This document shows positions 1 to 64,000 of a DNA stretch of 64,000 bases, piece by piece. The position numbers and the translations under genes were made by a program. The DNA is from Rathayibacter agropyri. GTDB lineage: Bacteria > Actinomycetota > Actinomycetes > Actinomycetales > Microbacteriaceae. The notes under the pieces were generated by a model that worked only from the letters and a program-made list of their open reading frames with translations, searched no databases and had not been told where the DNA came from. The DNA is taken from contig NZ_JABRPL010000002.1 of the NCBI RefSeq assembly GCF_013249015.1, forward strand, positions 310,001 to 374,000. Direction: 5' to 3'. Positions within the stretch are counted from its first letter, which is position 1. Each line of letters begins with the position of its first letter.

Positions 1-530
1 TCGACGACGACGATCAGGTCGTGCGCATGGGCGAGGTCGGCCAGCTCCGCAATGTCACTGATGGTCATCAGCGGGTTGGAGGGCGTCTCGACCCAGAGCA
101 TCTTCGTCTCGCCGGGGACGATAGCCCGCTGCACCTCGCGAAGGTTCGCCATGTCGACCGCCGTGTTGCGCACGCCCCACGCGCTGTGCACACGGTCGAT
201 CAACCGATGGCTTCCGCCGTACGCGTCGTTGCCGAGCACGACGTGGTCGCCGGGAGCGAGCGCCGCACGCAGCAGGGTGTCCTCGGCGGCAAGACCGGAA
301 GAGAAGGAGTAGGCGACGTCCGCGCCCTCGAGCGAGGCGATCAGCTCCTGGAGGGAGTCGCGCGTCGGGTTGGCCGAGCGCGCGTATTCGTAGCCGCCGC
401 GGAATCCGCCGATCCCGTCCTGGACGAACGTCGACGTCAGGTAGACGGGCGGAACGACCGCGCCGGTAGTCGGGTCGAACTCCTGCCCGGCGTGGATAGC
501 GCGGGTGTCGAAGTGCTGCTTCTTGGGCAT
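1..530 (-). CDS. metB: Cystathionine gamma-synthase (5' part, cut by window edge)
   Basis: PLP enzyme of the Cys/Met metabolism family, which joins an activated homoserine to cysteine to form cystathionine. About 176 residues are visible, starting MPKKQHFDTRAIHAG and running through the family core (PPVYLTSTF, then GGYEYARSANPTRD, then YSFSSGLAAED) to LIVVVD, where the window ends; the PLP lysine lies beyond the edge. The ATG at 530 is 41 nt downstream of the cbs stop on the same strand, so the two are probably one operon. A cystathionine gamma-lyase or O-acetylhomoserine sulfhydrylase of the same fold cannot be excluded without the C-terminal half; cbs next door points to transsulfuration in either direction. 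Confidence 0.88.
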   Translation of the reverse strand, partial: MPKKQHFDTRAIHAGQEFDPTTGAVVPPVYLTSTFVQDGIGGFRGGYEYARSANPTRDSLQELIASLEGADVAYSFSSGLAAEDTLLRAALAPGDHVVLGNDAYGGSHRLIDRVHSAWGVRNTAVDMANLREVQRAIVPGETKMLWVETPSNPLMTISDIAELADLAHAHDLIVVV

Positions 531-571
531 TGAGCGGTCTCCCTGGGTCAAAGGTGCGGAGGCGACGGCGA

Positions 572-1951
572 TCAGGCTGTGGCGTAGGTGAGAAGATCCT
601 GCCGCGTGATCACGGCAACGGGTTTGCCCTCGTCGGTGACGAGGAGCGCGCTCGCCTCGGCGAGCGCGGCTCGGGCGGTGGTGATGCCCTCGCCGAGACC
701 GATCAGCGGGAGAACGTCGCCGACGCAGACGCCGAGTGGATCGTTCATCGAGGCGGAGCCGGCGAACACGCGATCGAGCAGGTCGCGTTCATCAACGGTC
801 CCGACGACCTCCCCCATCACCACCGGAGGCTCGGCGCTCAGCACCGGCAGCTGCGAAACACCGAACTCGGTCATGATCCCGATCGCGTCGCGGATGGTGT
901 CTGTCGGGTGCGCGTGCACAAGGGCGGGCAGCCCGCCTGCCTGAGCATTCGCGGCCCGAGCACTCAGCACGTCGCGAACAGTGCCCTCGTCTCGCATGTC
1001 GAGGAAGCCGTAAGAGCGCATCCACCGGTCGTTGAAAATCTTCCCGAGGTAGCCGCGACCGCCGTCCGGCAGGAGCACGACCACCACGTCGTCAGGTCCG
1101 AGATCGGCAGCGGCCTTGAGCGCCACCGAGACGGCCAGACCACTCGAGCCGCCGACGAGTAGGCCCTCCTCTCGAGCGAGACGGCGGGTCATCGCGAACG
1201 ACTCGGCGTCGCTGGAGGCGATGATCCGGTCGACCACGGTCGGGTCGTAGGCGCTCGGCCAGAAGTCTTCGCCCACGCCCTCGGTGAGATAGGGGCGCCC
1301 GCCGCCGCCGGAGTAGACAGAGCCCTCGGGGTCGGCGCCGATGATCTGCACGCGACCCTCCGACACCTCCTTGAGGTACCGGCCCACTCCGCTGATCGTG
1401 CCGCCCGTGCCCACGCCGGCGACGAAGTGGGTGAGGCGGCCGGCGGTGTCCCGCCAGATCTCGGGGCCGGTGGTCTCGTAGTGGCTGAGCGGCCCGTTGA
1501 GGTTGGCGTACTGGTTGGGCTTGAAGGCGCCGGGGATCTCGCGGGCGAGGCGATCGGAGACGGAGTAGTAGGAGGCGGGATCCTCCGGAGCGACGGCCGT
1601 CGGCGTGACGACGATCTCGGCTCCGTAGGCGGTGAGCACGCTCCGCTTGTCCTGGCCGACCTTGTCGGGCAGGACGAAGACGCAGCGGTAGCCGCGCTGC
1701 TGGGCGACGAGGGCCAGGCCGATGCCGGTGTTCCCGCTCGTCGGCTCCACGATCGTGCCGCCGGGCGCAAGGAGGCCGTCGCGCTCGGCCGCGTCGATGA
1801 TCCGGGTCGCGATGCGGTCCTTCGACGAGCCACCGGGGTTGAGGTACTCGACCTTCACCAGCACGGTGGCCCGGACACCCGCGGCGACGGGACCGAGCTT
1901 GACGAGCGGAGTGTCGCCGATCAGATCGAGCACCGACTCGGCGTAGACCAT
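572..1951 (-). CDS. cbs: Cystathionine beta-synthase
   Basis: PLP enzyme condensing serine with homocysteine to cystathionine (reverse transsulfuration). The 459-residue product shows the PLP-lysine region NPGGSSKDRIA, the phosphate-binding loop TSGNTGIGLA, GVGTGGT, and two C-terminal CBS motifs (around HAHPTDTIRDAIGIMTEFG and GEGITTARAALAE). The start at 1951 aligns with mycobacterial Cbs and has GGAG 6 nt upstream; ATG at 1975, with a better GGAGG 5 nt upstream, is equally possible, while the further in-frame extension to 2185 runs into the mntH gene and is not believed. It is transcribed ahead of metB. The roughly 210-nt gap to divergent mntH must hold both promoters; I see no SAM riboswitch there. 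Confidence 0.93.
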   Translation of the reverse strand: MVYAESVLDLIGDTPLVKLGPVAAGVRATVLVKVEYLNPGGSSKDRIATRIIDAAERDGLLAPGGTIVEPTSGNTGIGLALVAQQRGYRCVFVLPDKVGQDKRSVLTAYGAEIVVTPTAVAPEDPASYYSVSDRLAREIPGAFKPNQYANLNGPLSHYETTGPEIWRDTAGRLTHFVAGVGTGGTISGVGRYLKEVSEGRVQIIGADPEGSVYSGGGGRPYLTEGVGEDFWPSAYDPTVVDRIIASSDAESFAMTRRLAREEGLLVGGSSGLAVSVALKAAADLGPDDVVVVLLPDGGRGYLGKIFNDRWMRSYGFLDMRDEGTVRDVLSARAANAQAGGLPALVHAHPTDTIRDAIGIMTEFGVSQLPVLSAEPPVVMGEVVGTVDERDLLDRVFAGSASMNDPLGVCVGDVLPLIGLGEGITTARAALAEASALLVTDEGKPVAVITRQDLLTYATA

Positions 1952-2163
1952 CCCGGTCTCCGGGTGTCTGGGCATCCCGCCCTCCGGGCGTGCGGGCAGG
2001 GCGCGATCCAGGGTCATCTCGCCAGCGTAGCAACCGCCCTGCGGCCTGTGACGGGAGGCGGTGACGTCGTCAGGAGGAGAAGACGGAAGGGAGTGCCGCG
2101 GCGGTCGAAGTACCCTATCGTGAGGGTCCGCGAGCGCCCCCGTCGAGACGGAACGGATCCCGA

Positions 2164-3408
2164 ATGACCTCTCCGATCGCCGCACCGCCGCGGCGTCCGG
2201 CCGATATCTCTCTTCTGCGCCTCCTCGGCCCCGCGATGGTCGCCGGGGTCGCCTATCTCGATCCGGGAAACGTCGCCAGCAATATGACGGCCGGCGCCCG
2301 CTTCGGCTACCTGCTGGTCTGGGTCGTCGTGCTCGGCAACCTGATGGCGTGGCTCATCCAGTACCTCTCGGCGAAGCTCGGCCTGATGACCGGCCGCAGC
2401 CTGCCCGAACTGCTCGGCGACCGCCTCCGCGGGCGCTGGGGGCGCCGGGCCTACTGGCTCCAGGCCGAGACCGTGGCGATGGCGACCGACCTCGCCGAGG
2501 TGATCGGCGGAGCGATCGCCCTCCACCTGCTCTTTGGACTGCCGCTGCTGGCCGGTGGGCTCGTGACCGGCGCCGTGTCGCTGGTGCTGCTGCTCGTGCA
2601 GACCCGGGGCGGCGCTCAGCCGTTCGAGCGCGTCATCACGGGGCTGATGGTGCTGATCGCTGTCGGTTTCACGGTGGGAGTGGTCGTCGATCCGCCGGAC
2701 GTCGGAGCCACGGTTACCGGGCTTGTCCCGCGCTTGGAGGGCTCGGAGTCGGTGCTGCTGGCCGCGTCGATCCTCGGCGCCACCGTCATGCCGCACGCCA
2801 TCTACGCTCACTCGGCCCTCGCCCGCGACCGCTTCGGCCATGTCGAGGGCGCGGGTGCCCGGCGGAGGATCCTCATCGCCACCCGAATCGACGTCACCAT
2901 CGCGCTCGCCATCGCCGGGACCGTGAACCTCGCGATCCTGCTCCTCGCCGCGCACTCGCTCTCAGGAGTCGCCGGGACCGACAGCCTCGAGGGGGCACAC
3001 GCCGCGATCGGGGCGGCGCTTGGACCGGTGGTCGCGACGCTGTTCGCGGTCGGCCTGCTCGCCTCCGGCCTGGCCTCGACCTCGGTCGGCGCCTATGCGG
3101 GAGCGGAGATCATGCACGGACTGCTCCACGTGCGCGTGCCGCTCGTCGCGCGCCGGCTGGTAACGCTGATCCCGGCGCTGCTGGTACTGGCCATCGGTTG
3201 TGACCCGACGCGCGCGCTGGTGCTGAGTCAAGTGGTGCTCTCGTTCGGCATTCCGTTCGCGCTGGTGCCGCTGGTGGTCCTCACTCGGGATCGGGGCCTG
3301 ATGGGCGATCAGACAAATCGGTGGTTCACGACCCTCGGAGCCGCGCTCGCGGCGGTGTTCCTCATCGTGCTCAACGGGTTGCTGCTGTGGCTCACCTTCG
3401 CGGGCTGA
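2164..3408 (+). CDS. mntH: Nramp family divalent metal transporter
   Basis: Proton-coupled Mn(II)/Fe(II) importer of the inner membrane. The 414-residue protein carries the two signature metal-binding motifs: DPGN at residues 33-36 in the first membrane helix and MPH at about 209-211 in helix 6 (ATVMPHAIYAHSAL), with about 11 hydrophobic segments in all. Length is typical. The ATG at 2164 lacks a strong Shine-Dalgarno sequence. The gene diverges from cbs and is followed, after 127 nt, by the DUF3105/DUF305 pair; a shared metal-related role is possible but not shown by the sequence. No clear MntR or DtxR operator was recognised. Confidence 0.93.
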   Translation: MTSPIAAPPRRPADISLLRLLGPAMVAGVAYLDPGNVASNMTAGARFGYLLVWVVVLGNLMAWLIQYLSAKLGLMTGRSLPELLGDRLRGRWGRRAYWLQAETVAMATDLAEVIGGAIALHLLFGLPLLAGGLVTGAVSLVLLLVQTRGGAQPFERVITGLMVLIAVGFTVGVVVDPPDVGATVTGLVPRLEGSESVLLAASILGATVMPHAIYAHSALARDRFGHVEGAGARRRILIATRIDVTIALAIAGTVNLAILLLAAHSLSGVAGTDSLEGAHAAIGAALGPVVATLFAVGLLASGLASTSVGAYAGAEIMHGLLHVRVPLVARRLVTLIPALLVLAIGCDPTRALVLSQVVLSFGIPFALVPLVVLTRDRGLMGDQTNRWFTTLGAALAAVFLIVLNGLLLWLTFAG

Positions 3409-3465
3409 GGGTCCTCCACATGTCTACCCCCCATTGAGCCGATCTGGAGCCATTCTCGTTAGCAT

Positions 3466-3482
3466 CTGAGAGCGCCTCTCAG
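3466..3482. other. Small hairpin between mntH and DUF3105 gene
   Basis: A 7-bp perfect stem (CTGAGAG/CTCTCAG) with a three-base loop lies about 60 nt after mntH and 53 nt before the DUF3105 start. A possible -10 box TAGCAT (3460-3465) overlaps its left side. It could be the end of the mntH transcript or a structure in the 5' leader of the next gene; there is no T-run to decide. Confidence 0.35.
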
Positions 3483-3535
3483 GCGCCTGCGCCCGCCACC
3501 AGGCGCCATCCGCCCCCAGAACGAGAGACCCCGCC

Positions 3536-4165
3536 GTGCCCAGAGACACGATGTCCACCAAGAACCGCGCCCGCCAGGAAAAGCTCGAAGCCTACAAGCG
3601 CGAACAGGATCGCCGCACACGCAGCTCCCGCATCTGGATCTGGTCGCTCTCGGCGCTAGCCGTGCTCGCGGTCGGCGGCATCGTCGCCGTCACGGTCTTC
3701 GGCAACCAGCAGATCGTCGAGGCCCGCCAGATCGATGGCCTTCAGACCTTTACCAACGACGCCACCCATGTGGCCGGAGCGGTCGAGTACCCGCAGACCC
3801 CTCCCGCCGGCGGCCCGCACAATGCGGTCTGGATGAATTGCGGGGTCTACGACCAGCCGGTCCCCAACGAGAATGCCGTGCACGATCTCGAGCACGGGGC
3901 CGTCTGGGCGACCTACGACCCGTCGTTGCCGCAGAGCGAAGTCGACGCGCTGGTCGCTGCGATGCCCGAGACCTACTCCGTCGTCTCGCCCTACGAGGGA
4001 CTCACCTCCCCGATCGTGCTCAGCGCGTGGGACGCCCAGGTTGCGATCGACTCCCCCGACGATCCCCGCCTCAACGCTTTCGTCGAGCGCTTCTGGCAGT
4101 CCTCGAGCGCGCCCGAGCCCGGCGCGCCCTGCACCGGCGGTATCGATGCGCCCGGCAAGCAGTAG
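3536..4165 (+). CDS. DUF3105 membrane-anchored protein
   Basis: A 209-residue protein with a basic cytosolic N terminus (about 1-32), one membrane helix (about 33-55, IWIWSLSALAVLAVGGIV) and an extracytoplasmic DUF3105 domain with the usual conserved motifs: HVAGAVEYPQTPPAGGPHNAVW, a cysteine in WMNCGVYDQPVPNE, and HDLEHGAVW. The conserved His/Cys/Glu set suggests metal or redox chemistry, but the family is uncharacterised. The start is GTG 3536 with a weak GAGAG upstream; ATG 3551 is an alternative. The stop overlaps the following DUF305 gene by 20 nt, so the two are translationally coupled, an arrangement seen repeatedly in actinobacteria. Confidence 0.85.
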   Translation: MPRDTMSTKNRARQEKLEAYKREQDRRTRSSRIWIWSLSALAVLAVGGIVAVTVFGNQQIVEARQIDGLQTFTNDATHVAGAVEYPQTPPAGGPHNAVWMNCGVYDQPVPNENAVHDLEHGAVWATYDPSLPQSEVDALVAAMPETYSVVSPYEGLTSPIVLSAWDAQVAIDSPDDPRLNAFVERFWQSSSAPEPGAPCTGGIDAPGKQ

Positions 4166-4820
4166 GGGACGCGTCCTCCTCGCGGCCGTGGCGGCCGTCG
4201 CTCTGCTCGTGGGAACTGCCGGCGGCTACCTCTTTGGGGCTCTCGCCCCCTTCGCCTCCAGTCCGACCCCGTCGAGTAACAGCGCTGAGGCAGGCTTCGC
4301 GCGCGACATGCAGGTGCACCACCTGCAGGGTGCCGAGCTGGCGATGATCGCTCGCGAGCGCAGCACCGACGACGAGGTGCTGACGGTCTCAAAGGACATC
4401 CTGCTCACGCAGCAGCAGCAGGCGGGACAACTCTTCGGTTGGCTGAATTCCTGGGGCCTGCCTCAGGCTGCTTCCGAGCCGTCGATGACGTGGATGGGCC
4501 GGCCGACACTCGCCGGAGCCGCTGACGAGCACTCGGCGATGGGGATGGGGACCGAGGACGGCGTCGTGCCGACGAGCATGCCGGGTCTTGCTACTCCGCA
4601 GCAGATTGCCGCGCTCAGCACCGCCTCCGGTCGCGACGTCGACCGGATGTTCCTCGAGCTGATGATTGCCCACCACCGCGGTGCCATCGACATGGCGGAG
4701 GCGCTACTCGCCCGCAGTCGCGTGGGCGTCGCGACCGACTTCGCTACCTCGGTCGTCAAGGCGCAGGAGGCCGAGATCTCGCTCATGGAGCAGATGCTCG
4801 CCGACCGCCCCGCGGAGTGA
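4146..4820 (+). CDS. DUF305 family exported protein
   Basis: A 224-residue protein with an N-terminal signal/anchor helix (about 9-32) and a ferritin-like four-helix DUF305 domain. The two diagnostic histidine motifs are present: MQVHHLQGAELAMIA near residue 58 and LMIAHHRGAIDMAEALL near residue 172, plus a Met-rich middle (SMTWMGRP, HSAMGMG). The His/Met-rich pattern suggests copper or other metal binding outside the membrane, which is inference. ATG 4146 is chosen because it puts the signal peptide at the N terminus; it overlaps the end of the DUF3105 gene in another frame, which implies coupling. The gene sits in a short metal-flavoured neighbourhood after mntH. Confidence 0.85.
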   Translation: MRPASSRGRVLLAAVAAVALLVGTAGGYLFGALAPFASSPTPSSNSAEAGFARDMQVHHLQGAELAMIARERSTDDEVLTVSKDILLTQQQQAGQLFGWLNSWGLPQAASEPSMTWMGRPTLAGAADEHSAMGMGTEDGVVPTSMPGLATPQQIAALSTASGRDVDRMFLELMIAHHRGAIDMAEALLARSRVGVATDFATSVVKAQEAEISLMEQMLADRPAE

Positions 4821-4931
4821 CGGCGAGCGTTCGGACTGAGTTGAAACACCTTGTCTCAACCGGCAACGAGAGGTTATCTTTTCTCGACGCCCTCAACGAC
4901 GAGGGCGTGGATTTGCCGCGAGGAGCGCACC

Positions 4932-5555
4932 ATGACCGAACCCAGCCCGTCCGCCACCGTCTGGCCCCCGCCGCTCCCTCCGACAAAGGTGCGTGGGCGC
5001 AAGCAGGACCGACCGCGGCGCCGAGTACCGCTCCTGGCCCTGATGGGGGCGTCCGCCGGCGCCCTCGTCGTCGGCAGCGCAATAGGCGCAGCTGGCGGAG
5101 CCTCCGACACCGGTGAGTTCGAGGCGCAGCTCGCCACTGTTCAGCAGCAGCTGGCGACCGCCGAAGACTCGCTGAAGGAGCAGACCGAATCGCGGGAGAA
5201 GGCCGTCTCCGACCTCAGCGCCGCGGAGGCTACCGCTGCCGGGCTCCAGCAGAAGGTCGACTCGATGGCCGCCGAGGCGGCCACCTCGACGACCACACTG
5301 GCGAGCCGCGACGCCCGGATCGCCGAGCTCGAAGCCGCCGCCGCATCCGCCGCCGCCGCTCCAATCGCCGCCGCCGATAGTCCGGCCGCGGCTGCCGAGC
5401 AGGCAGCACCTCCGGCGGCAACCACCGGCGGCGGATCCGTCTACTACGCCAACTGCACCGAAGTGCGTGCTGCTAAGGCAGCCCCGATTCGTGCGGGCGA
5501 CGCCGGCTACAGCCGCGGGCTCGACCGTGACGGCGATGGGATCGCCTGCGAGTAG
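4932..5555 (+). CDS. Excalibur calcium-binding domain envelope protein
   Basis: A 207-residue protein starting at ATG 4932 behind a good GAGGAG ribosome site. It has a proline-rich, basic cytosolic segment (1-32), one membrane helix (about 33-54), a coiled coil rich in Gln, Glu and Ala (about 60-135), an Ala/Pro linker, and a C-terminal Excalibur motif: VYYANCTEVRAAKAAP followed by DRDGDGIACE, with the two cysteines and the acidic Ca-binding loop that define the family. Such proteins sit on the outer face of the membrane; the ligand is probably Ca2+ by family analogy. It stands alone, with its own leader of about 110 nt after the DUF305 gene. Confidence 0.85.
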   Translation: MTEPSPSATVWPPPLPPTKVRGRKQDRPRRRVPLLALMGASAGALVVGSAIGAAGGASDTGEFEAQLATVQQQLATAEDSLKEQTESREKAVSDLSAAEATAAGLQQKVDSMAAEAATSTTTLASRDARIAELEAAAASAAAAPIAAADSPAAAAEQAAPPAATTGGGSVYYANCTEVRAAKAAPIRAGDAGYSRGLDRDGDGIACE

Positions 5556-5586
5556 CCGGGCAACCCGAGACGGGCTCCGCGGCTGT

Positions 5587-7473
5587 TCAGCCCTGGAGCG
5601 CCGACTCGGACTGCTGCGCGTACAGCGATGCGTAGAGGCCACCGAGTTCCAGCAGTTCGCGGTGGGTGCCTGACTCGACAATCCGTCCGCCCTCGACCAC
5701 GTGGATGACATCGGCCGAGACGATGGTCGAGAGCCGGTGGGCGATCGCGATGGTCGTCCGCCCGCGGGATGCGTCATCGAGCGCGGTCTGCACGACCCGC
5801 TCCGAGACGGTGTCGAGGGCGCTGGTCGCTTCGTCGAGAATGAGGACGGCGGGGTCCTTGAGGAGCACGCGGGCGATCGCGAGCCGCTGCTTCTCACCCC
5901 CGGAGAGGCGGTAACCGCGCTCACCGACGAGCGTGTCGTAGCCGTCGGGGAACGAAGTGATCGTGGCATGGATATTCGCGGCACGGGCAGCCGCCTCCAG
6001 CTCCTCCTGCGTCGCATCGGGGCGCGCGTAGCGGAGGTTGTCGGCAATCGTCGCGTGGAAGAGGTACGTCTCCTGGCTGACGATGCCGATGTGTGAGACC
6101 AGCGACTCCTGCCGCAGTTCCCGCACGTCGATGCCCGCGAAACGCACCGCTCCCCCGACCACGTCGTAGAGGCGCGGGATGAGGTACGAGATCGTGGTCT
6201 TTCCCGCTCCGGAGGGACCGACGAACGCGACGAATTGGCCGGGTTCGATCGAGACGGAGACGTGGTCGAGGGTTGGCCGGGCGTCCTCGGCCTGGTCCGG
6301 ATAGCGGAAGACAACGTCGTCCAGCTCAACCCGGCCGACGTCGCCGCCGACCTCGCGGGCACTTGCCCGGTCCGTGATTGCGGGGCGCAGGTCGAGGTAC
6401 TCGAAGATGCGGGCGAAGAGTGCCCCGGCGGTCTGCAGATCGAGCGCGACGCGCATCAGACCGAGGAGCGGCCACATCAGGCGCGCCTGCACCGTGGTGA
6501 AGGCGACGACGGTACCGGCGGTAACAGTGGTACCGCCGAGGATGAGCCAGGCCGCAACGAGGTAGACGATCACGGGAATCACCGAGAGAAAGATCTGCAC
6601 CATGGCGAAGAACCACTGCCCGGACATCTGCTGGCGCACCTGGAGCTGAATCTGTCGGCCGTTCTCGTCGGCATAGCGTGTCACCTCCGACTCCTGTCGG
6701 CCGAAGCTCTTGGCCAGGAGGATGCCCGAGACGCTCAGCGTCTCCTGGGTGATCGCGGTCATCTCCGATAAGGACTCCTGCGTCTTCGTCGCGATGCGGG
6801 CGCGCACCTGGCCGACGCGGCGCTGCGCGACGACGAGCACCGGAGTGAGGACCAGGGCGACGATCGTCATCTGCCACGAGAGCAGGAGCATCGCAACGAC
6901 CGCCGCGATCACCGTTACCGTGTTGCCGAGCACGCTCGAGACGGTGTTGGTGAGTACGCTCGCCACACCGCCGACGTCGTTCGCGAGGCGCGACTGGATG
7001 ACACCGGTGCGCGTGCGGGTAAAGAAGCCGAGTTCCATGGCCTGGAGGTGGCGGAAGAGGCGGATGCGCAGCTCGCCCATCACCGTGTTGCCAACGGTCG
7101 CGGTGAGGTAGGTCTGCCAGACGCCGAGGATCGCGGAGAACGCCCAGATCAGCACCATGATTCCGACGAGTTCGAGCAGGACAGGCAGGTTCGGCCGTCC
7201 GCCCGGCGGAAACAGGCCGCGGTCGAACGCGAGCTGGGTGAGCAGCGGCGGCACGATCGTGAGAGCGGCTCCAACGAGCACGAGGATCACGGTGAGCGTG
7301 AGCGTCGGGCGGTGGTCGCGGAAGAGTCCGGCGATCCGCCGGAGCAGGTCGTCGACCTTGGGCGCCGCCGCGTTGACCTGGCGCTGGCTGTCGGGATCGC
7401 TGCTCGAGATCCTCCCTCCGCGCGCCCCTCCGCGCATCCCGCCGCCTGCCGCGACGTCGCCCATCCTGCTCAC
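5587..7473 (-). CDS. ABC exporter, fused permease and ATPase
   Basis: A 628-residue half-transporter of the ABC-B/lipid- or drug-exporter type: six membrane helices (about 60-340), then a nucleotide-binding domain with Walker A GPSGAGKTT (about 418-426), signature LSGGEKQRLAIARVLL (about 523), Walker B VLILDEATSALD and switch histidine in AHRLSTI. Substrate is unknown; a homodimer is expected because no partner gene adjoins. Start is GTG 7473 or ATG 7464, neither with a strong ribosome site. The roughly 40-residue N-terminal Gly/Arg-rich tail is unusual but common in actinobacterial paralogues. It converges with the Excalibur gene. Confidence 0.92.
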   Translation of the reverse strand: MSRMGDVAAGGGMRGGARGGRISSSDPDSQRQVNAAAPKVDDLLRRIAGLFRDHRPTLTLTVILVLVGAALTIVPPLLTQLAFDRGLFPPGGRPNLPVLLELVGIMVLIWAFSAILGVWQTYLTATVGNTVMGELRIRLFRHLQAMELGFFTRTRTGVIQSRLANDVGGVASVLTNTVSSVLGNTVTVIAAVVAMLLLSWQMTIVALVLTPVLVVAQRRVGQVRARIATKTQESLSEMTAITQETLSVSGILLAKSFGRQESEVTRYADENGRQIQLQVRQQMSGQWFFAMVQIFLSVIPVIVYLVAAWLILGGTTVTAGTVVAFTTVQARLMWPLLGLMRVALDLQTAGALFARIFEYLDLRPAITDRASAREVGGDVGRVELDDVVFRYPDQAEDARPTLDHVSVSIEPGQFVAFVGPSGAGKTTISYLIPRLYDVVGGAVRFAGIDVRELRQESLVSHIGIVSQETYLFHATIADNLRYARPDATQEELEAAARAANIHATITSFPDGYDTLVGERGYRLSGGEKQRLAIARVLLKDPAVLILDEATSALDTVSERVVQTALDDASRGRTTIAIAHRLSTIVSADVIHVVEGGRIVESGTHRELLELGGLYASLYAQQSESALQG

Positions 7474-7595
7474 TGCTCGACCCTAACGCCGCTGATCGCT
7501 GCGGTCCGAGGCTTCCGCCCACGGCGAAGATGTGCTGCGGAGCGCGGGCCGCCCCACCGGGACGAAGCCCCTTTGGCTGGCCCGTGAGCGCGAGA

Positions 7596-7790
7596 TCAGC
7601 CCGCTTTAGGCACGCCCGTTTGACCGGATCGGTCCGTAACGGATGATGTGGGATGCCTTGCGGCTACATTCGAGACAAATCTGCCGGTGAACGCCGAGCG
7701 GCTGACCGTTCCGCGCCCATTCAGGCGCTTCGTCATCTTCTCCTGGATCGAACGAGCGTGCTCGATTGCCCGTTCGGTGTCCTTGCTCAT
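7596..7790 (-). CDS. Small conserved hypothetical protein
   Basis: A 64-residue protein with a strong GGAGG ribosome site 4 nt before ATG 7790. The second half, SAFTGRFVSNVAARHPTSSVTD, matches the small actinobacterial hypothetical proteins that share a S-A-x-T-G-R-[FY]-V-[ST]-x-x-x-A-A-R-H-P motif; no function is known to me. The N-terminal half is a charged helix. It follows the 108-residue membrane protein gene by 38 nt on the same strand and is probably cotranscribed. A longer in-frame start at 7832 would overlap that gene and is less likely. Confidence 0.65.
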   Translation of the reverse strand: MSKDTERAIEHARSIQEKMTKRLNGRGTVSRSAFTGRFVSNVAARHPTSSVTDRSGQTGVPKAG

Positions 7791-7828
7791 CTGTCCTCCG
7801 ATCAGGAGCGACTCTGTCGCTGCCGTTC

Positions 7829-8155
7829 TCACGGTTCCTTACGTTCGTTCCGGGCGATGACCGCCTGCGCGACGGCCAACGCTATACGCTCATCATCCTC
7901 TGTCAACCACGGCATGTCACTGAGAGCGTCCATCATCGCCAACCCCATCTCCCGCTCGGCAGGGGTGTCGCTGAGCGTCTTCTCGATCGTCCACGACCAG
8001 CGCGTCCAACTCTGTTCGCGCGCGGTGAAATTCTTGGTCACACGTCGAGTGGAGATCCCGTCGATGACGGTGACGACGATCGCGGCAAGTCCTACAACGC
8101 CCGCGATGAGAGCGGCGACGAAGGTCGCGACGGCGCCGTCCTCCCACCCGCTCAC
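7829..8155 (-). CDS. Small single-span membrane protein, hypothetical
   Basis: A 108-residue product from GTG 8155. It has one N-terminal hydrophobic helix (about 9-32, TFVAALIAGVVGLAAIVVTV) followed by an amphipathic cytosolic region with TRRVTKNFTAREQSWTRW and a C-terminal acidic/alanine helix ending in IARNERKEP. I do not recognise the family. The start is uncertain: no Shine-Dalgarno sequence precedes it, and the reading frame stays open to 8662, but that upstream translation is Arg/Ser-rich and looks non-coding. It is followed by the 64-residue gene and belongs to an accessory patch of uncharacterised genes. Confidence 0.5.
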   Translation of the reverse strand: MSGWEDGAVATFVAALIAGVVGLAAIVVTVIDGISTRRVTKNFTAREQSWTRWSWTIEKTLSDTPAEREMGLAMMDALSDMPWLTEDDERIALAVAQAVIARNERKEP

Positions 8156-8485
8156 GTGGTCACGCCCGTTTGCCGGCCTGCCGAGTCCAGCGCGCGGAGG
8201 GGCGCGGGTGACATCGACGTGTTGACGGCATCGGTCGGCGACGCTCCAGCCACCTTCGGTTCCACACGTGTCATGCACTAACGATAAGGCGAGTGCGAAG
8301 CGCCGCTTCGTCAGGCGGCCCTCGCGCATCAAGCGCGACCGATCAGCCGAACGTCGCTGACCGGGTGCGAGGTCCTTTCCGTAAGGGGATCGATCAGCGA
8401 CGTACCGGCGTGGGGCGCTCAGGGGTGAGCGGCGGGTCATGATCGCCTCGCGAAAGCGTATAAGTGGAGCACCCGCGACTACCCC
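8156..8485. other. Unassigned 330-nt stretch
   Basis: No gene, RNA or repeat is recognisable here. All six translations are short or Arg/Ser-rich in the way of off-frame high-GC DNA. It lies between a minus-strand and a plus-strand gene, so it should hold two divergent promoters, but no convincing -35/-10 pair stands out. Confidence 0.4.
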
Positions 8486-8883
8486 GTGCTCATGACCGTT
8501 GTGCGACTGTTGGAGGAGCAGGACGAGGTTGATGCCGACACCATCGCATCGGAGCTGGGGATCACGCACCGAGCCGCCGTAGTCGACCTGACCAACCTCG
8601 GGCATCGGCACCTCAACGTTGTCGACATGAGCACCTCCGATGGCATGGACAAGTACGCCCAAGGGGTTCGCCCCGCGGGGTTAGAAGCGGTGGGTCAGTG
8701 GCCGAGCGCCGAAGCCGCTGCGGACCGTCTCACCGCGGCACTCGCGGCCATGGTCGACGCGACACCAGAGGGCTCTCCAAAGCGGGTGCGCCTCACCGCG
8801 CTGCGCGATGGACTGGTCCGGCCGGCCGTGACGTTCTGGTGGAGGTCGCCGCGTCGGTCATCACCGGCCGTCTACCTCTCTAA
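8486..8883 (+). pseudogene. Frameshifted winged-helix-like hypothetical gene
   Basis: The plus frame from GTG 8486 encodes a helix-turn-helix-like N terminus (VVRLLEEQDEVDADTIASEL, then GITHRAAVVDLTNLGH) and a middle part VGQWPSAEAAADRLTAALAA, then PKRVRLTALRDGLV at about 8818. There the expected continuation, AGRDVLVEVAASVITGRLPL and stop at 8883, is found in the next frame. The whole resembles actinobacterial hypothetical proteins that end in V-V-x-G-R-L/I after a conserved R-x-x-L-D-G segment. A single-base deletion (or 2-base insertion) at about 8810-8830 would explain this; it may be a real pseudogene, a sequencing error, or programmed slippage. The start lacks a close ribosome site. Confidence 0.6.
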
Positions 8884-8943
8884 CCCGGCATGCAGTCGTA
8901 CTCCGTGGTGGCGGTGCCAAAGCGCGATGTCGACCGGCAGTGC

Positions 8944-9054
8944 CTACCGCTCCGGGCGCTCCACCCAGACGCGCCGCCCCTCGAGCGACCGCGTGGCTTC
9001 ATATCCGAGGCGCAGAAGGAGCCCGCTCGCAGCATTGTGCCGCGGCGCGACCGG
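8944..9054 (-). pseudogene. GNAT acetyltransferase C-terminal remnant
   Basis: The minus frame encodes VAPRHNAASGLLLRLGYEAT followed by RSLEGRRVWVERPER and a stop, which is the typical end of a Gcn5-related N-acetyltransferase (acetyl-CoA loop and N-x-A-S-x-x-L-L-x-x-L-G motif followed by the last beta strands). Upstream the frame degenerates and no acetyl-CoA-binding R-x-x-G-x-G/A core is found. Another minus frame at about 9085-9200 contains a few plausible residues (SAWVGHTAHETRLFLPLV), consistent with several frameshifts. A decayed gene is the simplest reading. Confidence 0.5.
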
Positions 9055-9373
9055 TGATCGGGACCACCTGAATTCTCCGCGTCGCCGGGACGAGAGGCAG
9101 GAACAGGCGGGTCTCGTGAGCGGTGTGGCCGACCCAGGCAGAGGCACCGAACCGTACTGGGTGCCGAACGCCATTCAAGCCGAACGGGGCCTGCGAGCCG
9201 AGAAGCCGAGGCAATTTGTCCGTCCCGGCTGTTCCGTAGGGGACGGGGCGTTCAGCGGCCGCTTCCGCGTCATGTGTCCGCAAGTCGTTAAAACGCCGGC
9301 CACTGCCTGTCCGTTCAACGTTCCGTATGGGGACCGTCAGCCGGGCACTCCGGGGAGTTTGCAGTGGATGACG
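9055..9373. other. Decayed or non-coding stretch
   Basis: Between the GNAT remnant and the next intact gene I find no intact reading frame with coding character, no RNA gene and no repeat. It probably holds further decayed sequence of the acetyltransferase or its neighbour. Confidence 0.4.
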
Positions 9374-10141
9374 TCAGAGTGCAGTGAGACGATCAAGGCG
9401 CGGATGCGTTGTGGCGCCGTCACGCGGATTGACGTCGAATCCAAGTCGCTCCAATTCTGCAGCGGCGGTCATCGGGTCATCGGACACCGCGGCGGCGAGC
9501 TGACGCGTGCGCCACCGGAGGCGGCCCTGGTGAAGCGCAGCGCCCGCGCCATCAAGAGTGTCGATACCGAACTCGATGATCATCATCTCGAGCACGTCCT
9601 CCACGCATGGCCGAAACCGATGGCCACCAGTTGGGAAATGCACATCGCCGAATCTCGGCGTGTCACCTCTCGCTCGGCGCTTCTGGTGTATCTTTCCGCG
9701 ACGTCGGGCGCCTGTCGCCGCGAGCGCGTCTGTCATGTCTTGTCGCTCGGCATGCACGTTGTAGTGCGCCGAGGGGACGTCGCTACCGCTTTGTCGGAGA
9801 TAGTCGACTGTGAAGAGTGGCCGGGCCGAGCCCACCACGTTCACTTTAAACGTCGAGCGCTCTACAGACACGAGGCGGCTCACCGGACTCAGCACGAGCC
9901 GATACTGGACGATGAGGCGGAACGTCTCTACGTCGTCGATGTCCAGCCGAAGCCCGAGTTCCTCGGTTGGCTCAACTGTGACTGCAACACCGCCGCCGCG
10001 CGTTCGAACCACGCTGCTCTCTAAACCGACGAGTCCGTTGGGAATGATCCTCGCGAGCATCTCCATGATCTCCAGCATGAAGTCGAAGACGTTTTCCTCA
10101 AGCCCCCCGTCGGACTGACCGCCAGCGTCAACGCTCGGCAT
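9374..10141 (-). CDS. Conserved hypothetical protein of a coupled gene pair
   Basis: A 255-residue soluble protein. The N-terminal half alternates hydrophobic and charged residues (VAVTVEPTEELGLRLDIDDV, FRLIVQYRLVLSP), suggesting beta structure; the C-terminal half holds DVPSAHYNVHAERQDMTDAL, HFPTGGHRFRPCVEDVLEMM and WRTRQLAAAV, a set I associate with a recurrent but uncharacterised actinobacterial family. No catalytic motif is evident. Its ATG at 10141 lies 14 nt inside the preceding 63-residue gene, so both are one transcriptional and translational unit. A toxin-antitoxin-like or regulator/effector arrangement is only a guess from size and coupling. Confidence 0.7.
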   Translation of the reverse strand: MPSVDAGGQSDGGLEENVFDFMLEIMEMLARIIPNGLVGLESSVVRTRGGGVAVTVEPTEELGLRLDIDDVETFRLIVQYRLVLSPVSRLVSVERSTFKVNVVGSARPLFTVDYLRQSGSDVPSAHYNVHAERQDMTDALAATGARRRGKIHQKRRARGDTPRFGDVHFPTGGHRFRPCVEDVLEMMIIEFGIDTLDGAGAALHQGRLRWRTRQLAAAVSDDPMTAAAELERLGFDVNPRDGATTHPRLDRLTAL

Positions 10142-10319
10142 GCTCTCGCAGGTAGGTCAGGTCCTCGAGCTTGCGCAAGATTGCTTGTCCCTCCTGGGAC
10201 AGCTCGTACTGGTCCGCGCGCTGGCGCAGCTCATCGGCCGAAGCGCCTGCGCGTGCCTCAAGTGCAGCGAGGCGAGTGTCGATTTCGGGAATCGTGAGAA
10301 CCTCGAGGGTGGGGACCAT
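10128..10319 (-). CDS. Small coiled-coil protein, first gene of coupled pair
   Basis: A 63-residue, acidic, helical protein: IPEIDTRLAALEARAGASAD followed by ELRQRADQYELSQEGQAILR, then KLEDLTYLREHAER. The pattern is that of small antitoxin-like or adaptor proteins, but no DNA-binding motif is visible and the family is unknown to me. The ATG at 10319 has no clear ribosome site, so a leaderless or slightly different start is possible. It overlaps the start of the 255-residue gene by 14 nt. Confidence 0.6.
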   Translation of the reverse strand: MVPTLEVLTIPEIDTRLAALEARAGASADELRQRADQYELSQEGQAILRKLEDLTYLREHAER

Positions 10320-10437
10320 GTAGTCATGGTGACACGTACCCCCGTCATTCGCACGTGGACCTCGGCAGTGTCCTGCTTGGATCTGCGCACGGACGGGCTG
10401 TCACCGAGGTCGAAGCCGCACGCGAGGTCGCCGCCAC

Positions 10438-10481
10438 GACGAAGGCCCGGGTCCTGCGCAAGCAGGACCCGGGCCTTCGTC
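10438..10481. terminator. 20-bp perfect hairpin after sugar ABC operon
   Basis: Positions 10438-10457 and 10462-10481 are exact reverse complements (20 bp, very GC-rich) around a GCAA tetraloop. There is no U-tract on either side, as is common for actinobacterial terminators. It lies 127 nt past the end of the sugar importer operon (minus strand) and about 120 nt upstream of the coupled hypothetical pair, so it most likely ends the importer transcript. Confidence 0.8.
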
Positions 10482-10607
10482 CGTGCCCCCTCCCCCTCCG
10501 AGAGCTGTAGCGGTTCGCGGCGCCGTTAGCTGCAAGGCGGAGGAGGAGAGCTGTAGCGGAGCTACTGCCGACGACGACAACGCCGCAGATGACGGTGCCG
10601 CGGACCG

Positions 10608-11591
10608 CTACCCCTTGGTGGCGCCGGCGAGGAGGCCGCGGACAAAGAACCTCTGGAGCGAGAAGAACACGATGAGCGGCACAATGATCGAGATGAACGC
10701 GCCGGCCGTGAGTAGCTCCCACGATTGTCCGTAGGACCCGGTGAGGTCCTGCAGCGCCTTCGTGATCGGTAGTCCCGCACCCGAGGTGAAGACCGTCGCT
10801 ACCAGCAGGTCATTCCAGACCCAGAGGAATTGGAAGATGCCGAAAGAGGCGATCGCCGGCACCGCGAGCGGCAGGACGATCCGGAAGAAGATCTGCCCGT
10901 GGCCTGCTCCATCCACGCGTGCGGCCTCAATGACTTCGCCCGGGATCTCCGAGATGAAGTTGTGCAGCATGAAGATCGCGAGCGGGAGGGCGAAGATCGT
11001 GTGCGCGATCCAGACTTTCGCGTAGGAGCCGTCCAACCCGTTCACGCCGAGACCGGGGAGGATGTAGAGCCCGCCGATGCGCAGGCCGTCCGAGAACAGC
11101 TGGAGCAGCGGCACGAGCGCCATCTGAATGGGCACGATCTGGAGCGAGAACACGAGGACGAACACCGTGTTACGGCCCTTGAAATCAATCCATGCAAAGG
11201 CGTAGGCGGCGAGGCTCGCGATGGTGATCGGGATGAGCGCCGCGGGCAGCGTGATGACCAGTGAGTTTACGAACGCCTTGCCGAGGGTGAGGCTGTCTCC
11301 CGAGTTCAGCGCGTTCGCGTAATTGTCGAGAGTAAAACCGGGGTTGGCGAAGATCGTCCACCAGCCGGTGGTCTTAATGTCGTTCGCGGGACGGAACGAC
11401 GAGATGAACAGGCCGAGTGTCGGCACGGTCCAGATGACCGCGATGATCAGCGCCGCCAGCGTGGCTCCGCGGGACGTCGTCGCCTTCTTAAGTTTGCCGC
11501 TGGCCGTCTCGATGCGGGACTCCCCGCGCACGAGGCGCCGTTCGGTGGTGCGATCGACCGGAACCTGGATCGGAGTGGGCGTGGCGCTCAT
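10608..11591 (-). CDS. Sugar ABC transporter permease (AglG/MsmG type)
   Basis: Inner-membrane permease of a carbohydrate uptake (CUT1) importer. The 327-residue protein has six membrane helices and the cytoplasmic EAA loop (VIEAARVDGAGHGQIFFRIV) that docks the ATPase. ATG 11591 overlaps the stop of the preceding permease gene by 4 nt, so they are translationally coupled; an upstream in-frame extension is rejected for that reason. A 20-bp hairpin follows. No ATPase gene is in the operon; a shared MsmK/MalK-like ATPase elsewhere is expected, as is usual for CUT1 systems in actinobacteria. Confidence 0.9.
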   Translation of the reverse strand: MSATPTPIQVPVDRTTERRLVRGESRIETASGKLKKATTSRGATLAALIIAVIWTVPTLGLFISSFRPANDIKTTGWWTIFANPGFTLDNYANALNSGDSLTLGKAFVNSLVITLPAALIPITIASLAAYAFAWIDFKGRNTVFVLVFSLQIVPIQMALVPLLQLFSDGLRIGGLYILPGLGVNGLDGSYAKVWIAHTIFALPLAIFMLHNFISEIPGEVIEAARVDGAGHGQIFFRIVLPLAVPAIASFGIFQFLWVWNDLLVATVFTSGAGLPITKALQDLTGSYGQSWELLTAGAFISIIVPLIVFFSLQRFFVRGLLAGATKG

Positions 11592-12742
11592 CGGATTTCC
11601 CTCTGCTTGGCGAGCTGGCGGGCGTTGTAGACGACGATCGGGAGCACGAGCAGGAACAAGATGACCGCGAGGGCCGCGCTGTAGCCGCTGCGGGCGCCGA
11701 GTTGGAACTGGCGGACCATCTCGAAGGCCAGGACCGTGGTGTCGGAGCGGCCACCGGTCATCGCCGAAACGATGTCGAAAACCTTGAGGGAGGCGATCGA
11801 AATCGTCGTGAGGACGACCACGATCGACGAGCGAATGCCGGGAACGGTGACACTCCAGAACGACTGCCAGGCCGAGGTGCCGTCGAGCGAGGCCGCTTCG
11901 AGCTGCTCGGCGGGCACGCCCTTGATGGCGGCGGACAGGACCGTCATGGCGAACCCGGCCTGGGTCCAGATCAGGACGACGACGAGGAACAGCGTGTTCC
12001 ACGGCTCGAGTCCCAGCCAGTCGACCGGCGGGGCACCGAAGGCGGTGAGGACGCCGTTGAGCAGGCCGATCTGCTCACCCTGTCGCACGTCGTAGAAGAA
12101 CTTGAAGATGATCGATGCGCCGACGAACGAGATCGCCATCGGCATGAAGACCAGCAGCTTGAAGAACTTCTCGCCGCGACTCTTGTCGATAAAGACGGCG
12201 TAGGCGAGTCCGATCGCGGTCGCGGTGATGGGCGCCAGCAGCACCCAGACGACAGTGTTGAGGAAGGCGGTGATGCCGTCGGGACTGGTGAAGACCCAGA
12301 CGAAGTTATCGAGACCAGCGAAGCCCGAGCCGTCGTTCTTCATGAACGCGTTGAACGCGGTAGTGATCGTCGGGTAAATCAGGCCGATCAGGATGAAGAA
12401 AGCGGCCGGCGCCATGAACGCGGCCAGTTGGAGTCCGTAGCCCGCGCCTTTGCGGGACCGGAAGTCGAGCAGGAACAGCGCGCCGCCAAGCACCGCCGCG
12501 ACGACCGCGACCCAGAGGACGGAGCTGTACAGGCCGAAGACGAGCAGAAGGACGACCGGGAGGACGACGGCGACCGCGAGGCGGAGCACCGTATAGCCGG
12601 CGCCGCGTCGGGGGGCCACCTCGACAAAGAAAAGGATGAGCGCCACCACGGCCGCGAAAGCCAGGAGGATGAGCGGGATCTGCGCCAGCGGCGGGAGTCC
12701 GGCCAGCCATTTGAAGAACCCCGAGATGGTGATGGGGGACAT
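11588..12742 (-). CDS. Sugar ABC transporter permease (AglF/MsmF type)
   Basis: Second CUT1 permease, 384 residues, longer than the usual 290-310 because of an N-terminal region (about 1-100) with three extra predicted helices (IPLILLAFAAVVALILFFVE and following). The core holds six helices and the EAA loop (EQLEAASLDGTSAWQSFWSV). ATG 12742 follows an AAAGGA site. The gene lies between the binding-protein gene and the second permease, the standard order of alpha-glucoside (Agl) importers, and the extended N terminus is typical of that subgroup. The sugar is inferred, not shown. Confidence 0.9.
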   Translation of the reverse strand: MSPITISGFFKWLAGLPPLAQIPLILLAFAAVVALILFFVEVAPRRGAGYTVLRLAVAVVLPVVLLLVFGLYSSVLWVAVVAAVLGGALFLLDFRSRKGAGYGLQLAAFMAPAAFFILIGLIYPTITTAFNAFMKNDGSGFAGLDNFVWVFTSPDGITAFLNTVVWVLLAPITATAIGLAYAVFIDKSRGEKFFKLLVFMPMAISFVGASIIFKFFYDVRQGEQIGLLNGVLTAFGAPPVDWLGLEPWNTLFLVVVLIWTQAGFAMTVLSAAIKGVPAEQLEAASLDGTSAWQSFWSVTVPGIRSSIVVVLTTISIASLKVFDIVSAMTGGRSDTTVLAFEMVRQFQLGARSGYSAALAVILFLLVLPIVVYNARQLAKQREIR

Positions 12743-12867
12743 GAACGTCCTTTCGAGTGCGACTCTGAACTCAACGGAAGCCTCATCCCGGCGGGACCGC
12801 TGCTGCGGCTCCGCCGGGACGAGGCGTGGTCGGAGGGCCGGGGAAACCGCGGCCCTCCGCCGGACTG

Positions 12868-14211
12868 CTAGGAGGTGTAGCCGGCCTGGATCTCTTCGAG
12901 CGCCTGGTCGGTGCCCGTGCCGTCGATCCAGTCGACGATGCCCTTGAAGAAGCTGTCGGAGCCGACGGCCTTCGGCATCAGGTCGGACGCGTCAAAGCGG
13001 AACGTGGTGTCCGGGTTCTGCAAGATCGCGATCGAGTCCTTCAGCACGTCACTGCCCGCGTTAGCCGGGTCGAGGCCCTTATTCGCGGAGATGACGCCAC
13101 CGAGCTTGACGCGGCTGTTCGCCCAGTCGGCGCTCGAGAGGTACTCCTGAACCTTCGCAGTGTCAGCGTCGTTGGAGAAGGCGGCGACCATCTCGCCACC
13201 ACCGGTGACAGCCTGGGGGTCACTGGCCTTGACCGGCGGAGTGAGGAAGGCCCAGACGTCGCCGTCCTCCGCCACCTTCGCGCCCGCAGACGTCAGGAAG
13301 CCCTCGAAGAACGAGGCCTGGTGCGTGAGCGCGCAGGTGCCGTTCGCCATGTTCTGGGCGACGTCGCCAAACGCCGTGGAGTTGATCGACTTCACGTCGC
13401 CGTAGCCGGCGTTGACGAGGGCCGGGTCGCGCAGGATCGAGCCGACAGAGTCGAAGGCCGCCTTGATCTTCGGGTCGGTGAACTTCGTCTTACCGGCGAC
13501 CCAGGAGTCGTAGGTGTCGGCGCCGGCCTCGCGGAGGACAGCGTCCTCGATCCAGTCGGTGCCGGGCCAGCCCGAGGCCTCGCCCGAGTTGAAGCCCGCG
13601 CACCAGGAGGGTCCGCCGGTCTTCTCGGCGATCGTCTTGCCGAGCGCCTGCATCTCATCCCAGGTCTTGGGAACGGAAACGCCCCACTCCTTGAACTTCG
13701 CCGGCGAGTACCAGATGTAGCCCTTGACGGACGCCATCAGCGGCGCACCGTACTGGGTGCCGTCGACCTGGCCGTACTTCTGCCAGTCCTCCGACCAGTT
13801 CTCCTTGACATTGGCGACAGCGCCCTCGGGGAGCTTCTGCACCTTGCCCGAGGCGACGGTGTCGGCGAGCAGACCCGGCTGGGGGAAGATCGCGAGGTCG
13901 GGGGTGTCGCCACCCTGAACCTTGATGCCGATCTGCTTCTCGAACTCCTTGTCACCGGTGTACTTGATGTCGATGTTGTTCTGCTTCTCCCAGTCCGCCC
14001 AGGACTGCTCGAGAAGGGTGGCCTCGTCGCCGTTGATCGTGCCGTAGACGTTGACGACGCCGTCGGCAGTGCCGACGCTGCCGGCCGAGCTGCCGCCGCC
14101 GGCGTTCGGGTCGTTGGGATCACTGCTACTGGAGCAGCCCGCCAGTGCGATGCCGGCAGCTGCCAGAACGGCAACCGGAACGGTGATACGGCGGTGCAGG
14201 GATGACCGCAT
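12868..14211 (-). CDS. Sugar-binding lipoprotein of ABC importer (AglE type)
   Basis: Extracytoplasmic solute-binding protein of family 1, 447 residues. A basic N terminus and hydrophobic stretch lead to a lipobox LAGC with Cys26 as the lipidated residue, then a Ser/Asp/Gly-rich linker. The mature part has features of oligosaccharide-binding proteins (EKTGGPSWCAGFNSGEASGW, TVASGKVQKLPEG). ATG 14211 is preceded by a strong GAGGAGG site. It is the first gene of the importer operon, divergent from the LacI gene, and so is probably controlled by the operators in between. Confidence 0.92.
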   Translation of the reverse strand: MRSSLHRRITVPVAVLAAAGIALAGCSSSSDPNDPNAGGGSSAGSVGTADGVVNVYGTINGDEATLLEQSWADWEKQNNIDIKYTGDKEFEKQIGIKVQGGDTPDLAIFPQPGLLADTVASGKVQKLPEGAVANVKENWSEDWQKYGQVDGTQYGAPLMASVKGYIWYSPAKFKEWGVSVPKTWDEMQALGKTIAEKTGGPSWCAGFNSGEASGWPGTDWIEDAVLREAGADTYDSWVAGKTKFTDPKIKAAFDSVGSILRDPALVNAGYGDVKSINSTAFGDVAQNMANGTCALTHQASFFEGFLTSAGAKVAEDGDVWAFLTPPVKASDPQAVTGGGEMVAAFSNDADTAKVQEYLSSADWANSRVKLGGVISANKGLDPANAGSDVLKDSIAILQNPDTTFRFDASDLMPKAVGSDSFFKGIVDWIDGTGTDQALEEIQAGYTS

Positions 14212-14384
14212 TCTTCCTCCTCATTGAGTGATGAACCAGCCAAGGGAGCCGCTCCCCGCCGACGGTGGTCAGGGGGCTGTAGCGGCTCGACATGCGTGCC
14301 GCGACAACTCGGTTGCTGGTGCAGGCGACGCCAGAAGGAACTCCGGGCGGATCGCCGATGTCGTATGGGTGGGCTCCCACGGGG

Positions 14385-14396
14385 GGAAACCTTTCC
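14385..14396. promoter_or_regulatory. Imperfect LacI-type half-site pair
   Basis: GGAAACCTTTCC is GGAAA and TTTCC separated by a 2-nt non-symmetrical centre. It resembles the operator found beside the lacI start and lies about 175 nt before the binding-protein gene. Weak evidence by itself. Confidence 0.3.
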
Positions 14397-14425
14397 ACAA
14401 ATACGATGAAACCACAACGCGAGTG

Positions 14426-14439
14426 AGAGAGCGCTCTCT
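14426..14439. promoter_or_regulatory. Perfect 14-nt palindrome, probable LacI/GalR operator
   Basis: AGAGAGCGCTCTCT is fully self-complementary with the central CG of LacI/GalR-family operators. It lies in the divergent spacer, about 215 nt upstream of the binding-protein gene and 145 nt upstream of the regulator gene, which suggests control of the importer promoter on the minus strand (TTGTGG just downstream may be its -35). Confidence 0.6.
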
Positions 14440-14529
14440 GAGATAACGATTCGGCGTCAACCCGCCGCTTTGCGGAGCACCACGCGATCGGAGATCGATC
14501 TCGCGCGGGCGCTCGGACCTGCGGCGGGG

Positions 14530-14554
14530 TATAACTTCCTGGAACCGTTTCCAG
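14530..14554 (+). promoter_or_regulatory. Promoter -10 with overlapping LacI-type operator
   Basis: TATAAC (14530-14535) is a good -10 box and is followed at once by CTGGAA-N4-TTCCAG (14539-14554), an inverted repeat with LacI-family half-sites. The operator would cover the transcription start of the lacI gene at 14585, so autoregulation is likely. No convincing -35 is seen. Confidence 0.6.
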
Positions 14555-14584
14555 CATCGACGCTGGACGGGCGGGAGGAACGCC

Positions 14585-15625
14585 GTGACAGGCATCGAAG
14601 AGGTGGCCGAACTCGCCGGAGTGTCCAAGGCAACAGTCTCGCGTGCCCTCAGCGGTCGGGGCTACGTCTCTGCCGGGACGAAGCAGCGAGTGCAGCGCGC
14701 GGCGACAAGTCTGGGCTACGTCGTCTCGGCCAACGCCTCAAGCCTCGTGACCGGGCGCAGCAACAACGTCGCGGTGATCATCCCGGTGATCAACCAGTGG
14801 TTCTTCGCCGGAATCATCGAGGGAATCGAGCGCGCGCTGCTCGCTGCCGGCTACGACCTCCTCCTGTACAACATCGACAAGCACCTCGACGCCCGCCGCA
14901 GCGTCTTCGAGTACTACCTCGTCCGCAAGCGCGTCGACGCGATCGTCGCGGTCACCCTCGAGATCTCGCCGCACGAGACGGAGGCGCTGCTCGCGCTGGG
15001 CAAGCCGATCGTCGGAATCGGCGGTGAGCTGCCTGGCATCCCAACCTTCAGCATCGACGACGTCGCCGCCGCCCGCCTCGCGACCGAACATCTGCTCTCG
15101 CTCGGGCACGAGCGCCTCGTCCACATCGGGGGTCTTGCGGAGGAGGAGATGGACTTCCGAGTCCACACCAAGCGTCGCGACGGCTTCCACCGGGCCCTCG
15201 CCGCGGCGGGGTTGACGGCCGGCGAGCACGCCGTCGTGTCCACCACGTTCGACATTCCGGGCGGGCACCGCGCTGGGAGGCAGGTGCTTGGCGACCCGCG
15301 GAGCCGCCCGACCGCGATCTTTGCCGCCTCCGACGAGATCGCCATTGGCATCATCCTGGCCGCCCGCGAACTCGGCCTCTCGGTGCCCGAGGACGTGTCG
15401 ATCATCGGGATTGACGACCATCCGCTCGCAGAGTTGTTCGGAGTGAGTTCAATCCGCCAGGACCCGCGGCAGCAGGGCGAACTCTCCGTCGCCCTTGTTT
15501 TGGACGCCCTCGCGGCCCTCGCGCGCGGCGAGTCCCCTCCCCCGGCACGACACACGCTGATCCCCGCTTCCCTCGTGATCCGCACGAGCACCTCGGCACC
15601 GCGCGGCGCGAGAATCGGAGCATGA
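14585..15625 (+). CDS. LacI family transcriptional regulator of the sugar importer
   Basis: A 346-residue repressor: N-terminal LacI helix-turn-helix and hinge (EVAELAGVSKATVSRALSG, ending in NASSLVTGRSN) at about 4-58, followed by a periplasmic-binding-protein-like sugar-sensing domain. GTG 14585 has GGAGG 6 nt upstream and places the HTH right at the N terminus. It diverges from the importer operon, and the spacer holds at least two palindromic sites, so it very probably represses the importer until its sugar binds. Effector unknown. Confidence 0.92.
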   Translation: MTGIEEVAELAGVSKATVSRALSGRGYVSAGTKQRVQRAATSLGYVVSANASSLVTGRSNNVAVIIPVINQWFFAGIIEGIERALLAAGYDLLLYNIDKHLDARRSVFEYYLVRKRVDAIVAVTLEISPHETEALLALGKPIVGIGGELPGIPTFSIDDVAAARLATEHLLSLGHERLVHIGGLAEEEMDFRVHTKRRDGFHRALAAAGLTAGEHAVVSTTFDIPGGHRAGRQVLGDPRSRPTAIFAASDEIAIGIILAARELGLSVPEDVSIIGIDDHPLAELFGVSSIRQDPRQQGELSVALVLDALAALARGESPPPARHTLIPASLVIRTSTSAPRGARIGA

Positions 15626-15682
15626 CGGCAGGCTTCGCCGCCTACACCCGCCGGAGGTCGTCCCGATCCGCTGGCCCGTGGG

Positions 15683-15712
15683 CTGAACTCACGTGGACTG
15701 AACTCACGTGGA
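15683..15712. repeat. Tandem 15-bp duplication at a stop codon
   Basis: CTGAACTCACGTGGA occurs twice head to tail (15683-15697, 15698-15712). On the minus strand the second copy holds the last codons and stop of the VOC gene, and the first copy would supply the same stop again. It looks like a recent small duplication. Confidence 0.85.
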
Positions 15713-16096
15713 CGCGGAGGCGGCGGGTGCAGCCGACGCGCCGATCTGCTGCAACGCCCAGGTATTGCCGTCCGGGTCGGCGAAGTAGGCGTACTGCACC
15801 CCGCCGAGGTCCTGCACGTCGCTCACCTCGAGCGAGCGTCCCACGAGTTCTGCGCGCGCGGCCGCGATGTCGTCAACGACAAGATGCAGAGAGCGGACGA
15901 CCCCCTCCTCAGGCCCGGGCCCCATCCCAGCCCCCACGACGATCGAGCAGGCCGAGCCGGGCGGAGTGAGCTGCACGACGCGCATCGTCGCGGAGGGACG
16001 CACGTCGTGGTCGAGGTGGAAGCCGACCACCTCCGTGTAAAAGGCGACCGAGCGGTCGACGTCGCTGACGGGGAGGGGAACGAGTTCGAGTCGCAT
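15704..16096 (-). CDS. VOC family (glyoxalase/bleomycin-resistance fold) protein
   Basis: A 130-residue protein of the vicinal-oxygen-chelate superfamily with two beta-alpha-beta-beta-beta modules: LELVPLPVSDVDRSVAFYTE, GFHLDHDVRPSATMRVVQLT, then SLHLVVDDIAAARAEL and YAYFADPDGNTWALQQI. The metal ligands are only partly conserved, so enzymatic activity is uncertain; substrates of this subgroup are unknown. ATG 16096 gives the canonical N terminus; an in-frame GTG at 16120 would add eight residues. The Ala/Ser-rich tail ends in a tandem duplication. It follows a MarR gene on the opposite side of a short gap, same strand. Confidence 0.82.
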   Translation of the reverse strand: MRLELVPLPVSDVDRSVAFYTEVVGFHLDHDVRPSATMRVVQLTPPGSACSIVVGAGMGPGPEEGVVRSLHLVVDDIAAARAELVGRSLEVSDVQDLGGVQYAYFADPDGNTWALQQIGASAAPAASAST

Positions 16097-16147
16097 CTGC
16101 ACGCGACCAGTGTGGCTCACCTGTCGCGACGGACCTACTGCGGATTA

Positions 16148-16633
16148 TCAGTTGCGCCGGCCGACGGCGAGCCGCTCGTGCATGATCTCGACGGCGCGCT
16201 CGAGGACGTAGCGGTCGGCCGGGCTGAGGTCGGCGAAGAGGGGCGTCAACGCCTCGCCCAGGTCGGTGCGCCAGTCTTCCAGTGCCTGCGCGCCAGCGGG
16301 AGCTAGGCGGATCTGCCAGGCGCGAGCGTCCGCCGGATCGACGATGCGGTCGAGCCAGCCGGAGCCGACCAGGTTCTTCACGATCTTGGTCATCGTCGGC
16401 TGCGAAACTCGGCTCTGCACGGCCAGCTCGCCCAGGCGCATCGGCCCCATCGAGAGGAGGACCGAGAGCGTGCGCCAGACGGCCTGCGACTCCTGATTGC
16501 CGGTGGCCCGCGCCGCGAGCCGGGTGATCCGATGGGTTACCGAGACGAAGTCGCTGAGGAGTTCACTGAGCGAGATTTCGCTCGGCGGAACATCGCGCGC
16601 GGGGAGCCCGGCCAGCGGATCGGGTGCAATCAC
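16148..16633 (-). CDS. MarR family transcriptional regulator
   Basis: A 161-residue winged-helix regulator. The DNA-binding part reads LGELAVQSRVSQPTMTKIVK followed by NLVGSGWLDRIVDPADARAW, the MarR recognition helix and wing; flanking helices form the dimer. GTG 16633 follows an AGGA site. The VOC gene lies 51 nt downstream on the same strand and may be its regulated partner; the ligand is unknown. It is separated from the rplL terminator by about 50 nt. Confidence 0.87.
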   Translation of the reverse strand: MIAPDPLAGLPARDVPPSEISLSELLSDFVSVTHRITRLAARATGNQESQAVWRTLSVLLSMGPMRLGELAVQSRVSQPTMTKIVKNLVGSGWLDRIVDPADARAWQIRLAPAGAQALEDWRTDLGEALTPLFADLSPADRYVLERAVEIMHERLAVGRRN

Positions 16634-16689
16634 GGTCCGATCCTAAAGGCGTGACCGCGCACGCGATCCGGAACGGCGCGCAAACGATG

Positions 16690-16721
16690 CAGGGCGCCAC
16701 CTCCGAAGAGATGACGCCCTG
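16690..16721 (-). terminator. rplJL terminator with UUCG loop
   Basis: On the minus strand CAGGGCG and CGCCCTG enclose an inner stem CTC-TTCG-GAG, giving about 14 bp including G-U pairs capped by the very stable UUCG tetraloop, directly after the rplL stop. No T-run follows. Confidence 0.8.
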
Positions 16722-16732
16722 TATCGGGGAAC

Positions 16733-17119
16733 TTACTTGACGGTGACGGTCGCGCCGGCAGCCTCGAGCTGAGCCTTGGCCTTGTCGGCGGTCTCCTTGT
16801 TGACGGCCTCGAGGACAGCCTTGGGGGCGCCGTCGACAACAGCCTTCGCCTCGCCGAGGCCGAGGCTGGTGAGCGCGCGGACCTCCTTGATGACCTGGAT
16901 CTTCTTGTCGCCGGCGGCCTCGAGCACGACGTCGAACTCGGTCTGCTCCTCGACCTCCTCGGCGGGGGCAGCGGCGCCGCCACCGGCCGCGGCGACCGCG
17001 ACGGGAGCAGCAGCGGTGACCTCGAAGACCTCTTCGAACTTCTTGACGAACTCCGAGAGCTCGATGAGCGTGAGCTCCTTGAAAGCCTCGATGAGCTCGT
17101 CCTGCGTGAGCTTTGCCAT
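16733..17119 (-). CDS. rplL: 50S ribosomal protein L7/L12
   Basis: Stalk protein that recruits translation GTPases to the ribosome. The 128-residue sequence has the N-terminal dimerisation/L10-binding helices ([20 protein letters not shown]), an Ala/Gly hinge, and the C-terminal domain with [20 protein letters not shown] and the closing [17 protein letters not shown] 17119 has AAGGAG upstream. It is cotranscribed with rplJ, 65 nt downstream of it. Confidence 0.98.
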
Positions 17120-17184
17120 GATTTTTCTCCTTGTTTTCTTTGTCTACAAACCGCGTGCGTCCTGCCTCCCGGGAAGGGAGGAGG

Positions 17185-17700
17185 TCAGCTCGCGGACTCC
17201 TGCTTCTCGCGCAGCGCCTCGACCGTGCGAACGGCCTTGGAGAGCGGTGCGTTGAACAGATATGCGGCACCGAACAGCGAGGCCTTGAAGGCGCCGGCGA
17301 GCTTGCCGAGCAGAACTTCGCGGGACTCGAGGTCGGCGAGCTTGCCCACCTCTTCTGCGGTCAGCGGGTTACCGTCGAAGTAACCGCCCTTGACCACGAG
17401 GAGAGGGTTTGCCTTGGCGAAGGCACGCAGCGACTTGGCCACGGCGACAGGGTCGCCGTGCACGAACGCGATGGCGGAAGGGCCGGCGAGCTCGTCGTCG
17501 AAAGACGAGATCCCGGCGTTGTTCGCCGCGATCTTGGTCAGCGTGTTCTTCACCACGGCATAGGTTGCGTGCTCACTGATGTCCTTGCGCAGCGTCTTCA
17601 GCTGAGCAACGGTGAGACCGCGGTACTCGGTCAGCAGAACGGCCGTCGAGCTCTGGAACTTCTCCGTGAGTTCGGCAACCGAGGCTTCCTTGTTCGCCAT
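17185..17700 (-). CDS. rplJ: 50S ribosomal protein L10
   Basis: A 171-residue protein anchoring L7/L12 dimers to 23S rRNA. It opens [20 protein letters not shown], contains [19 protein letters not shown] and [11 protein letters not shown], and ends with the L12-binding helix ([20 protein letters not shown]). ATG 17700 follows AGGAG; the open frame upstream belongs to the leader RNA and is not coding. Expression is probably controlled by L10 binding to the leader, which holds a Rho-independent terminator about 40-75 nt before the start. Confidence 0.98.
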
Positions 17701-17740
17701 GGCTACTCCTGTGAATTCTCGTGCCGGTAGCCCGAAAGCA

Positions 17741-17778
17741 GGAAAAGAAAAAAGCTCCGGCACAGGGGTGCGGAGCTT
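17741..17778 (-). terminator. Leader terminator (attenuator) before rplJ
   Basis: On the minus strand AAGCTCCG (17778-17771) pairs with CGGAGCTT (17759-17752) and is followed by TTTTTTCTTTTCC, the only textbook U-tract terminator seen in the window. It lies between promoter and gene, so it must act as an attenuator rather than as the end of a gene. Confidence 0.8.
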
Positions 17779-17960
17779 CGGGAGACGCGATGATCGCGGA
17801 ACTGAATCTCTTGCACCTGCGCGGGCCATTCGCTTCGCGAATCCTTCGTCCGGTGGCGATTCGCGGGGCCAGGGCCCTGCTCGTGCGCACACCGGAAACC
17901 GGCGGTCTTTGGCTTCGGACAGAGTACGTCGTCGCGGCGCGCGGGCGCAAGTCGAGCCGG
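17741..17960 (-). ncRNA. Probable ribosomal protein L10 leader RNA
   Basis: Upstream of rplJ is a GC-rich structured leader containing AAGACCGCCGGTTTCCGG and further paired segments, followed by the terminator hairpin. The motif order resembles the L10(L12)4-binding leader described upstream of rplJL operons, in which binding of surplus L10 lowers expression. The 5' limit is approximate; no covariance search was done. Confidence 0.55.
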
Positions 17961-17987
17961 AGGGTCAGCAGGCGCGATGCTGGAGGC

Positions 17988-18449
17988 ATGATCGGTCCGT
18001 CCTCGTCCTCGCCCCACGGCGCTGACTCCGCCATCGCCTCAGTGGAGGCTGAACTCAGCACCCTGTTCAATCGCGTCCGCGCGGCGATGCGCTCCAACGC
18101 CGAGCGCCTGCATCCGGATCTCTCTCCCCTGGGTTACAAGACGCTCTCGGCGCTCGAGCGATGCGGTCCCGTGCACTCCGGCGCCCTCGCGGAACTGCTC
18201 GAGATGGACAAATCGGCCCTAAGCCGCCAGATCACCACGCTGGATCGGTTGGGCTTCCTCGCCCGGAACCCCGATCCGCGGGACGGCCGCGCCACCATCC
18301 TCTCGGTAACGCCCGAGACGGCGCAGAAGCTGCGCGAGGTCCGCAGCTCGAGCAAGGCGCTGATGCACGAGGAGTTGCGCCGCTGGGACGTCACCGACGT
18401 CGAGCTCTTCGCCTCCCTTCTCCAACGGATCAACGCCCTCGACATCTGA
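17988..18449 (+). CDS. MarR family transcriptional regulator
   Basis: A 153-residue MarR protein: helix VEAELSTLFNRVRAAMRSNA, winged helix with SGALAELLEMDKSALSRQIT followed by TLDRLGFLARNPDPRDGRAT, and C-terminal dimer helices. ATG 17988 is chosen; GGAGG immediately before it is too close to act as a ribosome site, but GATGCT 6 nt upstream could be the -10 of a leaderless mRNA. It diverges from the rplJ leader and reads toward the four-gene cassette beginning at 18520, 70 nt away, which it may control. Confidence 0.85.
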   Translation: MIGPSSSSPHGADSAIASVEAELSTLFNRVRAAMRSNAERLHPDLSPLGYKTLSALERCGPVHSGALAELLEMDKSALSRQITTLDRLGFLARNPDPRDGRATILSVTPETAQKLREVRSSSKALMHEELRRWDVTDVELFASLLQRINALDI

Positions 18450-18519
18450 CGCCTAGCATCCCCCACGGTTGGGGACAATCGGCGGACGAGGCCCAGCCGA
18501 CTGCGTAGTTTCGAAGGCG

Positions 18520-19524
18520 ATGGACGTGCAACCCTCCTCCTCCGCCACTCTCCCCGACGACATCGACGGCGCTCTCGCCCTTGCGCGAACACTCGGCGCC
18601 GACGCTCCGCGGCCCGGCACCGGACGCACCGCGGAGCTGCATACCCTGCTACGGCGGCTGGCACGGCACGACCTTGGCGTCGCCCGGGCGCTCGAGCCGC
18701 ACCTCGACGCACTCGCGATCCTCGGTGAGGCGGGACTCACGCCGACAGCGTCCGGGCTCGCCGCCGAATCGACGTGGGGTGTGTTCGCGGCTGAGGGTGG
18801 CGACGATCCGCTCGTCGCGCGGGAGCGAGATGGTCACTGGCTGCTCGACGGAGTGAAGCCGTGGTGCTCCCTGGCCGACCGCCTCGATGCGGCTCTGGTG
18901 ACCGCGCACGTGGGCGACGCCTCCGGTGAGCGCCGACTTTTCGCCGTGCCGCTGCACGAGGGCACGGCAGCACCGGAAGCGGACGCCTGGCATGCCCGGG
19001 GTCTCACGGAGGTGCCGAGCGGCCCGGTCCGCTTCTGCGGTGCGCGCGCCAAGCCCGTAGGCGAGGCCGGTTGGTACCTGTCGCGGCCCGGCTTCGCCTG
19101 GGGAGGGATCGGCGTCGCCGCCTGCTGGCACGGCGGAGCGCTCGGAGTCGCCGCCGCTGTCGCTACCGCGGCGGCCCGACGCGAGGACCCGCACCTGCTC
19201 GCGCACCTGGGCGCCATCGATACGGCGCTCTCGGCGTCGCGACGCGCGCTGGATGAGGCGGCCTCGGCCATCGACGCGGGCGACGCCGACGGTGCGCGGG
19301 GATCGCTGCTGGCCAAGCGGGTCCGGGCGAGCGTCGCGGGAGCGGTCGAGGAAATCCTCCTGCGCGCAGGCCGGGCCCTCGGCCCCGCGCCGCTGGCCCT
19401 CGACGCCGAGCACGCCAAGCGGGTCGCCGACCTCGCGCTCTACGTGCGCCAACACCACGCCGAGCGCGATGATGCGGCCCTCGGTCGCTCCGTGCTCGCC
19501 TCGGGCGAAGCGGCCGACTGGTGA
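18520..19524 (+). CDS. Acyl-CoA dehydrogenase-like flavoprotein
   Basis: A 334-residue protein of the acyl-CoA dehydrogenase fold, somewhat short for the family (about 380). Recognisable are the N-terminal helical part (LHTLLRRLARHDLGVARALEP), the central beta domain (GVFAAEGGDD, GHWLLDGVKPWCSLADRLDA) and a C-terminal helical domain with CWHGGALGVAAAVATAA. The usual catalytic Glu region is not obvious, so the reaction may not be a classical dehydrogenation. It is the first gene of a tightly packed cassette with PIG-L, methyltransferase and GT2 genes, the stop overlapping the next start by 4 nt. The substrate is therefore more likely an acylated carbohydrate or lipid intermediate than a fatty acyl-CoA of beta-oxidation (inference). 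Confidence 0.8.
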   Translation: MDVQPSSSATLPDDIDGALALARTLGADAPRPGTGRTAELHTLLRRLARHDLGVARALEPHLDALAILGEAGLTPTASGLAAESTWGVFAAEGGDDPLVARERDGHWLLDGVKPWCSLADRLDAALVTAHVGDASGERRLFAVPLHEGTAAPEADAWHARGLTEVPSGPVRFCGARAKPVGEAGWYLSRPGFAWGGIGVAACWHGGALGVAAAVATAAARREDPHLLAHLGAIDTALSASRRALDEAASAIDAGDADGARGSLLAKRVRASVAGAVEEILLRAGRALGPAPLALDAEHAKRVADLALYVRQHHAERDDAALGRSVLASGEAADW

Positions 19525-20264
19525 GCCGCCCGTTCGACGGACGTCTCGAAGGCACTCCGGTCGAGCGGTGGAGCACCGACGGACGTCGCGAGCGGCTCCC
19601 GGAACTGACACTGCCGCAGGGGATCGAGCGCCTCCTCGTGGTCGTCGCCCACGCCGACGACGAGACGCTGGGGTGCGGTGGCACCATCGCGCTCGCCCGG
19701 CGGCGGGGCCTCCCGGTCGACGTCGTGGTCGCGACCGACGGAGCGGCCTCGAACGGCGGATCCGACGCCGCACTCGCCGCCGAGCGCCGACGTGAGGCCG
19801 CGGCGGCGCTCGGGCAGCTGGGCTCGGGCATCGGCCTCACCTTCCTCGACGTGCCAGACTCCGCCACACCCGAGCACCGCGAGCGGATCGGCCGCGACGT
19901 GCGCGAGCGCGCAGCAGGCGCCTCCGGTTCGGTCCTGCTCCTCTCGACCTGGGCCGGTGACGGGCACCGCGATCACCGGATCGTCGGCGAGGTCTGCGCG
20001 GACCTCGCGCAGGAGCTGGGTCATCCGCTGCTGGCGGCACCGATCTGGTTGTGGCACTGGGCCGTACCGGAGGACCCCGACGTGCCGTGGGACGCGCTCG
20101 TGCGCGTCCGGCTCGACGATGAACTGCGCGAGCGGACCCGGCGGGCGCGCGCCTGCTACCCGAGCCAGACACAGCCGGCACCGGACGGAACCGGGTCGGT
20201 GCTGCATCCGCTCTTCCTGCGCACCTTCGCAGGCGACGACCGACTGGTGAGGATCGGCTGGTGA
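19521..20264 (+). CDS. PIG-L family deacetylase
   Basis: Zn-dependent N-deacetylase of the LmbE/PIG-L family (relatives: MshB of mycothiol synthesis, GlcNAc-PI deacetylase, teicoplanin deacetylase). The 247-residue protein has the metal motif AHADDETLGCGG at about 43-54 and the second metal histidine in GDGHRDHRIVGE at about 147-158. GTG 19521 overlaps the previous stop (GTGA). Within the cassette it likely removes an acetyl group from an amino sugar made or attached by the GT2 enzyme; this role is inferred from context. Confidence 0.9.
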   Translation: MSRPFDGRLEGTPVERWSTDGRRERLPELTLPQGIERLLVVVAHADDETLGCGGTIALARRRGLPVDVVVATDGAASNGGSDAALAAERRREAAAALGQLGSGIGLTFLDVPDSATPEHRERIGRDVRERAAGASGSVLLLSTWAGDGHRDHRIVGEVCADLAQELGHPLLAAPIWLWHWAVPEDPDVPWDALVRVRLDDELRERTRRARACYPSQTQPAPDGTGSVLHPLFLRTFAGDDRLVRIGW

Positions 20265-20271
20265 GGATCGA

Positions 20272-20856
20272 ATGAGCTACTTCGACGAGCTCTACGCGCG
20301 GCATGAGGACCCGTGGGGGTACACGAGCCGCTGGTACGAGCAGCGCAAGCGCGCCCTGACGCTGGCGAGCCTCCCCGAGCAGCGCTACGGGTCGGTACTC
20401 GAGATCGGCGCCTCGATCGGGGTGCTGGCCGAAGCCCTCGCCGACCGCGCCGACCGCCTTCTCGCTATCGACGTCTCGGCCGCGGCCGTCGACCGCGCGG
20501 CCCGCCGCTTGGCACCACTTGGGCATGTGCGGGTCGAGCACCACGACATCACCCGCAGCGTCCCGGCGGGCCCGTTCGACCTCGTCGTGCTCTCGGAGGT
20601 CGGCTACTACCTTGAGCCGGCCGCGCTGACGAGCGTGCTGCGCAGCGTCCTGGACAGCCTCGCTCCCTCCGGTGAACTGGTCACGGTGCACTGGCGCCAC
20701 CCCATCGACGGGCTCGAGCTGGACGGCGACGCGGTGCAGGCGGCCGTCGCCGAGTTGGGGCTGCACCGCCTCGCACGGCACGAGGAGGAGGACCTGCTGC
20801 TCGACGTACACGCCCGCGACGACCGTTCGGTCGCCCGCCGGACGGGGCTCGTGTGA
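20272..20856 (+). CDS. NodS-like SAM-dependent methyltransferase
   Basis: A 194-residue class I methyltransferase. It starts with MSYFDELYARHEDPWGYTSR, typical of the NodS family, whose founding member N-methylates the amino sugar of chitooligosaccharide signals. SAM-binding motif I is SVLEIGASIGVLAEALA (about 42-58), followed by DRLLAIDVSAAAVDRA and FDLVVLSEVGYYL. Lying directly after the PIG-L deacetylase, a role in methylating the freed amine is attractive but unproven. It starts 7 nt after the deacetylase stop and overlaps the GT2 gene by 4 nt. Confidence 0.88.
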   Translation: MSYFDELYARHEDPWGYTSRWYEQRKRALTLASLPEQRYGSVLEIGASIGVLAEALADRADRLLAIDVSAAAVDRAARRLAPLGHVRVEHHDITRSVPAGPFDLVVLSEVGYYLEPAALTSVLRSVLDSLAPSGELVTVHWRHPIDGLELDGDAVQAAVAELGLHRLARHEEEDLLLDVHARDDRSVARRTGLV

Positions 20857-21566
20857 GCCACCTCGAGCAGGTGTTCGTCGTCGTGCCGGCGCACGACGAG
20901 CAGGAGCGAATCGGTGGGCTGATCGCCTCGGTTCAGGCCAGCGTCATCGCTCTCGGGCGAACCGCTCCGGGGCTCACTGTGCGAGTTCTCATCGCGGCTG
21001 ACGGCTGCACGGACGCGACCGCCGAGCGCGCTCACGCGGCCGGAGTCGAGGTGCTGGAGCTGGAGCGCTGCGGTGTCGGCGCGGCCCGCTCCGCCGGGAT
21101 CGCCCGCCTGCTCGCCTCCGTCTCCGCTCCCGCCGAACGCGTCTGGATCGCCAACACCGACGCCGACACGGTGGTGCCCTCCGAGTGGCTGGCCGCGCAC
21201 ATCGAGCACGCCCGACACTGGGACGCCCTCCTTGGCACGGTGCGACCCGACGCGGCGGACCTCTCCCCCGACGCCTTTGCGCGCTGGCGCGACGTGCGGG
21301 CGCGGGAGGAGTCGATCGGGAGCATCCACGGGGCGAACCTCGGAGTGCGCGCCAGCGCCTACGTCGCGGTCGGCGGGTTCGGCGCGGAACCGGTACACGA
21401 GGACGTGCTGCTCGTCGAGCGGCTGCGGGCCAGCGGCGCCAGGGTCGGAGCGACGGATCGCGGCGAGGTGGTGACGTCGGGCCGCCGGGACAACCGCGTC
21501 GAGGGCGGATACGGCGGATATCTGCACGCTCGCTTCTCGGCCGAGACGACGTCCTCCTCCGTCTGA
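20853..21566 (+). CDS. Family 2 glycosyltransferase
   Basis: A 237-residue soluble GT-A glycosyltransferase. Nucleotide-binding start VFVVVPAHDEQERIGGLIAS, the metal-binding DxD-type motif in ANTDADTVVP at about residue 100, acceptor region HGANLGVRASAYVAVGGF and catalytic ED in PVHEDVLLVERL are in the right order. No membrane helix is present. It starts at GTG 20853 (4-nt overlap) and is the last of four coupled genes; a 136-nt gap follows. Sugar donor and acceptor are unknown. Confidence 0.88.
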   Translation: MSHLEQVFVVVPAHDEQERIGGLIASVQASVIALGRTAPGLTVRVLIAADGCTDATAERAHAAGVEVLELERCGVGAARSAGIARLLASVSAPAERVWIANTDADTVVPSEWLAAHIEHARHWDALLGTVRPDAADLSPDAFARWRDVRAREESIGSIHGANLGVRASAYVAVGGFGAEPVHEDVLLVERLRASGARVGATDRGEVVTSGRRDNRVEGGYGGYLHARFSAETTSSSV

Positions 21567-21702
21567 ATCGGCTACACGCGCACGCGGAACACGATAAGAG
21601 GGGGTCGTGTCAATGGTCAAAGCCCGGTTTGTCACGCGTTGCGCAGGAGAGTCAAATAGGTGTCGAGCACGGCTCTGTGCTCTCCGACGGAAGGGTCACC
21701 GC

Positions 21703-21936
21703 ATGAATCCCCGCCTCGTCCTGCTGGCAGTGGTCGCGTTAGTTGCCTATGTGTTCGGCGCCCGCGCCGGCCGTGGCCGCTACGAAGAACTTCGCCATCT
21801 CGCACTCGGCGTGTGGAACGACCCGGCCACGAAGAAGACGCGCAAGAAGCTCAAGAAGACCTCGAAGCGCGAGGCCAAGCAGCTCACCGCGATCGCCAGC
21901 AAAGCTCGCGACAAGGTGCAGCGCTCCCTCCGCTGA
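21703..21936 (+). CDS. Small membrane-anchored basic protein
   Basis: A 77-residue protein: one N-terminal membrane helix (LVLLAVVALVAYVFGARAG) and a strongly basic tail (KKTRKKLKKTSKREAKQLTA). ATG 21703 follows GGAAGGG about 8 nt upstream. Such short proteins are frequent in Microbacteriaceae, without known function; the tail could contact nucleic acid or acidic lipids (inference). It precedes a GlsB-type stress protein gene by 85 nt and may share its promoter. Confidence 0.6.
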   Translation: MNPRLVLLAVVALVAYVFGARAGRGRYEELRHLALGVWNDPATKKTRKKLKKTSKREAKQLTAIASKARDKVQRSLR

Positions 21937-22021
21937 TCACCCGCTCTACTGACGCCGGCCTGTCCGGCGTCATCGCTCGCATCGGAACGGCCGGTCGAGC
22001 ACGATACGAAGGAGAAATATC

Positions 22022-22288
22022 ATGGGCATTATCAGCTGGATCATCCTCGGCCTCATCGCCGGGGCGCTCGCCAAGCTCATCCTCCCGGGCAAGCAGGGCG
22101 GCGGATGGATCATCACCATCGTCCTCGGAATCATCGGCGCTCTGCTGGGCGGCTTCCTCAGCACGCTGTTCGGCATCGATGACGCCGTGAACGGCATCAA
22201 CATCGTGAGCATCATCGTCTCCGTCGTTGGAGCGATCGTCGTCCTCCTCATCTACGGCGCGGTCACCGGCCGCAAGTCGCGCGCGTAA
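22022..22288 (+). CDS. GlsB/YeaQ/YmgE family stress-response membrane protein
   Basis: An 88-residue hydrophobic protein of the transglycosylase-associated family: three membrane helices with the conserved Gly pattern (MGIISWIILGLIAGALAKLI, then LPGKQGGGWIITIVLGIIGA and GALLGGFLS). The family is induced by envelope and osmotic stress; its biochemical role is unclear. AAGGAG precedes ATG 22022 at 7 nt. A strong terminator hairpin follows within 12 nt of the stop. Confidence 0.9.
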   Translation: MGIISWIILGLIAGALAKLILPGKQGGGWIITIVLGIIGALLGGFLSTLFGIDDAVNGINIVSIIVSVVGAIVVLLIYGAVTGRKSRA

Positions 22289-22299
22289 GCTGCGCACTC

Positions 22300-22335
22300 C
22301 GAAGGCCCTCGGCGCTCTCGTGCCGGGGGCCTTCG
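22300..22335 (+). terminator. Terminator hairpin after glsB-like gene
   Basis: CGAAGGCCC-T-CGGC (22300-22313) pairs with GCCG-G-GGGCCTTCG (22322-22335): 14 bp including one T-G pair, with an 8-nt loop. No T-run. Confidence 0.8.
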
Positions 22336-22469
22336 CGGTCTCTTGCCACCCCTGCTTGCCCTCTCGCCTGGTGCAAGGGGTTGATGCTGGGTGGCGGGAA
22401 CGGTGGACTAGAGGTACGACGGTGTGGCTACACTGCGCCGTTGACCCCACGAAAGGACGTGACTCGACT

Positions 22470-23318
22470 ATGAGCAACGAGACCGCAACTGTCCCCACAA
22501 TCACCCTGAACAACGGCGTCGAGATCCCGCAGCTGGGCTTCGGCGTGTTCCAGATTGACCCCGCCGAGACTAAGGACGCGACCCTCGCCGCCCTCGAGGT
22601 CGGCTACCGCCACATCGACACGGCGGAGATGTACGGCAACGAAGCGGGCGTCGGTGAGGCAGTGCGCGCCTCCGGACTCGACCGCTCCGACGTGTTCGTC
22701 ACGAGCAAGCTGAACAACGGCTTCCACGCCCGCGAGGACGCGCTCGCCGCTATCGACACGACCCTCGGCGAATTGCAGTTCGACTACGTCGACCTCTTCC
22801 TCATCCACTGGCCGCTGCCGAACGTCGGCGACTATGTCGAGACCTGGAAGGCGATGGAGGAGATCTACCGCAGCGGCAAGGCGAAGGCGATCGGCGTCTC
22901 CAACTTCCAGACCAACCACCTCAACCGGCTCCGCGCCGAGGCGACCATCGTCCCGGCCGTGAACCAGATCGAGGTGCACCCGTACCTCGTGCAGCAGGAA
23001 CTCCGCGCCTACGACACCGAACACGGCATCGCGACCGAGGCCTGGTCGCCCATCGCGCAGGGCCTCGTGCTGGATGACGACACCATTACGCGGATCGCGC
23101 GGAACGTCGACCGGAGTCCCGCGCAGGTCGTCCTCCGCTGGCACATCCAGCGCGGCGACATCGTCTTCCCGAAGTCGGTCACCCGCCAGCGAGTGGAGGA
23201 GAACTTCGCGCTCTTCGACTTCGAGCTCGACGATGAGGCGATGACCGACATCACGGCGCTCGACCGCGGCCACCGCACCGGTCCGGACCCGGACACCTTC
23301 AACATGATCCCGAGCTGA
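22470..23318 (+). CDS. Aldo/keto reductase
   Basis: NADPH-dependent aldehyde/ketone reductase of the AKR5-like group, 282 residues. The start MSNETATVPTITLNNGVEIP, the barrel motif GYRHIDTAEMYGNEAGVGEA with catalytic Asp and Tyr, DLFLIHWPLP with catalytic His, and FPKSVTRQRVEENFALFDFE for NADPH binding are all present. A 2,5-diketo-D-gluconate reductase-like activity is typical, but the natural substrate is not predictable. ATG 22470 is 13 nt from an AAAGGA site, a long spacing. Confidence 0.92.
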   Translation: MSNETATVPTITLNNGVEIPQLGFGVFQIDPAETKDATLAALEVGYRHIDTAEMYGNEAGVGEAVRASGLDRSDVFVTSKLNNGFHAREDALAAIDTTLGELQFDYVDLFLIHWPLPNVGDYVETWKAMEEIYRSGKAKAIGVSNFQTNHLNRLRAEATIVPAVNQIEVHPYLVQQELRAYDTEHGIATEAWSPIAQGLVLDDDTITRIARNVDRSPAQVVLRWHIQRGDIVFPKSVTRQRVEENFALFDFELDDEAMTDITALDRGHRTGPDPDTFNMIPS

Positions 23319-23345
23319 CCCCTCGGGTCGGTAACGAATCCGGCA

Positions 23346-24188
23346 TCACGAGTCGCGCCAGGAGTGCTCCGGTGCGTAGCCGAGTACCTCGCGGGCGTGG
23401 TCGATGGAGAGGAGCGTGTCGTTGAGTCCGAGGTCACCACGTAGCTCGACGCCGGGAAAGACCTCGGCGACCAGCTCGGCGTTGGGCCGGGTCATCACGG
23501 TGTCGGCCGCCGCGATGATGAAGCGGTCGAAGCCGGTCGTCTCGGCCAGCAGCGCCTTCTCGACCGCCTGCGCGCCGTCGCGGCCGTCGATGTAACCCCA
23601 GAGGTTCCACTTGCGCAGCGTCGCGTCGGAGTCGAACGACGGGAACTCGGCGTAGTCCGACTCGTCCATCACGTTCGAGAAGCGCAGACCCATGATCTTC
23701 AGGTCCGGGTGCCAGCGGCACAGCTCGATCGCCAGCTGCTCCTCGAGGTGCTTGGTCAGCGAGTACACCGACTCCGGACGCGCCGGGTACTGCTCATCGA
23801 CCGGGATGTAGGGCGGCGGCACGTCGAAGGGCAGGCCGAGCACGGTCTCACTGGAGGCGTAGACGACGTTGCGGATGCCGGCGCGGATCGCTCCGTGGAA
23901 CGCGTTGAACGTGGCGAGCATGTTGTTGTGGAAAGTGGCGACGTCGGGGGCGAGTCCCGGCGCGGGGATCGCGGCGAGGTGCACGAGCGCGTCGATCCCG
24001 TCGTACTGGTCGCCGACTCCCTGCAGAGCGTCGACCACCTGGCCGTAATCGGTGATGTCGACGCGGATGAAGCCCGCGTCGCGGTCCCCCGCGCGGTCCA
24101 GAGTGAACACCTCGTGCCCGGAGGCGCGGAGGCGGGTGACGACGCTGCGGCCGAGCTTGCCGGATCCACCGGTGACTGCGATTCTCAT
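23346..24188 (-). CDS. NAD-dependent epimerase/dehydratase
   Basis: Extended short-chain dehydrogenase of 280 residues: Rossmann motif TGGSGKLGRSV at the N terminus, DALVHLAAIPAPGL, and catalytic Tyr-Lys pair in YSLTKHLEEQLAIE. The overall look is that of sugar-nucleotide epimerases or uronate dehydrogenases, with no further specificity visible. ATG 24188 has a TAGCGT box 5 nt upstream, suggesting a leaderless message. It converges with the aldo/keto reductase and follows a HAD gene on the same strand. Confidence 0.87.
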   Translation of the reverse strand: MRIAVTGGSGKLGRSVVTRLRASGHEVFTLDRAGDRDAGFIRVDITDYGQVVDALQGVGDQYDGIDALVHLAAIPAPGLAPDVATFHNNMLATFNAFHGAIRAGIRNVVYASSETVLGLPFDVPPPYIPVDEQYPARPESVYSLTKHLEEQLAIELCRWHPDLKIMGLRFSNVMDESDYAEFPSFDSDATLRKWNLWGYIDGRDGAQAVEKALLAETTGFDRFIIAAADTVMTRPNAELVAEVFPGVELRGDLGLNDTLLSIDHAREVLGYAPEHSWRDS

Positions 24189-24234
24189 GCCCGAACGCTA
24201 ACGAGACGTCCGGCGGCCGGGGAGGGGTGGCGAA

Positions 24235-25155
24235 TCAGTCGCGGGAGTGGAGTGAGATGCCGCCGCCGACCTCGGGAGTCGTCTCATCGGCGACGAGTTC
24301 ACTCCAGCGGCGGAGGACGGCGGCGCCGGCCGCGTCGTTCACGGCTCCGTCGACGACGAGCACCGGGTACGGCTTCTCGGGAACGCCCTCGGCGGGCCGC
24401 ACGTCCACGTGGGCGACGTCGTACGCGTGCTCGAACAGCCAGTCAGCCATCGCGTAGTCGCTCCGGGAGTCGCCGACGGTGCGCCACCGCTGCGGGATCG
24501 CGCCGGTCGCGCCGAGGAGTTCGACGGCGCGCTGGGCGCCGAGGTCCTTGCCGACACGGTTCGACTCGATGTCGGTCGAGATGATGGTCGGGTCGATCCG
24601 GAAGTCAACCGTCCCCTCCTCGTTCGGGTAGCGGATACCGCGGCGCTCGACTCCGAGGCCCGCCGCCGTCATGATTTGCAGGGCGTCGGCGTCGAACACG
24701 AGCTGGCGCTCAAGGTAGTCCTCGTTCGCCAGGTCGACCAGCTGCTCGGCTGAGACCATCGCGCGCTTGCTCTCGTCGAAGAAGACCAGGTCCTCATAGT
24801 CGGAGCGGATCATCCGCTCGAGGTCGCGGGCCACCGGCTCGGGGATGGCGAGCGACTCATCGACGATCGGCTCCGAGGTGCCGCGGTAGTCGACGGTGAA
24901 CCAGACAGCGCCCTTCTCGCAGATGCAGACAATGCGCGCCTCGGCCGAGACGCCGCGCTCAAGGAGGGCGGGCAGCACCCGCTCACGCAGGAACGCGTCG
25001 GAGCGGCCCGTGTTGAAGACGATTGGGATTCCCGCATTGGCGAGTGCAACGAGGTCGTCGGCGATCGCGGGGATCGAGATGGTGCGCGTGACGGGGCTGG
25101 CGATGGGGCCGTCGACATCGAGGAGGAGGCCGAGCGGAGGCGGTGTGGAGGTCAT
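24235..25155 (-). CDS. HAD superfamily hydrolase
   Basis: A 306-residue phosphatase-like protein. HAD motif I is LLLDVDGPIASPV, motif II is IVFNTGR, and motif III/IV is VGKDLGAQRAVELLGATG and TVGDSRSDYAMADWL. The second Asp of motif I (DxDG) is present, so phosphohydrolase activity is likely. The cap region resembles Cof/sucrose-phosphatase-like members; the substrate is unknown. ATG 25155 puts motif I close to the N terminus; the frame stays open upstream only because it runs antisense to the transporter gene. It follows gntP by 113 nt. Confidence 0.85.
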   Translation of the reverse strand: MTSTPPPLGLLLDVDGPIASPVTRTISIPAIADDLVALANAGIPIVFNTGRSDAFLRERVLPALLERGVSAEARIVCICEKGAVWFTVDYRGTSEPIVDESLAIPEPVARDLERMIRSDYEDLVFFDESKRAMVSAEQLVDLANEDYLERQLVFDADALQIMTAAGLGVERRGIRYPNEEGTVDFRIDPTIISTDIESNRVGKDLGAQRAVELLGATGAIPQRWRTVGDSRSDYAMADWLFEHAYDVAHVDVRPAEGVPEKPYPVLVVDGAVNDAAGAAVLRRWSELVADETTPEVGGGISLHSRD

Positions 25156-25268
25156 CCCGACCCATTCTGCCGTGCGCGCCCGGCCCCTTCCGCGAGATGT
25201 CTTTTCGGTACGCCTGCTTCGGCGTGTCGCGTACCGAACAGGCACCTCGCGAGGAGGGAGGGCAAGAG

Positions 25269-26624
25269 TTAGAGGGCGAGGGAGAGGAGGAGGGTGGCGC
25301 CGAGCGCGAGGACGGAGGCGAGGGAGACGCCGACCGTCACCGACTTGAGGGCACCGCGGACGGACTGGCCGAGGAAGCTCTGCAGCAGCCAGAAGGTGTT
25401 CGACGTGACGTGGATGCAGAACAGCGCGCCGGAGCCCGCGGCGAGCGCGATCAGCAGCGGATCGAGGCCGAGCGTCGCAGCGACCGGCGCGACCACTCCG
25501 GCCGCCGTAATGGCCGAGAGGGTGACCGACCCGACTGCGATGTGCAGCACCGCCGCCATCAGCCAGACCAGGAGCAGCGGTGCCGACGCCGACGTCGAAA
25601 AGTAGCCCTTCAGGATCTCGCCGAGGTCGCCCTCCGCGATCACCGCGGCGAGGGCGCCGCCGACGCCGGTGAGCAGGAAGATCTGGCCGCCGTCCTGGAA
25701 CCCCTTCGCGACCGCTTTTTCCATCCGCGCCGTGCCGACGACCGAGCGGCCGACGACTCCGGTCCCGATGACGGCGAGCAGCAGCGCGATGACCGGGTTC
25801 CCGAGGAACTGCAGCATGGGCACCTCGATACCCGCCACCGTCAGCACCGCCTGCACAGCAATCAGCAGCAGCGCGAGGAGCATCGGGGCGAACAGCAGGA
25901 GAAGCGGGCGCTCGCGGGGAGTGTCGGCGGGAGCGTCCGGCGGGCTGCCACGGTCGATGGCGGTGTCCTCGCGCACGGCGAGCTGCTCGTCGCGGGCCGG
26001 GTCCCAGAAACCGAGGCGGAACGCGAGCGACATCAGCAGGATCGTCACCACGACGGTGGGCGCAACCACCGCGAACCCGCCGAGCATCATCACGCCGAGC
26101 GGCACTCCGAGCAGACCCGCGAGGGCGACCGCGGCGAAGCCCGGCACCATCATCACGATGCCCATCTCGAGCCCCACGGCGAAGGTGACGGCCACGATGC
26201 CGGTACCGGCGCGGCCCAGGCGCGGAGCGATTTTCCGGGCGAGCGGGGCGGCGATCACGATCAGCGCATCGACGAAGATCGTCTGGAGGTAGGTGGCGAA
26301 GGAGAGACCGAGCGCGTAGGGGATGCCGCGGCGACCGAACACGCGCAGCAGTCCCTCCACCAGGCGCACGACGGCGCCCATCTCGTTGAGCATTGCGCCG
26401 ATCAGCACCCCCCAGCCGATGAGGAGGCCGGCCTCCGTCATCACCTCGCCGAAGCCGCGGGTCATCGTGGAGACGGTGTCGACAGGCCCCAGACCGGTGA
26501 GCAGGCCGATCGCGGCGGCTCCGACGGCGAGCGCCAGCACCGGGTTGAAGCGGAACCGCACGATGGCGACCACGACCAGCACGATCACGAGGGCGACGAC
26601 GCCCAGGGTGTACCACTCGGGCAT
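25269..26624 (-). CDS. GntP family permease
   Basis: A 451-residue inner-membrane proton symporter of the gluconate permease family, with about 12 helices, including YALGLSFATYLQTIFVDALI, the Gly-rich FLLTGVGGALAAVIAEGDLG, and HIAVGSVTLSAITAAGVVAP near the end. Likely substrates are gluconate or related hydroxy acids. ATG 26624 has a strong GGAGGAGGA site. No kinase or dehydratase gene adjoins, so the substrate cannot be fixed from context. It diverges from an Idh-type dehydrogenase gene 97 nt away. Confidence 0.9.
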   Translation of the reverse strand: MPEWYTLGVVALVIVLVVVAIVRFRFNPVLALAVGAAAIGLLTGLGPVDTVSTMTRGFGEVMTEAGLLIGWGVLIGAMLNEMGAVVRLVEGLLRVFGRRGIPYALGLSFATYLQTIFVDALIVIAAPLARKIAPRLGRAGTGIVAVTFAVGLEMGIVMMVPGFAAVALAGLLGVPLGVMMLGGFAVVAPTVVVTILLMSLAFRLGFWDPARDEQLAVREDTAIDRGSPPDAPADTPRERPLLLLFAPMLLALLLIAVQAVLTVAGIEVPMLQFLGNPVIALLLAVIGTGVVGRSVVGTARMEKAVAKGFQDGGQIFLLTGVGGALAAVIAEGDLGEILKGYFSTSASAPLLLVWLMAAVLHIAVGSVTLSAITAAGVVAPVAATLGLDPLLIALAAGSGALFCIHVTSNTFWLLQSFLGQSVRGALKSVTVGVSLASVLALGATLLLSLAL

Positions 26625-26709
26625 GACGTCCTCCTCCGCCAGCGACTACATGCCGTCACACCCTAGGGGACCGTCGGCACACCCCTCGCTCCGCGACGCC
26701 GCCGAGCCC

Positions 26710-26715
26710 TAGCGT
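26710..26715 (+). promoter_or_regulatory. -10 box of a leaderless promoter
   Basis: TAGCGT ends 6 nt before ATG 26722, and no Shine-Dalgarno sequence is present, so transcription probably begins at the start codon. Confidence 0.6.
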
Positions 26716-26721
26716 GGACGC

Positions 26722-27744
26722 ATGGCACTGACGCTCCCCGAACCCCGGCTTCCCTCCCTCCTCGACTCCCCCATCCTGCGCTGGGGGGTGCTCGCCCCTG
26801 GCTCGATCGCGACCTCGTTCGTGGAGGCGCTACAGAAGCACACTCGACAGCGGGTCGTTGCCGTCGGCTCCCGCTCGCTCGAGCGGGCCGAGCGCTTTGC
26901 GAGCCGCTTCGGCATCGAGCGGGCCTCGGCCGGCTACGAGGCCGTGGTCGAGGATCCGGAGGTCGATGTCGTCTACATCGCGTCGCCGCACTCCGAGCAT
27001 GCCCGGCAGGCGCTGCTTGCCATCGCGGCGGGCAAGCACGTCCTGGTCGAGAAGCCGTTTGCGCCGACTCCGGGTGAGGCCGAGATGATCGTGCACGCCG
27101 CCCGTGACGCCGGAGTTTTCGCGATGGAGGCTCTGTGGATGCGTTACCTCCCGCACATGGATGTCGTTCGGCAGCTCCTCGCCGACGGGGCGATCGGCGC
27201 GCCCGTGCTGGTATCGGCCGACTTCGGCGCCGCGTTCGAGTTCGACCCGGCCAGCCGCATCTTCGACCCGGCGCTCGCCGGCGGCGGCCTGCTGGACGTC
27301 GGCGTGTACGCCTCCTCCTTCGTCTCGATGGTCGCGGGGACTCCGCAGAGCACCGTGGTGGCAGGCAGCCTCACCTCGACGGGCGTGGACGCGACCGCAA
27401 CGATCGTCGGTAGCCATACGCACGGCGTGCAGTCGGTGGCCACCTCGACCGTGCTGGCCGACACCCGTCACGCGGCGAGCGTCGCGGGCGGCGAGGGACG
27501 GATCGACGTTCACCCGTCGTTCTGGACCCCCAGTGGTGTCACGCTCACCCGCGGCTCCGAAAGCGCATCGTGGACGGACGAGTCACCGCTGCAGGGCGGC
27601 GAGGGCCTGGCGTGGGAGGCGCTGCACGTCGCGCGCTACGTGGCCGAGGGGCGCACCGAGTCGCCGCTGCATCCGCTCGACGAGGTGGTGCAGGTGGTGC
27701 GGACGCTGGACGACGCGCGCCGACGGCTGGGCGTCTCGGTGTAG
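26722..27744 (+). CDS. Gfo/Idh/MocA family oxidoreductase
   Basis: NAD(P)-dependent dehydrogenase of 340 residues: Rossmann start LRWGVLAPGSIATSFVEALQ, then VYIASPHSEHARQALLAIAAG, the catalytic-lysine motif HVLVEKPFAPT, and a beta-sheet substrate domain with GGGLLDVGVYASSFVSMVAG. This subgroup includes dihydrodiol dehydrogenase and glucose-fructose oxidoreductase relatives, so a sugar or sugar-like substrate is expected. It appears to be a monocistronic leaderless gene that converges with a two-component system. Confidence 0.9.
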   Translation: MALTLPEPRLPSLLDSPILRWGVLAPGSIATSFVEALQKHTRQRVVAVGSRSLERAERFASRFGIERASAGYEAVVEDPEVDVVYIASPHSEHARQALLAIAAGKHVLVEKPFAPTPGEAEMIVHAARDAGVFAMEALWMRYLPHMDVVRQLLADGAIGAPVLVSADFGAAFEFDPASRIFDPALAGGGLLDVGVYASSFVSMVAGTPQSTVVAGSLTSTGVDATATIVGSHTHGVQSVATSTVLADTRHAASVAGGEGRIDVHPSFWTPSGVTLTRGSESASWTDESPLQGGEGLAWEALHVARYVAEGRTESPLHPLDEVVQVVRTLDDARRRLGVSV

Positions 27745-27765
27745 CGTGCGCCCCACGCCGGCCGC

Positions 27766-29310
27766 TCAGCCCACTGGCAGCTCCACCCGGAAGCTCGTCC
27801 GCCCCGGCTCCGACTCCACGAGTACCCGCCCGCCGTGCGCATCGACCACCGCCGCCACGATCGCCAGCCCCAGCCCCGTCGATCCGGTCGTGCGCGCCCG
27901 GGACGAGTCGCCGCGGGCGAACCGCTCGAACAGCACCGGCACCAACTCGGGTGCGATGCCCGGGCCGGAGTCGGTGACAGTCACGACCGCGATTGCCCGG
28001 CCCTCAGACCGCTCCTTCGCCAGCGCCGCCACCACGCGGGTGCCGGGCGGAGTGTGTACCGAGGCGTTGCGCAGCAGGTTCGCGACCACCTGGTGCAGCC
28101 GGAAGCCGTCGCCGCGGATCTCGATCGGCTCCTCCGGCAGTTCCAGGTCCCACTCCTGCAAGGGTCCGGCGGCGTGCGCGTCCGAGACGGCCTCGATCAG
28201 CAGCAGCGTCAGGTCAACCGGCTCCTTCTCGAGGTCGCGTCCCTCATCCAGGCGCGCGAGCAGCAGCAGGTCCTCGACCAGCGAGGTCATTCGGGTCGCG
28301 GCCGATTCGATCCGGTCGAGAGAGTAGACGGCCGCTTCGGGCAGTTCGGTCTCGCCGCGGCGGGGAAGTTCGGCGTATCCGCGGATCGCGGCCAGCGGCG
28401 TGCGGAGCTCGTGCGAGGCGTCGGCGACGAACTGCCGGACCTTGTTCTCGCTCGCCTGCCGCGACTCCAGCGCCCCGGTGACGTGGTCGAGCATGCGGTT
28501 GAACGCAGCGCCCACCCGGCCGACCTCGGTGCGCGTGTCGGCGTCCTCCTCCGGGACCCGCTCGACCAGCTCGACGTCGCCGCGGTCCAGCGGCAGCTCG
28601 GCGACCCGCGTCGCCGTCGCCTCCACCCGCTCGAGCGGACGCAGGGCCACGCGGATAATCGCCGTGGCGATCAGCGCCACGAGCAGCATCGCGAGCAGCA
28701 CGACCGCGACGACCACCCAGGTGAGGGAGCCGAGCGTCTCGGTCACCTCACCGAGCGGCACGCCGACCACGACGACGGAGCCGTCGACCACAGCCGCCTG
28801 CACGCGATACGTTCCCAGGCTGCCCGGCAACTCGATGGTTACCTGGTTCCCGGCGGCGGTAACCGCAGCCGTGAGGACGGAGTCCGCGGGCTCGGAGAAC
28901 TGCCGGCACACGTCAGCAGCGTCGATGTACGCGCCAACGAAGGAGCCGTCGAGCGCCTGCACCGCGGTGATGGTGCTGAGGTTCTGGCTCGGTCCGTTGT
29001 CGAAGGATCCACTGGGGCAGGACGTGGCGCGCTCGATCGCGCTCGACCCGGTGAATCCTCCCGGGCCGTCGAACGCCTGCAACCGCTGGATCGACTCCCG
29101 CAACTGAACGCCCGTGCTCTCGTAGAGAATGCCCCGCAGCGAGAGCACGCTCACCGCACCGACGATCCCTGCCGCCACTGCGACGAGCGCGACCACGGCG
29201 ACGACCATTCGCCGCCGCAGCGTCCACGGGGCGCGTCGACCGCCGCGGGAGCGCCGCAGCGCGGAGCGGGTCGCGAAGTCGCCGAGCGCGGGGCGTCCGC
29301 GAAGGGTCAC
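27766..29310 (-). CDS. Sensor histidine kinase
   Basis: A 514-residue membrane kinase: first helix at about 33-56, an extracytoplasmic sensor of about 140 residues with two cysteines (ATSCPSGSFDN, DAADVCRQF) that could form a disulfide, second helix at about 195-222, HAMP, then the phospho-acceptor box VADASHELRTPLAAIRGYAE with His at about 300, and an ATPase domain with LLRNASVHTPPGT, DSGPGIA and STGLGLAIVAAVV. GTG 29310 overlaps the stop of the regulator gene (GTGA). It resembles actinobacterial TrcS/TcrY-type sensors; the signal is unknown. Confidence 0.94.
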   Translation of the reverse strand: MTLRGRPALGDFATRSALRRSRGGRRAPWTLRRRMVVAVVALVAVAAGIVGAVSVLSLRGILYESTGVQLRESIQRLQAFDGPGGFTGSSAIERATSCPSGSFDNGPSQNLSTITAVQALDGSFVGAYIDAADVCRQFSEPADSVLTAAVTAAGNQVTIELPGSLGTYRVQAAVVDGSVVVVGVPLGEVTETLGSLTWVVVAVVLLAMLLVALIATAIIRVALRPLERVEATATRVAELPLDRGDVELVERVPEEDADTRTEVGRVGAAFNRMLDHVTGALESRQASENKVRQFVADASHELRTPLAAIRGYAELPRRGETELPEAAVYSLDRIESAATRMTSLVEDLLLLARLDEGRDLEKEPVDLTLLLIEAVSDAHAAGPLQEWDLELPEEPIEIRGDGFRLHQVVANLLRNASVHTPPGTRVVAALAKERSEGRAIAVVTVTDSGPGIAPELVPVLFERFARGDSSRARTTGSTGLGLAIVAAVVDAHGGRVLVESEPGRTSFRVELPVG

Positions 29311-30068
29311 TGGTCGGCGGGCTTGAGCAGGTAGCCGGCGCCGCGCACGGTGTGGATCATCGGCGAGCGCCCGGCATCGATCTTCTTGCGCAGGTACGAA
29401 ATGTAAATCTCCACCACGCTCGACTTGCCGCCGAAGTCGTACGACCAGACACGGTCGAGGATCTGCGCCTTGCTCAGCACCCGACGCGGGTTCCGCATCA
29501 GGAAGCGCAGGAGCTCGAACTCGGTTGCGGTCAGCTCGATCTCATCGGCTCCGCGGCGCACCTCGTGGCTGTCCTCGTTCAGCACCAGGTCGCCGACGGC
29601 CACCTCGGGGTCCTCGGCGTCGCTCGCGAGCAGGGTGCTGCGGCGGATGAGGCCGCGCATCCGGGCAACCAGTTCCTCGAGCGAGAACGGCTTGGTCACG
29701 TAGTCGTCGCCGCCCGCCGTGAGCCCAGCGATCCGATCATCGAGCGCATCCTTCGCGGTGAGGAAAAGCACCGGGGTCTCGCTGCCGTCCGCACGCACGC
29801 GCTGGAGAACCTGGAGCCCGTCGATGTCGGGGAGCATCACGTCGAGCACGATGACGTCGGGCCGGAACTCGCGGGTGATCGTGATTGCGGCCCGGCCCTC
29901 AGCGGCGGTGCGCACCTCCCAGCCCTCGTAGCGCAACGCCATCTGGAGCAAATCGGTCAGCGTGCTCTCGTCATCGACGACGAGGACGCGGATCGGCGTC
30001 CCGTCAGCGCGCTTGAGGCGGGTGCGCTGCGCGGGGGCGAGGTGCTTCGAGGGGACCGAGGTGCTCAT
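29307..30068 (-). CDS. OmpR/PhoB-type response regulator
   Basis: A 253-residue regulator with a receiver domain (VLVVDDESTLTDLLQMALRY; phospho-Asp in IVLDVMLPDIDG at about 76; switch lysine in DDYVTKPFSLEEL) and a winged-helix output domain ending with SKAQILDRVWSYDFGGKSSV and SYLRKKIDAG. The N terminus carries about 25 extra basic residues (KHLAPAQRTRLKRAD) before the receiver, as in TrcR-like proteins. It is cotranscribed with the downstream kinase gene. GATACT 6 nt before ATG 30068 may be a leaderless -10. Confidence 0.94.
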   Translation of the reverse strand: MSTSVPSKHLAPAQRTRLKRADGTPIRVLVVDDESTLTDLLQMALRYEGWEVRTAAEGRAAITITREFRPDVIVLDVMLPDIDGLQVLQRVRADGSETPVLFLTAKDALDDRIAGLTAGGDDYVTKPFSLEELVARMRGLIRRSTLLASDAEDPEVAVGDLVLNEDSHEVRRGADEIELTATEFELLRFLMRNPRRVLSKAQILDRVWSYDFGGKSSVVEIYISYLRKKIDAGRSPMIHTVRGAGYLLKPADQ

Positions 30069-30246
30069 GGTCCCAGTATCGGGAGTTTCCTATGGAGGAG
30101 CTATGACCGGCCGAGGTCGCCGCTGTGCGCGATGTCAGCGCGACGGCACCCGCCCTCAGGGCGGCAGGCGCGAACGGCTGAAACCGACCAGCTCACGGCG
30201 AACGGACTGTGTGTTCAGCCGGCGACGATGGGCATCAATGTCTCAT

Positions 30247-30588
30247 TCACTCGCTCCAAGGAGGCTTGCAACTTCCCTCCGAATCGCGGGATAATCCGGT
30301 GCCTTTGGAATCACGTGAGGAGGAACAAACTCCAGTGTAACGGATGAGCCACAGGGCGGCATAAGCGAGAAGGATTAATTGCACCAACAGTAACGAACCG
30401 TCGAGAGCGGCGAGACTGTACAACGCAGTCGGGAATACAAGAGAAAGAATTACCGCAAGAAATACTATTGACCACAAGACGAGAGTGGCCCTAAGACCTA
30501 GGCGCCCCAACCGTCTGGAACCCGCGAGAATCTGTGCAGAACCGGGAATGAGGAGGTTTACAACGAGCAGACCGCTACGCGCGCTCAC
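30247..30588 (-). pseudogene. N-terminal remnant of an LCP (LytR-CpsA-Psr) family protein
   Basis: The 113-residue frame from GTG 30588 (AGGAGG just upstream) reads SGLLVVNLLIPGSAQILAGS, RRLGRLGLRATLVLWSIVFL and two more hydrophobic segments, matching the membrane-spanning N-terminal region that precedes the LCP catalytic domain in Microbacteriaceae. It then runs into unrelated residues (SSSRDSKGTGLSRDSEGSCK) and stops, with no catalytic domain downstream. A and T are clearly more frequent here than in the neighbours. It is either a truncated gene or a small stand-alone membrane protein; truncation seems more likely. Confidence 0.55.
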
Positions 30589-30719
30589 TTCCTCCTGGGG
30601 ACTGCGACACAGGCGGGCGCGAACGCACCATCCTCGCAGTCAGGAGCGGGCAAGCGCTGGAACGGGAAGTCCGAATGCAAGCTGAGTAAACTCCTCCGCG
30701 CAACCGAGAAGCCCGCCCC

Positions 30720-32141
30720 TCATTCAGGGTCGGCGTCCAGCTGCTCCGGATCAAGCGCGGCCGTTCGAGCGTATCCGCGCACCCGCCGGTCGATGAACGT
30801 CGCCAGCCAGAGCAGGACACCGATCGCCATCAAGATCCCGGCGATCCCGTACTGCGCCATATCCCGACCGGACGTGATCGGCAGCACCAGGTAAACGCAG
30901 GCAATCGTCCCGAGAACCGGGAGTACCGTCGGCGTGCGGAAGTGCTGGTGCTCCACCGGCTGGCGGCGCAGCACCAACACGGCCACGTTCACCACTGCGA
31001 ACACCGCCAGCAGCAGGAGCGACGTGGTGCCGCCGAGCAGGACTGCGATCGGGTCGGAAGGATCCCGCGACACATAAGCGGTGAGCAACAGCGCGATCAC
31101 CGTGGTGAAGAGGATCGCGGCCCACGGCGTGCGCCGCCCGGCGAGCACGTTCTGCAAGAACGGCGGCAGCACTCCCTGTCGGCTCATTCCGTACAGGAGT
31201 CGGCTCGCCATCATCATGTTGATCAGCGCACTGTTCGCGACCGCGAAGAGCGAGATGAACGGCAGCAGCGTCGAGATCGGGAAATTGGGTGCCGCCGTCT
31301 CCACCACCGTGACGAGTGGAGTGTCGTTGCCGGCCAGCTCCCCCACCGGCACGATTGCGACGGCCAGTGTCGAGACCAGGACGTAGACCACCGCAGTGAT
31401 GCCCAGACCGGTAAGCATCACCCGCGGGAAGATCCGGCTGGGATTCTTCGTCTCCTCCGCCATGTTCACTGAGTCCTCGAAGCCGACCATCGCGAAGAAG
31501 GCGAGCGAGGTGGCGGTACTCACTGCCAGCAGCAGCGACTTATCGCTCGGCGATTCAAAGGCGACGACCCGCGAGAAGTCGGCCTGCCCGCCGAAGACCG
31601 CGAAGAAGCAGACGAGGATCACGAGCAGCAGGCCCGAGAGCTCGATCAGCGTCAGGACCACGTTGAGCCCGACACTCTCCGCCACGCCGCGCACGTTCAC
31701 CAGGGCGATGCAGACCATGAAGGCCAGCGCGACGGTCAGGCGGGTACCCGCCCCCTCCCCTAGGCCGAAACCGATGGCGAAGTTGCTCGCAAAAGCTCCG
31801 GAGGCGGCGGAGGCGGAGGTGATCCCGCTTGCCATGACGGTGAAGCAGACCAGGAAGGTGACGAAGTGGATCCCGAACGCCTTATGCGCGTAGAGCGCGG
31901 CGCCAGCGGCCTGCGGATACTTGGTCACCAGCTCGAGGTACGAGCACGCGGTGAGCAGGGCGACGACGAACGCGATCACGAACGGGAGCCATGCGGCGCC
32001 GCCCACCTCGGCGGCGACCTGCCCGGTCAGCGCGTAGATGCCGGTGCCGAGGATGTCGCCGACGACGAACAGGAGCAGCAGCTTGGGGCCGAGCACCCGT
32101 TTGAGCTCGGGAGGGGCGGTGCTCTCGCGTGTCGCGGTCAT
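30720..32141 (-). CDS. APC family amino acid permease
   Basis: A 473-residue inner-membrane transporter with about 12 helices. The first helix has the APC substrate-backbone motif GDILGTGIYALTGQVAAEVG; helix 6 region is TATSLAFFAMVGFEDSVNMA followed by EETKNPSRIFPRVML, the typical conserved loop. Specificity (amino acid or polyamine) cannot be read from the sequence. It stands alone; the nearest same-strand genes are more than 100 nt away on either side. Confidence 0.92.
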   Translation of the reverse strand: MTATRESTAPPELKRVLGPKLLLLFVVGDILGTGIYALTGQVAAEVGGAAWLPFVIAFVVALLTACSYLELVTKYPQAAGAALYAHKAFGIHFVTFLVCFTVMASGITSASAASGAFASNFAIGFGLGEGAGTRLTVALAFMVCIALVNVRGVAESVGLNVVLTLIELSGLLLVILVCFFAVFGGQADFSRVVAFESPSDKSLLLAVSTATSLAFFAMVGFEDSVNMAEETKNPSRIFPRVMLTGLGITAVVYVLVSTLAVAIVPVGELAGNDTPLVTVVETAAPNFPISTLLPFISLFAVANSALINMMMASRLLYGMSRQGVLPPFLQNVLAGRRTPWAAILFTTVIALLLTAYVSRDPSDPIAVLLGGTTSLLLLAVFAVVNVAVLVLRRQPVEHQHFRTPTVLPVLGTIACVYLVLPITSGRDMAQYGIAGILMAIGVLLWLATFIDRRVRGYARTAALDPEQLDADPE

Positions 32142-32292
32142 CGTCAGCGCCTCTCCCCGTTGCGGATGAGCGCGAGCCTACGACCGCGGGGCCGCTCGGG
32201 GAAGGGCGTGGTCGCGCCCCTGCGCGTGCGGGGCGAGGTAAAAGTGCTCGATCTCGGCGAAGCGACCAGGCAGTGTCGGCGATCAGGCAGTG

Positions 32293-33105
32293 TCAGCGGC
32301 CACGCGGCTTGCGGGTGCGCCGCACCGCCGGGGCCGATGCCTTCGGCCGCGCCGGCCTCTTCTTCCCGCCGCCGGCCTTCTCGGCCTTCTCGCGCGCCTC
32401 GCGGGCCTTCGCTTTCGCGGCCTTCGCGCGCGACTCGACCTTCGGGGTCGCGGCCGTCCCGCGGGTGGTGGTGGCACTGCGGCCCCGCACCACACCGATG
32501 AAGTCCTCGATATCGTCGCCCTTCTCCTCCGTCACCCAAGCGAGACGGACCGCCGCGGGGGCAACTCCGGTGACGGGGACGGCGACGACATCCTTCCGGC
32601 CGTGCGCCCTCGCCACGGACTGCGGCACGATCAGCACGCCGACGCCGGCGGCGACCTGCTCGACGGCGTCGTCGAATCCGGCCATCCGGGGCAGCGGGCG
32701 CCGCGACTCGTCGGCGACCTCGACCGCGACGGCCGCCCACTCGGGCACATCAGCGGGCTCCTGCAGGAGGTGCTCCCCCGCGAGATCGACGATGTCCACC
32801 TCCTCGGCGCCGGCCAACGCATGCTCGCGCCACAGCACCGCGACCGGCTGCTCGTCATAGAGGTAGATCGAGCTCAGCGCGGCGGACGCGACCTCGCCGC
32901 GCACGAACGACAATTGCGCGCGGCCGTCGAGCAGCGCCTCCTCCTGCTCGTGCTCGCCCACGACGGTGATGCGCAGCGGCAGGTCGGCGCGGCGCTGGCC
33001 CCAGATGCGCGTCCACTTGGTGGGGGTCACGCCCGGCACGAGGGCCACGGCGAGGACGGGGCCGGCAGCGACCTCGTGATCGGGGGACTCGGGCTGCTCG
33101 CTCAT
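32293..33105 (-). CDS. Stand-alone LysR-type substrate-binding domain protein
   Basis: A 270-residue protein in which a LysR-family effector-binding fold (LAVALVPGVTPTKWTRIWGQ, GRAQLSFVRGEV, DEQPVAVLWREHALAG, VAAGVGVLIVPQSVARAH) fills residues about 20-205, with no N-terminal helix-turn-helix. The C terminus (about 225-270) is a Lys/Ala/Arg/Pro-rich tail (RAKAAKAKAREAREKAEKAG) that could bind nucleic acid. ATG 33105 has TACCCT 6 nt upstream and is probably leaderless. It is divergent from, and shares a 44-nt promoter region with, the DUF5997 gene, a conserved-looking pairing in actinobacteria. Confidence 0.82.
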   Translation of the reverse strand: MSEQPESPDHEVAAGPVLAVALVPGVTPTKWTRIWGQRRADLPLRITVVGEHEQEEALLDGRAQLSFVRGEVASAALSSIYLYDEQPVAVLWREHALAGAEEVDIVDLAGEHLLQEPADVPEWAAVAVEVADESRRPLPRMAGFDDAVEQVAAGVGVLIVPQSVARAHGRKDVVAVPVTGVAPAAVRLAWVTEEKGDDIEDFIGVVRGRSATTTRGTAATPKVESRAKAAKAKAREAREKAEKAGGGKKRPARPKASAPAVRRTRKPRGR

Positions 33106-33111
33106 CCCCTC

Positions 33112-33117
33112 AGGGTA
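33112..33117 (-). promoter_or_regulatory. -10 box of a leaderless promoter
   Basis: On the minus strand TACCCT lies 6 nt before ATG 33105, back to back with the plus-strand box at 33138-33143. Confidence 0.55.
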
Positions 33118-33137
33118 GGTGCTCCGTGGCGCGCCGG

Positions 33138-33143
33138 TAGGGT
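33138..33143 (+). promoter_or_regulatory. -10 box of a leaderless promoter
   Basis: TAGGGT lies 6 nt before ATG 33150, with no ribosome site. The two divergent boxes are only 20 nt apart, so the promoters must overlap. Confidence 0.55.
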
Positions 33144-33149
33144 TGCCGC

Positions 33150-33527
33150 ATGGCCAAGGCGACACAGACGATGAAGGCTGCGACCGCGGCGAAGAAGCTG
33201 CAGGTCTACCTGCCCGCGACCCCCGAGGAGTTCCGGGAGTCGGCGATCACGCGCGAGCAGTACGACGAGCTCGTCGCGAACCCGCCCGCCTGGCTCGTGA
33301 AGCTGCGCGAAGAGGGTCCCCACCCCCGCTCGGTGATCGCCTCCCGGCTGAACGTCTCCATCTCGGGCCTCGCTCGCGGCGGAGTCACCGACGCGCTGAC
33401 CACTCCCGAGATCCAGGCCCTGCTCGAGGAGGTCCCCGAGTGGCTGCGCGTCGAGCAGAACCGCTACGCCGAAGTCCGTCGCGAGCAGGCCCGCCTCAAG
33501 TCCGAGCGCGCCGCGAAAGCCGGCTAA
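33150..33527 (+). CDS. DUF5997 family protein
   Basis: A 125-residue soluble protein. The conserved core reads KKLQVYLPATPEEFRESAIT and REEGPHPRSVIASRLNVSIS followed by GLARGGVTDALTTPEIQALL; the segment around SRLNVSISGLARGGV could be a helix-turn-helix. It is charged and alpha-helical with a basic C terminus. Function is unknown. It is divergent from the stand-alone LysR effector domain, and its 3' end overlaps the convergent dehydrogenase gene by 32 nt. Confidence 0.85.
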   Translation: MAKATQTMKAATAAKKLQVYLPATPEEFRESAITREQYDELVANPPAWLVKLREEGPHPRSVIASRLNVSISGLARGGVTDALTTPEIQALLEEVPEWLRVEQNRYAEVRREQARLKSERAAKAG

Positions 33528-34629
33528 CCGCGGGCCTACTGGGTGGAGAAGGCGGCGTGGTGACCCAGGCACCGGTGTGAGCCGCGTCGAGCACGGCGTC
33601 GGTGATACGCGCAGCGCGGAGGCCGTCGTCGAACGTCGGCAGACCCTCAACCTCTGCTCCCGCCACCGCGGCGTAGGTGTCACGGGCGAAGGCCGTGAAC
33701 GCGTCCTGGTAGCCCATCGGATGCCCGCTGGGCACGATCGAGAGTCGCGCCGCATCCGGGGCGAGGAGTGACGCATCGCGCGGGACCAACACGGCGCTGT
33801 CGCGGCGGCCCACCCAGAGCGTCTCGGGCAGCTCCTGCTCGAAGCGCAGCGACTCCGCCAACCCCGAGACCTCAAGCATCAGCTCATTGCGGTGCCCGGC
33901 GGCGACCTGCGAAACGAGGAGGGTGCCGACGGCACCGCCCTCGAGCCGCACGATCACTCCGGCTACGTCCTCGGTCTCGACCGGGCGACCGCCGCGCTCG
34001 GCGTGCACCGTGCTCGTCATGGCCGCGAGCGCGTCGATCCGCTCGCCCGTCACGAACTCGAGCAGGTCGACCAGGTGCGAGCCGATGTCGCCGAACGCGC
34101 GCGAGCGGCCACCCGCGGCGGAGTCGACGCGCCAATTGTCGTCGGAGGCACTCAGGAGCCAGTCCTGCAGGTAGCTGCCGCGCACGGTGACGAGCCGACC
34201 CGTCTCGCCCGCCGCCACACGGGCGCGCGCCTCCCGCACCATCGGATGGAAGCGGTAGGCGAACGGCACGGTGGCGACGATTCCCGCGGCGGAGGCGGCG
34301 ACGGCAAGCGCCTCCGCCTCGCCGACCGTCGCAGCAAGCGGCTTTTCGCAGACCACGTGCTTACCCGCCTCGATCGCGGCGAGCGCCAACTCGGCGTGCG
34401 TGCCGTTCGGCGTGCACACGTGCACGAGGTCGATGCTCTCGTCCTCGATCAGGGCGCGGGCATCCGGGTAGGCGCGCGCGAAGCCGAGTTCGGCGGCGGC
34501 TCGCTCGCCCTTTGCGGGGCTGGAGGAGGCGACTCCGGCGAGCACCGCACCGGCGCTGCGGGCCGCGCGGCTGTGCACGGTGGCCATGAAGCCGCCGCCG
34601 AGCACGCCGATACGCAGGGGCGCGGGCAT
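33496..34629 (-). CDS. Gfo/Idh/MocA family oxidoreductase, third gene of operon
   Basis: A 377-residue NAD(P)-dependent dehydrogenase: Rossmann start LRIGVLGGGFMATVHSRAAR, then VHVCTPNGTHAELALAAIEA, catalytic motif HVVCEKPLAAT, and YRFHPMVREARARV of the substrate domain, with DIGSHLVDLLEFVTG. ATG 34629 shares its A with the previous stop (TGATG), showing coupling to the second dehydrogenase. Inositol dehydrogenase- or 1,5-anhydrofructose reductase-like chemistry is plausible. The last 32 nt overlap the DUF5997 gene on the other strand. Confidence 0.9.
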   Translation of the reverse strand: MPAPLRIGVLGGGFMATVHSRAARSAGAVLAGVASSSPAKGERAAAELGFARAYPDARALIEDESIDLVHVCTPNGTHAELALAAIEAGKHVVCEKPLAATVGEAEALAVAASAAGIVATVPFAYRFHPMVREARARVAAGETGRLVTVRGSYLQDWLLSASDDNWRVDSAAGGRSRAFGDIGSHLVDLLEFVTGERIDALAAMTSTVHAERGGRPVETEDVAGVIVRLEGGAVGTLLVSQVAAGHRNELMLEVSGLAESLRFEQELPETLWVGRRDSAVLVPRDASLLAPDAARLSIVPSGHPMGYQDAFTAFARDTYAAVAGAEVEGLPTFDDGLRAARITDAVLDAAHTGAWVTTPPSPPSRPAVSRLSRRART

Positions 34630-35738
34630 CAGGCGAGGGTCGCTTCGCTCGGGTCCCAGCTCTCGGGGAGCGCGGGGCGGGGGGTGACCGTGCTCGTGAC
34701 GAGTACCTTCTCGCCGGTCTCGGCGGCCTCGAGCAGCGAGAGCATCACGTCGGTGACGTGGTACGCCAGGTCTCCGGAGGCAGCCTCGGGGCGGTCGGCG
34801 CGGAGGGCGCGGGCGAGTTCGAGGACTCCCGTGCCGCGGGAGGCGGTGGACCCGACGGCGGCGATGACCTCCGGCTCGTCCAATCCGCGGCGATGGAGCG
34901 TGAGTTCGCCATCGTGGGTGTTCGGATCGGGCAGGACGAGCGTGCCCTCGGTGCCATTGATCTCGATAAAGCCCGTGCGCGGCAGGCTCGACTCGAAGCT
35001 CCACACGCCCTGCGCCGAGGCTCCGGATTCGAAGCGCAGCAGTCCGCCGATGTGCGTCGGGATGGTCACCGGGAACTCGGTGCCCTCCTGGGGTCCGGAG
35101 CCGACCACGCGGGTCGCGCGGGCCTGGGACGAGACAGCGGTGACGCTCTCGACCGGGCCGAGGTTCTGCACGAGGGCCGTGAGGTAATAGGGACCCATGT
35201 CCAGCAGCGGTCCGCCGCCGGGCGCGAAGAAGAAGGCGGGGTTCGGGTGCCAGCCCTCGGGGCCAGGGCCCTGGAAGAGGGTGAGGGCCGAGAGCGGCGT
35301 GCCGATGGCTCCGCTCTCAATGACGCGCTGGGCCGTTTGCAGACCGGCACCGAGGAAGGTGTCGGGAGCCGTCGCGACGCGCAGCCCCTTCTCCTTCGCG
35401 AGCGCGAGCAACTCGAGTCCGCTGTCTCGGTCGAGCGAGAACGGCTTCTCGGTCCAGACGTGCTTGCCCGCCTCGACCGCACGGCGCGCGACCTCGACGT
35501 GCGCGGCCGGGACGGTGAGGTTCACGACGATCTCGACGCCCTCGTGCGCGAGAAGCTCATCGACGCTGCCCGACGCCGGGACGCCGAACTGCTCCGCCTG
35601 GGCCTTCGCCCGCTCGAGGTCGAGGTCGGCGACGATAAGCACTTCAAGGTCGGGGAAGACGGTGAGATTGGTGAGGTACTCCGTACTGATGTTCCCGGCG
35701 CCGATCACGCCGACGCCCACGCGGCCCGCGCCGCTCAT
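34629..35738 (-). CDS. Gfo/Idh/MocA family oxidoreductase, second gene of operon
   Basis: A 369-residue dehydrogenase: GVGVIGAGNISTEYLTNLTV, IVVNLTVPAAHVEVARRAVE, catalytic lysine in HVWTEKPFSLDR, and the C-terminal beta domain with GPLLDMGPYYLTALVQNLGP. Together with its paralogue and the TIM-barrel gene it forms an operon with 4-nt and 1-nt overlaps, as in pathways oxidising and isomerising a cyclic polyol or rare sugar (for example 3-keto sugar metabolism). The exact substrate is unknown. Confidence 0.9.
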   Translation of the reverse strand: MSGAGRVGVGVIGAGNISTEYLTNLTVFPDLEVLIVADLDLERAKAQAEQFGVPASGSVDELLAHEGVEIVVNLTVPAAHVEVARRAVEAGKHVWTEKPFSLDRDSGLELLALAKEKGLRVATAPDTFLGAGLQTAQRVIESGAIGTPLSALTLFQGPGPEGWHPNPAFFFAPGGGPLLDMGPYYLTALVQNLGPVESVTAVSSQARATRVVGSGPQEGTEFPVTIPTHIGGLLRFESGASAQGVWSFESSLPRTGFIEINGTEGTLVLPDPNTHDGELTLHRRGLDEPEVIAAVGSTASRGTGVLELARALRADRPEAASGDLAYHVTDVMLSLLEAAETGEKVLVTSTVTPRPALPESWDPSEATLA

Positions 35739-36508
35739 GCGCCGAGCCCAGTGACGTAGCGGTGAGCCGCCTCCAGGCCCTCGAAGATGTCGCCCGCGTA
35801 GGCGTCGAACTCGAGTACGGGCAGCGCCCGCCCAGCGGCGGCGAGGATCCCGGGGACGTCCATCGCGCCCTCTCCCGCGGGAAGCTGCTCCTGCGTGTTG
35901 GCTGAGATCGGCCCATCCTTCACATGCAGGAAGCGCACCTGGTCGCCCAGGCGGCCCAGGACATCCACCGGGTCGTCGCCGCCCACTGCGGCCCAGTAGG
36001 TGTCGAGTTCGAGCACCATCCGCGGGTCGAGGAGGCCCGCGAAGTACTCGAAGGCGCTGCGTCCATCGACGCGGTTCTCGAACTCGAAGGCGTGGTTGTG
36101 GTAGCCGAGCACCAGGCCGCGAGCGGCGGCGGAGTCGACCAGGGCGTTGAGGTCGTCGGCGATTCGGGCGACGTCGTCGGCGGTGCTCCAGCGGGTCGGA
36201 TCGACAAAGGGGTCGATCACGGTCTGCACGCCGAGCGAGGCGGCGACATCGAGAATCTCCTCGACGGTGGCGTCGCCCTGCGGGCCGAGCAGCCGCGCGT
36301 GCGCGCTGGGGGCGGTGAGTCCACTCGCGGGGAGCCCCGCGCGATAGGCGTCCGCTCGCTCGACGAATCCGAAGAGTTCGACCTGCGTGAAGCCGATGGC
36401 GGCGAGGCGATCGAGGGTGGCTGGCAGATCGACCGCGAGCGGTTCGCGCACCGAGTAGAGCTGGACAGAAAGGTCCGGGGGTGCGGAGAGGTCTGGAGGT
36501 GTAGCCAC
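35735..36508 (-). CDS. Sugar phosphate isomerase/epimerase (TIM barrel), first gene of operon
   Basis: A 257-residue AP-endonuclease-2-like TIM barrel protein. Typical motifs are LSVQLYSVREPLAVDLPATL, GFTQVELFGF, LGYHNHAFEFEN, MVLELDTYWAAVGGDDPV and VRFLHVKDG, which supply the metal-binding Glu/His/Asp residues of the xylose-isomerase-like/IolE-type family. GTG 36508 has AGGAG 8 nt upstream. It begins the three-gene catabolic operon and diverges from a ROK regulator across a 95-nt spacer. Confidence 0.9.
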   Translation of the reverse strand: MATPPDLSAPPDLSVQLYSVREPLAVDLPATLDRLAAIGFTQVELFGFVERADAYRAGLPASGLTAPSAHARLLGPQGDATVEEILDVAASLGVQTVIDPFVDPTRWSTADDVARIADDLNALVDSAAARGLVLGYHNHAFEFENRVDGRSAFEYFAGLLDPRMVLELDTYWAAVGGDDPVDVLGRLGDQVRFLHVKDGPISANTQEQLPAGEGAMDVPGILAAAGRALPVLEFDAYAGDIFEGLEAAHRYVTGLGA

Positions 36509-36559
36509 CGGTAAAGCTCCTGATCGACGTCGAGAGGGGTTGCTGGGAACCCTACGCGG

Positions 36560-36585
36560 ACTTTTGATCACGGACAAGCAAAACT
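36560..36585. promoter_or_regulatory. Candidate operator between isomerase operon and ROK gene
   Basis: ACTTTTG (36560-36566) and CAAAACT (36579-36585) form a near-perfect inverted repeat (6 of 7) around a 12-nt spacer, in an A/T-rich patch of the divergent spacer. ROK repressors bind A/T-rich interrupted palindromes of this sort. Inference from position and symmetry only. Confidence 0.4.
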
Positions 36586-36603
36586 CGGAGGGGAGCGCTG
36601 TGG

Positions 36604-37767
36604 TTGACTTCGGCCATGTCACCGCTGCGCCGCTCCGCCGTCAGCGCGGTCGGCGAGCTGCTCCTCCTCCTGGCCGACGGAGCGCCGCGCACCCGCGCCG
36701 ACCTCGTGGGCGAGGCCGGCCTCCCACGGGCGGCCGTGTCCGCCCAGCTCGACGCGCTCGCCACCTCCGGTCTGATCGCGCGCCGCGACGACGCCCCCTC
36801 CTCCGGCGGTCGCCCCGCAGCCCGCGTCGCCTTCGATGCTCGGGCCCGCAGCCTTCTGGCGATCGACCTCGGCGCGGCCCACGCCGTCATCGCCCTGACC
36901 GACCTCGACGGGCAGGTTCTCGCCCGTCGGCGCGAGAGAATCGCGATCGCCGACGGCCCGCTCGCCGTCCTCGGCCACGCGCTCGACATCGCCGACGCAC
37001 TGCTCGGTCAGCTGCCGGAGGCGGGGCCCCTCGCCGGAGTGGGCGTCGGAGTGCCGGGGCCGGTCGAGCACGCGACGGGCCGTCCCGTCAAGCCGCCGAT
37101 CATGCCCGGCTGGGACCGCTTCGACATCCCCGAGTTCGTGGCCCGCCGCCTCCCCGTCCCCGTTCTGGTCGACAACGACGTGAATCTCCTCGCCCTCGGC
37201 GAGCACGCCGACCACTACGCCGACGTCGATGATCTTCTCTACGTGAAAGTCTCCACCGGCATCGGCGCCGGGATCGTCAGCGGCGGCGCCCTCCAGCGTG
37301 GAGCGCTTGGAGCCGCTGGCGACCTCGGCCACGTCCAAGTACCCGGCGACCGCGGCGAGGCCGACCTCGAGGCGATCGCGAGCGGCTCCGCGATTGCCCG
37401 GCGCCTGGCCGAGGCCGGTCGGGACGTCTCCAGTACCTCCGACGTCGTCACCCTGCTCTCCGCCGGCGACCCGACCGCAGTCGAGTTCACCCGCGCGGCC
37501 GGACGTGACCTCGGTGAGGTCCTCGCAACCTGCGTGAACCTGCTCAACCCCTCCGTCATCGTCGTGGGGGGCAGCGTGGCGGAGGCGAGCCACGAGGTCC
37601 TCGCGGGCGTGCGCGAGGTGGTCTACCGCCGCTCCCTCCCCCTCGCCACGCGCTCCCTCGACATCGTCCAGGCCGCGGCGTCCGGCGGCGGAGTGCGGGG
37701 CGCGGCCCTCATGGTCCGCCGTCACCTCCTCTCCTCCGCCCAGGTGGACGCCTTCCTCGCGTGCTGA
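36604..37767 (+). CDS. ROK family transcriptional regulator
   Basis: A 387-residue protein with an N-terminal winged helix (about 10-75; VGELLLLLADGAPRTRADLV, PRAAVSAQLDALATSGLIAR) and a sugar-kinase-like ROK domain (LAIDLGAAHAVIALTDLDGQ, VGVPGPVEHATG, VLVDNDVNLLALGEH, STGIGAGIVSGG). The usual zinc motif CxCGxxGCxE is replaced by a Cys-free GDRGEADLE, so this member lacks the structural zinc. TTG 36604 is chosen because GGAGGGGAG lies 8 nt upstream; ATG 36616 would leave that site too far away. It likely controls the divergent isomerase/dehydrogenase operon. Confidence 0.87.
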   Translation: MTSAMSPLRRSAVSAVGELLLLLADGAPRTRADLVGEAGLPRAAVSAQLDALATSGLIARRDDAPSSGGRPAARVAFDARARSLLAIDLGAAHAVIALTDLDGQVLARRRERIAIADGPLAVLGHALDIADALLGQLPEAGPLAGVGVGVPGPVEHATGRPVKPPIMPGWDRFDIPEFVARRLPVPVLVDNDVNLLALGEHADHYADVDDLLYVKVSTGIGAGIVSGGALQRGALGAAGDLGHVQVPGDRGEADLEAIASGSAIARRLAEAGRDVSSTSDVVTLLSAGDPTAVEFTRAAGRDLGEVLATCVNLLNPSVIVVGGSVAEASHEVLAGVREVVYRRSLPLATRSLDIVQAAASGGGVRGAALMVRRHLLSSAQVDAFLAC

Positions 37768-37835
37768 CCCCACTCGGGACACAGCCTCCGGCGTGCCGAT
37801 TCGGCGAGGCCGGGTACGAGGCACAGAATGAATCG

Positions 37836-38483
37836 GTGCCCGATCTGCAGCTCTCCTTCCCCTGGGAGACGCAGCCCGTCTTCGTGGACGCCGAGCCCCC
37901 GCACCTGCGCCGGGTCGTCGCCGACTCGTCGGACCGCGTCACCTGGCTCCGCGCCCGCTCCCGCGGCATCACCGCGACCGACGTCGCCCGTCTCTCCTCC
38001 CCCGCCGCCATCGGCAAGGCCGCACTCGACAAGCTGTACGGCACCGGATTCGGCGGCAACGCGTTCACCGATCACGGCCGTGCCCGCGAACCGGAGATCG
38101 CCGCGTGGGTGCGCCGCGAGCACGCGATCGAGCCCAGCAGCACCCTCTTCCATGCCAGCCAGGAGCGCCGCCACCTCGCCACTCCCGATGGCATCGGCGT
38201 GCGCGACGACGGCCGGCTCGAACTCTGCGAGATCAAGACCACCGCGAAGCCCTGGCGCAGCATCCCCCGCCACTACCTCCGCCAGGTCTTCTGGCAGCAG
38301 TACGTGCTGGGCGCCGAGCGCACCCTCGTCGTCTGGGAGCAGCACCGCGACTTCGTGCCGATCGATGGCGAGCCGAACTGCCGGTGGGTCGATCGCGACG
38401 AGGACGAGATCCACATGCTGGTCCGCCTCGCCGGGATGCTGATGGCCGAGTTGCACGAAAGAACCCGCGCGGGCGCACGGTGA
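37836..38483 (+). CDS. YqaJ-like (lambda-exonuclease fold) nuclease
   Basis: A 215-residue protein of the YqaJ viral-recombinase/PD-(D/E)XK family. Visible are SRGITATDVARLSSP at the N terminus, FTDHGRAREPEIAAWV with the conserved Glu, the catalytic Asp in HLATPDGIGV, and the E-x-K motif in LELCEIKTTAKPW followed by YLRQVFWQQYVLGAE. The catalytic residues look intact. GTG 37836 is preferred to an earlier ATG at 37761, which overlaps the ROK gene. No phage genes surround it. Its stop overlaps the following hydrolase start (GTGA). Confidence 0.87.
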   Translation: MPDLQLSFPWETQPVFVDAEPPHLRRVVADSSDRVTWLRARSRGITATDVARLSSPAAIGKAALDKLYGTGFGGNAFTDHGRAREPEIAAWVRREHAIEPSSTLFHASQERRHLATPDGIGVRDDGRLELCEIKTTAKPWRSIPRHYLRQVFWQQYVLGAERTLVVWEQHRDFVPIDGEPNCRWVDRDEDEIHMLVRLAGMLMAELHERTRAGAR

Positions 38484-39235
38484 CCGTCCTCCTCCTGCAC
38501 GGACTGGGCGGCGACCGCTCCCAGCCGCTGGGGCTGCTGCGCTCGGCGCTCCCCGCCGGCTCCCAGGTGATCGCACCGGACATCCGCGCACACGGCGCCT
38601 CCGAGCTCACCGGCGCTCCCGGCGACTTCGCGCTAGAGGCGCTGGCCGACGAGGTGACAGAGGAGGTCGTGCGTGCGGGAGCCGCGCACAAGCCACTCAC
38701 GGTGCTCGGCATCTCGATGGGCGCGGCGATTGCGCTGCGACTGGCCGTGCGCCGCGTGCTCCCCATCGACCGCGCCGTGTTCGTGCGCCCCGCCTTCACC
38801 ACTCAGCCGCTACCCGACAATCTCACGGTCTTCCCCGTCATCGCCCAATTGCTACACGACCACGGCGCGAAACGCGGCGAGCGGATGTTCCGCGCCTGCG
38901 CGCTGTTCACCCGCGCCGCCGAGATCTCGCCCGCGTCAGCCCAGGCGCTGACCCTCCAGTTCCGCGCCCCGCTCGCTCGCGAGCGCGCCATCCGCCTGGC
39001 CGCGATCCCCCGCAACGCCGCCTACCGCGACTCCAGCGAGCTCGGCGAGGTGATCGCCCGGACCCTGGTCATCGCGGCAGAGCGCGACCCGGTGCATCCG
39101 CTGACGGTCGCCGAGGCCTGGGCTAGGGCTCTTCCGGACGCGGACCTCGCACAGGTACCGTCGCGCGACGCGGGCCTCGCCGATCAGCAGCAGCGGATCC
39201 GCGGCCACGTGCGCGAGTGGCTCGCGCGGCGCTGA
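38480..39235 (+). CDS. Alpha/beta hydrolase
   Basis: A 251-residue serine hydrolase-fold protein: oxyanion region VLLLHGLGGDRSQPLG, nucleophile elbow LGISMGAAIALRLA (Gly-Ile-Ser-Met-Gly), acid residue region LVIAAERDPVHPL, but the expected C-terminal catalytic His is not obvious (PSRDAGLADQQQ), so activity is uncertain. GTG 38480 is coupled to the YqaJ gene. The last 113 nt overlap a convergent membrane-protein gene, which is a long overlap for two real genes. Confidence 0.82.
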   Translation: MTVLLLHGLGGDRSQPLGLLRSALPAGSQVIAPDIRAHGASELTGAPGDFALEALADEVTEEVVRAGAAHKPLTVLGISMGAAIALRLAVRRVLPIDRAVFVRPAFTTQPLPDNLTVFPVIAQLLHDHGAKRGERMFRACALFTRAAEISPASAQALTLQFRAPLARERAIRLAAIPRNAAYRDSSELGEVIARTLVIAAERDPVHPLTVAEAWARALPDADLAQVPSRDAGLADQQQRIRGHVREWLARR

Positions 39236-39857
39236 CATCCTCGCGCGCGAGCACGAGTCCGACGAACGCGAGCCAGAGCACCGCGATCGCCGTCGCGACG
39301 AACTCCAACGTGCCGCCGAGCTGGAGCCACACGCGCACGAGCGAGAGGATGCCGCCAGTTCCCGCGACCAGCGCCACCGCGATCCCGGCCCCCAGCGAGA
39401 GCCGGGCGAGCGCCGGATGCGCCTGCGCCGTCGCGAGCTGCAGCATCGCGACGCACGCCGCGGTGAAGCCAAGCACCGCGGCGGAGGTGTGGATCAGGTC
39501 CTGCCAGCTGAACGCCCGGCCGACCGGGAGCGGGCAACCCGCCGTGCAGGTCACCTGCGACGCCAGCGCGAAGCAGGCGGCGGCCAGGAGGATCGCCGCC
39601 GCTGGCCGGACCGCGCGGAGCAGGCGGGCCCGCACCGACCACGCACCGACGGCGATCAGGGTGCCGCCCGCGGCCACCAAGAGCAGCGCGATGCGGAAGG
39701 CGCCAGCAGTCGGCAAATCGGGCGCGCCCATCTCGCTGACGTACACCCAGCGACTCGTGCCGATGCTGATCCGAGCAGCGAGGAGGACAACGAGACCTGC
39801 CAGGACCAGGATGGCGCCGCCCACGAGCAAGGGCCCTCGGGAGCGTCTGTGTCGCAT
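39123..39857 (-). CDS. DUF998-like six-helix membrane protein
   Basis: A 244-residue integral membrane protein with about six helices (for instance LVGGAILVLAGLVVLLAARI and AFRIALLLVAAGGTLIAVGA) and the signature FSWQDLIHTSAAVLGFTAAC with CTAGCP before it, which fits the DUF998 family. The C terminus past about residue 205 is Arg/Gly/Pro-rich and lies antisense to the hydrolase gene; the true conserved part probably ends near 39240. Function unknown. Confidence 0.75.
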   Translation of the reverse strand: MRHRRSRGPLLVGGAILVLAGLVVLLAARISIGTSRWVYVSEMGAPDLPTAGAFRIALLLVAAGGTLIAVGAWSVRARLLRAVRPAAAILLAAACFALASQVTCTAGCPLPVGRAFSWQDLIHTSAAVLGFTAACVAMLQLATAQAHPALARLSLGAGIAVALVAGTGGILSLVRVWLQLGGTLEFVATAIAVLWLAFVGLVLAREDVSAARATRARGRGSAAADRRGPRRATVPVRGPRPEEP

Positions 39858-40063
39858 CCCCTCATCGTGCCAGACCGCTTTCCCCGCGTCTCCGCCGCCC
39901 GAATCGTGTCCACGAGCCTGAATGTTCTCCGGGGAGTGACACCGCCGTAACAGCGCTGACTCATTACCGCGCTTGACTGATCAGTGGCGTCGGAGTGCGG
40001 GGATCGGGGGCGACGTTCTCGACCCTGCTCGAAGAACCCCCTGTCGCCGCGACACGAAGGGCC

Positions 40064-41095
40064 ATGATGCACAGCAGCGCGCTCGGGCACGGACTCGCGA
40101 TCGGCGAGATCCCCCAGGAGGTTGTCCTCCCCCGCACGATGACCGCGGCGGTGATTGACGCTCCGGGACGTGCCTCCGCTCTGCACCTGGCAACGGTGCC
40201 GACGCCCTCGTCGATCAATGCCGAGTTCACCGTGAAGGTGATCGCCGCCGGAGTGAATCCGCTGGACGCGAAGACGCGGGCCGGCCGGGGAGTCGCCTCT
40301 CAGATCACGTCCTACCCGGCGGTCCTCGGCCACGACTTCTCGGGCGTCGTCGTCTCAAGCCCCTACCCTGCGCATCCGCTGCGGCCGGGCGACGAGGTTT
40401 ACGGCTTCATCATGGTTCCTCGCTACTCCGGCTCGTACGCCGAGTACGTCACCGTGCCGAGTGTGTCGATCGCGCGGAAGCCGTCGACCCTCTCGCACGT
40501 CGAGGCGGCCGGTGTTCCGCTCGCGGCGCTCACGGCGTGGGGCATGGTGGTCGAACTCGCGAAAGCGCACGAGGGCCAGCGGATGCTCATCCACGCCGGC
40601 TCGGGTGGAGTCGGCCACTTTGCCGTGCAGTTCGCCGCCTACTTCGGCGCCTCGGTGACCGCGACCGGATCGACCCGCAACCTGCAGTGGCTCCGCGACC
40701 TCGGCGCCGCACGGGTGATCGACCATACGACCGAGAGGTTCGATGAGCTGCTCGACGGGATCGACGTAGTGATCGATCTCGTCGGCAATGTGCACGACGA
40801 CACGGGCTCGCGGTCGCTCTCACTCTTACGCCCTGGCGGGTTGATCGTGAACGCACCGACGGGCAGCTGGCCCGGCTTCTTCGAGGAGGCGGCGGCGGCC
40901 GGCGTGCGGGCCTCCACCTACCGCGTTGCCCCGGACGGAGCGACGCTGGCCGTCATCTCGCGCCTGCTCGAGTCGGGTGACGTCCGCGTCTTCATCGACG
41001 GAATCTTCCCGCTCGCCCGCGCCTGCGAGGCGCACGAGCAACTCGAGACCGGCCACACCCGCGGCAAAATCGTCCTTACCGTCTCGGACTGCTGA
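40064..41095 (+). CDS. Zinc-free NADP-dependent alcohol dehydrogenase/quinone reductase
   Basis: Medium-chain dehydrogenase/reductase of 343 residues: GroES-like domain (VKVIAAGVNPLDAKTRAG, VLGHDFSGVVV, GDEVYGFI) and Rossmann domain with the nucleotide motif LIHAGSGGVGHFAVQFAAYF. The catalytic and structural zinc cysteines of alcohol dehydrogenases are absent, as in quinone oxidoreductases. Start ATG 40064 (or 40067) follows GAAGGG; an in-frame GTG at 39995 lacks a ribosome site. Monocistronic, converging with rplA. Confidence 0.9.
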   Translation: MMHSSALGHGLAIGEIPQEVVLPRTMTAAVIDAPGRASALHLATVPTPSSINAEFTVKVIAAGVNPLDAKTRAGRGVASQITSYPAVLGHDFSGVVVSSPYPAHPLRPGDEVYGFIMVPRYSGSYAEYVTVPSVSIARKPSTLSHVEAAGVPLAALTAWGMVVELAKAHEGQRMLIHAGSGGVGHFAVQFAAYFGASVTATGSTRNLQWLRDLGAARVIDHTTERFDELLDGIDVVIDLVGNVHDDTGSRSLSLLRPGGLIVNAPTGSWPGFFEEAAAAGVRASTYRVAPDGATLAVISRLLESGDVRVFIDGIFPLARACEAHEQLETGHTRGKIVLTVSDC

Positions 41096-41122
41096 CCCCC
41101 GCCGCGGAGACGGCGACGGGGG
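41096..41122. terminator. Possible bidirectional terminator
   Basis: CCCC-CGCCG and CGGCG-GGGG form an interrupted GC-rich hairpin in the 42-nt space between two convergent genes (oxidoreductase and rplA). No T-run on either side. Confidence 0.45.
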
Positions 41123-41137
41123 CGACGGTCCCTCGGA

Positions 41138-41830
41138 TTAGGCGAGGACGTTGACGTCCAGCGGGATGCCGGGGCCGAAGGTCGTCGAGACGGCGGCCTT
41201 TTGGATGTAACGGCCCTTCGAGGAGGACGGCTTCAAGCGGACGATCTCATCGAGGGCGGTCTTGAAGTTCTCCTGGAGCTGCTCCTCGGTAAAGGCGGCC
41301 TTGCCAACGACCAGGTGCACGTTGGCGTGCTTGTCCACGCGGAACTCGATCTTGCCGCCCTTGATCTCGGTCACGGCCTTCGCCACGTCCGGGGTGACGG
41401 TGCCCGTCTTCGGGTTGGGCATGAGGCCGCGGGGGCCGAGCACCTTGCCGAGACGACCGACCTGGCCCATGAGCTCCGGGGTGGAAACGGCGGAGTCGAA
41501 CGAGGTGTACCCGCCCGCGACCTTCTCGATGAGCTCGGCGCCACCGACTTCGTCGGCACCCGCGGCGATGGCGGCCTCCGCGGCCGGGCCCGTCGCGAAC
41601 ACGATGACCCGGGCGGTCTTACCCGTGCCGTGCGGCAGGATGACCGTGCCGCGGACCATCTGGTCGGCCTTGCGGGGGTCGACACCGAGCTTGAGGGCGA
41701 CCTCGACGGTGCTGTTGAACTTGGCGGAACCGGTCTCGCGAGCGAGCGCGACGGCCTCGTCGGCCGTGTAAAAGCGGCCCTCTTCGAGCTTGGCCGCTGC
41801 GGCCCGGTAAGCCTTCGACTTCTGTGCCAT
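41138..41830 (-). CDS. rplA: 50S ribosomal protein L1
   Basis: A 230-residue L1-stalk protein, typical length. It contains [20 protein letters not shown], the conserved [20 protein letters not shown] loop and the [20 protein letters not shown] region. AAGGAG precedes ATG 41830. It follows rplK by 92 nt on the same strand, the standard order. L1 usually represses its own operon by binding the leader; I did not identify that site. Confidence 0.98.
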
Positions 41831-41922
41831 GTTGTTTCTCCTTGAAATGAGAATGTGGTTCTAGAGCCTGGCGGGCTCTCCCACGGAAAGTTGGAGTTCT
41901 GGGTGCGACGCGACGGAGGGTA

Positions 41923-42354
41923 TTACGCCTCTACCGTGATGCCCATCGAGCGAGCCGTGCCGGCGATGATCTTCGCCGCGGCGTCGATGTCGTTGGCGTT
42001 AAGGTCGACCTGCTTAGCCTCGGCGATCTCGCGGACCTGGGCCTGCGTGAGCTTGGCGACCTTGACGGTGTGCGGGGTCGACGAGCCCTTGGCGACTCCG
42101 GCGGCCTTCTTGATGAGCTCCGCCGCGGGCGGGGTCTTCAGGATGAAGGTGAAGGAGCGGTCCTCGTAGACGGTGATCTCGACGGGGATGACGTTGCCAC
42201 GCTGCGACTCGGTCTGCGCGTTATACGCCTTGCAGAACTCCATGATGTTGACGCCGTGCTGACCGAGCGCCGGACCGATCGGGGGCGCGGGGTTCGCCGC
42301 GCCGGCCTTGATCTGGAGCTTGATCAGGCCGGTGACCTTCTTCTTGGGGGCCAT
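41923..42354 (-). CDS. rplK: 50S ribosomal protein L11
   Basis: A 143-residue protein of the GTPase-associated centre: [20 protein letters not shown] with the proline-rich hinge, [20 protein letters not shown], and the C-terminal rRNA-binding domain ending in [12 protein letters not shown] 42354 has AAAGGA upstream; an in-frame extension further upstream is not coding. It lies between nusG and rplA. Confidence 0.98.
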
Positions 42355-42515
42355 TCTGATTCCTTTTCTCAGGGTTCGAGCGGTCGGGGGCTCCCGGCCG
42401 CTCTCCCGCGCATCCGACGGTGCCGGATCGCGGTGGAGGAGGGTCGGCCGACGCACACACGAGGGCGCGCCGACACGAAAACCCCCGCAAGCTTACACGC
42501 GTGAGGCGCAAGCAG

Positions 42516-43493
42516 TCAGAGCTTGGTGACCTGGTCGAACGACAGCTCGACCGGGGTCTCGCGCTCGAAGAGCGACACGAGCACGGTGAGCTTGCCGCTC
42601 TCGGGCTTGATCTCGCTGATCGAGCCGGGAAGACCCGCGAACGAGCCCTCCTTGATCGTGATGGTCTCGCCGATCTCGAAGTCGACCTCGGCGGGCAGGA
42701 CGCGCTGGGTCTGCTTCTGACCCTTCGCGCCGGCGGTCTTGGAGGGGGCGACGTCCTTGATTTCGACCAGGCTCTTCAGCATCGTGAAGGCCTCTTCGAA
42801 GCGCAGCGGAGTCGGGTTGTGGGCATTGCCCACGAAGCCGGTCACGCCGGGAGTATGGCGAACGACCGACCACGAGTCCTCGTTGAGATCCATCCGCACC
42901 AGCACGTAGCCGGGGATGCGCACACGGGTCACCATCTTGCGCTGGCCGTTCTTGATCTCCACCACGTCCTCCATCGGGACCTGGACCTCGAAGATATAGT
43001 CCTCGGCCTCGAGCGAGACCTTGCGGTTCTCGATATTGGACTTCACGCGCTTCTCGAAGCCCGCATAGGAGTGGATGACGTACCACTTGCCGGGCTTGCC
43101 GCGCAGCTCGGCGCGGAAGGCCTCATAGGGGTCGATGTCGGCAAGCTCTTCACCGGCGGATTCGGCGTCCTCGGCGGCGACCTCGGCTTCGTCCTCGACG
43201 GCCTCGAGAGCCGCTTCGGCCTCCTCGACGGTGTCGATGTGGGCAGCTTCGTCAACGGCGGAGTCGGCCTCGGGGTCGTCGACGGATCCGATCGCGTCGA
43301 GCGCTGCCTCAAGGTCGGAGGCGAGGTCGTCCTCGGACTCGTTCTCGTCGATGACGCTGAGGGCGCCCTCCTCGGCGGGCTCGACGGCGTCCTCGGCCTG
43401 AGTCTGCGTGTCGCCCTCCTGCTCCTCCTCGACCTCGGACGACTGCTCAGCAGCCGTCGCCCAGTCGACGTCGTCGCGGTTTCTGTCAGACAC
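42516..43493 (-). CDS. nusG: Transcription termination/antitermination factor NusG, acidic N-terminal extension
   Basis: A 325-residue NusG, far longer than the about 180 residues of E. coli. Residues about 1-125 form a very acidic, low-complexity tail (Asp/Glu/Ala-rich, for example EEAEAALEAVEDEAEVAAED). The NGN domain follows (KWYVIHSYAGFEKRVKSNIE, IPGYVLVRMDL, GVTGFVGN), then a linker and the KOW domain (IKEGSFAGLPGSISEI). Acidic extensions are known in actinobacterial NusG. GTG 43493 lies 47 nt after the secE stop, probably one transcript. Confidence 0.97.
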   Translation of the reverse strand: MSDRNRDDVDWATAAEQSSEVEEEQEGDTQTQAEDAVEPAEEGALSVIDENESEDDLASDLEAALDAIGSVDDPEADSAVDEAAHIDTVEEAEAALEAVEDEAEVAAEDAESAGEELADIDPYEAFRAELRGKPGKWYVIHSYAGFEKRVKSNIENRKVSLEAEDYIFEVQVPMEDVVEIKNGQRKMVTRVRIPGYVLVRMDLNEDSWSVVRHTPGVTGFVGNAHNPTPLRFEEAFTMLKSLVEIKDVAPSKTAGAKGQKQTQRVLPAEVDFEIGETITIKEGSFAGLPGSISEIKPESGKLTVLVSLFERETPVELSFDQVTKL

Positions 43494-43540
43494 TCGTCAC
43501 AACTCTCTCTTGATCGATCGGTCGCACCCGTCGGAGCGGG

Positions 43541-43816
43541 TTAGGCGGCGGGTGTGCCGAATACGTAGGTCACGGCCAGGGCGAACACCCAGTCGAGGAA
43601 CGACACCAGCGCCATCATGATGACGACGAAGATGAGGACGACCACAACGTAGTTGCCCAACTCCTTGCGGGTGGGCGTGACGACCTTCTTCAGTTCGGCG
43701 ATGACCTGCCTAATGAAGAGGGCGATGCGCGCGAACGGGTTACGCCGCGCGGCTCGCTGCTGATTCGCGATCGCGACGACGTCCTCGCTCGGCTCGTCGA
43801 CTGCTTTCCCGGCCAC
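43541..43816 (-). CDS. secE: Preprotein translocase subunit SecE
   Basis: A 91-residue Sec translocon subunit: amphipathic helix with RNPFARIALFIRQVIAELKK and VVTPTRKELGNYVVVV leading into a single membrane helix. GTG 43816 is 9 nt from a GAAAGG site; GTG 43822 is an alternative only 3 nt from it. The larger open frame upstream overlaps tRNA-Trp and is not coding. Order tRNA-Trp, secE, nusG, rplK, rplA is the conserved bacterial one. Confidence 0.93.
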   Translation of the reverse strand: MAGKAVDEPSEDVVAIANQQRAARRNPFARIALFIRQVIAELKKVVTPTRKELGNYVVVVLIFVVIMMALVSFLDWVFALAVTYVFGTPAA

Positions 43817-43931
43817 CTGCACGCACCTTTCCCGCACCGGAACCTCCGGTGTGGCCGACCGCCCGTTCCGGGGCGGCCCTGGACCGATGACCGCTGCGTC
43901 GCGGGGACCGCGTGCGACGGGCATCGATGTG

Positions 43932-44004
43932 CAGGGCGGACAGGGCTCGAACCTGCAACCTGCGGTTTTGGAGACCGCTGCTCTACCAATTGAGCCACCG
44001 CCCT
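43932..44004 (-). tRNA. tRNA-Trp (anticodon CCA)
   Basis: Full cloverleaf on the minus strand: acceptor AGGGCGG/CCGCCCT, D-arm GCTCAATTGGTAGAGC, anticodon stem-loop GCGGT-CTCCAAA-ACCGC with CCA at the centre, and T-arm GCAGGTTCGAGCCCTG. The 3' CCA is not encoded. It lies about 110 nt upstream of secE, the usual place. Confidence 0.97.
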
Positions 44005-44146
44005 AGGGATGCCGTTGTGAGCATCCGAGGAGGAAATCGACCAGCTGGAGGGCAGAGATCGACTACCTCGGACGAGTGTACGGGCACCCGCAGGGCGTGT
44101 CCAGCCGAGCGACGCCAGGCTCGGGACCCCTCTCGCGCACGCAGGA

Positions 44147-44152
44147 TACGCT
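44147..44152 (+). promoter_or_regulatory. -10 box of a leaderless promoter
   Basis: TACGCT lies 7 nt before GTG 44160; there is no ribosome site, so the message probably begins at the start codon. Confidence 0.6.
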
Positions 44153-44159
44153 GGCCGTC

Positions 44160-45386
44160 GTGTCTTCCACCACGCGCATTTCCGCCCGCATCGCCGCCAT
44201 TGCCGAGTCCGCGACCCTCAAGGTCGACGCCAAGGCGAAGGCCCTTCAGGCCCAGGGTCGCCCGGTTGTGTCCTACGCCGCAGGGGAGCCCGACTTCGTC
44301 ACTCCCGAGCACATCGTGGAGGCCGCCTCGGCCGCCGTGCTCGATCCGAGGAACTACCGGTACACCCCGGCCGCCGGTCTCCCCGACCTGCGCGAGGCCA
44401 TCGCCGAGAAGACGGCGCGCGACTCCGGTTGGGCGGTCGACGCCGCGCAGGTCGTCGTGACCAACGGCGGCAAGCAGGCCGTCTATCAGGCGTTCCAGAC
44501 CCTCCTCGATGACGGCGACGAAGTCCTCGTGCCAACGCCCTACTGGACCACCTACCCCGAGGCGATCAAGCTCGCAGGCGGCGTGCAGGTCGACGTGTTC
44601 GCCGGAGCAGACCAGGGCTACCTCGTCACCGTCGAGCAGCTCGAAGCGGCGCGCACCGAGCGGACGAAGGTCCTCCTCTTCGTCTCTCCCTCCAACCCGA
44701 CGGGGGCCGTCTACTCCGCCGAGCAGACGCGGAAGATCGGCGAGTGGGCCGAGGAGCACGGGCTCTGGATCATCGCCGACGAGATCTACCAGAACCTCGT
44801 CTACTCCACCGGCGACCAGGACGACGCCAGTCCACTGGAACGCGCGACCTCGATCGTGGAGGCCGTCCCCGCCCTCCGCGACCGCACGATCCTCGTCAAT
44901 GGCGTCGCCAAGACCTACGCGATGACCGGCTGGCGCGTGGGCTGGATGGTCGGCCCGGCCGACGCGGTCACGGGCGCCGCCAACCTGCAGTCGCACCTCT
45001 CGAGCAACGTGTCGAACATCTCGCAGCGCGCGGCGATCGCCGCCCTGACCGGCCCACAGGAGCCGGCGGAGAAGATGCGCCTCGCGTTCGACCGTCGCCG
45101 CCGGACCATCGTGGCCGAGCTCACCGCAATCGACGGCATCGAGTGCCCGACCCCGGGTGGGGCGTTCTACGTCTACCCGGACGTGACAGGGCTGCTGCAC
45201 CGCGAGTGGGGCGGCGTGACTCCGACGACATCACTCGAGCTCGCCGATCTGATCCTGGAGCAGGCCGAAGTCGCGACGGTGCCCGGCGAGGCCTTCGGAC
45301 CGAGCGGATACCTCCGTCTCTCCTACGCTCTCGGCGACGACGCGCTTCTTGAGGGCGTCAGACGCCTTCAGCGGTTGTTCCGTTAG
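44160..45386 (+). CDS. Aspartate-type aminotransferase (class I)
   Basis: A 408-residue PLP aminotransferase: [52 protein letters not shown], the Asn-Pro motif [13 protein letters not shown], the Asp-Tyr in [12 protein letters not shown], the PLP lysine in [17 protein letters not shown] and the carboxylate-binding Arg in [11 protein letters not shown]. It fits the aspartate/prephenate aminotransferase subgroup Ib. GTG 44160 with a TACGCT box 7 nt upstream suggests a leaderless mRNA. It converges with murB. Confidence 0.94.
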
Positions 45387-45459
45387 GCCGATTTCCGAGT
45401 CCGGCAGCGCGACGTCCTGGAGCAGATCGCGCACTTCGCGCGCCTCTACCCACACGCGC

Positions 45460-46512
45460 TCAGACGGACGTGCCGATCACTACGGGTTCAGGGTGCAAGA
45501 GCACGCCGAATTCGGCCAGCACCCGGCTCTGCACGAAGCGGGCAAGCTCCGCGACCTGCGCGGCCGTCGCCCCTCCACGGTTCGAGAGGGCGAGCGTGTG
45601 CTTGCTCGACACAGCCGCGCGCGAGCCGGGCAACGCGAAGCCGCGGGCGATTCCGGCGCGCTCGATCAGCCAGGCCGCGCTGAGCTTGACCAGGTCTGCG
45701 CCGGGAGCGACGACGGGCCAGCGCGGCGCCTCGGAGGGCAGACCTTCCGCGAACGTGCTCGTGACCAGGGGGTTGGTGAAGAAGGAGCCGGCGCTGGCGG
45801 TGTCCGGGTCTGTCGGATTGAGCACCATGCCCTTGGCAGCCCGCAGCCGCAGCACTGTTTCACGCACCTGGACGAGCGAGACCCGCTCGCCGAGGGCGAG
45901 CCCGAGCGCAGACGCGAGCTGAGCGTAGGCGACGGGTGCACCGATCCCGTCGGCTCCCGCCTCCTCGAGACCGAACTCGACCGCGAGAACGGCACCGCGA
46001 CGGCCCTGCTTGATGATCGAGGTGCGGTATCCCAGTTCGAGGTCGGCCGCGGTCAGCCGGACAGGCTCGCGCGCGCCCTCATCGAGGAAGTCGACGGCGA
46101 GGAGGGTGTCCGAGAGTTCCTGCCCGTAGGCGCCGATGTTCTGCACTGGCGAGGCGCCGACTGTTCCCGGGATGCCGCTCAGAGCCTCGACTCCGGCCCA
46201 GCCGCGCTCGACGGTCATCGCGACGAGGCCGTCCCACGACTCCCCCGCCTGCACCCGGAGCCGGACCTGGCCGGGCTCGTCGGACGGCAGCCGCTCGACG
46301 CCCGAGGTGCGCACCCGGATGACCGTCCCCTCGACGCCGTCGTCCCCGACGAGCAGGTTCGAGCCGCCGCCGAGCAGCAACCACGGCTCGTCATCGGACC
46401 ACACGCTCACCAGTGTCTCGACGAGTTCCGCCTCGGTGGCGGGTTCGAGGAGGCGCTCGGCCGGACCCCCGACGCGCAGGGTCGTGAGCGCGGAGAGAAG
46501 GGGCGCGCTCAT
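45460..46512 (-). CDS. murB: UDP-N-acetylmuramate dehydrogenase
   Basis: FAD enzyme reducing UDP-GlcNAc-enolpyruvate to UDP-MurNAc in peptidoglycan synthesis. The 350-residue sequence begins PLLSALTTLRVGGPAERLLE, has LLLGGGSNLLVGDDG for FAD binding, SGIPGTVGASPVQNIGAYGQ, YRTSIIKQGRRGAVLAVEF, and the catalytic Ser in TASAGSFFTNPLV. ATG 46512 lies 10 nt after the upstream MaoC stop, so the three genes are probably one operon although no ribosome site is visible. Confidence 0.96.
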   Translation of the reverse strand: MSAPLLSALTTLRVGGPAERLLEPATEAELVETLVSVWSDDEPWLLLGGGSNLLVGDDGVEGTVIRVRTSGVERLPSDEPGQVRLRVQAGESWDGLVAMTVERGWAGVEALSGIPGTVGASPVQNIGAYGQELSDTLLAVDFLDEGAREPVRLTAADLELGYRTSIIKQGRRGAVLAVEFGLEEAGADGIGAPVAYAQLASALGLALGERVSLVQVRETVLRLRAAKGMVLNPTDPDTASAGSFFTNPLVTSTFAEGLPSEAPRWPVVAPGADLVKLSAAWLIERAGIARGFALPGSRAAVSSKHTLALSNRGGATAAQVAELARFVQSRVLAEFGVLLHPEPVVIGTSV

Positions 46513-46522
46513 TGGGAGGCGA

Positions 46523-46954
46523 TCACGAGAGTCGGACCTGCGCCTGCGCCTTGCCGAGCACGGTCTGGCCAGCGACGGACACGGCGAGGTCAATGCGGAC
46601 CGCGCCCTGCTCCGGGTCGAGCGTGCCGACCTTCGCCACGACCTCGATCGCGGCGCCGTCACGCGGGTCGACGACGACCGGACGCGTGAAGCGCACCTGG
46701 TAGTCGAGGACGCGTCCCGGGTCGCCGACCCAGTCGACCACGACCTGCACGGCCGTGCCCATCGTGAGCATGCCGTGGGCGAGGACACCGGGGAGGCCCA
46801 CCTCGGCCGCGACGTCATCGCGGTAGTGGATGGGGTTGAAGTCCCCCGAGGCGCCCGCATAGCGAACGAGAGTGTTCCGATCGAGGGAGAACCGGCGCTC
46901 GGCAACGACCTGGCCGACGGTCAGATCGGCGAGGACGGGCAGCGTCGCACTCAT
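46523..46954 (-). CDS. MaoC-like hydratase/dehydratase (HadB type)
   Basis: A 143-residue hot-dog-fold protein with the hydratase-2 motif RYAGASGDFNPIHYRDDVAA (catalytic Asp and His), then GLPGVLAHGMLTMGTAVQVV. It is coupled by a 4-nt overlap to the partner gene upstream, as HadA/HadB subunits are in mycobacteria, where they dehydrate acyl-ACPs. The Microbacteriaceae lack mycolic acids, so the acyl substrate here is unclear. murB follows at once. Confidence 0.9.
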   Translation of the reverse strand: MSATLPVLADLTVGQVVAERRFSLDRNTLVRYAGASGDFNPIHYRDDVAAEVGLPGVLAHGMLTMGTAVQVVVDWVGDPGRVLDYQVRFTRPVVVDPRDGAAIEVVAKVGTLDPEQGAVRIDLAVSVAGQTVLGKAQAQVRLS

Positions 46955-47397
46955 TCGTCACCCCTCACCACGAGGGTGGAGATCGCAGTGACGACGTGCT
47001 CGCCACCCGAGTCGACCATCCGCGATTCGGTCGTGACCATCGAGTGCGCGCCGAGCTTCTTGATGCTTGTGACAGACAGGGTCGCGGTCAGCTCGTCGCC
47101 GGCCACGACGGGGCGGCTGAGGCTGAAGCGCTGGTCGCCGTGCACGACCCGGCTGAAGTCGATTCCGCCGTCGGGCTCAGCGAGGAGCTGCGCGAGGGTG
47201 TACTCCTGCACGACGACGGTGAAGGTGGGCGGAGCGACGAGGTCGGAGTAACCGGCGGCGCGCGCGGCCCCGACATCGTGATGGAGAGGGGAGGTCGCAG
47301 AGACGGCGCGCGCGAACTCGCGCACCTTTTCGCGCCCCACCTGATAGGGCTCCGTGGGCGCGAAGACACGCCCGACGAGTTCGGGATTCACTGACAC
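46951..47397 (-). CDS. MaoC N-terminal-type dehydratase (HadA type)
   Basis: A 148-residue hot-dog protein: NPELVGRVFAPTEPYQVGRE, VREFARAVSATSPLHHDVGA, APPTFTVVVQEYTL and VHGDQRFSLSRPVVAGDELT, the pattern of the FAS1-type dehydratase N-terminal domain. It lacks the catalytic Asp-His pair of its partner, and so likely forms a heterodimer with the HadB-type protein, in which this subunit gives acyl-chain binding (family knowledge from mycobacterial HadAB). GTG 47397 has TAGTAT 6 nt upstream (leaderless). Confidence 0.88.
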   Translation of the reverse strand: MSVNPELVGRVFAPTEPYQVGREKVREFARAVSATSPLHHDVGAARAAGYSDLVAPPTFTVVVQEYTLAQLLAEPDGGIDFSRVVHGDQRFSLSRPVVAGDELTATLSVTSIKKLGAHSMVTTESRMVDSGGEHVVTAISTLVVRGDE

Positions 47398-47403
47398 CCG
47401 GCA

Positions 47404-47409
47404 ATACTA
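47404..47409 (-). promoter_or_regulatory. -10 box of a leaderless promoter
   Basis: On the minus strand TAGTAT lies 6 nt before GTG 47397. Confidence 0.6.
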
Positions 47410-47542
47410 GGCGCTGCCGTCCGGCGCGTTCTGGCGCGTTCCAAACCAACCGCGGCACGATGCGCCATTCTGGTATGACCATCGAATATTACCCATCTGT
47501 ATATGGCTGACCGATAGCCCAACATCTTCGAAGCTGGCGGGC

Positions 47543-47827
47543 ATGTCAACACCCACTCCCGAGCGCGACTGGGCGACGTACGCCCGCGAGCTCGGTACGA
47601 ACATGCACCGTGCCCGCATCGCCCTGGGCGCCAGCCAGGAGCGGATCGCCCACGCGGCGGGCCTCGCCGGCTACACGTACCAGAAGTTTGAGAAGGGCGA
47701 ATCGAAGCCCGGCTCGCCGGCGAACCCGACGCTGCACACTCTGCTCGCGTTGTGCGAGGCGCTCCAGATCGACCTGATCGATCTGCTGCCGCCAAATCCA
47801 CCGCGCTCATCAGAGGGCCTCGAGTAG
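47543..47827 (+). CDS. XRE family helix-turn-helix regulator
   Basis: A 94-residue DNA-binding protein: ELGTNMHRARIALGASQERI followed by AHAAGLAGYTYQKFEKGESK is a Cro/CI-type helix-turn-helix, with PTLHTLLALCEALQIDLIDL as the last helices. Its upstream region (about 47460-47520) is unusually A/T-rich and may hold its promoter. The 3' end overlaps the DUF6907 gene on the other strand by 18 nt. Its target is unknown. Confidence 0.88.
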   Translation: MSTPTPERDWATYARELGTNMHRARIALGASQERIAHAAGLAGYTYQKFEKGESKPGSPANPTLHTLLALCEALQIDLIDLLPPNPPRSSEGLE

Positions 47828-48121
47828 CCGCAGCACCGCGTCGGCCGCGGCCACCAAGCGCGCCGCCGAGCTGAGGTCGAGATCGAGCTCGCCGAGCCCG
47901 TCCGCCTCGAGGCGCAAGCGGTCCTCGCCGCGGGCCCCGGGGCGGCACACCGAAAGGTGCACCGTCGCGGCGGAGGGATCACCCCCACCCGCCCACAGCA
48001 CCACCGGGAGCGAGCGCGCCGGTGAGCGGTGCAGCCGCTCCCCCGCCGCCACCAGAGTGTCGTGCTCGCCCGCGCACCACCGGGGGCATTCGTTGTTCCT
48101 GTCGTCCTGTCGTTCGTCCAC
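47810..48121 (-). CDS. DUF6907-like zinc-ribbon-type hypothetical protein
   Basis: About 103 residues. The N terminus holds NECPRWCAGEHDTLVAAGER, then HRSPARSLPVVLWAGG, and the C terminus ends with a beta/alpha unit (LGELDLDLSSAARLVAAADA). The C-x-x-x-C-x-x-x-H pattern, the following HRxPxRSxP and the final helix match small actinobacterial DUF6907 proteins, often found near phage-like or plasmid-like genes. GTG 48121 is a guess: the frame is open to 48289 and there is no ribosome site. It converges with, and overlaps, the XRE gene. Confidence 0.6.
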   Translation of the reverse strand: MDERQDDRNNECPRWCAGEHDTLVAAGERLHRSPARSLPVVLWAGGGDPSAATVHLSVCRPGARGEDRLRLEADGLGELDLDLSSAARLVAAADAVLRLLEAL

Positions 48122-48343
48122 GTTCCGCACCAATCGTTCGAGGTGGCAAGCCCACCAGGCGGCACCGACATCGACGCGTCCCCCCGCCCGGATCCGGACC
48201 CGGCTGTGGACAAAAGCCGGTCTTTTGCCCGCTGTGGAGGAGCGCGGACAGAATCCCATACTGAGATGGGTGATCTCGAAGCGTGGCACGAAGCGTGAGT
48301 GATCCGTGGTCAGCAGGGTCCCTGACCCTGCGAGGATCAGGGA

Positions 48344-49117
48344 ATGTCAGTCCTGCGTGACCTCGGCCGTGGCGCTCGGCTGTTCCTCCGCGGCTTCCGC
48401 ACCTGGGGCCGCTCACCTCGCGCGATGCTCCTCGGGGCGATCCCTCCGCTGATCGTCGGGCTGGTCTTCGTCGGCGTGCTGGTCCTGGTGCTGACGCGCG
48501 TTCAGGACGTGGTGATCGCGCTCACGCCCTTCGCAGACGGCTGGGAGGAGGGCTGGACCGCCACCACGCGCCTCCTGCTCGCCGTCGCGATAGTCGGCGC
48601 GATCGTCGCGCTCGGCGTAGTGCTCTTCGCCGCGGTCACGCTGCTGGTCGGGGACCCCTTTTACGAGCGGATCTGGCGTCACGTCGAGAACGGGCTCGGC
48701 GGCGTCCCGGATGAGCGGGATACCGGCTTCTGGAGTGGCGTCGGACGAGGACTCCGCGACTGCGCCGTTCTGGTCGCGACATCGATCGGGATCGGGGCGG
48801 TGCTGGTGCTGCTGGGCCTCGTACCCGTGGTGGGGTCGATCATCGGGCTGATCATCGGCGCCCTCGCCGGTGGGCGGGCGCTCGCGCTGGAACTGACCGG
48901 ATTCGCGGGTGACGCTCGCGGGCTTTCGCTCGGGCAGCGTCGGCGACTCCTCCGCGAGCACCGCGCTGTCTCGCTCGGATTCGGGGTCGCCGTCTACCTT
49001 GCGTTCCTCATCCCGGGTGGCGCCGTGGTCGCGATGCCCGCGGCGACAGCGGGCGCGACGCTCCTGCTGCGCACCCTGCGCGGTGAGCCGATCGACGCCG
49101 TGCCGACCACTGCCTGA
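48344..49117 (+). CDS. EI24 domain-containing membrane protein
   Basis: A 257-residue membrane protein of the EI24/CysZ-like family: GARLFLRGFRTWGRSPRAML at the N terminus, four to six helices, and GDPFYERIWRHVENGLGG in the central loop. CysZ members carry sulfate, but this actinobacterial group is uncharacterised. ATG 48344 has GGATCAGGGA just upstream; a small hairpin (GCAGGG/CCCTGC, 48313-48331) precedes it. A triple 11-bp repeat begins at its last codons. Confidence 0.85.
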   Translation: MSVLRDLGRGARLFLRGFRTWGRSPRAMLLGAIPPLIVGLVFVGVLVLVLTRVQDVVIALTPFADGWEEGWTATTRLLLAVAIVGAIVALGVVLFAAVTLLVGDPFYERIWRHVENGLGGVPDERDTGFWSGVGRGLRDCAVLVATSIGIGAVLVLLGLVPVVGSIIGLIIGALAGGRALALELTGFAGDARGLSLGQRRRLLREHRAVSLGFGVAVYLAFLIPGGAVVAMPAATAGATLLLRTLRGEPIDAVPTTA

Positions 49118-49138
49118 CCACTGCCTGACCACTGCCTG
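49106..49138. repeat. Triple tandem 11-bp repeat at a stop codon
   Basis: ACCACTGCCTG is present three times in a row. The first copy contains the last two sense codons and stop of the EI24 gene; each further copy would restore a TGA in another frame. Confidence 0.9.
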
Positions 49139-49146
49139 ATCTCCGC

Positions 49147-49176
49147 TTGGCCGCTCACCAACGCGTCCCCTAGACT
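49147..49176 (+). promoter_or_regulatory. Promoter of the anthranilate synthase leader
   Basis: TTGGCC (49147-49152) and TAGACT (49171-49176) are 18 nt apart. The -10 box ends 6 nt before GTG 49183 of the leader peptide, so the transcript probably starts at the leader start codon. Confidence 0.65.
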
Positions 49177-49182
49177 CCCTCC

Positions 49183-49224
49183 GTGCCCGCGCCGATCATC
49201 AGCCCCTGGTGGCCCGCCTCGTAG
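49183..49224 (+). CDS. trpL: Trp attenuator leader peptide
   Basis: A 13-codon frame from GTG 49183 to TAG 49222-49224 encodes VPAPIISPWWPAS, with two adjacent Trp codons (49207-49212). It sits behind a plausible promoter and is followed by alternative hairpins and a terminator before the anthranilate synthase gene. Trp-Trp(-Trp) leader peptides in front of trpE are known from corynebacteria and streptomycetes (family knowledge); this one has no ribosome site and would be translated as a leaderless start. Confidence 0.82.
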   Translation: MPAPIISPWWPAS

Positions 49225-49253
49225 GCGGACCGACGCGCGCAGACTCTCGCACT

Positions 49254-49276
49254 CGACCGCCTCCTCCGGGCGGTCG
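49254..49276 (+). terminator. Attenuator terminator before anthranilate synthase gene
   Basis: CGACCGCC (49254-49261) pairs with GGCGGTCG (49269-49276), 8 bp with a 7-nt loop, followed by the T-rich TTCTGCTTGT. The left arm overlaps CCGCCT (49257-49262), which can instead pair with AGGCGG (49223-49228); that in turn can pair with CCGCCT at 49214-49219. These are the competing structures expected for attenuation. Confidence 0.75.
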
Positions 49277-49322
49277 TTCTGCTTGTCAGAGCCCGGGTGG
49301 GGCACGACCCTCAAGGACCACG

Positions 49323-51203
49323 ATGACCTCGCTCCTCTCCCGCATCCTCACCTCCGACGGCTCGCTGCCGTTCGCAGTCGTCCTCCGTCAGGACCACTCA
49401 GAGGTCGACGTGTTCACCGGTGACGTCCTCGACGTCCAGGGCCTGGCCGACATCCCCCTCGACGGCGCCGACGTGCTGACCCTGGTTCCCTACCGGCAGG
49501 TGCGAGAGCGCGGCTTCGCGGCGAAGGACGATGGGGCGCCACTGCGCAACCTCGTCGTCCGTGAGCGTGAGAGCGTGCCGCTGGCGGAAGTACTGCGCCT
49601 TTTGCCCGAACGCGAAATCCCCGTGGAGGAGCGCGGCTTCGACGTGCCGGACGATGAGTACGCCGACATTGTCCGCCACGTGATTGACGAGGAAATCGGC
49701 AGAGGCCAGGGCGCGAACTTCGTGATCAGCCGTGCCTTCGTCGCGCAGACCGACGCTCCCCCGGTGGCAGCGGTGCTCGCCTGGTTCCGCAGGCTGCTGA
49801 CCGACGAGTCGGGCGCCTACTGGACCTTTGCCATCCACACCCCAGGCTCCGATGGCTCCCCCACCGTCACCGCGGTCGGGGCGACACCCGAGCGTCACGT
49901 CTCGGTGCGCGATGGGGTCGCCATGATGAACCCGATCAGCGGCACCTTCCGCCACCCAGCCGCCGGACCGACCGGCGAAGAGGTACTCGCGTTCCTCGCA
50001 GATGTGAAGGAGAGCGAGGAACTCTTCATGGTGGTGGATGAGGAGATGAAGATGATGAGCGCGGTCTGCCCTGCCGGTGGCCGCATCCTCGGGCCGTTCC
50101 TCAAGCAGATGTCGCGCCTCAGCCACACGGAGTACCTGCTCGAGGGGTGCACAGATCTCGACGTCCGGGAGGTCCTGCGCCTGACGATGTTCGCGCCGAC
50201 CGTCACCGGCTCGCCAATGGAGAATGCCTGCGCCGTGATCGCAGAGTATGAGAAGGAGCCACGCGGCTACTACTCCGGCGTGCTCGCGCTCTTCGAGCCG
50301 CAGGAAAGTGGATACACGGTCGACGCGCCCATCCTCATCCGCACCGCCTATCTCCGCCCCGACGGCAGGCTCACCGTGCCGGCCGGCGCAACTCTGGTGC
50401 GCCACTCCACCCCCGACGGTGAGGTCGCCGAGACGCGCGCCAAGGCCTCCGGCGTGCTGTCCGCCCTGGGGCTGCTGCCGCACCGCGACGTGCCGCCGGC
50501 GATCGACCTCAATGCGCAACCGGGTGTTCAGGAGGCGCTCGAAGCGCGTAACGAGCGGCTCGCGTCGTTCTGGCTGCGGCCGCAGGCTTCGGAGCACATC
50601 GTGGGGCTGGCCGGGCACACTGCGCTCATCGTGGACAACGAAGACCAGTTCACGACGATGCTCGCGCACCAGCTACGGCACCTCGGCATGGATGCCCGGG
50701 TCGAGCGCTGGTCACAGGTCGACGACGTGCTGAGCGATGACCTCGTCGTCTTCGGCCCCGGCCCCGGCGACCCGCGCGACGACTCCGAGCCGCGGATCGC
50801 GCGCCTGCGCGAGCTGATGACCGCGCGCCTCGACTCGAAGCGTCCGCTGCTCGCCGTCTGCCTCAGCCACCAGATGCTGTCACTGCTGGCCGGCCTGGCG
50901 GTCGAGCCCCTGCCTGCTCCGCGCCAGGGTGTGCGAATGGCCGTCGATGTGTTCGGCGAGGATGCGGCCATCGGCTTCTACAACACCTTTTCCTCACTCG
51001 CTCCAGGCGGTGAGCGCACGCCACAACTCGGGCTCGAGGTCTCGGTCGATCCCCTGACAGGAGTGGTGAACGCCCTGCGCGGCGAGCACGTCGCGTCGGT
51101 GCAGGGACATCTGGAGTCGGTGCTCTCCTCCGACGGTCTGCGCACCCTCGAGCGGCTCGTGCGTCTCGCGACCGCGCAGCCTACCCGCGCGTGCCCCGTC
51201 TGA
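49323..51203 (+). CDS. Fused anthranilate synthase (TrpE-TrpG type, PhzE-like)
   Basis: A 626-residue chorismate-using enzyme with glutamine amidotransferase fused at its C terminus. Residues about 1-420 form the chorismate-binding domain (GQGANFVISRAFVAQ, GATPERHVSVRDGVAMMNPI, EELFMVVDEEMKMMSAVC, SHTEYLLEGCTDLDVREVL); residues about 435-626 form the class I amidotransferase with the catalytic Cys in LLAVCLSHQML (about 512) and His-Glu in VQGHLES (about 593). The arrangement is like PhzE, but no phenazine gene is nearby, and the Trp leader and attenuator upstream indicate that it feeds tryptophan synthesis. AAGGA lies 5 nt before ATG 49323. Confidence 0.9.
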   Translation: MTSLLSRILTSDGSLPFAVVLRQDHSEVDVFTGDVLDVQGLADIPLDGADVLTLVPYRQVRERGFAAKDDGAPLRNLVVRERESVPLAEVLRLLPEREIPVEERGFDVPDDEYADIVRHVIDEEIGRGQGANFVISRAFVAQTDAPPVAAVLAWFRRLLTDESGAYWTFAIHTPGSDGSPTVTAVGATPERHVSVRDGVAMMNPISGTFRHPAAGPTGEEVLAFLADVKESEELFMVVDEEMKMMSAVCPAGGRILGPFLKQMSRLSHTEYLLEGCTDLDVREVLRLTMFAPTVTGSPMENACAVIAEYEKEPRGYYSGVLALFEPQESGYTVDAPILIRTAYLRPDGRLTVPAGATLVRHSTPDGEVAETRAKASGVLSALGLLPHRDVPPAIDLNAQPGVQEALEARNERLASFWLRPQASEHIVGLAGHTALIVDNEDQFTTMLAHQLRHLGMDARVERWSQVDDVLSDDLVVFGPGPGDPRDDSEPRIARLRELMTARLDSKRPLLAVCLSHQMLSLLAGLAVEPLPAPRQGVRMAVDVFGEDAAIGFYNTFSSLAPGGERTPQLGLEVSVDPLTGVVNALRGEHVASVQGHLESVLSSDGLRTLERLVRLATAQPTRACPV

Positions 51204-51294
51204 CCCCCCGGTCGGCCCTCGTATGACGGATGTCATGGGCCGGTGGTGACGGAGGGCCGGGGCGTGGAAGCCGGCGGGCGGGCAGGCTGATGGC

Positions 51295-52194
51295 ATGACC
51301 TCGACCCTCCTCGCCGTCCAGGCGACCGCCCTCACCAAAAGCTTCGGCTCCGTCGCCGCCGTCGTCGGCGTGGACCTCACGGTCCGCCCGGGCGAGATCG
51401 TCGCCTTCCTCGGCCCCAATGGCGCGGGCAAGACGACGACCATCGACATGCTCCTGGGGCTCTCGACACCGGACACCGGCGAGGTGCGCGTCTTCGGGCG
51501 CCCGCCCCGGACCGCCGTTGCGCACGGACTGGTCTCAGCCGTCCTGCAGACGGGCGGGTTGCTCACAGACCTCACCGCGCGCGAGACGCTCGAGCTGACC
51601 GCGAGTCTCTTCGCCGAAACCCGCGCGGTCGACGAGGTGCTCGAGCGGGCTGGCATCCGTGAGATTGCCGACCGGCGGGTGGGCCTGTGCTCCGGTGGTC
51701 AGCAGCAGCGACTCCGGTTCGCGATGGCGCTGCTCTCGGACCCCGGGCTGCTCCTCCTCGACGAGCCGACGACCGGGATGGACGTCGAGGGCCGCCGCGC
51801 CTTCTGGGGCGCCATCCGCGCCGATGCCGAGCGAGGCCGCACGGTCCTCTTCGCGACGCACTACCTCGAGGAGGCCGACGAGTACGCCGACCGGATCGTC
51901 CTGATGAGCCGCGGCCAGATCGTCGCTGACGGCACGACCAGCGCCATCAAGAACGTCGTCTCGGGGCGCATCGTCCGCGCCACCCTTCCGGGCGCCGACC
52001 TTGCCGCACTGGCCGGCCTCCCCCGGGTCTCGAGCGTCGACGCGAAGGGTGACCGGATCGCGGTGCACACCGACGACTCCGACGCCCTCGCCCGGCACCT
52101 GCTCACCCGGACCGACGCCCGCGACGTCGAGATCACCGCTCAGACCCTCGAGAACGTTTTCCTCGCCCTCACCTCCGAAGGAGCCTCCGCATGA
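51295..52194 (+). CDS. ABC-2 exporter ATP-binding protein
   Basis: A 299-residue ATPase: Walker A GPNGAGKTTTIDMLLGLS, signature LCSGGQQQRLRFAMAL (Cys replaces the usual Ser before Gly), Walker B LLLLDEPTTGMDVEGRRAFW, and switch His in LFATHYLEEADEYADR, followed by a C-terminal domain of the drug-exporter type. It is coupled to the permease gene by a 4-nt overlap. CAGGCT 6 nt before ATG 51295 may be a leaderless -10 variant. Confidence 0.94.
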   Translation: MTSTLLAVQATALTKSFGSVAAVVGVDLTVRPGEIVAFLGPNGAGKTTTIDMLLGLSTPDTGEVRVFGRPPRTAVAHGLVSAVLQTGGLLTDLTARETLELTASLFAETRAVDEVLERAGIREIADRRVGLCSGGQQQRLRFAMALLSDPGLLLLDEPTTGMDVEGRRAFWGAIRADAERGRTVLFATHYLEEADEYADRIVLMSRGQIVADGTTSAIKNVVSGRIVRATLPGADLAALAGLPRVSSVDAKGDRIAVHTDDSDALARHLLTRTDARDVEITAQTLENVFLALTSEGASA

Positions 52195-53009
52195 CCAGCA
52201 CAGCCCCCATTGCGGATCGCGTCCGCCTCGACCGCCGCTCCTCGGCGCTCGGCGGCTTCACCATCACCTACCTCCGCATCGAGATCCTGCGGCGGACGCG
52301 GAACCGGCGGACGCTCTTTTTCACTCTGCTCTTCCCCGTCCTGATGTTCTTCATCGTCGGCTACCCACGCCTCGACGACGCGTTGACCGCGACCCCGGTC
52401 TCCGAGGGGGGCGTGTCGATTGCCGCCTTCATCATGGTGTCCATGGCGATGTACGGCGCGATGATGTCGGCGACGCAGACGGGCGCCGCCGTCGCGGTCG
52501 AGCGCGCCCAGGGCTGGAGCCGGCAGCTTCGGCTCACTCCGCTGAACCCGGTCGTGAACGTTCTCATCAAGATGATCGCCGGAATGGTTCTCGGCGCGCT
52601 CGCCGTCGTCGCCACCTACGTCGTCGGGGCGCTCAGCGGCATCGAGCTCTCGCCCGTGCAGTGGATGGCGACCGGAGTGACGGGCTGGCTGCTCGCGAGC
52701 GCCACCTTCACCACGCTCGGCCTGATGGTCGGCTACCTCGTGCCGGGCGAGAACGCGGCGCAGATCACGAGCCTTTTGATCGTGGTACTCGCGTTTCTCG
52801 GCGGGCTCTTCTACCCGGTGAGTAACATGCCTGACGTCCTACGAACCCTCGCCACCTTCACTCCGGTGTACGGCATCGCCGAGCTCGCCCGCGCGCCGCT
52901 GACGGGCGAGGGCTTTGACGTCGGCGCCCTCGTGAACGTGCTCGTCTGGCTGGGCGTCTTCCTGACCGGGACCGTCGTCGTCTTTCGCCGAGACACCGGG
53001 CGGGTGTGA
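52191..53009 (+). CDS. ABC-2 type permease
   Basis: A 272-residue integral membrane protein with six helices of the ABC-2 fold: RTRNRRTLFFTLLFPVLMFF at the first helix, MYGAMMSATQTGAAVAVERA with QGWSRQLRLTPLNP after it, and FLGGLFYPVSNMPDVLRTLA near the end. It pairs with the preceding ATPase; substrate (antibiotic, lipid or peptide) unknown. The DesK/DesR-like two-component system 42 nt downstream likely regulates this exporter, as is common for such four-gene sets. Confidence 0.93.
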   Translation: MTSTAPIADRVRLDRRSSALGGFTITYLRIEILRRTRNRRTLFFTLLFPVLMFFIVGYPRLDDALTATPVSEGGVSIAAFIMVSMAMYGAMMSATQTGAAVAVERAQGWSRQLRLTPLNPVVNVLIKMIAGMVLGALAVVATYVVGALSGIELSPVQWMATGVTGWLLASATFTTLGLMVGYLVPGENAAQITSLLIVVLAFLGGLFYPVSNMPDVLRTLATFTPVYGIAELARAPLTGEGFDVGALVNVLVWLGVFLTGTVVVFRRDTGRV

Positions 53010-53051
53010 CAGCTGCGGGAAGACCGGTCTTCCCGCCCCTAAAGTGAGCGC

Positions 53052-54167
53052 GTGAGCAGCACGAGCATGGCGCCGCACGGCGAGCGCGGTGCGCTTTGGA
53101 CGCCGCTCGCTCGGCGCTGGTACGTCGGCGCCGTCATCTCGCTCTTCTGGGTCTACTCGTCAGTTCTTGCGTCCCCGGAGTGGCCCGGCCGGGTCGCCGG
53201 CGTCGCCCTGATCGCCGGCTTCAGCGTCGCGTTCCTCGTTGCGCCGCCGATTGCCTGGACCGTGTCGACCCGTGGCCGGGCGCTGATCTGCGCCGGAATG
53301 CTCGCCCTCTCGCTCACGCTCCTCCCCTGGCTGGGCCGTGGCGTAACAGGTCTCTGGACCTATGTGGGCGTGGTCGCGGGACTGTGCCTGTTCTCGTGGT
53401 GGCTGACGCTGGGCATCATCGGGGCACTCACGCTCGTGGCGCTCGCCCTCCGCCTCGACGGCAGCCCAGGAACCGAGAGCACCGTCGTCGTGCCGGTGAT
53501 CATCTTCTCGATCTCCCTGATGATGGCCACCTTCGCCCGCACCATCGCCACCGTGAACCAGCTCCACGTGACCCGCGCCGAACTCGAGGTGCTGACTGCC
53601 GAGCGCGAGCGGAGCCGCGTCGCCCGTGACATCCACGACATCCTCGGGCACTCGCTCACGGTGATCACGGTGAAGTCGGAGCTGGCGGGGCGCGTCCTCA
53701 CCAGCGACCCTGCTCGCGCGCGGGCCGAGATTGCCGATGTGGAGTCCCTCGCGCGCGGCGCCCTTGCCGATCTCCGGGCCACCGTGTCGGGGTTCCGCGC
53801 GACGACCGCGAGCGGCGCGCTGGCCGCCGCCCGGGGTGCCCTGAGCGCCGCGGGGATCTCGGCCGATCTGCCCTCGTCCACCGACGCCGTCCTCTCGCAG
53901 CACCGGGAGCTGGCGGGCTGGGTGATCCGCGAGGGCGTCACCAACGTCATCCGCCACTCGGGCGCCTCGCACTGCCGCATCCGCCTCACGCCCTGCACGG
54001 TCGACGTCGCCGACGACGGCGTGGGCCCGCAGGACGGGACGGCGAGTTCGACCGGGCTCGCCGGGCTCCGCGAGCGGGTCGAGGCGGCGGGCGGACGCCT
54101 CTCCATCGGGACGAGCGACCTCGGCGGCTTCCGCCTGGCGGCGACGCTGCCCGGAGCCGGGCAATGA
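53052..54167 (+). CDS. NarL/DesK-type sensor histidine kinase
   Basis: A 371-residue kinase with about five membrane helices (35-175), then HisKA_3 (ERSRVARDIHDILGHSLTVI; phospho-His at about 195) and a compact ATPase domain (REGVTNVIRHSGASHCRIRL, DDGVGPQDG, GLAGLRERVEAAGGRL). GTG 53052 starts the frame. It overlaps its response-regulator gene by 4 nt and follows the ABC-2 pair. By analogy with DesK the membrane part may sense lipid or drug effects on the membrane; this is inference. Confidence 0.93.
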   Translation: MSSTSMAPHGERGALWTPLARRWYVGAVISLFWVYSSVLASPEWPGRVAGVALIAGFSVAFLVAPPIAWTVSTRGRALICAGMLALSLTLLPWLGRGVTGLWTYVGVVAGLCLFSWWLTLGIIGALTLVALALRLDGSPGTESTVVVPVIIFSISLMMATFARTIATVNQLHVTRAELEVLTAERERSRVARDIHDILGHSLTVITVKSELAGRVLTSDPARARAEIADVESLARGALADLRATVSGFRATTASGALAAARGALSAAGISADLPSSTDAVLSQHRELAGWVIREGVTNVIRHSGASHCRIRLTPCTVDVADDGVGPQDGTASSTGLAGLRERVEAAGGRLSIGTSDLGGFRLAATLPGAGQ

Positions 54168-54781
54168 GTGCCGCGCCGCTGCGCCTCCTGATCGCCGACG
54201 ACCAGGCGCTGGTGCGGGGCGCGCTCGCCGCGCTGCTCTCCCTGGAGCACGACATCACCGTGGTCGCCGAGGTGGGCCGCGGCGACGAAGTGGTCGCGGC
54301 GGCCCTCGCTTCGGCTCCCGACGTCGCACTCCTGGACATCGAGATGCCCGGCCTCGACGGAATCGCGGCCGCGGCCCTGCTCCGCGAGGCGCTGCCGTCC
54401 TGCCGCGTGCTGATCGTGACGACCTTCGGACGCCCCGGTTACCTCACCCGCGCAATGCAGGCCGGCGCGTCGGGCTTCGTCGTGAAGGACACTCCGTCAG
54501 CCCGGCTGGCCGACGCGGTGCAGAGGGTCGGGCAGGGGCTGCGGGTCGTCGATCCTGACCTCGCCGCGGAGTCACTGGCGCAGGGCGGCACTCCGCTCAC
54601 CGAGCGCGAGACCGACGTACTCGCCGCCGCGCGCACCGGCGGATCGATCGCCGAGCTAGCCAGGATGCTGCACCTCTCGCAGGGCACGGTCCGCAACCAT
54701 CTCTCGGCGGTCATCGGCAAGACCGGCGCCCGCAATCGGGCCGATGCGCTGCGCATCGTGGAACGAAACGGCTGGCTCTGA
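54164..54781 (+). CDS. LuxR/NarL-type response regulator
   Basis: A 205-residue regulator: receiver domain (LLIADDQALVRGALAALLSL; phospho-Asp in VALLDIEMPGLDG at about 58; switch Lys in GFVVKDTPSARL) and a C-terminal LuxR helix-turn-helix (LTERETDVLAAARTGGSIAE, HLSQGTVRNHLSAVIGKTGA). It is coupled to the preceding kinase and probably controls the ABC-2 genes upstream. Confidence 0.94.
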   Translation: MSAAPLRLLIADDQALVRGALAALLSLEHDITVVAEVGRGDEVVAAALASAPDVALLDIEMPGLDGIAAAALLREALPSCRVLIVTTFGRPGYLTRAMQAGASGFVVKDTPSARLADAVQRVGQGLRVVDPDLAAESLAQGGTPLTERETDVLAAARTGGSIAELARMLHLSQGTVRNHLSAVIGKTGARNRADALRIVERNGWL

Positions 54782-54867
54782 CCCCGGGTGCTATTCGGCT
54801 ACGGCTCCCACACGACCGACCTGGAGAGACAACTGACCACATCGAGAAAAGCACGACGAAGGATAAA

Positions 54868-55317
54868 ATGCAGAAGAGCAAACTTTGGCTCACGCTCCTC
54901 ATTTCCGCTTCGGTGCTCCTTGCCGCAGGAGGAGGAATTTTCTTCCTCCTCCTGCAACCTGGCGCGAGTCGACTACCTGCCGAAGGATCAGGACGCCAGG
55001 TTCTCGAACTCCTAGAGAACGCAGCTCTGAGTAAAAGCTCGGCCGGCATCCGAGAAGCAGCTCCGGCAACATCGGACGACGATCTTGAGGGGATTCTGGC
55101 TACGTGCTCCGATGTCACCGCAGAGAGCATTCAGTTCGATGTCTTCGACGAACTTGTTCCCACCTCAGCTCATGCCTCTCTGTCAGAAACTTCGAGCAAC
55201 GACGGCGCGAGCCCGGCAGCGTGCGAGATATGGATCAGATGGAATGGTGACGCCTGGGGCGCGTCGTCAAAGTCCGCCCTTGTGTCTCCGTCTCCCCTTC
55301 CAACGGGGCCGAGATAG
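54868..55317 (+). CDS. Secreted or membrane-anchored hypothetical protein
   Basis: A 149-residue protein with an N-terminal hydrophobic segment (LWLTLLISASVLLAAGGGIF), then a polar, extracytoplasmic-looking part with two cysteines (LATCSDV, AACEIWIRW) that may form a disulfide. ATG 54868 follows GAAGGA. No homologue comes to mind. The gene is A/T-richer and uses more mixed codons than its neighbours, suggesting acquisition or relaxed selection. It stands alone between the two-component system and a convergent PH-domain gene. Confidence 0.6.
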   Translation: MQKSKLWLTLLISASVLLAAGGGIFFLLLQPGASRLPAEGSGRQVLELLENAALSKSSAGIREAAPATSDDDLEGILATCSDVTAESIQFDVFDELVPTSAHASLSETSSNDGASPAACEIWIRWNGDAWGASSKSALVSPSPLPTGPR

Positions 55318-55413
55318 CGTCCGCGCCTATTTCTCAGTGCCACGCCGCAACGACATCGGTACACCAGTACATCGTAAAGGATATCCGCACCAATTGGATA
55401 GCTCCAAACAACG

Positions 55414-55881
55414 TCACATGCGCGCGAGCAGATCCGCCTTCTTCGCGGCGAACTCCTCCTCGGTGAGCACGCCCGCATCACGCAACTCCGCCAGCTTCTT
55501 CAGTTGGTCGACGAGGTCCGACTCCGTCGCCGAGCTGCAACCCTGGTGGGCGTCGTGGATCGCGTCGTTGACAGCGTCCGCGAAGCTGCGGGCCTCCTCA
55601 TTCTGCTTCGCGTGGAAGATCACCGCGTTCTCATCCTGCTGAATCGTCTGGCTCTTCCCGGCGAACTTGTTCTGCGCGTCTCCCGGCACCGTGAGTTGGA
55701 TGTAGCCGGCGGTTAGGCCGCTCTTCTTGTACTGGATGGAAGAGACGACGGCAATGGGCAACTGCTTCTCCGTGCCGTGGGAACCCGAGAAGATCGCGGC
55801 ACCGAGGCCCTTCCTGGTGATCGAGATCGAGCGACCGTCGAACGACATCGCGCCGTTGGTCCCCTTGAAAGTGATGTCCAT
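55414..55881 (-). CDS. DUF4429/PH-like and SHOCT domain protein
   Basis: A 155-residue protein. The N-terminal half (MDITFKGTNGAMSFDGRSIS, TEKQLPIAVVSSIQYKKSGL, then GYIQLTVPGDAQNKFAGKSQ) is a bacterial pleckstrin-homology-like DUF4429 domain, and the C terminus (LVDQLKKLAELRDAGVLTEE followed by EFAAKKADLLARM) is a SHOCT oligomerisation motif. AGGGGG lies upstream of ATG 55881. Such proteins are common in actinobacteria; function unknown. Confidence 0.88.
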   Translation of the reverse strand: MDITFKGTNGAMSFDGRSISITRKGLGAAIFSGSHGTEKQLPIAVVSSIQYKKSGLTAGYIQLTVPGDAQNKFAGKSQTIQQDENAVIFHAKQNEEARSFADAVNDAIHDAHQGCSSATESDLVDQLKKLAELRDAGVLTEEEFAAKKADLLARM

Positions 55882-56040
55882 GTGTCCCCCTGGTCGGTGT
55901 GAGACCAGACCCTACCAATCGGCCGCCCGTTCTCCACAGGCGGGCGGGGAGGGACGACCGCGGCGTCCACGAGGTGAGCACGGAAAAAGACGGGCCAGCC
56001 TGCCGCCGAAGCCACTGACTGACCCGTCTTTACTGGGTGG

Positions 56041-56114
56041 TAGCGGGAGCGGGACTTGAACCCGCGACACCACGATTATGAGCCGTGTGCTCTAACCACC
56101 TGAGCTACCCCGCC
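56041..56114 (-). tRNA. tRNA-Met (anticodon CAT)
   Basis: Minus-strand cloverleaf: 5' GGCGGGG acceptor pairing with TCCCGCT (terminal G-U pairs), D-arm GCTCAGGTGGTTAGAGC, anticodon loop CTCATAA with CAT, T-arm GCGGGTTCAAGTCCCGC. CCA is encoded at 56040-56038. The acceptor and the anticodon stem lack the initiator features (no three G-C pairs), so it is the elongator tRNA-Met; a tRNA-Ile(CAT) that is modified is less likely. Confidence 0.93.
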
Positions 56115-56122
56115 GCGCGTTG

Positions 56123-56143
56123 CCCGCAGGCTCGGCCTGCGGG
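56123..56143. other. 9-bp hairpin between tRNA genes
   Basis: CCCGCAGGC and GCCTGCGGG enclose a 3-nt loop in the 34-nt space between tRNA-Thr and tRNA-Met on the minus strand. It may terminate the upstream tRNA transcript or guide processing. Confidence 0.6.
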
Positions 56144-56148
56144 AACGG

Positions 56149-56220
<72 letters not shown>

Positions 56221-56317
56221 GCACCCGCGGGTCTGACAGCCCCGATCGGGGCGTGCCCGCGATTTGGCACCGTTAGATGCTAGCACCCCAGTGACGGGCC
56301 GGAGACCGCAAGCTCCC

Positions 56318-57202
56318 TCAGCGCAGGGGGTAGTCGGCGTAGGCGAAACGCGTCGAGTCCGGGGCCCAGCCCGCGACGTTGATCGTGCCCTGCCCGCCGA
56401 GGATCCGCTGCACGACTCGTCCGGGTTCACGGTTCGTCCGCCCGGTGAGCTCCAGTAACCGCAGCTCGACGTCCACGTTCTCGGGATGCCCGAGCGTCCC
56501 CGCGGGATAGGCCAGGTAGAGCAGGTGCGCGCCGTCCGGCGACTCGTGCGGGAACCAGTCAACGGTACCCGATTCGACCAGCCGCGAGAGCCCCGAGCCG
56601 TCGAGGCCCATCCGGAAGAGTTGCGCTCCTTCGCCGCCGCGCTCGGAGTTGAACACGAGCGTCTGCCCATCGGCCGCGACATCGACCCCGTCGTCAGCGA
56701 AGGCGTCGTCCGTCAGCGCGGTGAGCGCGCCTCCCTCTGCCGGCATCGTGTACACGTTCGTCCGCCACTGCCTGGAGGTGAGGCCGCCGCCGATCAGGGC
56801 GAGCAGCGTCCCGTCGGGCGAGACGCCGTGCAGATAGTGCTTGAAGCCCTCGCGCACCTCGGTCAGCCGTCGGGCGGGAGCGGAGCCGTCGAGGGCGACC
56901 GCGTAGAGGTGTCCGTCCCGCGCCGAGACGTAGGCCAGGCCGCCGGAGGGAGCCAGCACGTGATCGTTGTTGAGCTCGGCCGGCACACCGTCGAGCGGGA
57001 TCGGCTCGAGCACCGCCGGCCCGTCGAGCGGGAGGCGGAACAGCCGACCATCGCCGTTCACCACGAGGGCCGTCCCGTCCGGAGTCCAGTTCGGCGCCTC
57101 GACGAGCACGGACTCGGATTCGAAGACGGTCGTCGCGACTCCGGTGGCGAGGTCGTGGATGCGGAGGCGGCAGAGCTGAGTGGGCAGGAGGGAGCGGGCC
57201 AT
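56318..57202 (-). CDS. TolB-like beta-propeller protein
   Basis: A 294-residue protein built of WD40/TolB-like beta-propeller repeats: repeated units with APNWTPDGTALVVNGDGRLF, HVLAPSGGLAYVSARDGHLY, GVSPDGTLLALIGGG, DGVDVAADGQTLVFNSERGG and WFPHESPDGAHLLYLAYPAG. No signal peptide is seen, so it is cytosolic, unlike TolB; related proteins include oligogalacturonide lyase-like sensors. Function unknown. TAGCGT 6 nt before ATG 57202 indicates a leaderless gene, divergent from the mrp operon. Confidence 0.82.
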   Translation of the reverse strand: MARSLLPTQLCRLRIHDLATGVATTVFESESVLVEAPNWTPDGTALVVNGDGRLFRLPLDGPAVLEPIPLDGVPAELNNDHVLAPSGGLAYVSARDGHLYAVALDGSAPARRLTEVREGFKHYLHGVSPDGTLLALIGGGLTSRQWRTNVYTMPAEGGALTALTDDAFADDGVDVAADGQTLVFNSERGGEGAQLFRMGLDGSGLSRLVESGTVDWFPHESPDGAHLLYLAYPAGTLGHPENVDVELRLLELTGRTNREPGRVVQRILGGQGTINVAGWAPDSTRFAYADYPLR

Positions 57203-57208
57203 GTCACC

Positions 57209-57214
57209 ACGCTA
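57209..57214 (-). promoter_or_regulatory. -10 box of a leaderless promoter
   Basis: On the minus strand TAGCGT lies 6 nt before ATG 57202. Confidence 0.6.
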
Positions 57215-57329
57215 GAGGCCGTCGCCCAGGGAGCCGCGATCGTCAAGCCTCTCCACACTCAGGTTGGGCAAGAAACGCCTCCGGTATCCTTGACGCACGA
57301 TTGCGCTGGGTACACGTTGAGAGGAACAT

Positions 57330-60329
57330 GTGATGCTCCTCATCCTTCTCATCTCGTTCACCCTCGCCGTGATCACCCCGTGGGTCGTTGATCGGTTCGG
57401 CCCGAAGACCTTCTCCGCCCTGGCGCTCGTGCCGGCCGCGACCTTCGTCGCCACCGCGACCGCGCTGCCGACGATCCTCGCTGGCGGCGAGATCCGCGAA
57501 AGCATTCCGTGGATCCCCGCACTCGACATTGCTCTCTCGTTCCGGCTCGACGCGCTGTCGATCGTGCTCGCGCTGGTCGTCAGCGGAGTCGGCGCACTCG
57601 TGCTCGCCTACTGCGCCCGCTACTTCGAGCCCGATGAGCCCTCGCTCGGCCGGTTCGCTGCGCTGCTCTTCGCCTTCGCCGGAGTGATGTATGGCCTCGT
57701 CACCGCCGACGACGTCATCATCCTCTTCGTCTTGTGGGAGGCGACGAGCGTCCTCTCCTACCTCCTGATCGGCCATTACAACGGCCGGAAAGAAAGCCGT
57801 GGAGCAGGGCTTCAGGCGCTGCTCGTCACGACGCTCGGCGGCCTGGCGATGCTGGTCGGGATCATCATCCTGATCGTGCAGGCGGACACGACGAGCCTCT
57901 CGGGGATCGTCGCCGCCGCTCCCTCCGGCCCGCTGGTCTCGGTAGCGCTTGTCCTCGTGCTGCTCGGCGCATTCTCGAAGTCAGCCCTGGTGCCGTTCCA
58001 CTTTTGGTTGCCGGCCGCGATGGCCGCGCCCACACCGGTCAGCGCCTACCTGCACGCCGCCGCGATGGTGAAGGCGGGCATCTACCTCGTCGCACGCCTC
58101 GCGCCCGGCTTCGCCGACGACTCCGTCTGGTTGCCCGTCGTGGTGAGCGTCGGCGTCTGGACGATGCTCGTCGGCGGCTGGCGCTCGCTCCGGCAGTACG
58201 ATCTCAAGCTCGTGCTCGCCTACGGCACGGTCAGCCAGCTCGGCTTCCTCACCGTCGCAGTCGGCTTCGGCTCGCGCGATGCCGCGCTCGCCGGGCTGAC
58301 GCTGTTGATCGGCCACGCCCTCTTCAAGGCCCTGCTCTTTCTCGTGGTCGGGATCGTCGACCATCGCGCGGGCACCCGCGACCTGCGCAAGCTCAGCGGC
58401 CTCGCTCGGCGGGCGCCCGTCCTCGCGGCCGCGGCGCTGATCGGCGTGCTCTCGATGGCGGGCGTCCCGCCGCTGCTCGGGTTCGTGGCGAAGGAGGCGG
58501 TGTTCACCAGCCTGATCTCGGCGAGTGAACAGGGCTCGTTCTGGGCCTGGGTCGCACTGGTCGGACTGGTCATCGGCTCGATTCTCACCGTCGCCTACTC
58601 CGCCCGCTTCTTCTGGGGCGCCTTCGCGCGGAAGAAGGGGCTGGCGGACACCCACCTGCATGCGGAGCCGTGGAGCTTTACCGCCGCTCCGGTGCTGCTC
58701 GCCGCCGCCACCGTGATCGGCGGACTCACCGCCGCCGTGCTCGATCCGCTCGTGGCCGTGTACGCCGACGCGCTCCCGTACGCCGCGCCGGATGCCGACC
58801 CGCAACTGGCTGCGGCCGCCGAAGCCTCGGATCACGGCGGCTACCACCTCGCCCTCTGGCACGGGTTCGAGCCTGCGCTGGGCGTGAGCGCCCTGGGCAT
58901 CGGCGTCGGCCTCCTCCTCTTCGCCAAGCGTGTGGCGGTCGCTCGAGCCCAGTCGCTGCTCCCCCACCTGATCGACTCCGCCGAGGGCTACTGGGCGACC
59001 GTCCGCTCGCTCGACCGCGTCGCCAGCACCGTCACCGAGTTCGTGCAGCGCGGCTCGCTCCCCCGCTACCTCACCGTGATCTTCGCCGTCTTCGTGCTCG
59101 GCGTGGGCGGTGCTGCCGCCCTGAACCGCACCTGGCCGGGCGATCTCGTCTTCTGGGACAGCCCGGGGCAACTTGCGGTCGCGGCCGTGATGATTCTCGC
59201 CGCGGTGCTCTGTGCCCTGGCCCGCAATCGCGTCGCCGCCGTGCTCCTGGCCGGCGCGACGGGCTACGGGATGGTCGCCCTCTTTGCGCTCCAGGGCGCT
59301 CCCGACCTCGCTCTCACCCAGGCCCTCATCGAGACGGTGACCCTGGTGGTTTTCGTCCTCGTGCTGCGCCGCCTCCCCACCAGGATCGCGACGAAGCACC
59401 GGCCGATGCGCAAGCGCCTGCGCGCGGTGATCGGCATCGCTGTCGGGGCCGTCATGGCCCTCGCCGCGACCATCGCCCTGGGGGCCCGCACCGCCACGCC
59501 GATCTCGGCCGAGCTGCCGCGCCTTGCCTACGAGGAGGGCAAGGGCCGCAATATCGTCAACGTCCTCCTCGTCGACATCCGCGCCTGGGACACGATGGGC
59601 GAGATCTCGGTACTGGTCGTGGTCGCGACCGGAGTGGCGAGCCTGATCTTCCTCTCGAGCCGGGCGGGAGGCGCGCCCCGCCTCGAACTGCAGGGCGCGG
59701 GCGACCGCGGCTCCTGGCTCGTCGCCGGCCGCACCCTCCGCCCCGAGAACCGCTCGATCGTGCTCGAGGTGCTGGTACGCCTCCTCTTCCACCCCGCGAT
59801 GATCGTCTCGGTCTACCTGCTCTTCACCGGCCACAACACCCCGGGCGGAGGCTTCGCGGGCGGCCTGCTCGCCGGTCTCGCCCTCGTCGCGCGCTACCTC
59901 GCGGGCGGCCGGTTCGAACTGGGCGAGGCCGCTCCGATCGACGCGGGCAAGGTGCTGGGACTGGGCCTCTTCTTCGCCGTCGGCACCGCGGTCTCGTCGC
60001 TGGCCTTCGGGCTCGACGTGCTCGAGTCGAGCTGGCTCGACCTTGAAGTGCCCCTGCTGGGCGAGCTCCACCTCGGCACCTCCACCCTCTTCGACATCGG
60101 GGTGTACCTGATCGTGATCGGCCTCACGCTCGACATCCTGCGCAGCCTCGGCGGCGAGGTCGACCGCCACGGCGAGGAAGCCGAGAACGGCGCACCCTCG
60201 GGCGACGGCGTCACCCACTCCATCAGCAGCACGCCCGGCCCCGCGGTGGGCACGGTCGACGGCCTCGAGACGACGCTCCCCACGGGCTCCACCGTCGTGG
60301 GCGGACCGGGCAGGGGGAACGGCGTATGA
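57330..60329 (+). CDS. mrpA: Na+/H+ antiporter subunit A, fused with subunit B
   Basis: A 999-residue membrane protein, the largest Mrp subunit. The N-terminal two-thirds are complex-I ND5-like (ADDVIILFVLWEATSVLSYL, KSALVPFHFWLPAAMAAPTP followed by VSAYLHAAAMVKAGIYLVAR, with the conserved Lys and His/Pro helix), followed by an MrpA C-terminal part, and the last about 170 residues form an MrpB domain (LVRLLFHPAMIVSVYLLFTG, then HNTPGGGFAGGLLAGLALVA). A separate mrpB gene is accordingly absent. GTG 57330 (or ATG 57333) follows AGAGGA. The complex exports Na+ in exchange for protons and supports alkali and salt tolerance. Confidence 0.95.
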   Translation: MMLLILLISFTLAVITPWVVDRFGPKTFSALALVPAATFVATATALPTILAGGEIRESIPWIPALDIALSFRLDALSIVLALVVSGVGALVLAYCARYFEPDEPSLGRFAALLFAFAGVMYGLVTADDVIILFVLWEATSVLSYLLIGHYNGRKESRGAGLQALLVTTLGGLAMLVGIIILIVQADTTSLSGIVAAAPSGPLVSVALVLVLLGAFSKSALVPFHFWLPAAMAAPTPVSAYLHAAAMVKAGIYLVARLAPGFADDSVWLPVVVSVGVWTMLVGGWRSLRQYDLKLVLAYGTVSQLGFLTVAVGFGSRDAALAGLTLLIGHALFKALLFLVVGIVDHRAGTRDLRKLSGLARRAPVLAAAALIGVLSMAGVPPLLGFVAKEAVFTSLISASEQGSFWAWVALVGLVIGSILTVAYSARFFWGAFARKKGLADTHLHAEPWSFTAAPVLLAAATVIGGLTAAVLDPLVAVYADALPYAAPDADPQLAAAAEASDHGGYHLALWHGFEPALGVSALGIGVGLLLFAKRVAVARAQSLLPHLIDSAEGYWATVRSLDRVASTVTEFVQRGSLPRYLTVIFAVFVLGVGGAAALNRTWPGDLVFWDSPGQLAVAAVMILAAVLCALARNRVAAVLLAGATGYGMVALFALQGAPDLALTQALIETVTLVVFVLVLRRLPTRIATKHRPMRKRLRAVIGIAVGAVMALAATIALGARTATPISAELPRLAYEEGKGRNIVNVLLVDIRAWDTMGEISVLVVVATGVASLIFLSSRAGGAPRLELQGAGDRGSWLVAGRTLRPENRSIVLEVLVRLLFHPAMIVSVYLLFTGHNTPGGGFAGGLLAGLALVARYLAGGRFELGEAAPIDAGKVLGLGLFFAVGTAVSSLAFGLDVLESSWLDLEVPLLGELHLGTSTLFDIGVYLIVIGLTLDILRSLGGEVDRHGEEAENGAPSGDGVTHSISSTPGPAVGTVDGLETTLPTGSTVVGGPGRGNGV

Positions 60330-60826
60330 GCATCACCGTCGTCCTCGTCATCGTGATGGCGGTGATGTACGCCGCGGGCGTCTACCACATGCTCGAACGG
60401 AGCCTGACCCGTATCCTGATCGGCTTCCTGCTCGTCGGGAACGCGACCAACATCCTCATTCTGCTGATGGCCGGCCGCTCGGGCGTCGCCCCGTTCGTCA
60501 CCGACGACGGCCGCTCCTACGAGCAGATCGCCGCCGAGATGGCCGATCCGCTGCCGCAGGCGCTCATCCTGACGGCGATCGTGATCACGTTCGGCGTCTC
60601 GGCCTTCCTGCTCGCCATGATCTACCGGCGCTGGCGACTTGCGAACGCCGACCAGGTCGAGGACGACGAGACCGACACATCCGTCCGCGAAGACGCGGCG
60701 GGCATCTCGGCGCAGACCACGGCAGACGACCGTGCGCTGGACGTCTTGCTCGAATCCAGCGACGAGGGTACCGCCGCCAAGCACGGCGAAAGCGCCATGA
60801 CCGACGACAGGAAGGAGGACCGATGA
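60326..60826 (+). CDS. mrpC: Na+/H+ antiporter subunit C
   Basis: A 166-residue NuoK-like subunit with three membrane helices (VVLVIVMAVMYAAGVYHMLE, ILIGFLLVGNATNILILLMA, ALILTAIVITFGVSAFLLAM). The acidic tail from about 118 is longer than in Bacillus MrpC and looks unstructured. It overlaps mrpA by 4 nt and mrpD by 4 nt. Confidence 0.95.
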   Translation: MSITVVLVIVMAVMYAAGVYHMLERSLTRILIGFLLVGNATNILILLMAGRSGVAPFVTDDGRSYEQIAAEMADPLPQALILTAIVITFGVSAFLLAMIYRRWRLANADQVEDDETDTSVREDAAGISAQTTADDRALDVLLESSDEGTAAKHGESAMTDDRKEDR

Positions 60827-62418
60827 ACGCCCTGATCCCGCTCGTCGTGACCCTCCCCCTCCTGGGAGCGGCCGTCGCACTCATCCTCGGTCGCCACCGG
60901 CGCGCGCAGATCACCGTCAACATCGCGACGCTCTCGAGCGTGCTGGTGATCTCCTCGGTGCTGCTCGTGCTCGTTCTGACAGGCGACGAGGGCGGCAGCG
61001 CTGTTTACGTGGGTGGCTGGGAGCCGCCGTGGGGCATCGTGCTGGTCGTCGATCCGCTCGCCGCCCTGATGCTGGTGATCACCTCGATCACGCTGCTCGG
61101 CGTCCTGCTCTTCTCGGTCGGCCAGGGTCTCGTCGATGGCAACCGGGAGACGCCGGTCACGATCTTCCACCCGACCTACCTGATCCTCTCGGCGGGCATC
61201 CTCAACGCCTTCGTCGCGGGCGACCTCTTCAACCTCTACGTCGGCTTCGAGATCCTGCTCGCAGCGAGCTACGTGCTGATCACGCTCGGCGGAACGGCGC
61301 CGCGGATCCGGGCGGGCACGACCTACGTGGTCGTCAGCCTGGTCTCGAGCGTGTTCTTCCTCTCGGCGATCGGCCTGCTCTACGGCGCGACCGGCACGGT
61401 CAACATGGCGCAGCTCTCGATCCGCATCGCCGAGTTGCCGGCCGATGTGCAGCTGGTGCTGCACGTGGTGCTGCTCCTGGGCTTCGGGATCAAGGCGGCC
61501 GTGTTCCCGCTGTCGTTCTGGCTCCCGGACTCCTACCCCACCGCGCCCGCGCCGGTTACCGCCGTCTTCGCGGGACTGCTCACGAAGGTCGGCGTCTACG
61601 CGCTGATCCGCACCGAGACTCTGCTGTTTCCGGGCGGGCGGCTGAGCGACGTGCTGATGGTGCTCGCGCTGCTGACGCTGATCGTGGGCATCCTCGGCGC
61701 GGTCGCGCAAGCCGACATCAAGCGGATGCTGTCGTTCACCCTGGTCTCGCACATCGGCTACATGGTCTTCGGGATCGCGGTCGGCACACCGGCCGGCTAC
61801 GCGGCCACGATCTTCTACGTCATCCACCACATCACGGTGCAGACGACCCTGTTCCTCGCGACCGGCCTGATCGAGCGCGTCGGCGGCACCACGTCGATCC
61901 TGCGCCTCGGCGGGCTGCTCAAGGCCTCGCCGCTGCTCGCCCTGCTCTACTTCATCCCGGCGATGAACCTCGGCGGCATCCCGCCGTTCACCGGTTTCCT
62001 CGGCAAGGTCGGGCTCTTCGTCGCCGGCACGGAGTCGGCCGTCGACCACCCGTCATGGCTGATCTGGGCCGTCATCGCGGCCGGCGCCGTGACATCGCTG
62101 CTCACCCTCTACGCCGTCGCCCGCGTGTGGAACATGGCGTTCTGGCGCCGACAGGAGGAAGTGCCCGGCTATGAGTCGCCCCTGATCGACCAGCTCCAGG
62201 AGGACCCGCACGACACGGGCAGCATCCGCACCCGTCACTCCCCGCCGATGATGGTGTTCGCGACTGCCGGCATGGTCGTGGTCGGCGTCGCGCTCACCGT
62301 CGGCGCCGGTCCGCTCTACGACGCGAGCGAGCACGCCGCGAGCGCCGTCGCCGATCCCGCGACCTATATCGCGACCGTCTTTCGTGACTCGTCCTTCGGA
62401 GAGGAGGGTCCCCGATGA
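60823..62418 (+). CDS. mrpD: Na+/H+ antiporter subunit D
   Basis: A 531-residue ND2/ND4-like antiporter subunit, about 14 helices: LYVGFEILLAASYVLITLGG with the conserved Glu, GIKAAVFPLSFWLPDSYPTA with the key Lys and broken helix, then VFAGLLTKVGVYALIR with the second Lys, and FTLVSHIGYMVFGIAVGTPA. It is translationally coupled on both sides (4-nt overlaps) in the order A-C-D-E-F-G. Confidence 0.95.
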   Translation: MNALIPLVVTLPLLGAAVALILGRHRRAQITVNIATLSSVLVISSVLLVLVLTGDEGGSAVYVGGWEPPWGIVLVVDPLAALMLVITSITLLGVLLFSVGQGLVDGNRETPVTIFHPTYLILSAGILNAFVAGDLFNLYVGFEILLAASYVLITLGGTAPRIRAGTTYVVVSLVSSVFFLSAIGLLYGATGTVNMAQLSIRIAELPADVQLVLHVVLLLGFGIKAAVFPLSFWLPDSYPTAPAPVTAVFAGLLTKVGVYALIRTETLLFPGGRLSDVLMVLALLTLIVGILGAVAQADIKRMLSFTLVSHIGYMVFGIAVGTPAGYAATIFYVIHHITVQTTLFLATGLIERVGGTTSILRLGGLLKASPLLALLYFIPAMNLGGIPPFTGFLGKVGLFVAGTESAVDHPSWLIWAVIAAGAVTSLLTLYAVARVWNMAFWRRQEEVPGYESPLIDQLQEDPHDTGSIRTRHSPPMMVFATAGMVVVGVALTVGAGPLYDASEHAASAVADPATYIATVFRDSSFGEEGPR

Positions 62419-62987
62419 GCCCCCGCCGCCGCGTCGACATCTGGAACCGTGTCGCGATGTTCGTGACCCTGGTCGGCATCTGGGTGCTGCTCTGGGACGA
62501 CGTCTCGGTGCTCTCGGTCGTCTCCGGCCTCCTGATCGCCCTGCTCATCACGCGGGTGTTCTATTTGCCGCCGGTCGAGTTCTCGAACCGCGTGAACCCC
62601 TGGTTCGTGCTGGTGTTCCTCCTGCGCCTCCTCTCCGACATCGCGGTGGCGTCGGTCCGGGTGTCCTGGCAGATCCTCACCCTGCCGGTGCCGGTGCACA
62701 ACGCGATCGTCGCCGTACACCTGCGCAGCCGCTCCGAGGGGATGCTCGTCTGGACGACCGAGGCTGTCTCGCTTGTGCCGGGATCGCTCGTGATCGATGT
62801 CGACCCGCAGCAGAACGTGCTCTACCTGCACGTGCTCGGTGTCGTGCACGATGAGGGCGAGCGGATCGAGGACGTGCGCCTCACGGTCCTGCGGACGGAG
62901 GCGCGCATTGTCCGCGCCATCGGCTCCCGAGACGACGTGCGGCGCGTCAACCAGCCGCTCGAGGCCGGGGCGGGGGCGGTCCGATGA
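62415..62987 (+). CDS. mrpE: Na+/H+ antiporter subunit E
   Basis: A 190-residue subunit with two to three N-terminal helices (VSVLSVVSGLLIALLITRVF and FVLVFLLRLLSDIAVASVRV) and a cytosolic MrpE domain (AIVAVHLRSRSEGMLVWTTE, VSLVPGSLVIDVDPQQNVLY, LHVLGV). Length and layout fit the family. 4-nt overlaps tie it to D and F. Confidence 0.95.
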   Translation: MSPRRRVDIWNRVAMFVTLVGIWVLLWDDVSVLSVVSGLLIALLITRVFYLPPVEFSNRVNPWFVLVFLLRLLSDIAVASVRVSWQILTLPVPVHNAIVAVHLRSRSEGMLVWTTEAVSLVPGSLVIDVDPQQNVLYLHVLGVVHDEGERIEDVRLTVLRTEARIVRAIGSRDDVRRVNQPLEAGAGAVR

Positions 62988-63250
62988 TCGGCTGGCTCGT
63001 CTGGATCCTGGTGCCCGTGTTCGGGGTCGCCTGCCTGCTCGCGCTCGTGCGCATCCTCCGCGGCCCCTCGGTGCTCGACCGTGTCGTCGCCGCCGACGTG
63101 CTCGTCGCGACGATCATCTGCGGGATCGGCGCCGAGATGGCTATCAACCACCACGCAGGCACTCTGCCCGTGGCTCTGGGGCTCGCGTTGTTCGCCGTCT
63201 TCGGCTCGATCAGCGTGGCCAAATTCATGGCGAATCGCGAAGAGGACTGA
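62984..63250 (+). CDS. mrpF: Na+/H+ antiporter subunit F
   Basis: An 88-residue subunit with three membrane helices and the family's short central motif (LVRILRGPSVLDRVVAADVL followed by VATIICGIGAEM). It overlaps mrpE by 4 nt and ends 1 nt before mrpG. Confidence 0.95.
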   Translation: MIGWLVWILVPVFGVACLLALVRILRGPSVLDRVVAADVLVATIICGIGAEMAINHHAGTLPVALGLALFAVFGSISVAKFMANREED

Positions 63251-63251
63251 T

Positions 63252-63605
63252 ATGGACCTGTTCTTCGACATTCTCACCGCCGTGCTGCTGATCGTCGGCG
63301 CACTGCTGTCCCTCGTTGCAGCCATCGGCCTGCTCCGTTTCGACGACCTCCTCTCGCGGATGCACGCCGGTACGAAGCCGCAGGTGCTCGGTCTGATCTG
63401 CGTGATGCTCGCCGTGGCCATCCGCAATCCCGGCTTCGCCGCGGCCGGCACGATCGTGCTCGTGATCGGCTTCCAACTGCTCACCGTGCCGGTCTCGGCG
63501 CACATGGTCGGCCGGGCGGGGTACCGGGCCGAGTCCGTCTCGCCGGGGTTCCTCGTCGTCGACGAACTCGCAGACGCGGTCAACCGCGCCGACGAGCAAG
63601 ACTAA
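63252..63605 (+). CDS. mrpG: Na+/H+ antiporter subunit G
   Basis: A 117-residue subunit: [20 protein letters not shown] followed by [18 protein letters not shown], the MrpG/MnhG signature, then two more helices and a charged tail. ATG 63252 has GAGGA upstream and follows the mrpF stop directly. It ends the antiporter operon. Confidence 0.95.
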
Positions 63606-63671
63606 AAGCCCGGATTGTCGCTTGCACCGTCGCGTGCGCACATCCCCATCCCGGCGGACCCGCCCGCTCTC

Positions 63672-63677
63672 TAAGCT
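63672..63677 (+). promoter_or_regulatory. -10 box of a leaderless promoter
   Basis: TAAGCT lies 7 nt before ATG 63685 with no ribosome site, so the glucosidase gene has its own promoter. Confidence 0.6.
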
Positions 63678-63684
63678 CGATGCC

Positions 63685-64000
63685 ATGACAGTGGACTCCG
63701 CCCTTTCCGACGCGCCAGAGAACTCCCCCCGCCCCTCCCGAGAGGTAGGCGGCCGCCCGAAAGCCGAGTGGTGGCGCACCGCCGTGATCTACCAGATCTT
63801 CCCCCGCTCATTCGCCGACGGCGACGGAGACGGCCTCGGCGATCTGCCCGGCATCACCTCGCGGCTCGACAGCCTGGCCGAGTTGGGCATCGATGCCGTC
63901 TGGCTCTCGCCCTTCATGACCTCGCCGCAGAACGACGCCGGGTACGACGTCGCCGACTACTGCGACGTCGATCCGATCTTCGGCACCCTCGCGGACTTCG
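63685..64000 (+). CDS. GH13 alpha-glucosidase (5' part, cut by window edge)
   Basis: The first 105 residues of an alpha-amylase-family enzyme: [20 protein letters not shown] followed by [20 protein letters not shown] and [20 protein letters not shown] with [17 protein letters not shown], the N-terminal barrel strand and conserved region I precursor of oligo-1,6-glucosidase/alpha-glucosidase types. The catalytic residues lie beyond the window. About 25 extra residues precede the domain. It may use the sugars brought in by the Agl-type importer at 10.6-14.2 kb (inference). Confidence 0.92.

What the first reader, a model, noticed from the sequence alone, without database searches (positions are those of the whole stretch)
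49147..49322. Tryptophan attenuator with a leaderless WW leader peptide ahead of a PhzE-like fused anthranilate synthase
Seen: promoter TTGGCC-18-TAGACT, a 13-residue leader with tandem Trp codons, three mutually exclusive CCGCCT/AGGCGG pairings, an 8-bp terminator with a T-rich tail, then the gene. The design follows classical trp attenuation but the leader would start without a ribosome site. It also argues that this PhzE-like fusion serves tryptophan rather than phenazine synthesis. One caution: the pairing segment begins only 11 nt past the second Trp codon, so a stalled ribosome may cover part of it.
Basis: partly seen in the sequence, partly recalled or inferred. Interest (0 to 1): 0.7.

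Follow-up and report, generated by a model that had tools for sequence, protein, structure and literature searches.

The report
Leaderless tryptophan attenuator before anthranilate synthase
A short RNA switch appears to sense tryptophan supply by letting a ribosome read two tryptophan codons at the very start of the message before deciding whether the gene for the first tryptophan-making enzyme is copied; it is a good new example of a known type of switch.

Summary
The window comes from a Rathayibacter-like actinobacterium (94% protein identity to R. iranicus). A 13-residue WW leader (GTG 49183, stop 49222-49224) precedes four pairing segments, a 9-pair terminator and a fused chorismate enzyme. 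Of 65 related loci, 43 carry a WW leader. In 43 of 44 sequences (window included) a TANNNT box lies 6-7 nt before the leader's start codon, and none has a Shine-Dalgarno: the leaderless design is conserved. The terminator stem is paired in 38 of 38 rows and covaries. By geometry, a ribosome stalled at the first Trp codon covers segment 1 and frees segment 2. In Rathayibacter and Plantibacter no canonical TrpE was found while TrpC and TrpD families remain, which supports a tryptophan role for this PhzE-type enzyme. A Streptomyces homologue (48% identity) carries, but for one residue, the leader reported as leaderless in S. lividans; so this is kin of the known Streptomyces trpE attenuator. Verdict: new member of a known kind. 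Not shown: transcript start, starvation response, enzyme product.

The parts
49147..49152 (+). -35-like box TTGGCC
   Evidence: sequence; TTGGCC in 6 of 8 Rathayibacter loci and GTGGCC in the other 2
49171..49176 (+). -10 box TAGACT, 6 nt before the leader start codon
   Evidence: TANNNT 6-7 nt before the start in 43 of 44 sequences
49183..49224 (+). leaderless leader ORF (GTG), MPAPIISPWWPAS + stop TAG; inferred transcript 5' end at or next to 49183
49207..49212 (+). tandem Trp codons
   Evidence: TGGTGG in all 38 rows of A1; the rows were chosen for having WW
49214..49219 (+). segment 1 CCGCCT, pairs with segment 2
   Evidence: 1:2 helix, 89.4% of cells paired
49223..49228 (+). segment 2 AGGCGG, overlapping the stop codon; antiterminator 5' arm
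   Evidence: 2:3 helix, 95.6% of cells paired
49254..49262 (+). segment 3 CGACCGCCT: antiterminator 3' arm / terminator 5' arm
49268..49276 (+). segment 4 GGGCGGTCG: terminator 3' arm
   Evidence: 3:4 helix (8 pairs counted) paired in 304 of 304 cells, two covarying pairs
49277..49286 (+). T-rich tail TTCTGCTTGT
   Evidence: terminator scan
49313..49317 (+). AAGGA, Shine-Dalgarno-like site of the structural gene
   Evidence: sequence
49323..51203 (+). fused PhzE-type enzyme, inferred anthranilate synthase (chorismate-binding + glutaminase domains)
   Evidence: Pfam PF00425 and PF00117; PhzE 3r74 521.9 bits

Best explanation
This is a ribosome-mediated transcription attenuator that controls a fused anthranilate synthase of tryptophan synthesis. 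RNA polymerase starts at or next to the G of GTG 49183, and a ribosome loads directly on the 5' end. With enough charged tRNA-Trp the ribosome runs to the stop codon, which lies at the loop of the 1:2 hairpin, and covers segment 2; segments 3 and 4 then form the terminator. When Trp is scarce the ribosome stalls on the Trp codons and covers segment 1; segment 2 pairs with segment 3 before segment 4 is complete, and the gene is transcribed. Without translation, 1:2 and 3:4 form and transcription stops. Shown: sequence anatomy, conservation, covariation of the terminator, fixed -10-to-start spacing, no canonical TrpE found in close relatives, homology to a Streptomyces gene with a trpL leader. 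Inferred: transcript start, stalling, switching, and that the enzyme makes anthranilate.
For: WW leaders lie ahead of 43 of 65 relatives (L038's WW frame has no such layout and was dropped). TANNNT 6-7 nt before the start in 43 of 44, 3 further TANNNT at all other offsets of the 100 nt upstream together, no SD in 44, start-to-WW distance 18 to 30 nt. Terminator: 304 of 304 cells paired, 2 pairs with changes on both sides in 8 cells; 0 of 500 shuffles reach the cells paired, cells changed on both sides or covariation score. 2:3 is 95.6% paired. Footprint folds: RNA from 49223 to 49273, with six of the nine bases of segment 4 made, folds as 2:3 (-17.5 kcal/mol); RNA free from 49235 forms the terminator. 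No canonical TrpE in 8 of 8 Rathayibacter, 2 of 2 VKM Ac-2854/2855 and 4 of 4 Plantibacter genomes, while TrpD-family (PF00591) and TrpC-family (PF00218) matches are in 12 of 12 tested genomes, four of which are of these groups. S. phaeofaciens L108: leader MFAHSTQNWWWTAHPAAH before a gene 48% identical over 625 aligned positions, against S. lividans TrpL1 MFAHSTRNWWWTAHPAAH, reported as transcribed leaderless (PMC8079986, passages). The same element precedes a trpS-like gene in 3 of 198 genomes (one of the three confirmed by NCBIfam trpS).
Against: No transcript or expression data for this organism. In folds of the whole transcript with segment 2 free (from 49220 or 49223) the terminator still wins, so antitermination must be kinetic. 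Overall fold z is only -1.57. The 1:2 helix does no better than shuffles on any measure and 2:3 has no double changes. For the terminator, the number of pairs with double changes (48 of 500 shuffles as high) and of further pair types (52 of 500) are not outstanding, and a slide by +3 still pairs 74.3%. Four rows (L013, L014, L028, L061) have 1 T in the 11-nt tail. 28 of the 43 leader-bearing genomes also have a full-length canonical TrpE match. The best solved match is PhzE, and for PhzE-type enzymes the product cannot be told from sequence (PMC5958127, passages).
Confidence: 0.87

Rival explanations
1. The attenuator is real, but the enzyme makes ADIC for a phenazine-like or other secondary product and tryptophan acts only as a signal.
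For: Strongest solved relative is PhzE, 521.9 bits against 82.8 for the best TrpE; the TrpE models score far under their cut-offs. 28 of 43 leader-bearing genomes also hold a canonical TrpE. Lim6, a PhzE relative, makes mostly ADIC (PMC5958127, passages).
Against: No canonical TrpE found in Rathayibacter and Plantibacter, whose next hits tested score best as PabB in four genomes while TrpC- and TrpD-family genes remain; trpC, a trpB-like gene and trpA sit in a row in L101. No PhzA/B match in 12 of 12 genomes, but that search rang in no control genome and so shows little. A Streptomyces homologue has a trpL leader.
Confidence: 0.08
2. The leader RNA or peptide mainly works in trans, as rnTrpL/peTrpL of Sinorhizobium meliloti do, and attenuation is secondary.
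For: S. meliloti trpL is also leaderless before trpE(G), and both its RNA and peptide are reported to act in trans (PMC7298713, passages).
Against: The N-terminal part of the leader varies in sequence and length; the conserved end coincides with the pairing segments, so its conservation needs no peptide function. No target was sought here.
Confidence: 0.03
3. The leader controls the gene at translation or by some other route, not by termination of transcription.
For: Four Cellulomonas-type relatives lack a T-rich tail. For the leuA and ilvB leaders of S. coelicolor, mutation analysis did not fit strict attenuation (PMC1262725, section 3 part 1).
Against: -10 box locked to the start codon in 43 of 44; terminator paired in 38 of 38 rows with covariation; 98 nt lie between the leader stop and the gene, which has its own AAGGA.
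Confidence: 0.04

Closest known systems
Streptomyces trpE attenuator (S. venezuelae, Lin et al. 1998, not held, known from citations; S. lividans trpL1-trpE, PMC8079986, passages)
   Same: Leaderless Trp-codon leader, hairpins, single-gene anthranilate synthase. S. phaeofaciens L108 has the S. lividans leader but for one residue, before an enzyme 48% identical to the window's.
   Different: Two Trp codons instead of three; leader ends WWPAS-stop instead of WWWTAHPAAH-stop; here no canonical TrpE was found beside it in close relatives.
Sinorhizobium meliloti trpL-trpE(G) attenuator (PMC7298713, passages)
   Same: Transcript starts at the leader's start codon; leader precedes a fused trpE(G).
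   Different: Alphaproteobacterial; the window's enzyme does not reach the TrpE-clade3 family model (118.5 bits against a cut-off of 739.15).
Corynebacterium trp operon attenuators (PMC1262725, section 3 part 1)
   Same: Classical attenuation with repeated UGG codons and competing hairpins.
   Different: There ahead of trp operons; pairing core reported as gGCC-rGCy-GGCC, here CCGCC/GGCGG.
trpS attenuators (S. avermitilis trpS2, PMC1262725 section 3 part 1; S. lividans trpL2, PMC8079986 passages)
   Same: A WWPA leader with hairpins like the window's precedes a trpS-like gene in three genomes found here.
   Different: S. lividans trpL2 has a single Trp codon; the window's element precedes the synthase of the first Trp step, not a tRNA ligase.

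Membership tests
Ribosome-mediated Trp transcription attenuator | Short leader ORF with tandem Trp codons near its end | tested here: met
   also in 43 of 65 relatives
Ribosome-mediated Trp transcription attenuator | Intrinsic terminator between leader and gene | tested here: met
   tail poor in T in some relatives
Ribosome-mediated Trp transcription attenuator | Antiterminator that excludes the terminator, placed so that a stalled ribosome leaves it free | tested here: met
   geometry and folding only, no covariation in 2:3
Ribosome-mediated Trp transcription attenuator | Read-through rises on Trp starvation and depends on the Trp codons | not testable with these tools
   needs experiment
Leaderless leader mRNA | -10 box 6-7 nt before the start codon and no Shine-Dalgarno | tested here: met
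   43 of 44; 0 of 44 with SD
Leaderless leader mRNA | Mapped 5' end at the start codon | not testable with these tools
   reported for S. lividans trpL1 (PMC8079986, passages)
PhzE-type fused chorismate enzyme | Chorismate-binding domain followed by glutaminase, near full-length similarity to PhzE | tested here: met
   (residues 24-616 of 626 matched)
TrpE-clade3 / PRK13566 fused anthranilate synthase | Score over the curated cut-off | tested here: not met
   118.5 of 739.15 and 136.8 of 645 bits
Anthranilate synthase (activity) | Makes anthranilate, not ADIC | not testable with these tools
   supported indirectly: no canonical TrpE found in close relatives

The most novel reading that the evidence does not exclude
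In Rathayibacter and Plantibacter a PhzE-type enzyme has taken over the first step of tryptophan synthesis from a lost canonical TrpE, and a leaderless attenuator is the main switch on that step. It belongs to an old actinobacterial element that also stands before trpS in some genomes and was lost in Ornithinimicrobium and kin, where the enzyme gene itself became leaderless.
Probability: 0.6. Interest if true: 0.42.

Novelty: new member of a known kind. Interest (0 to 1): 0.33.

Why it matters
It gives the likely function of a gene that a sequence search would call PhzE, offers wide comparative evidence that leaderless starts are a conserved design feature of actinobacterial Trp attenuators, and points to lineages where the PhzE-type fusion appears to be the only anthranilate synthase.

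Tried and rejected
Rfam at gathering thresholds finds only three tRNAs in the window and no Trp leader family. Thermodynamic folding alone is not decisive: z -1.57, and the full stalled transcript still favours the terminator. Covariation in 1:2 and 2:3 gave no support beyond pairing; these arms are shared between helices and can hardly vary. The PhzA/B search rang in no control genome, so it does not show absence. The R1 hit L100 (33.3 bits) precedes neither gene and is taken as chance. L105 and L107, fetched as possible fused TrpE copies, showed only weak similarity with the domains in the other order and were left aside. Paper searches for PhzE with Trp attenuation (2 papers, both by title on Pseudomonas aeruginosa) and for Rathayibacter anthranilate synthase (none) found no report of this locus; the library lacks most subscription journals. 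A 2015 paper on Trp attenuators in Actinobacteria, cited in PMC4833913, was not looked up.

Rows dropped before counts: L038 (WW frame without the layout); six duplicate rows before A1; L059 from the tree. Start codons were chosen by me where a leader had several in-frame starts. Genomes of L044 (not held), L059, L062, L064 and L065 (not submitted) are outside the TrpE counts.

Full report
What is there. The -10 box TAGACT (49171-49176) ends 6 nt before GTG 49183, which opens a 13-residue frame with TGG TGG at 49207-49212 and stop TAG at 49222-49224. The stop lies at the loop of a 6-bp hairpin (49214-49219 with 49223-49228) and shares AG with its 3' arm. A second stem, 49254-49262 with 49268-49276, has 9 pairs and a T-rich tail. 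The gene starts at ATG 49323, behind AAGGA and 98 nt after the leader's stop. Two small corrections: the stem has 9 pairs, and only the 2:3 pairing excludes the other two. The combined pattern is unique in the window and absent from 40 Markov-1 random windows.

The enzyme. The protein has a chorismate-binding domain and a C-terminal glutaminase domain. Its nearest solved relative is PhzE 3r74 with 521.9 bits; the best TrpE follows with 82.8. The 25 NCBIfam models shown (of 42 with E up to 0.001) all score far under their cut-offs. Pfam lists no Anth_synt_I_N domain in it; by recall that domain carries the Trp feedback site of TrpE, so weak feedback control is possible but not tested.

Relatives. 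One scan, which by design finds close relatives, gave 65 loci. A short frame with WW and the same layout lies upstream in 43 of them: Rathayibacter, Plantibacter, Gryllotalpicola, Frondihabitans, Arthrobacter, Cellulomonas, Cellulosimicrobium, Promicromonospora, Myceligenerans, Brevibacterium, Brachybacterium, one Streptomyces and several others, MAGs among them. 32 of the 44 leaders (window included) end in WWPAS or WWPAD before the stop. The other 22 loci are 17 of the Ornithinimicrobium/Serinicoccus/Kytococcus type, L059 (cut by the contig end), L060, L062, L064 and L065.

Leaderless start. In 43 of 44 sequences TANNNT ends 6 or 7 nt before the start codon; all other offsets of the 100 nt upstream together hold 3 such boxes, and no sequence has a Shine-Dalgarno motif at the usual place. 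The exception is L049. The start-to-WW distance varies between 18 and 30 nt, so the promoter box is locked to the start codon and not to the hairpins. This is what a conserved leaderless start predicts. It is not a mapped 5' end.

Pairing. On 38 distinct sequences (A1) the terminator is paired in 304 of 304 cells, with two pairs changed on both sides in 8 cells; 0 of 500 shuffles reach the cells paired, the cells changed on both sides or the covariation score, but 48 and 52 of 500 reach the number of such pairs and of further pair types. The antiterminator is paired in 95.6% of cells (15 of 500 shuffles as high) and shows no double changes. The 1:2 hairpin is paired in 89.4% of cells with one double change, no better than shuffles. 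The arms of 1, 2 and 3 constrain each other, so little covariation can be expected. The single-sequence fold energy is not exceptional (z -1.57).

With the second Trp codon in the A site and an edge 15 nt past the first P-site base (recalled toeprint rule), the ribosome ends at 49222, one base before segment 2. By the rule of about 12 nt after the translated codon (PMC4833913, section 4) it would reach 49224 and cover two of six bases. With the first Trp codon in the A site both rules (49219, 49221) cover segment 1 and leave segment 2 free. At the stop codon the edge is about 49234 and segment 2 is covered. RNA from 49223 to 49273, with six of the nine bases of segment 4 made, folds as 2:3 at -17.5 kcal/mol; RNA free from 49235 forms the terminator. 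When segment 4 and its tail are complete the terminator wins even with segment 2 free (same call), so antitermination must be kinetic.

Tryptophan rather than phenazine. Canonical TrpE (TIGR00564, a full-length match of 510 bits or more) was sought in 60 genomes of these loci. None was found in 8 of 8 Rathayibacter, 2 of 2 VKM Ac-2854/2855 and 4 of 4 Plantibacter genomes, nor in one Cellulomonas (L028). In four of these genomes the next best hit scores best as PabB, once over and three times just under the curated cut-off, and one further hit of R. iranicus is an isochorismate synthase. TrpD-family (PF00591, which also holds phosphorylases) and TrpC-family (PF00218) matches are present in 12 of 12 genomes tested, and in R. 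iranicus trpC, a trpB-like gene and trpA follow each other (L101). The PhzE-type enzyme is then the only candidate seen for the anthranilate step. Against this, 28 of the 43 leader-bearing genomes have both enzymes (18 of the 28 over the curated TrpE cut-off of 517.7 bits, 10 between 510 and it). PhzE relatives can make ADIC or anthranilate, and sequence does not tell which (PMC5958127, passages).

Link to the known system. In S. phaeofaciens a second copy (L108) has the leader MFAHSTQNWWWTAHPAAH with TAGGGT 7 nt before its ATG, and its enzyme is 48% identical to the window's over 625 aligned positions. S. lividans TrpL1, reported as transcribed leaderless before trpE, differs by one residue (PMC8079986, passages). 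Experimental work on trp attenuation in S. venezuelae and C. glutamicum is cited in PMC4833913 and PMC1262725 (passages and sections); the S. venezuelae paper itself is not held. That S. lividans trpE is the same gene as L108's is my inference from the leader.

Spread. A covariance model (R1) found the element in 23 of 198 genomes drawn from the order, with stricter filters that lose weak matches: 19 before a relative of this gene (one is R. iranicus itself; others may overlap the 43 loci), 3 before a trpS-like gene (L092 confirmed by NCBIfam, L093 and L094 by eye) and 1 chance hit. 18 of the 19 have a leader with TANNNT 5-8 nt before its start; L080 has CATAGT. On a tree of 66 proteins the leader label needs 3 changes, against a mean of 18 in shuffles, and the 17 leader-lacking Ornithinimicrobium-type rows form one clade. 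In 16 of these 17 the enzyme gene itself has a NANNNT box 6-7 nt before an ATG near its start (a looser box, and no control was run). Canonical TrpE was not found in 16 of 16 of their genomes searched; their other hits were not identified further.

Verdict. The kind of system is known; this is a well-supported new member, with a useful functional assignment and a clear conservation argument for the leaderless start.

Noticed in passing
17 loci of the Ornithinimicrobium/Serinicoccus/Kytococcus clade (L035-L040, L042-L048, L050, L052, L054, L056), around locus position 2980-3001: The attenuator is absent and the enzyme gene itself has a NANNNT box 6-7 nt before an ATG near its start in 16 of 17: the structural gene seems to have become leaderless (no control run).
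   Followed up: partly
L092, L093, L094, about position 1500 on the minus strand: A WWPA leader and hairpins like the window's precede a trpS-like gene; L092's is tryptophan--tRNA ligase by NCBIfam.
   Followed up: partly
L013, L014, L028, L061, after the terminator stem: Cellulomonas-type relatives keep leader and stem but have 1 T in the 11-nt tail, so release there may need another factor.
   Followed up: no
L002-L005, segment 2: AGGCAGG in place of AGGCGG breaks one pair in both 1:2 and 2:3 in part of Rathayibacter.
   Followed up: no
window 51295-54781: By eye, an ABC transporter ATPase, a permease, a sensor kinase and a response regulator follow the synthase on the same strand; no family search was made for them.
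   Followed up: no
L060, 3001-4854: S. phaeofaciens has another PhzE-type copy without a WW leader, grouping with a Nostoc protein; perhaps a secondary-metabolism enzyme.
   Followed up: no
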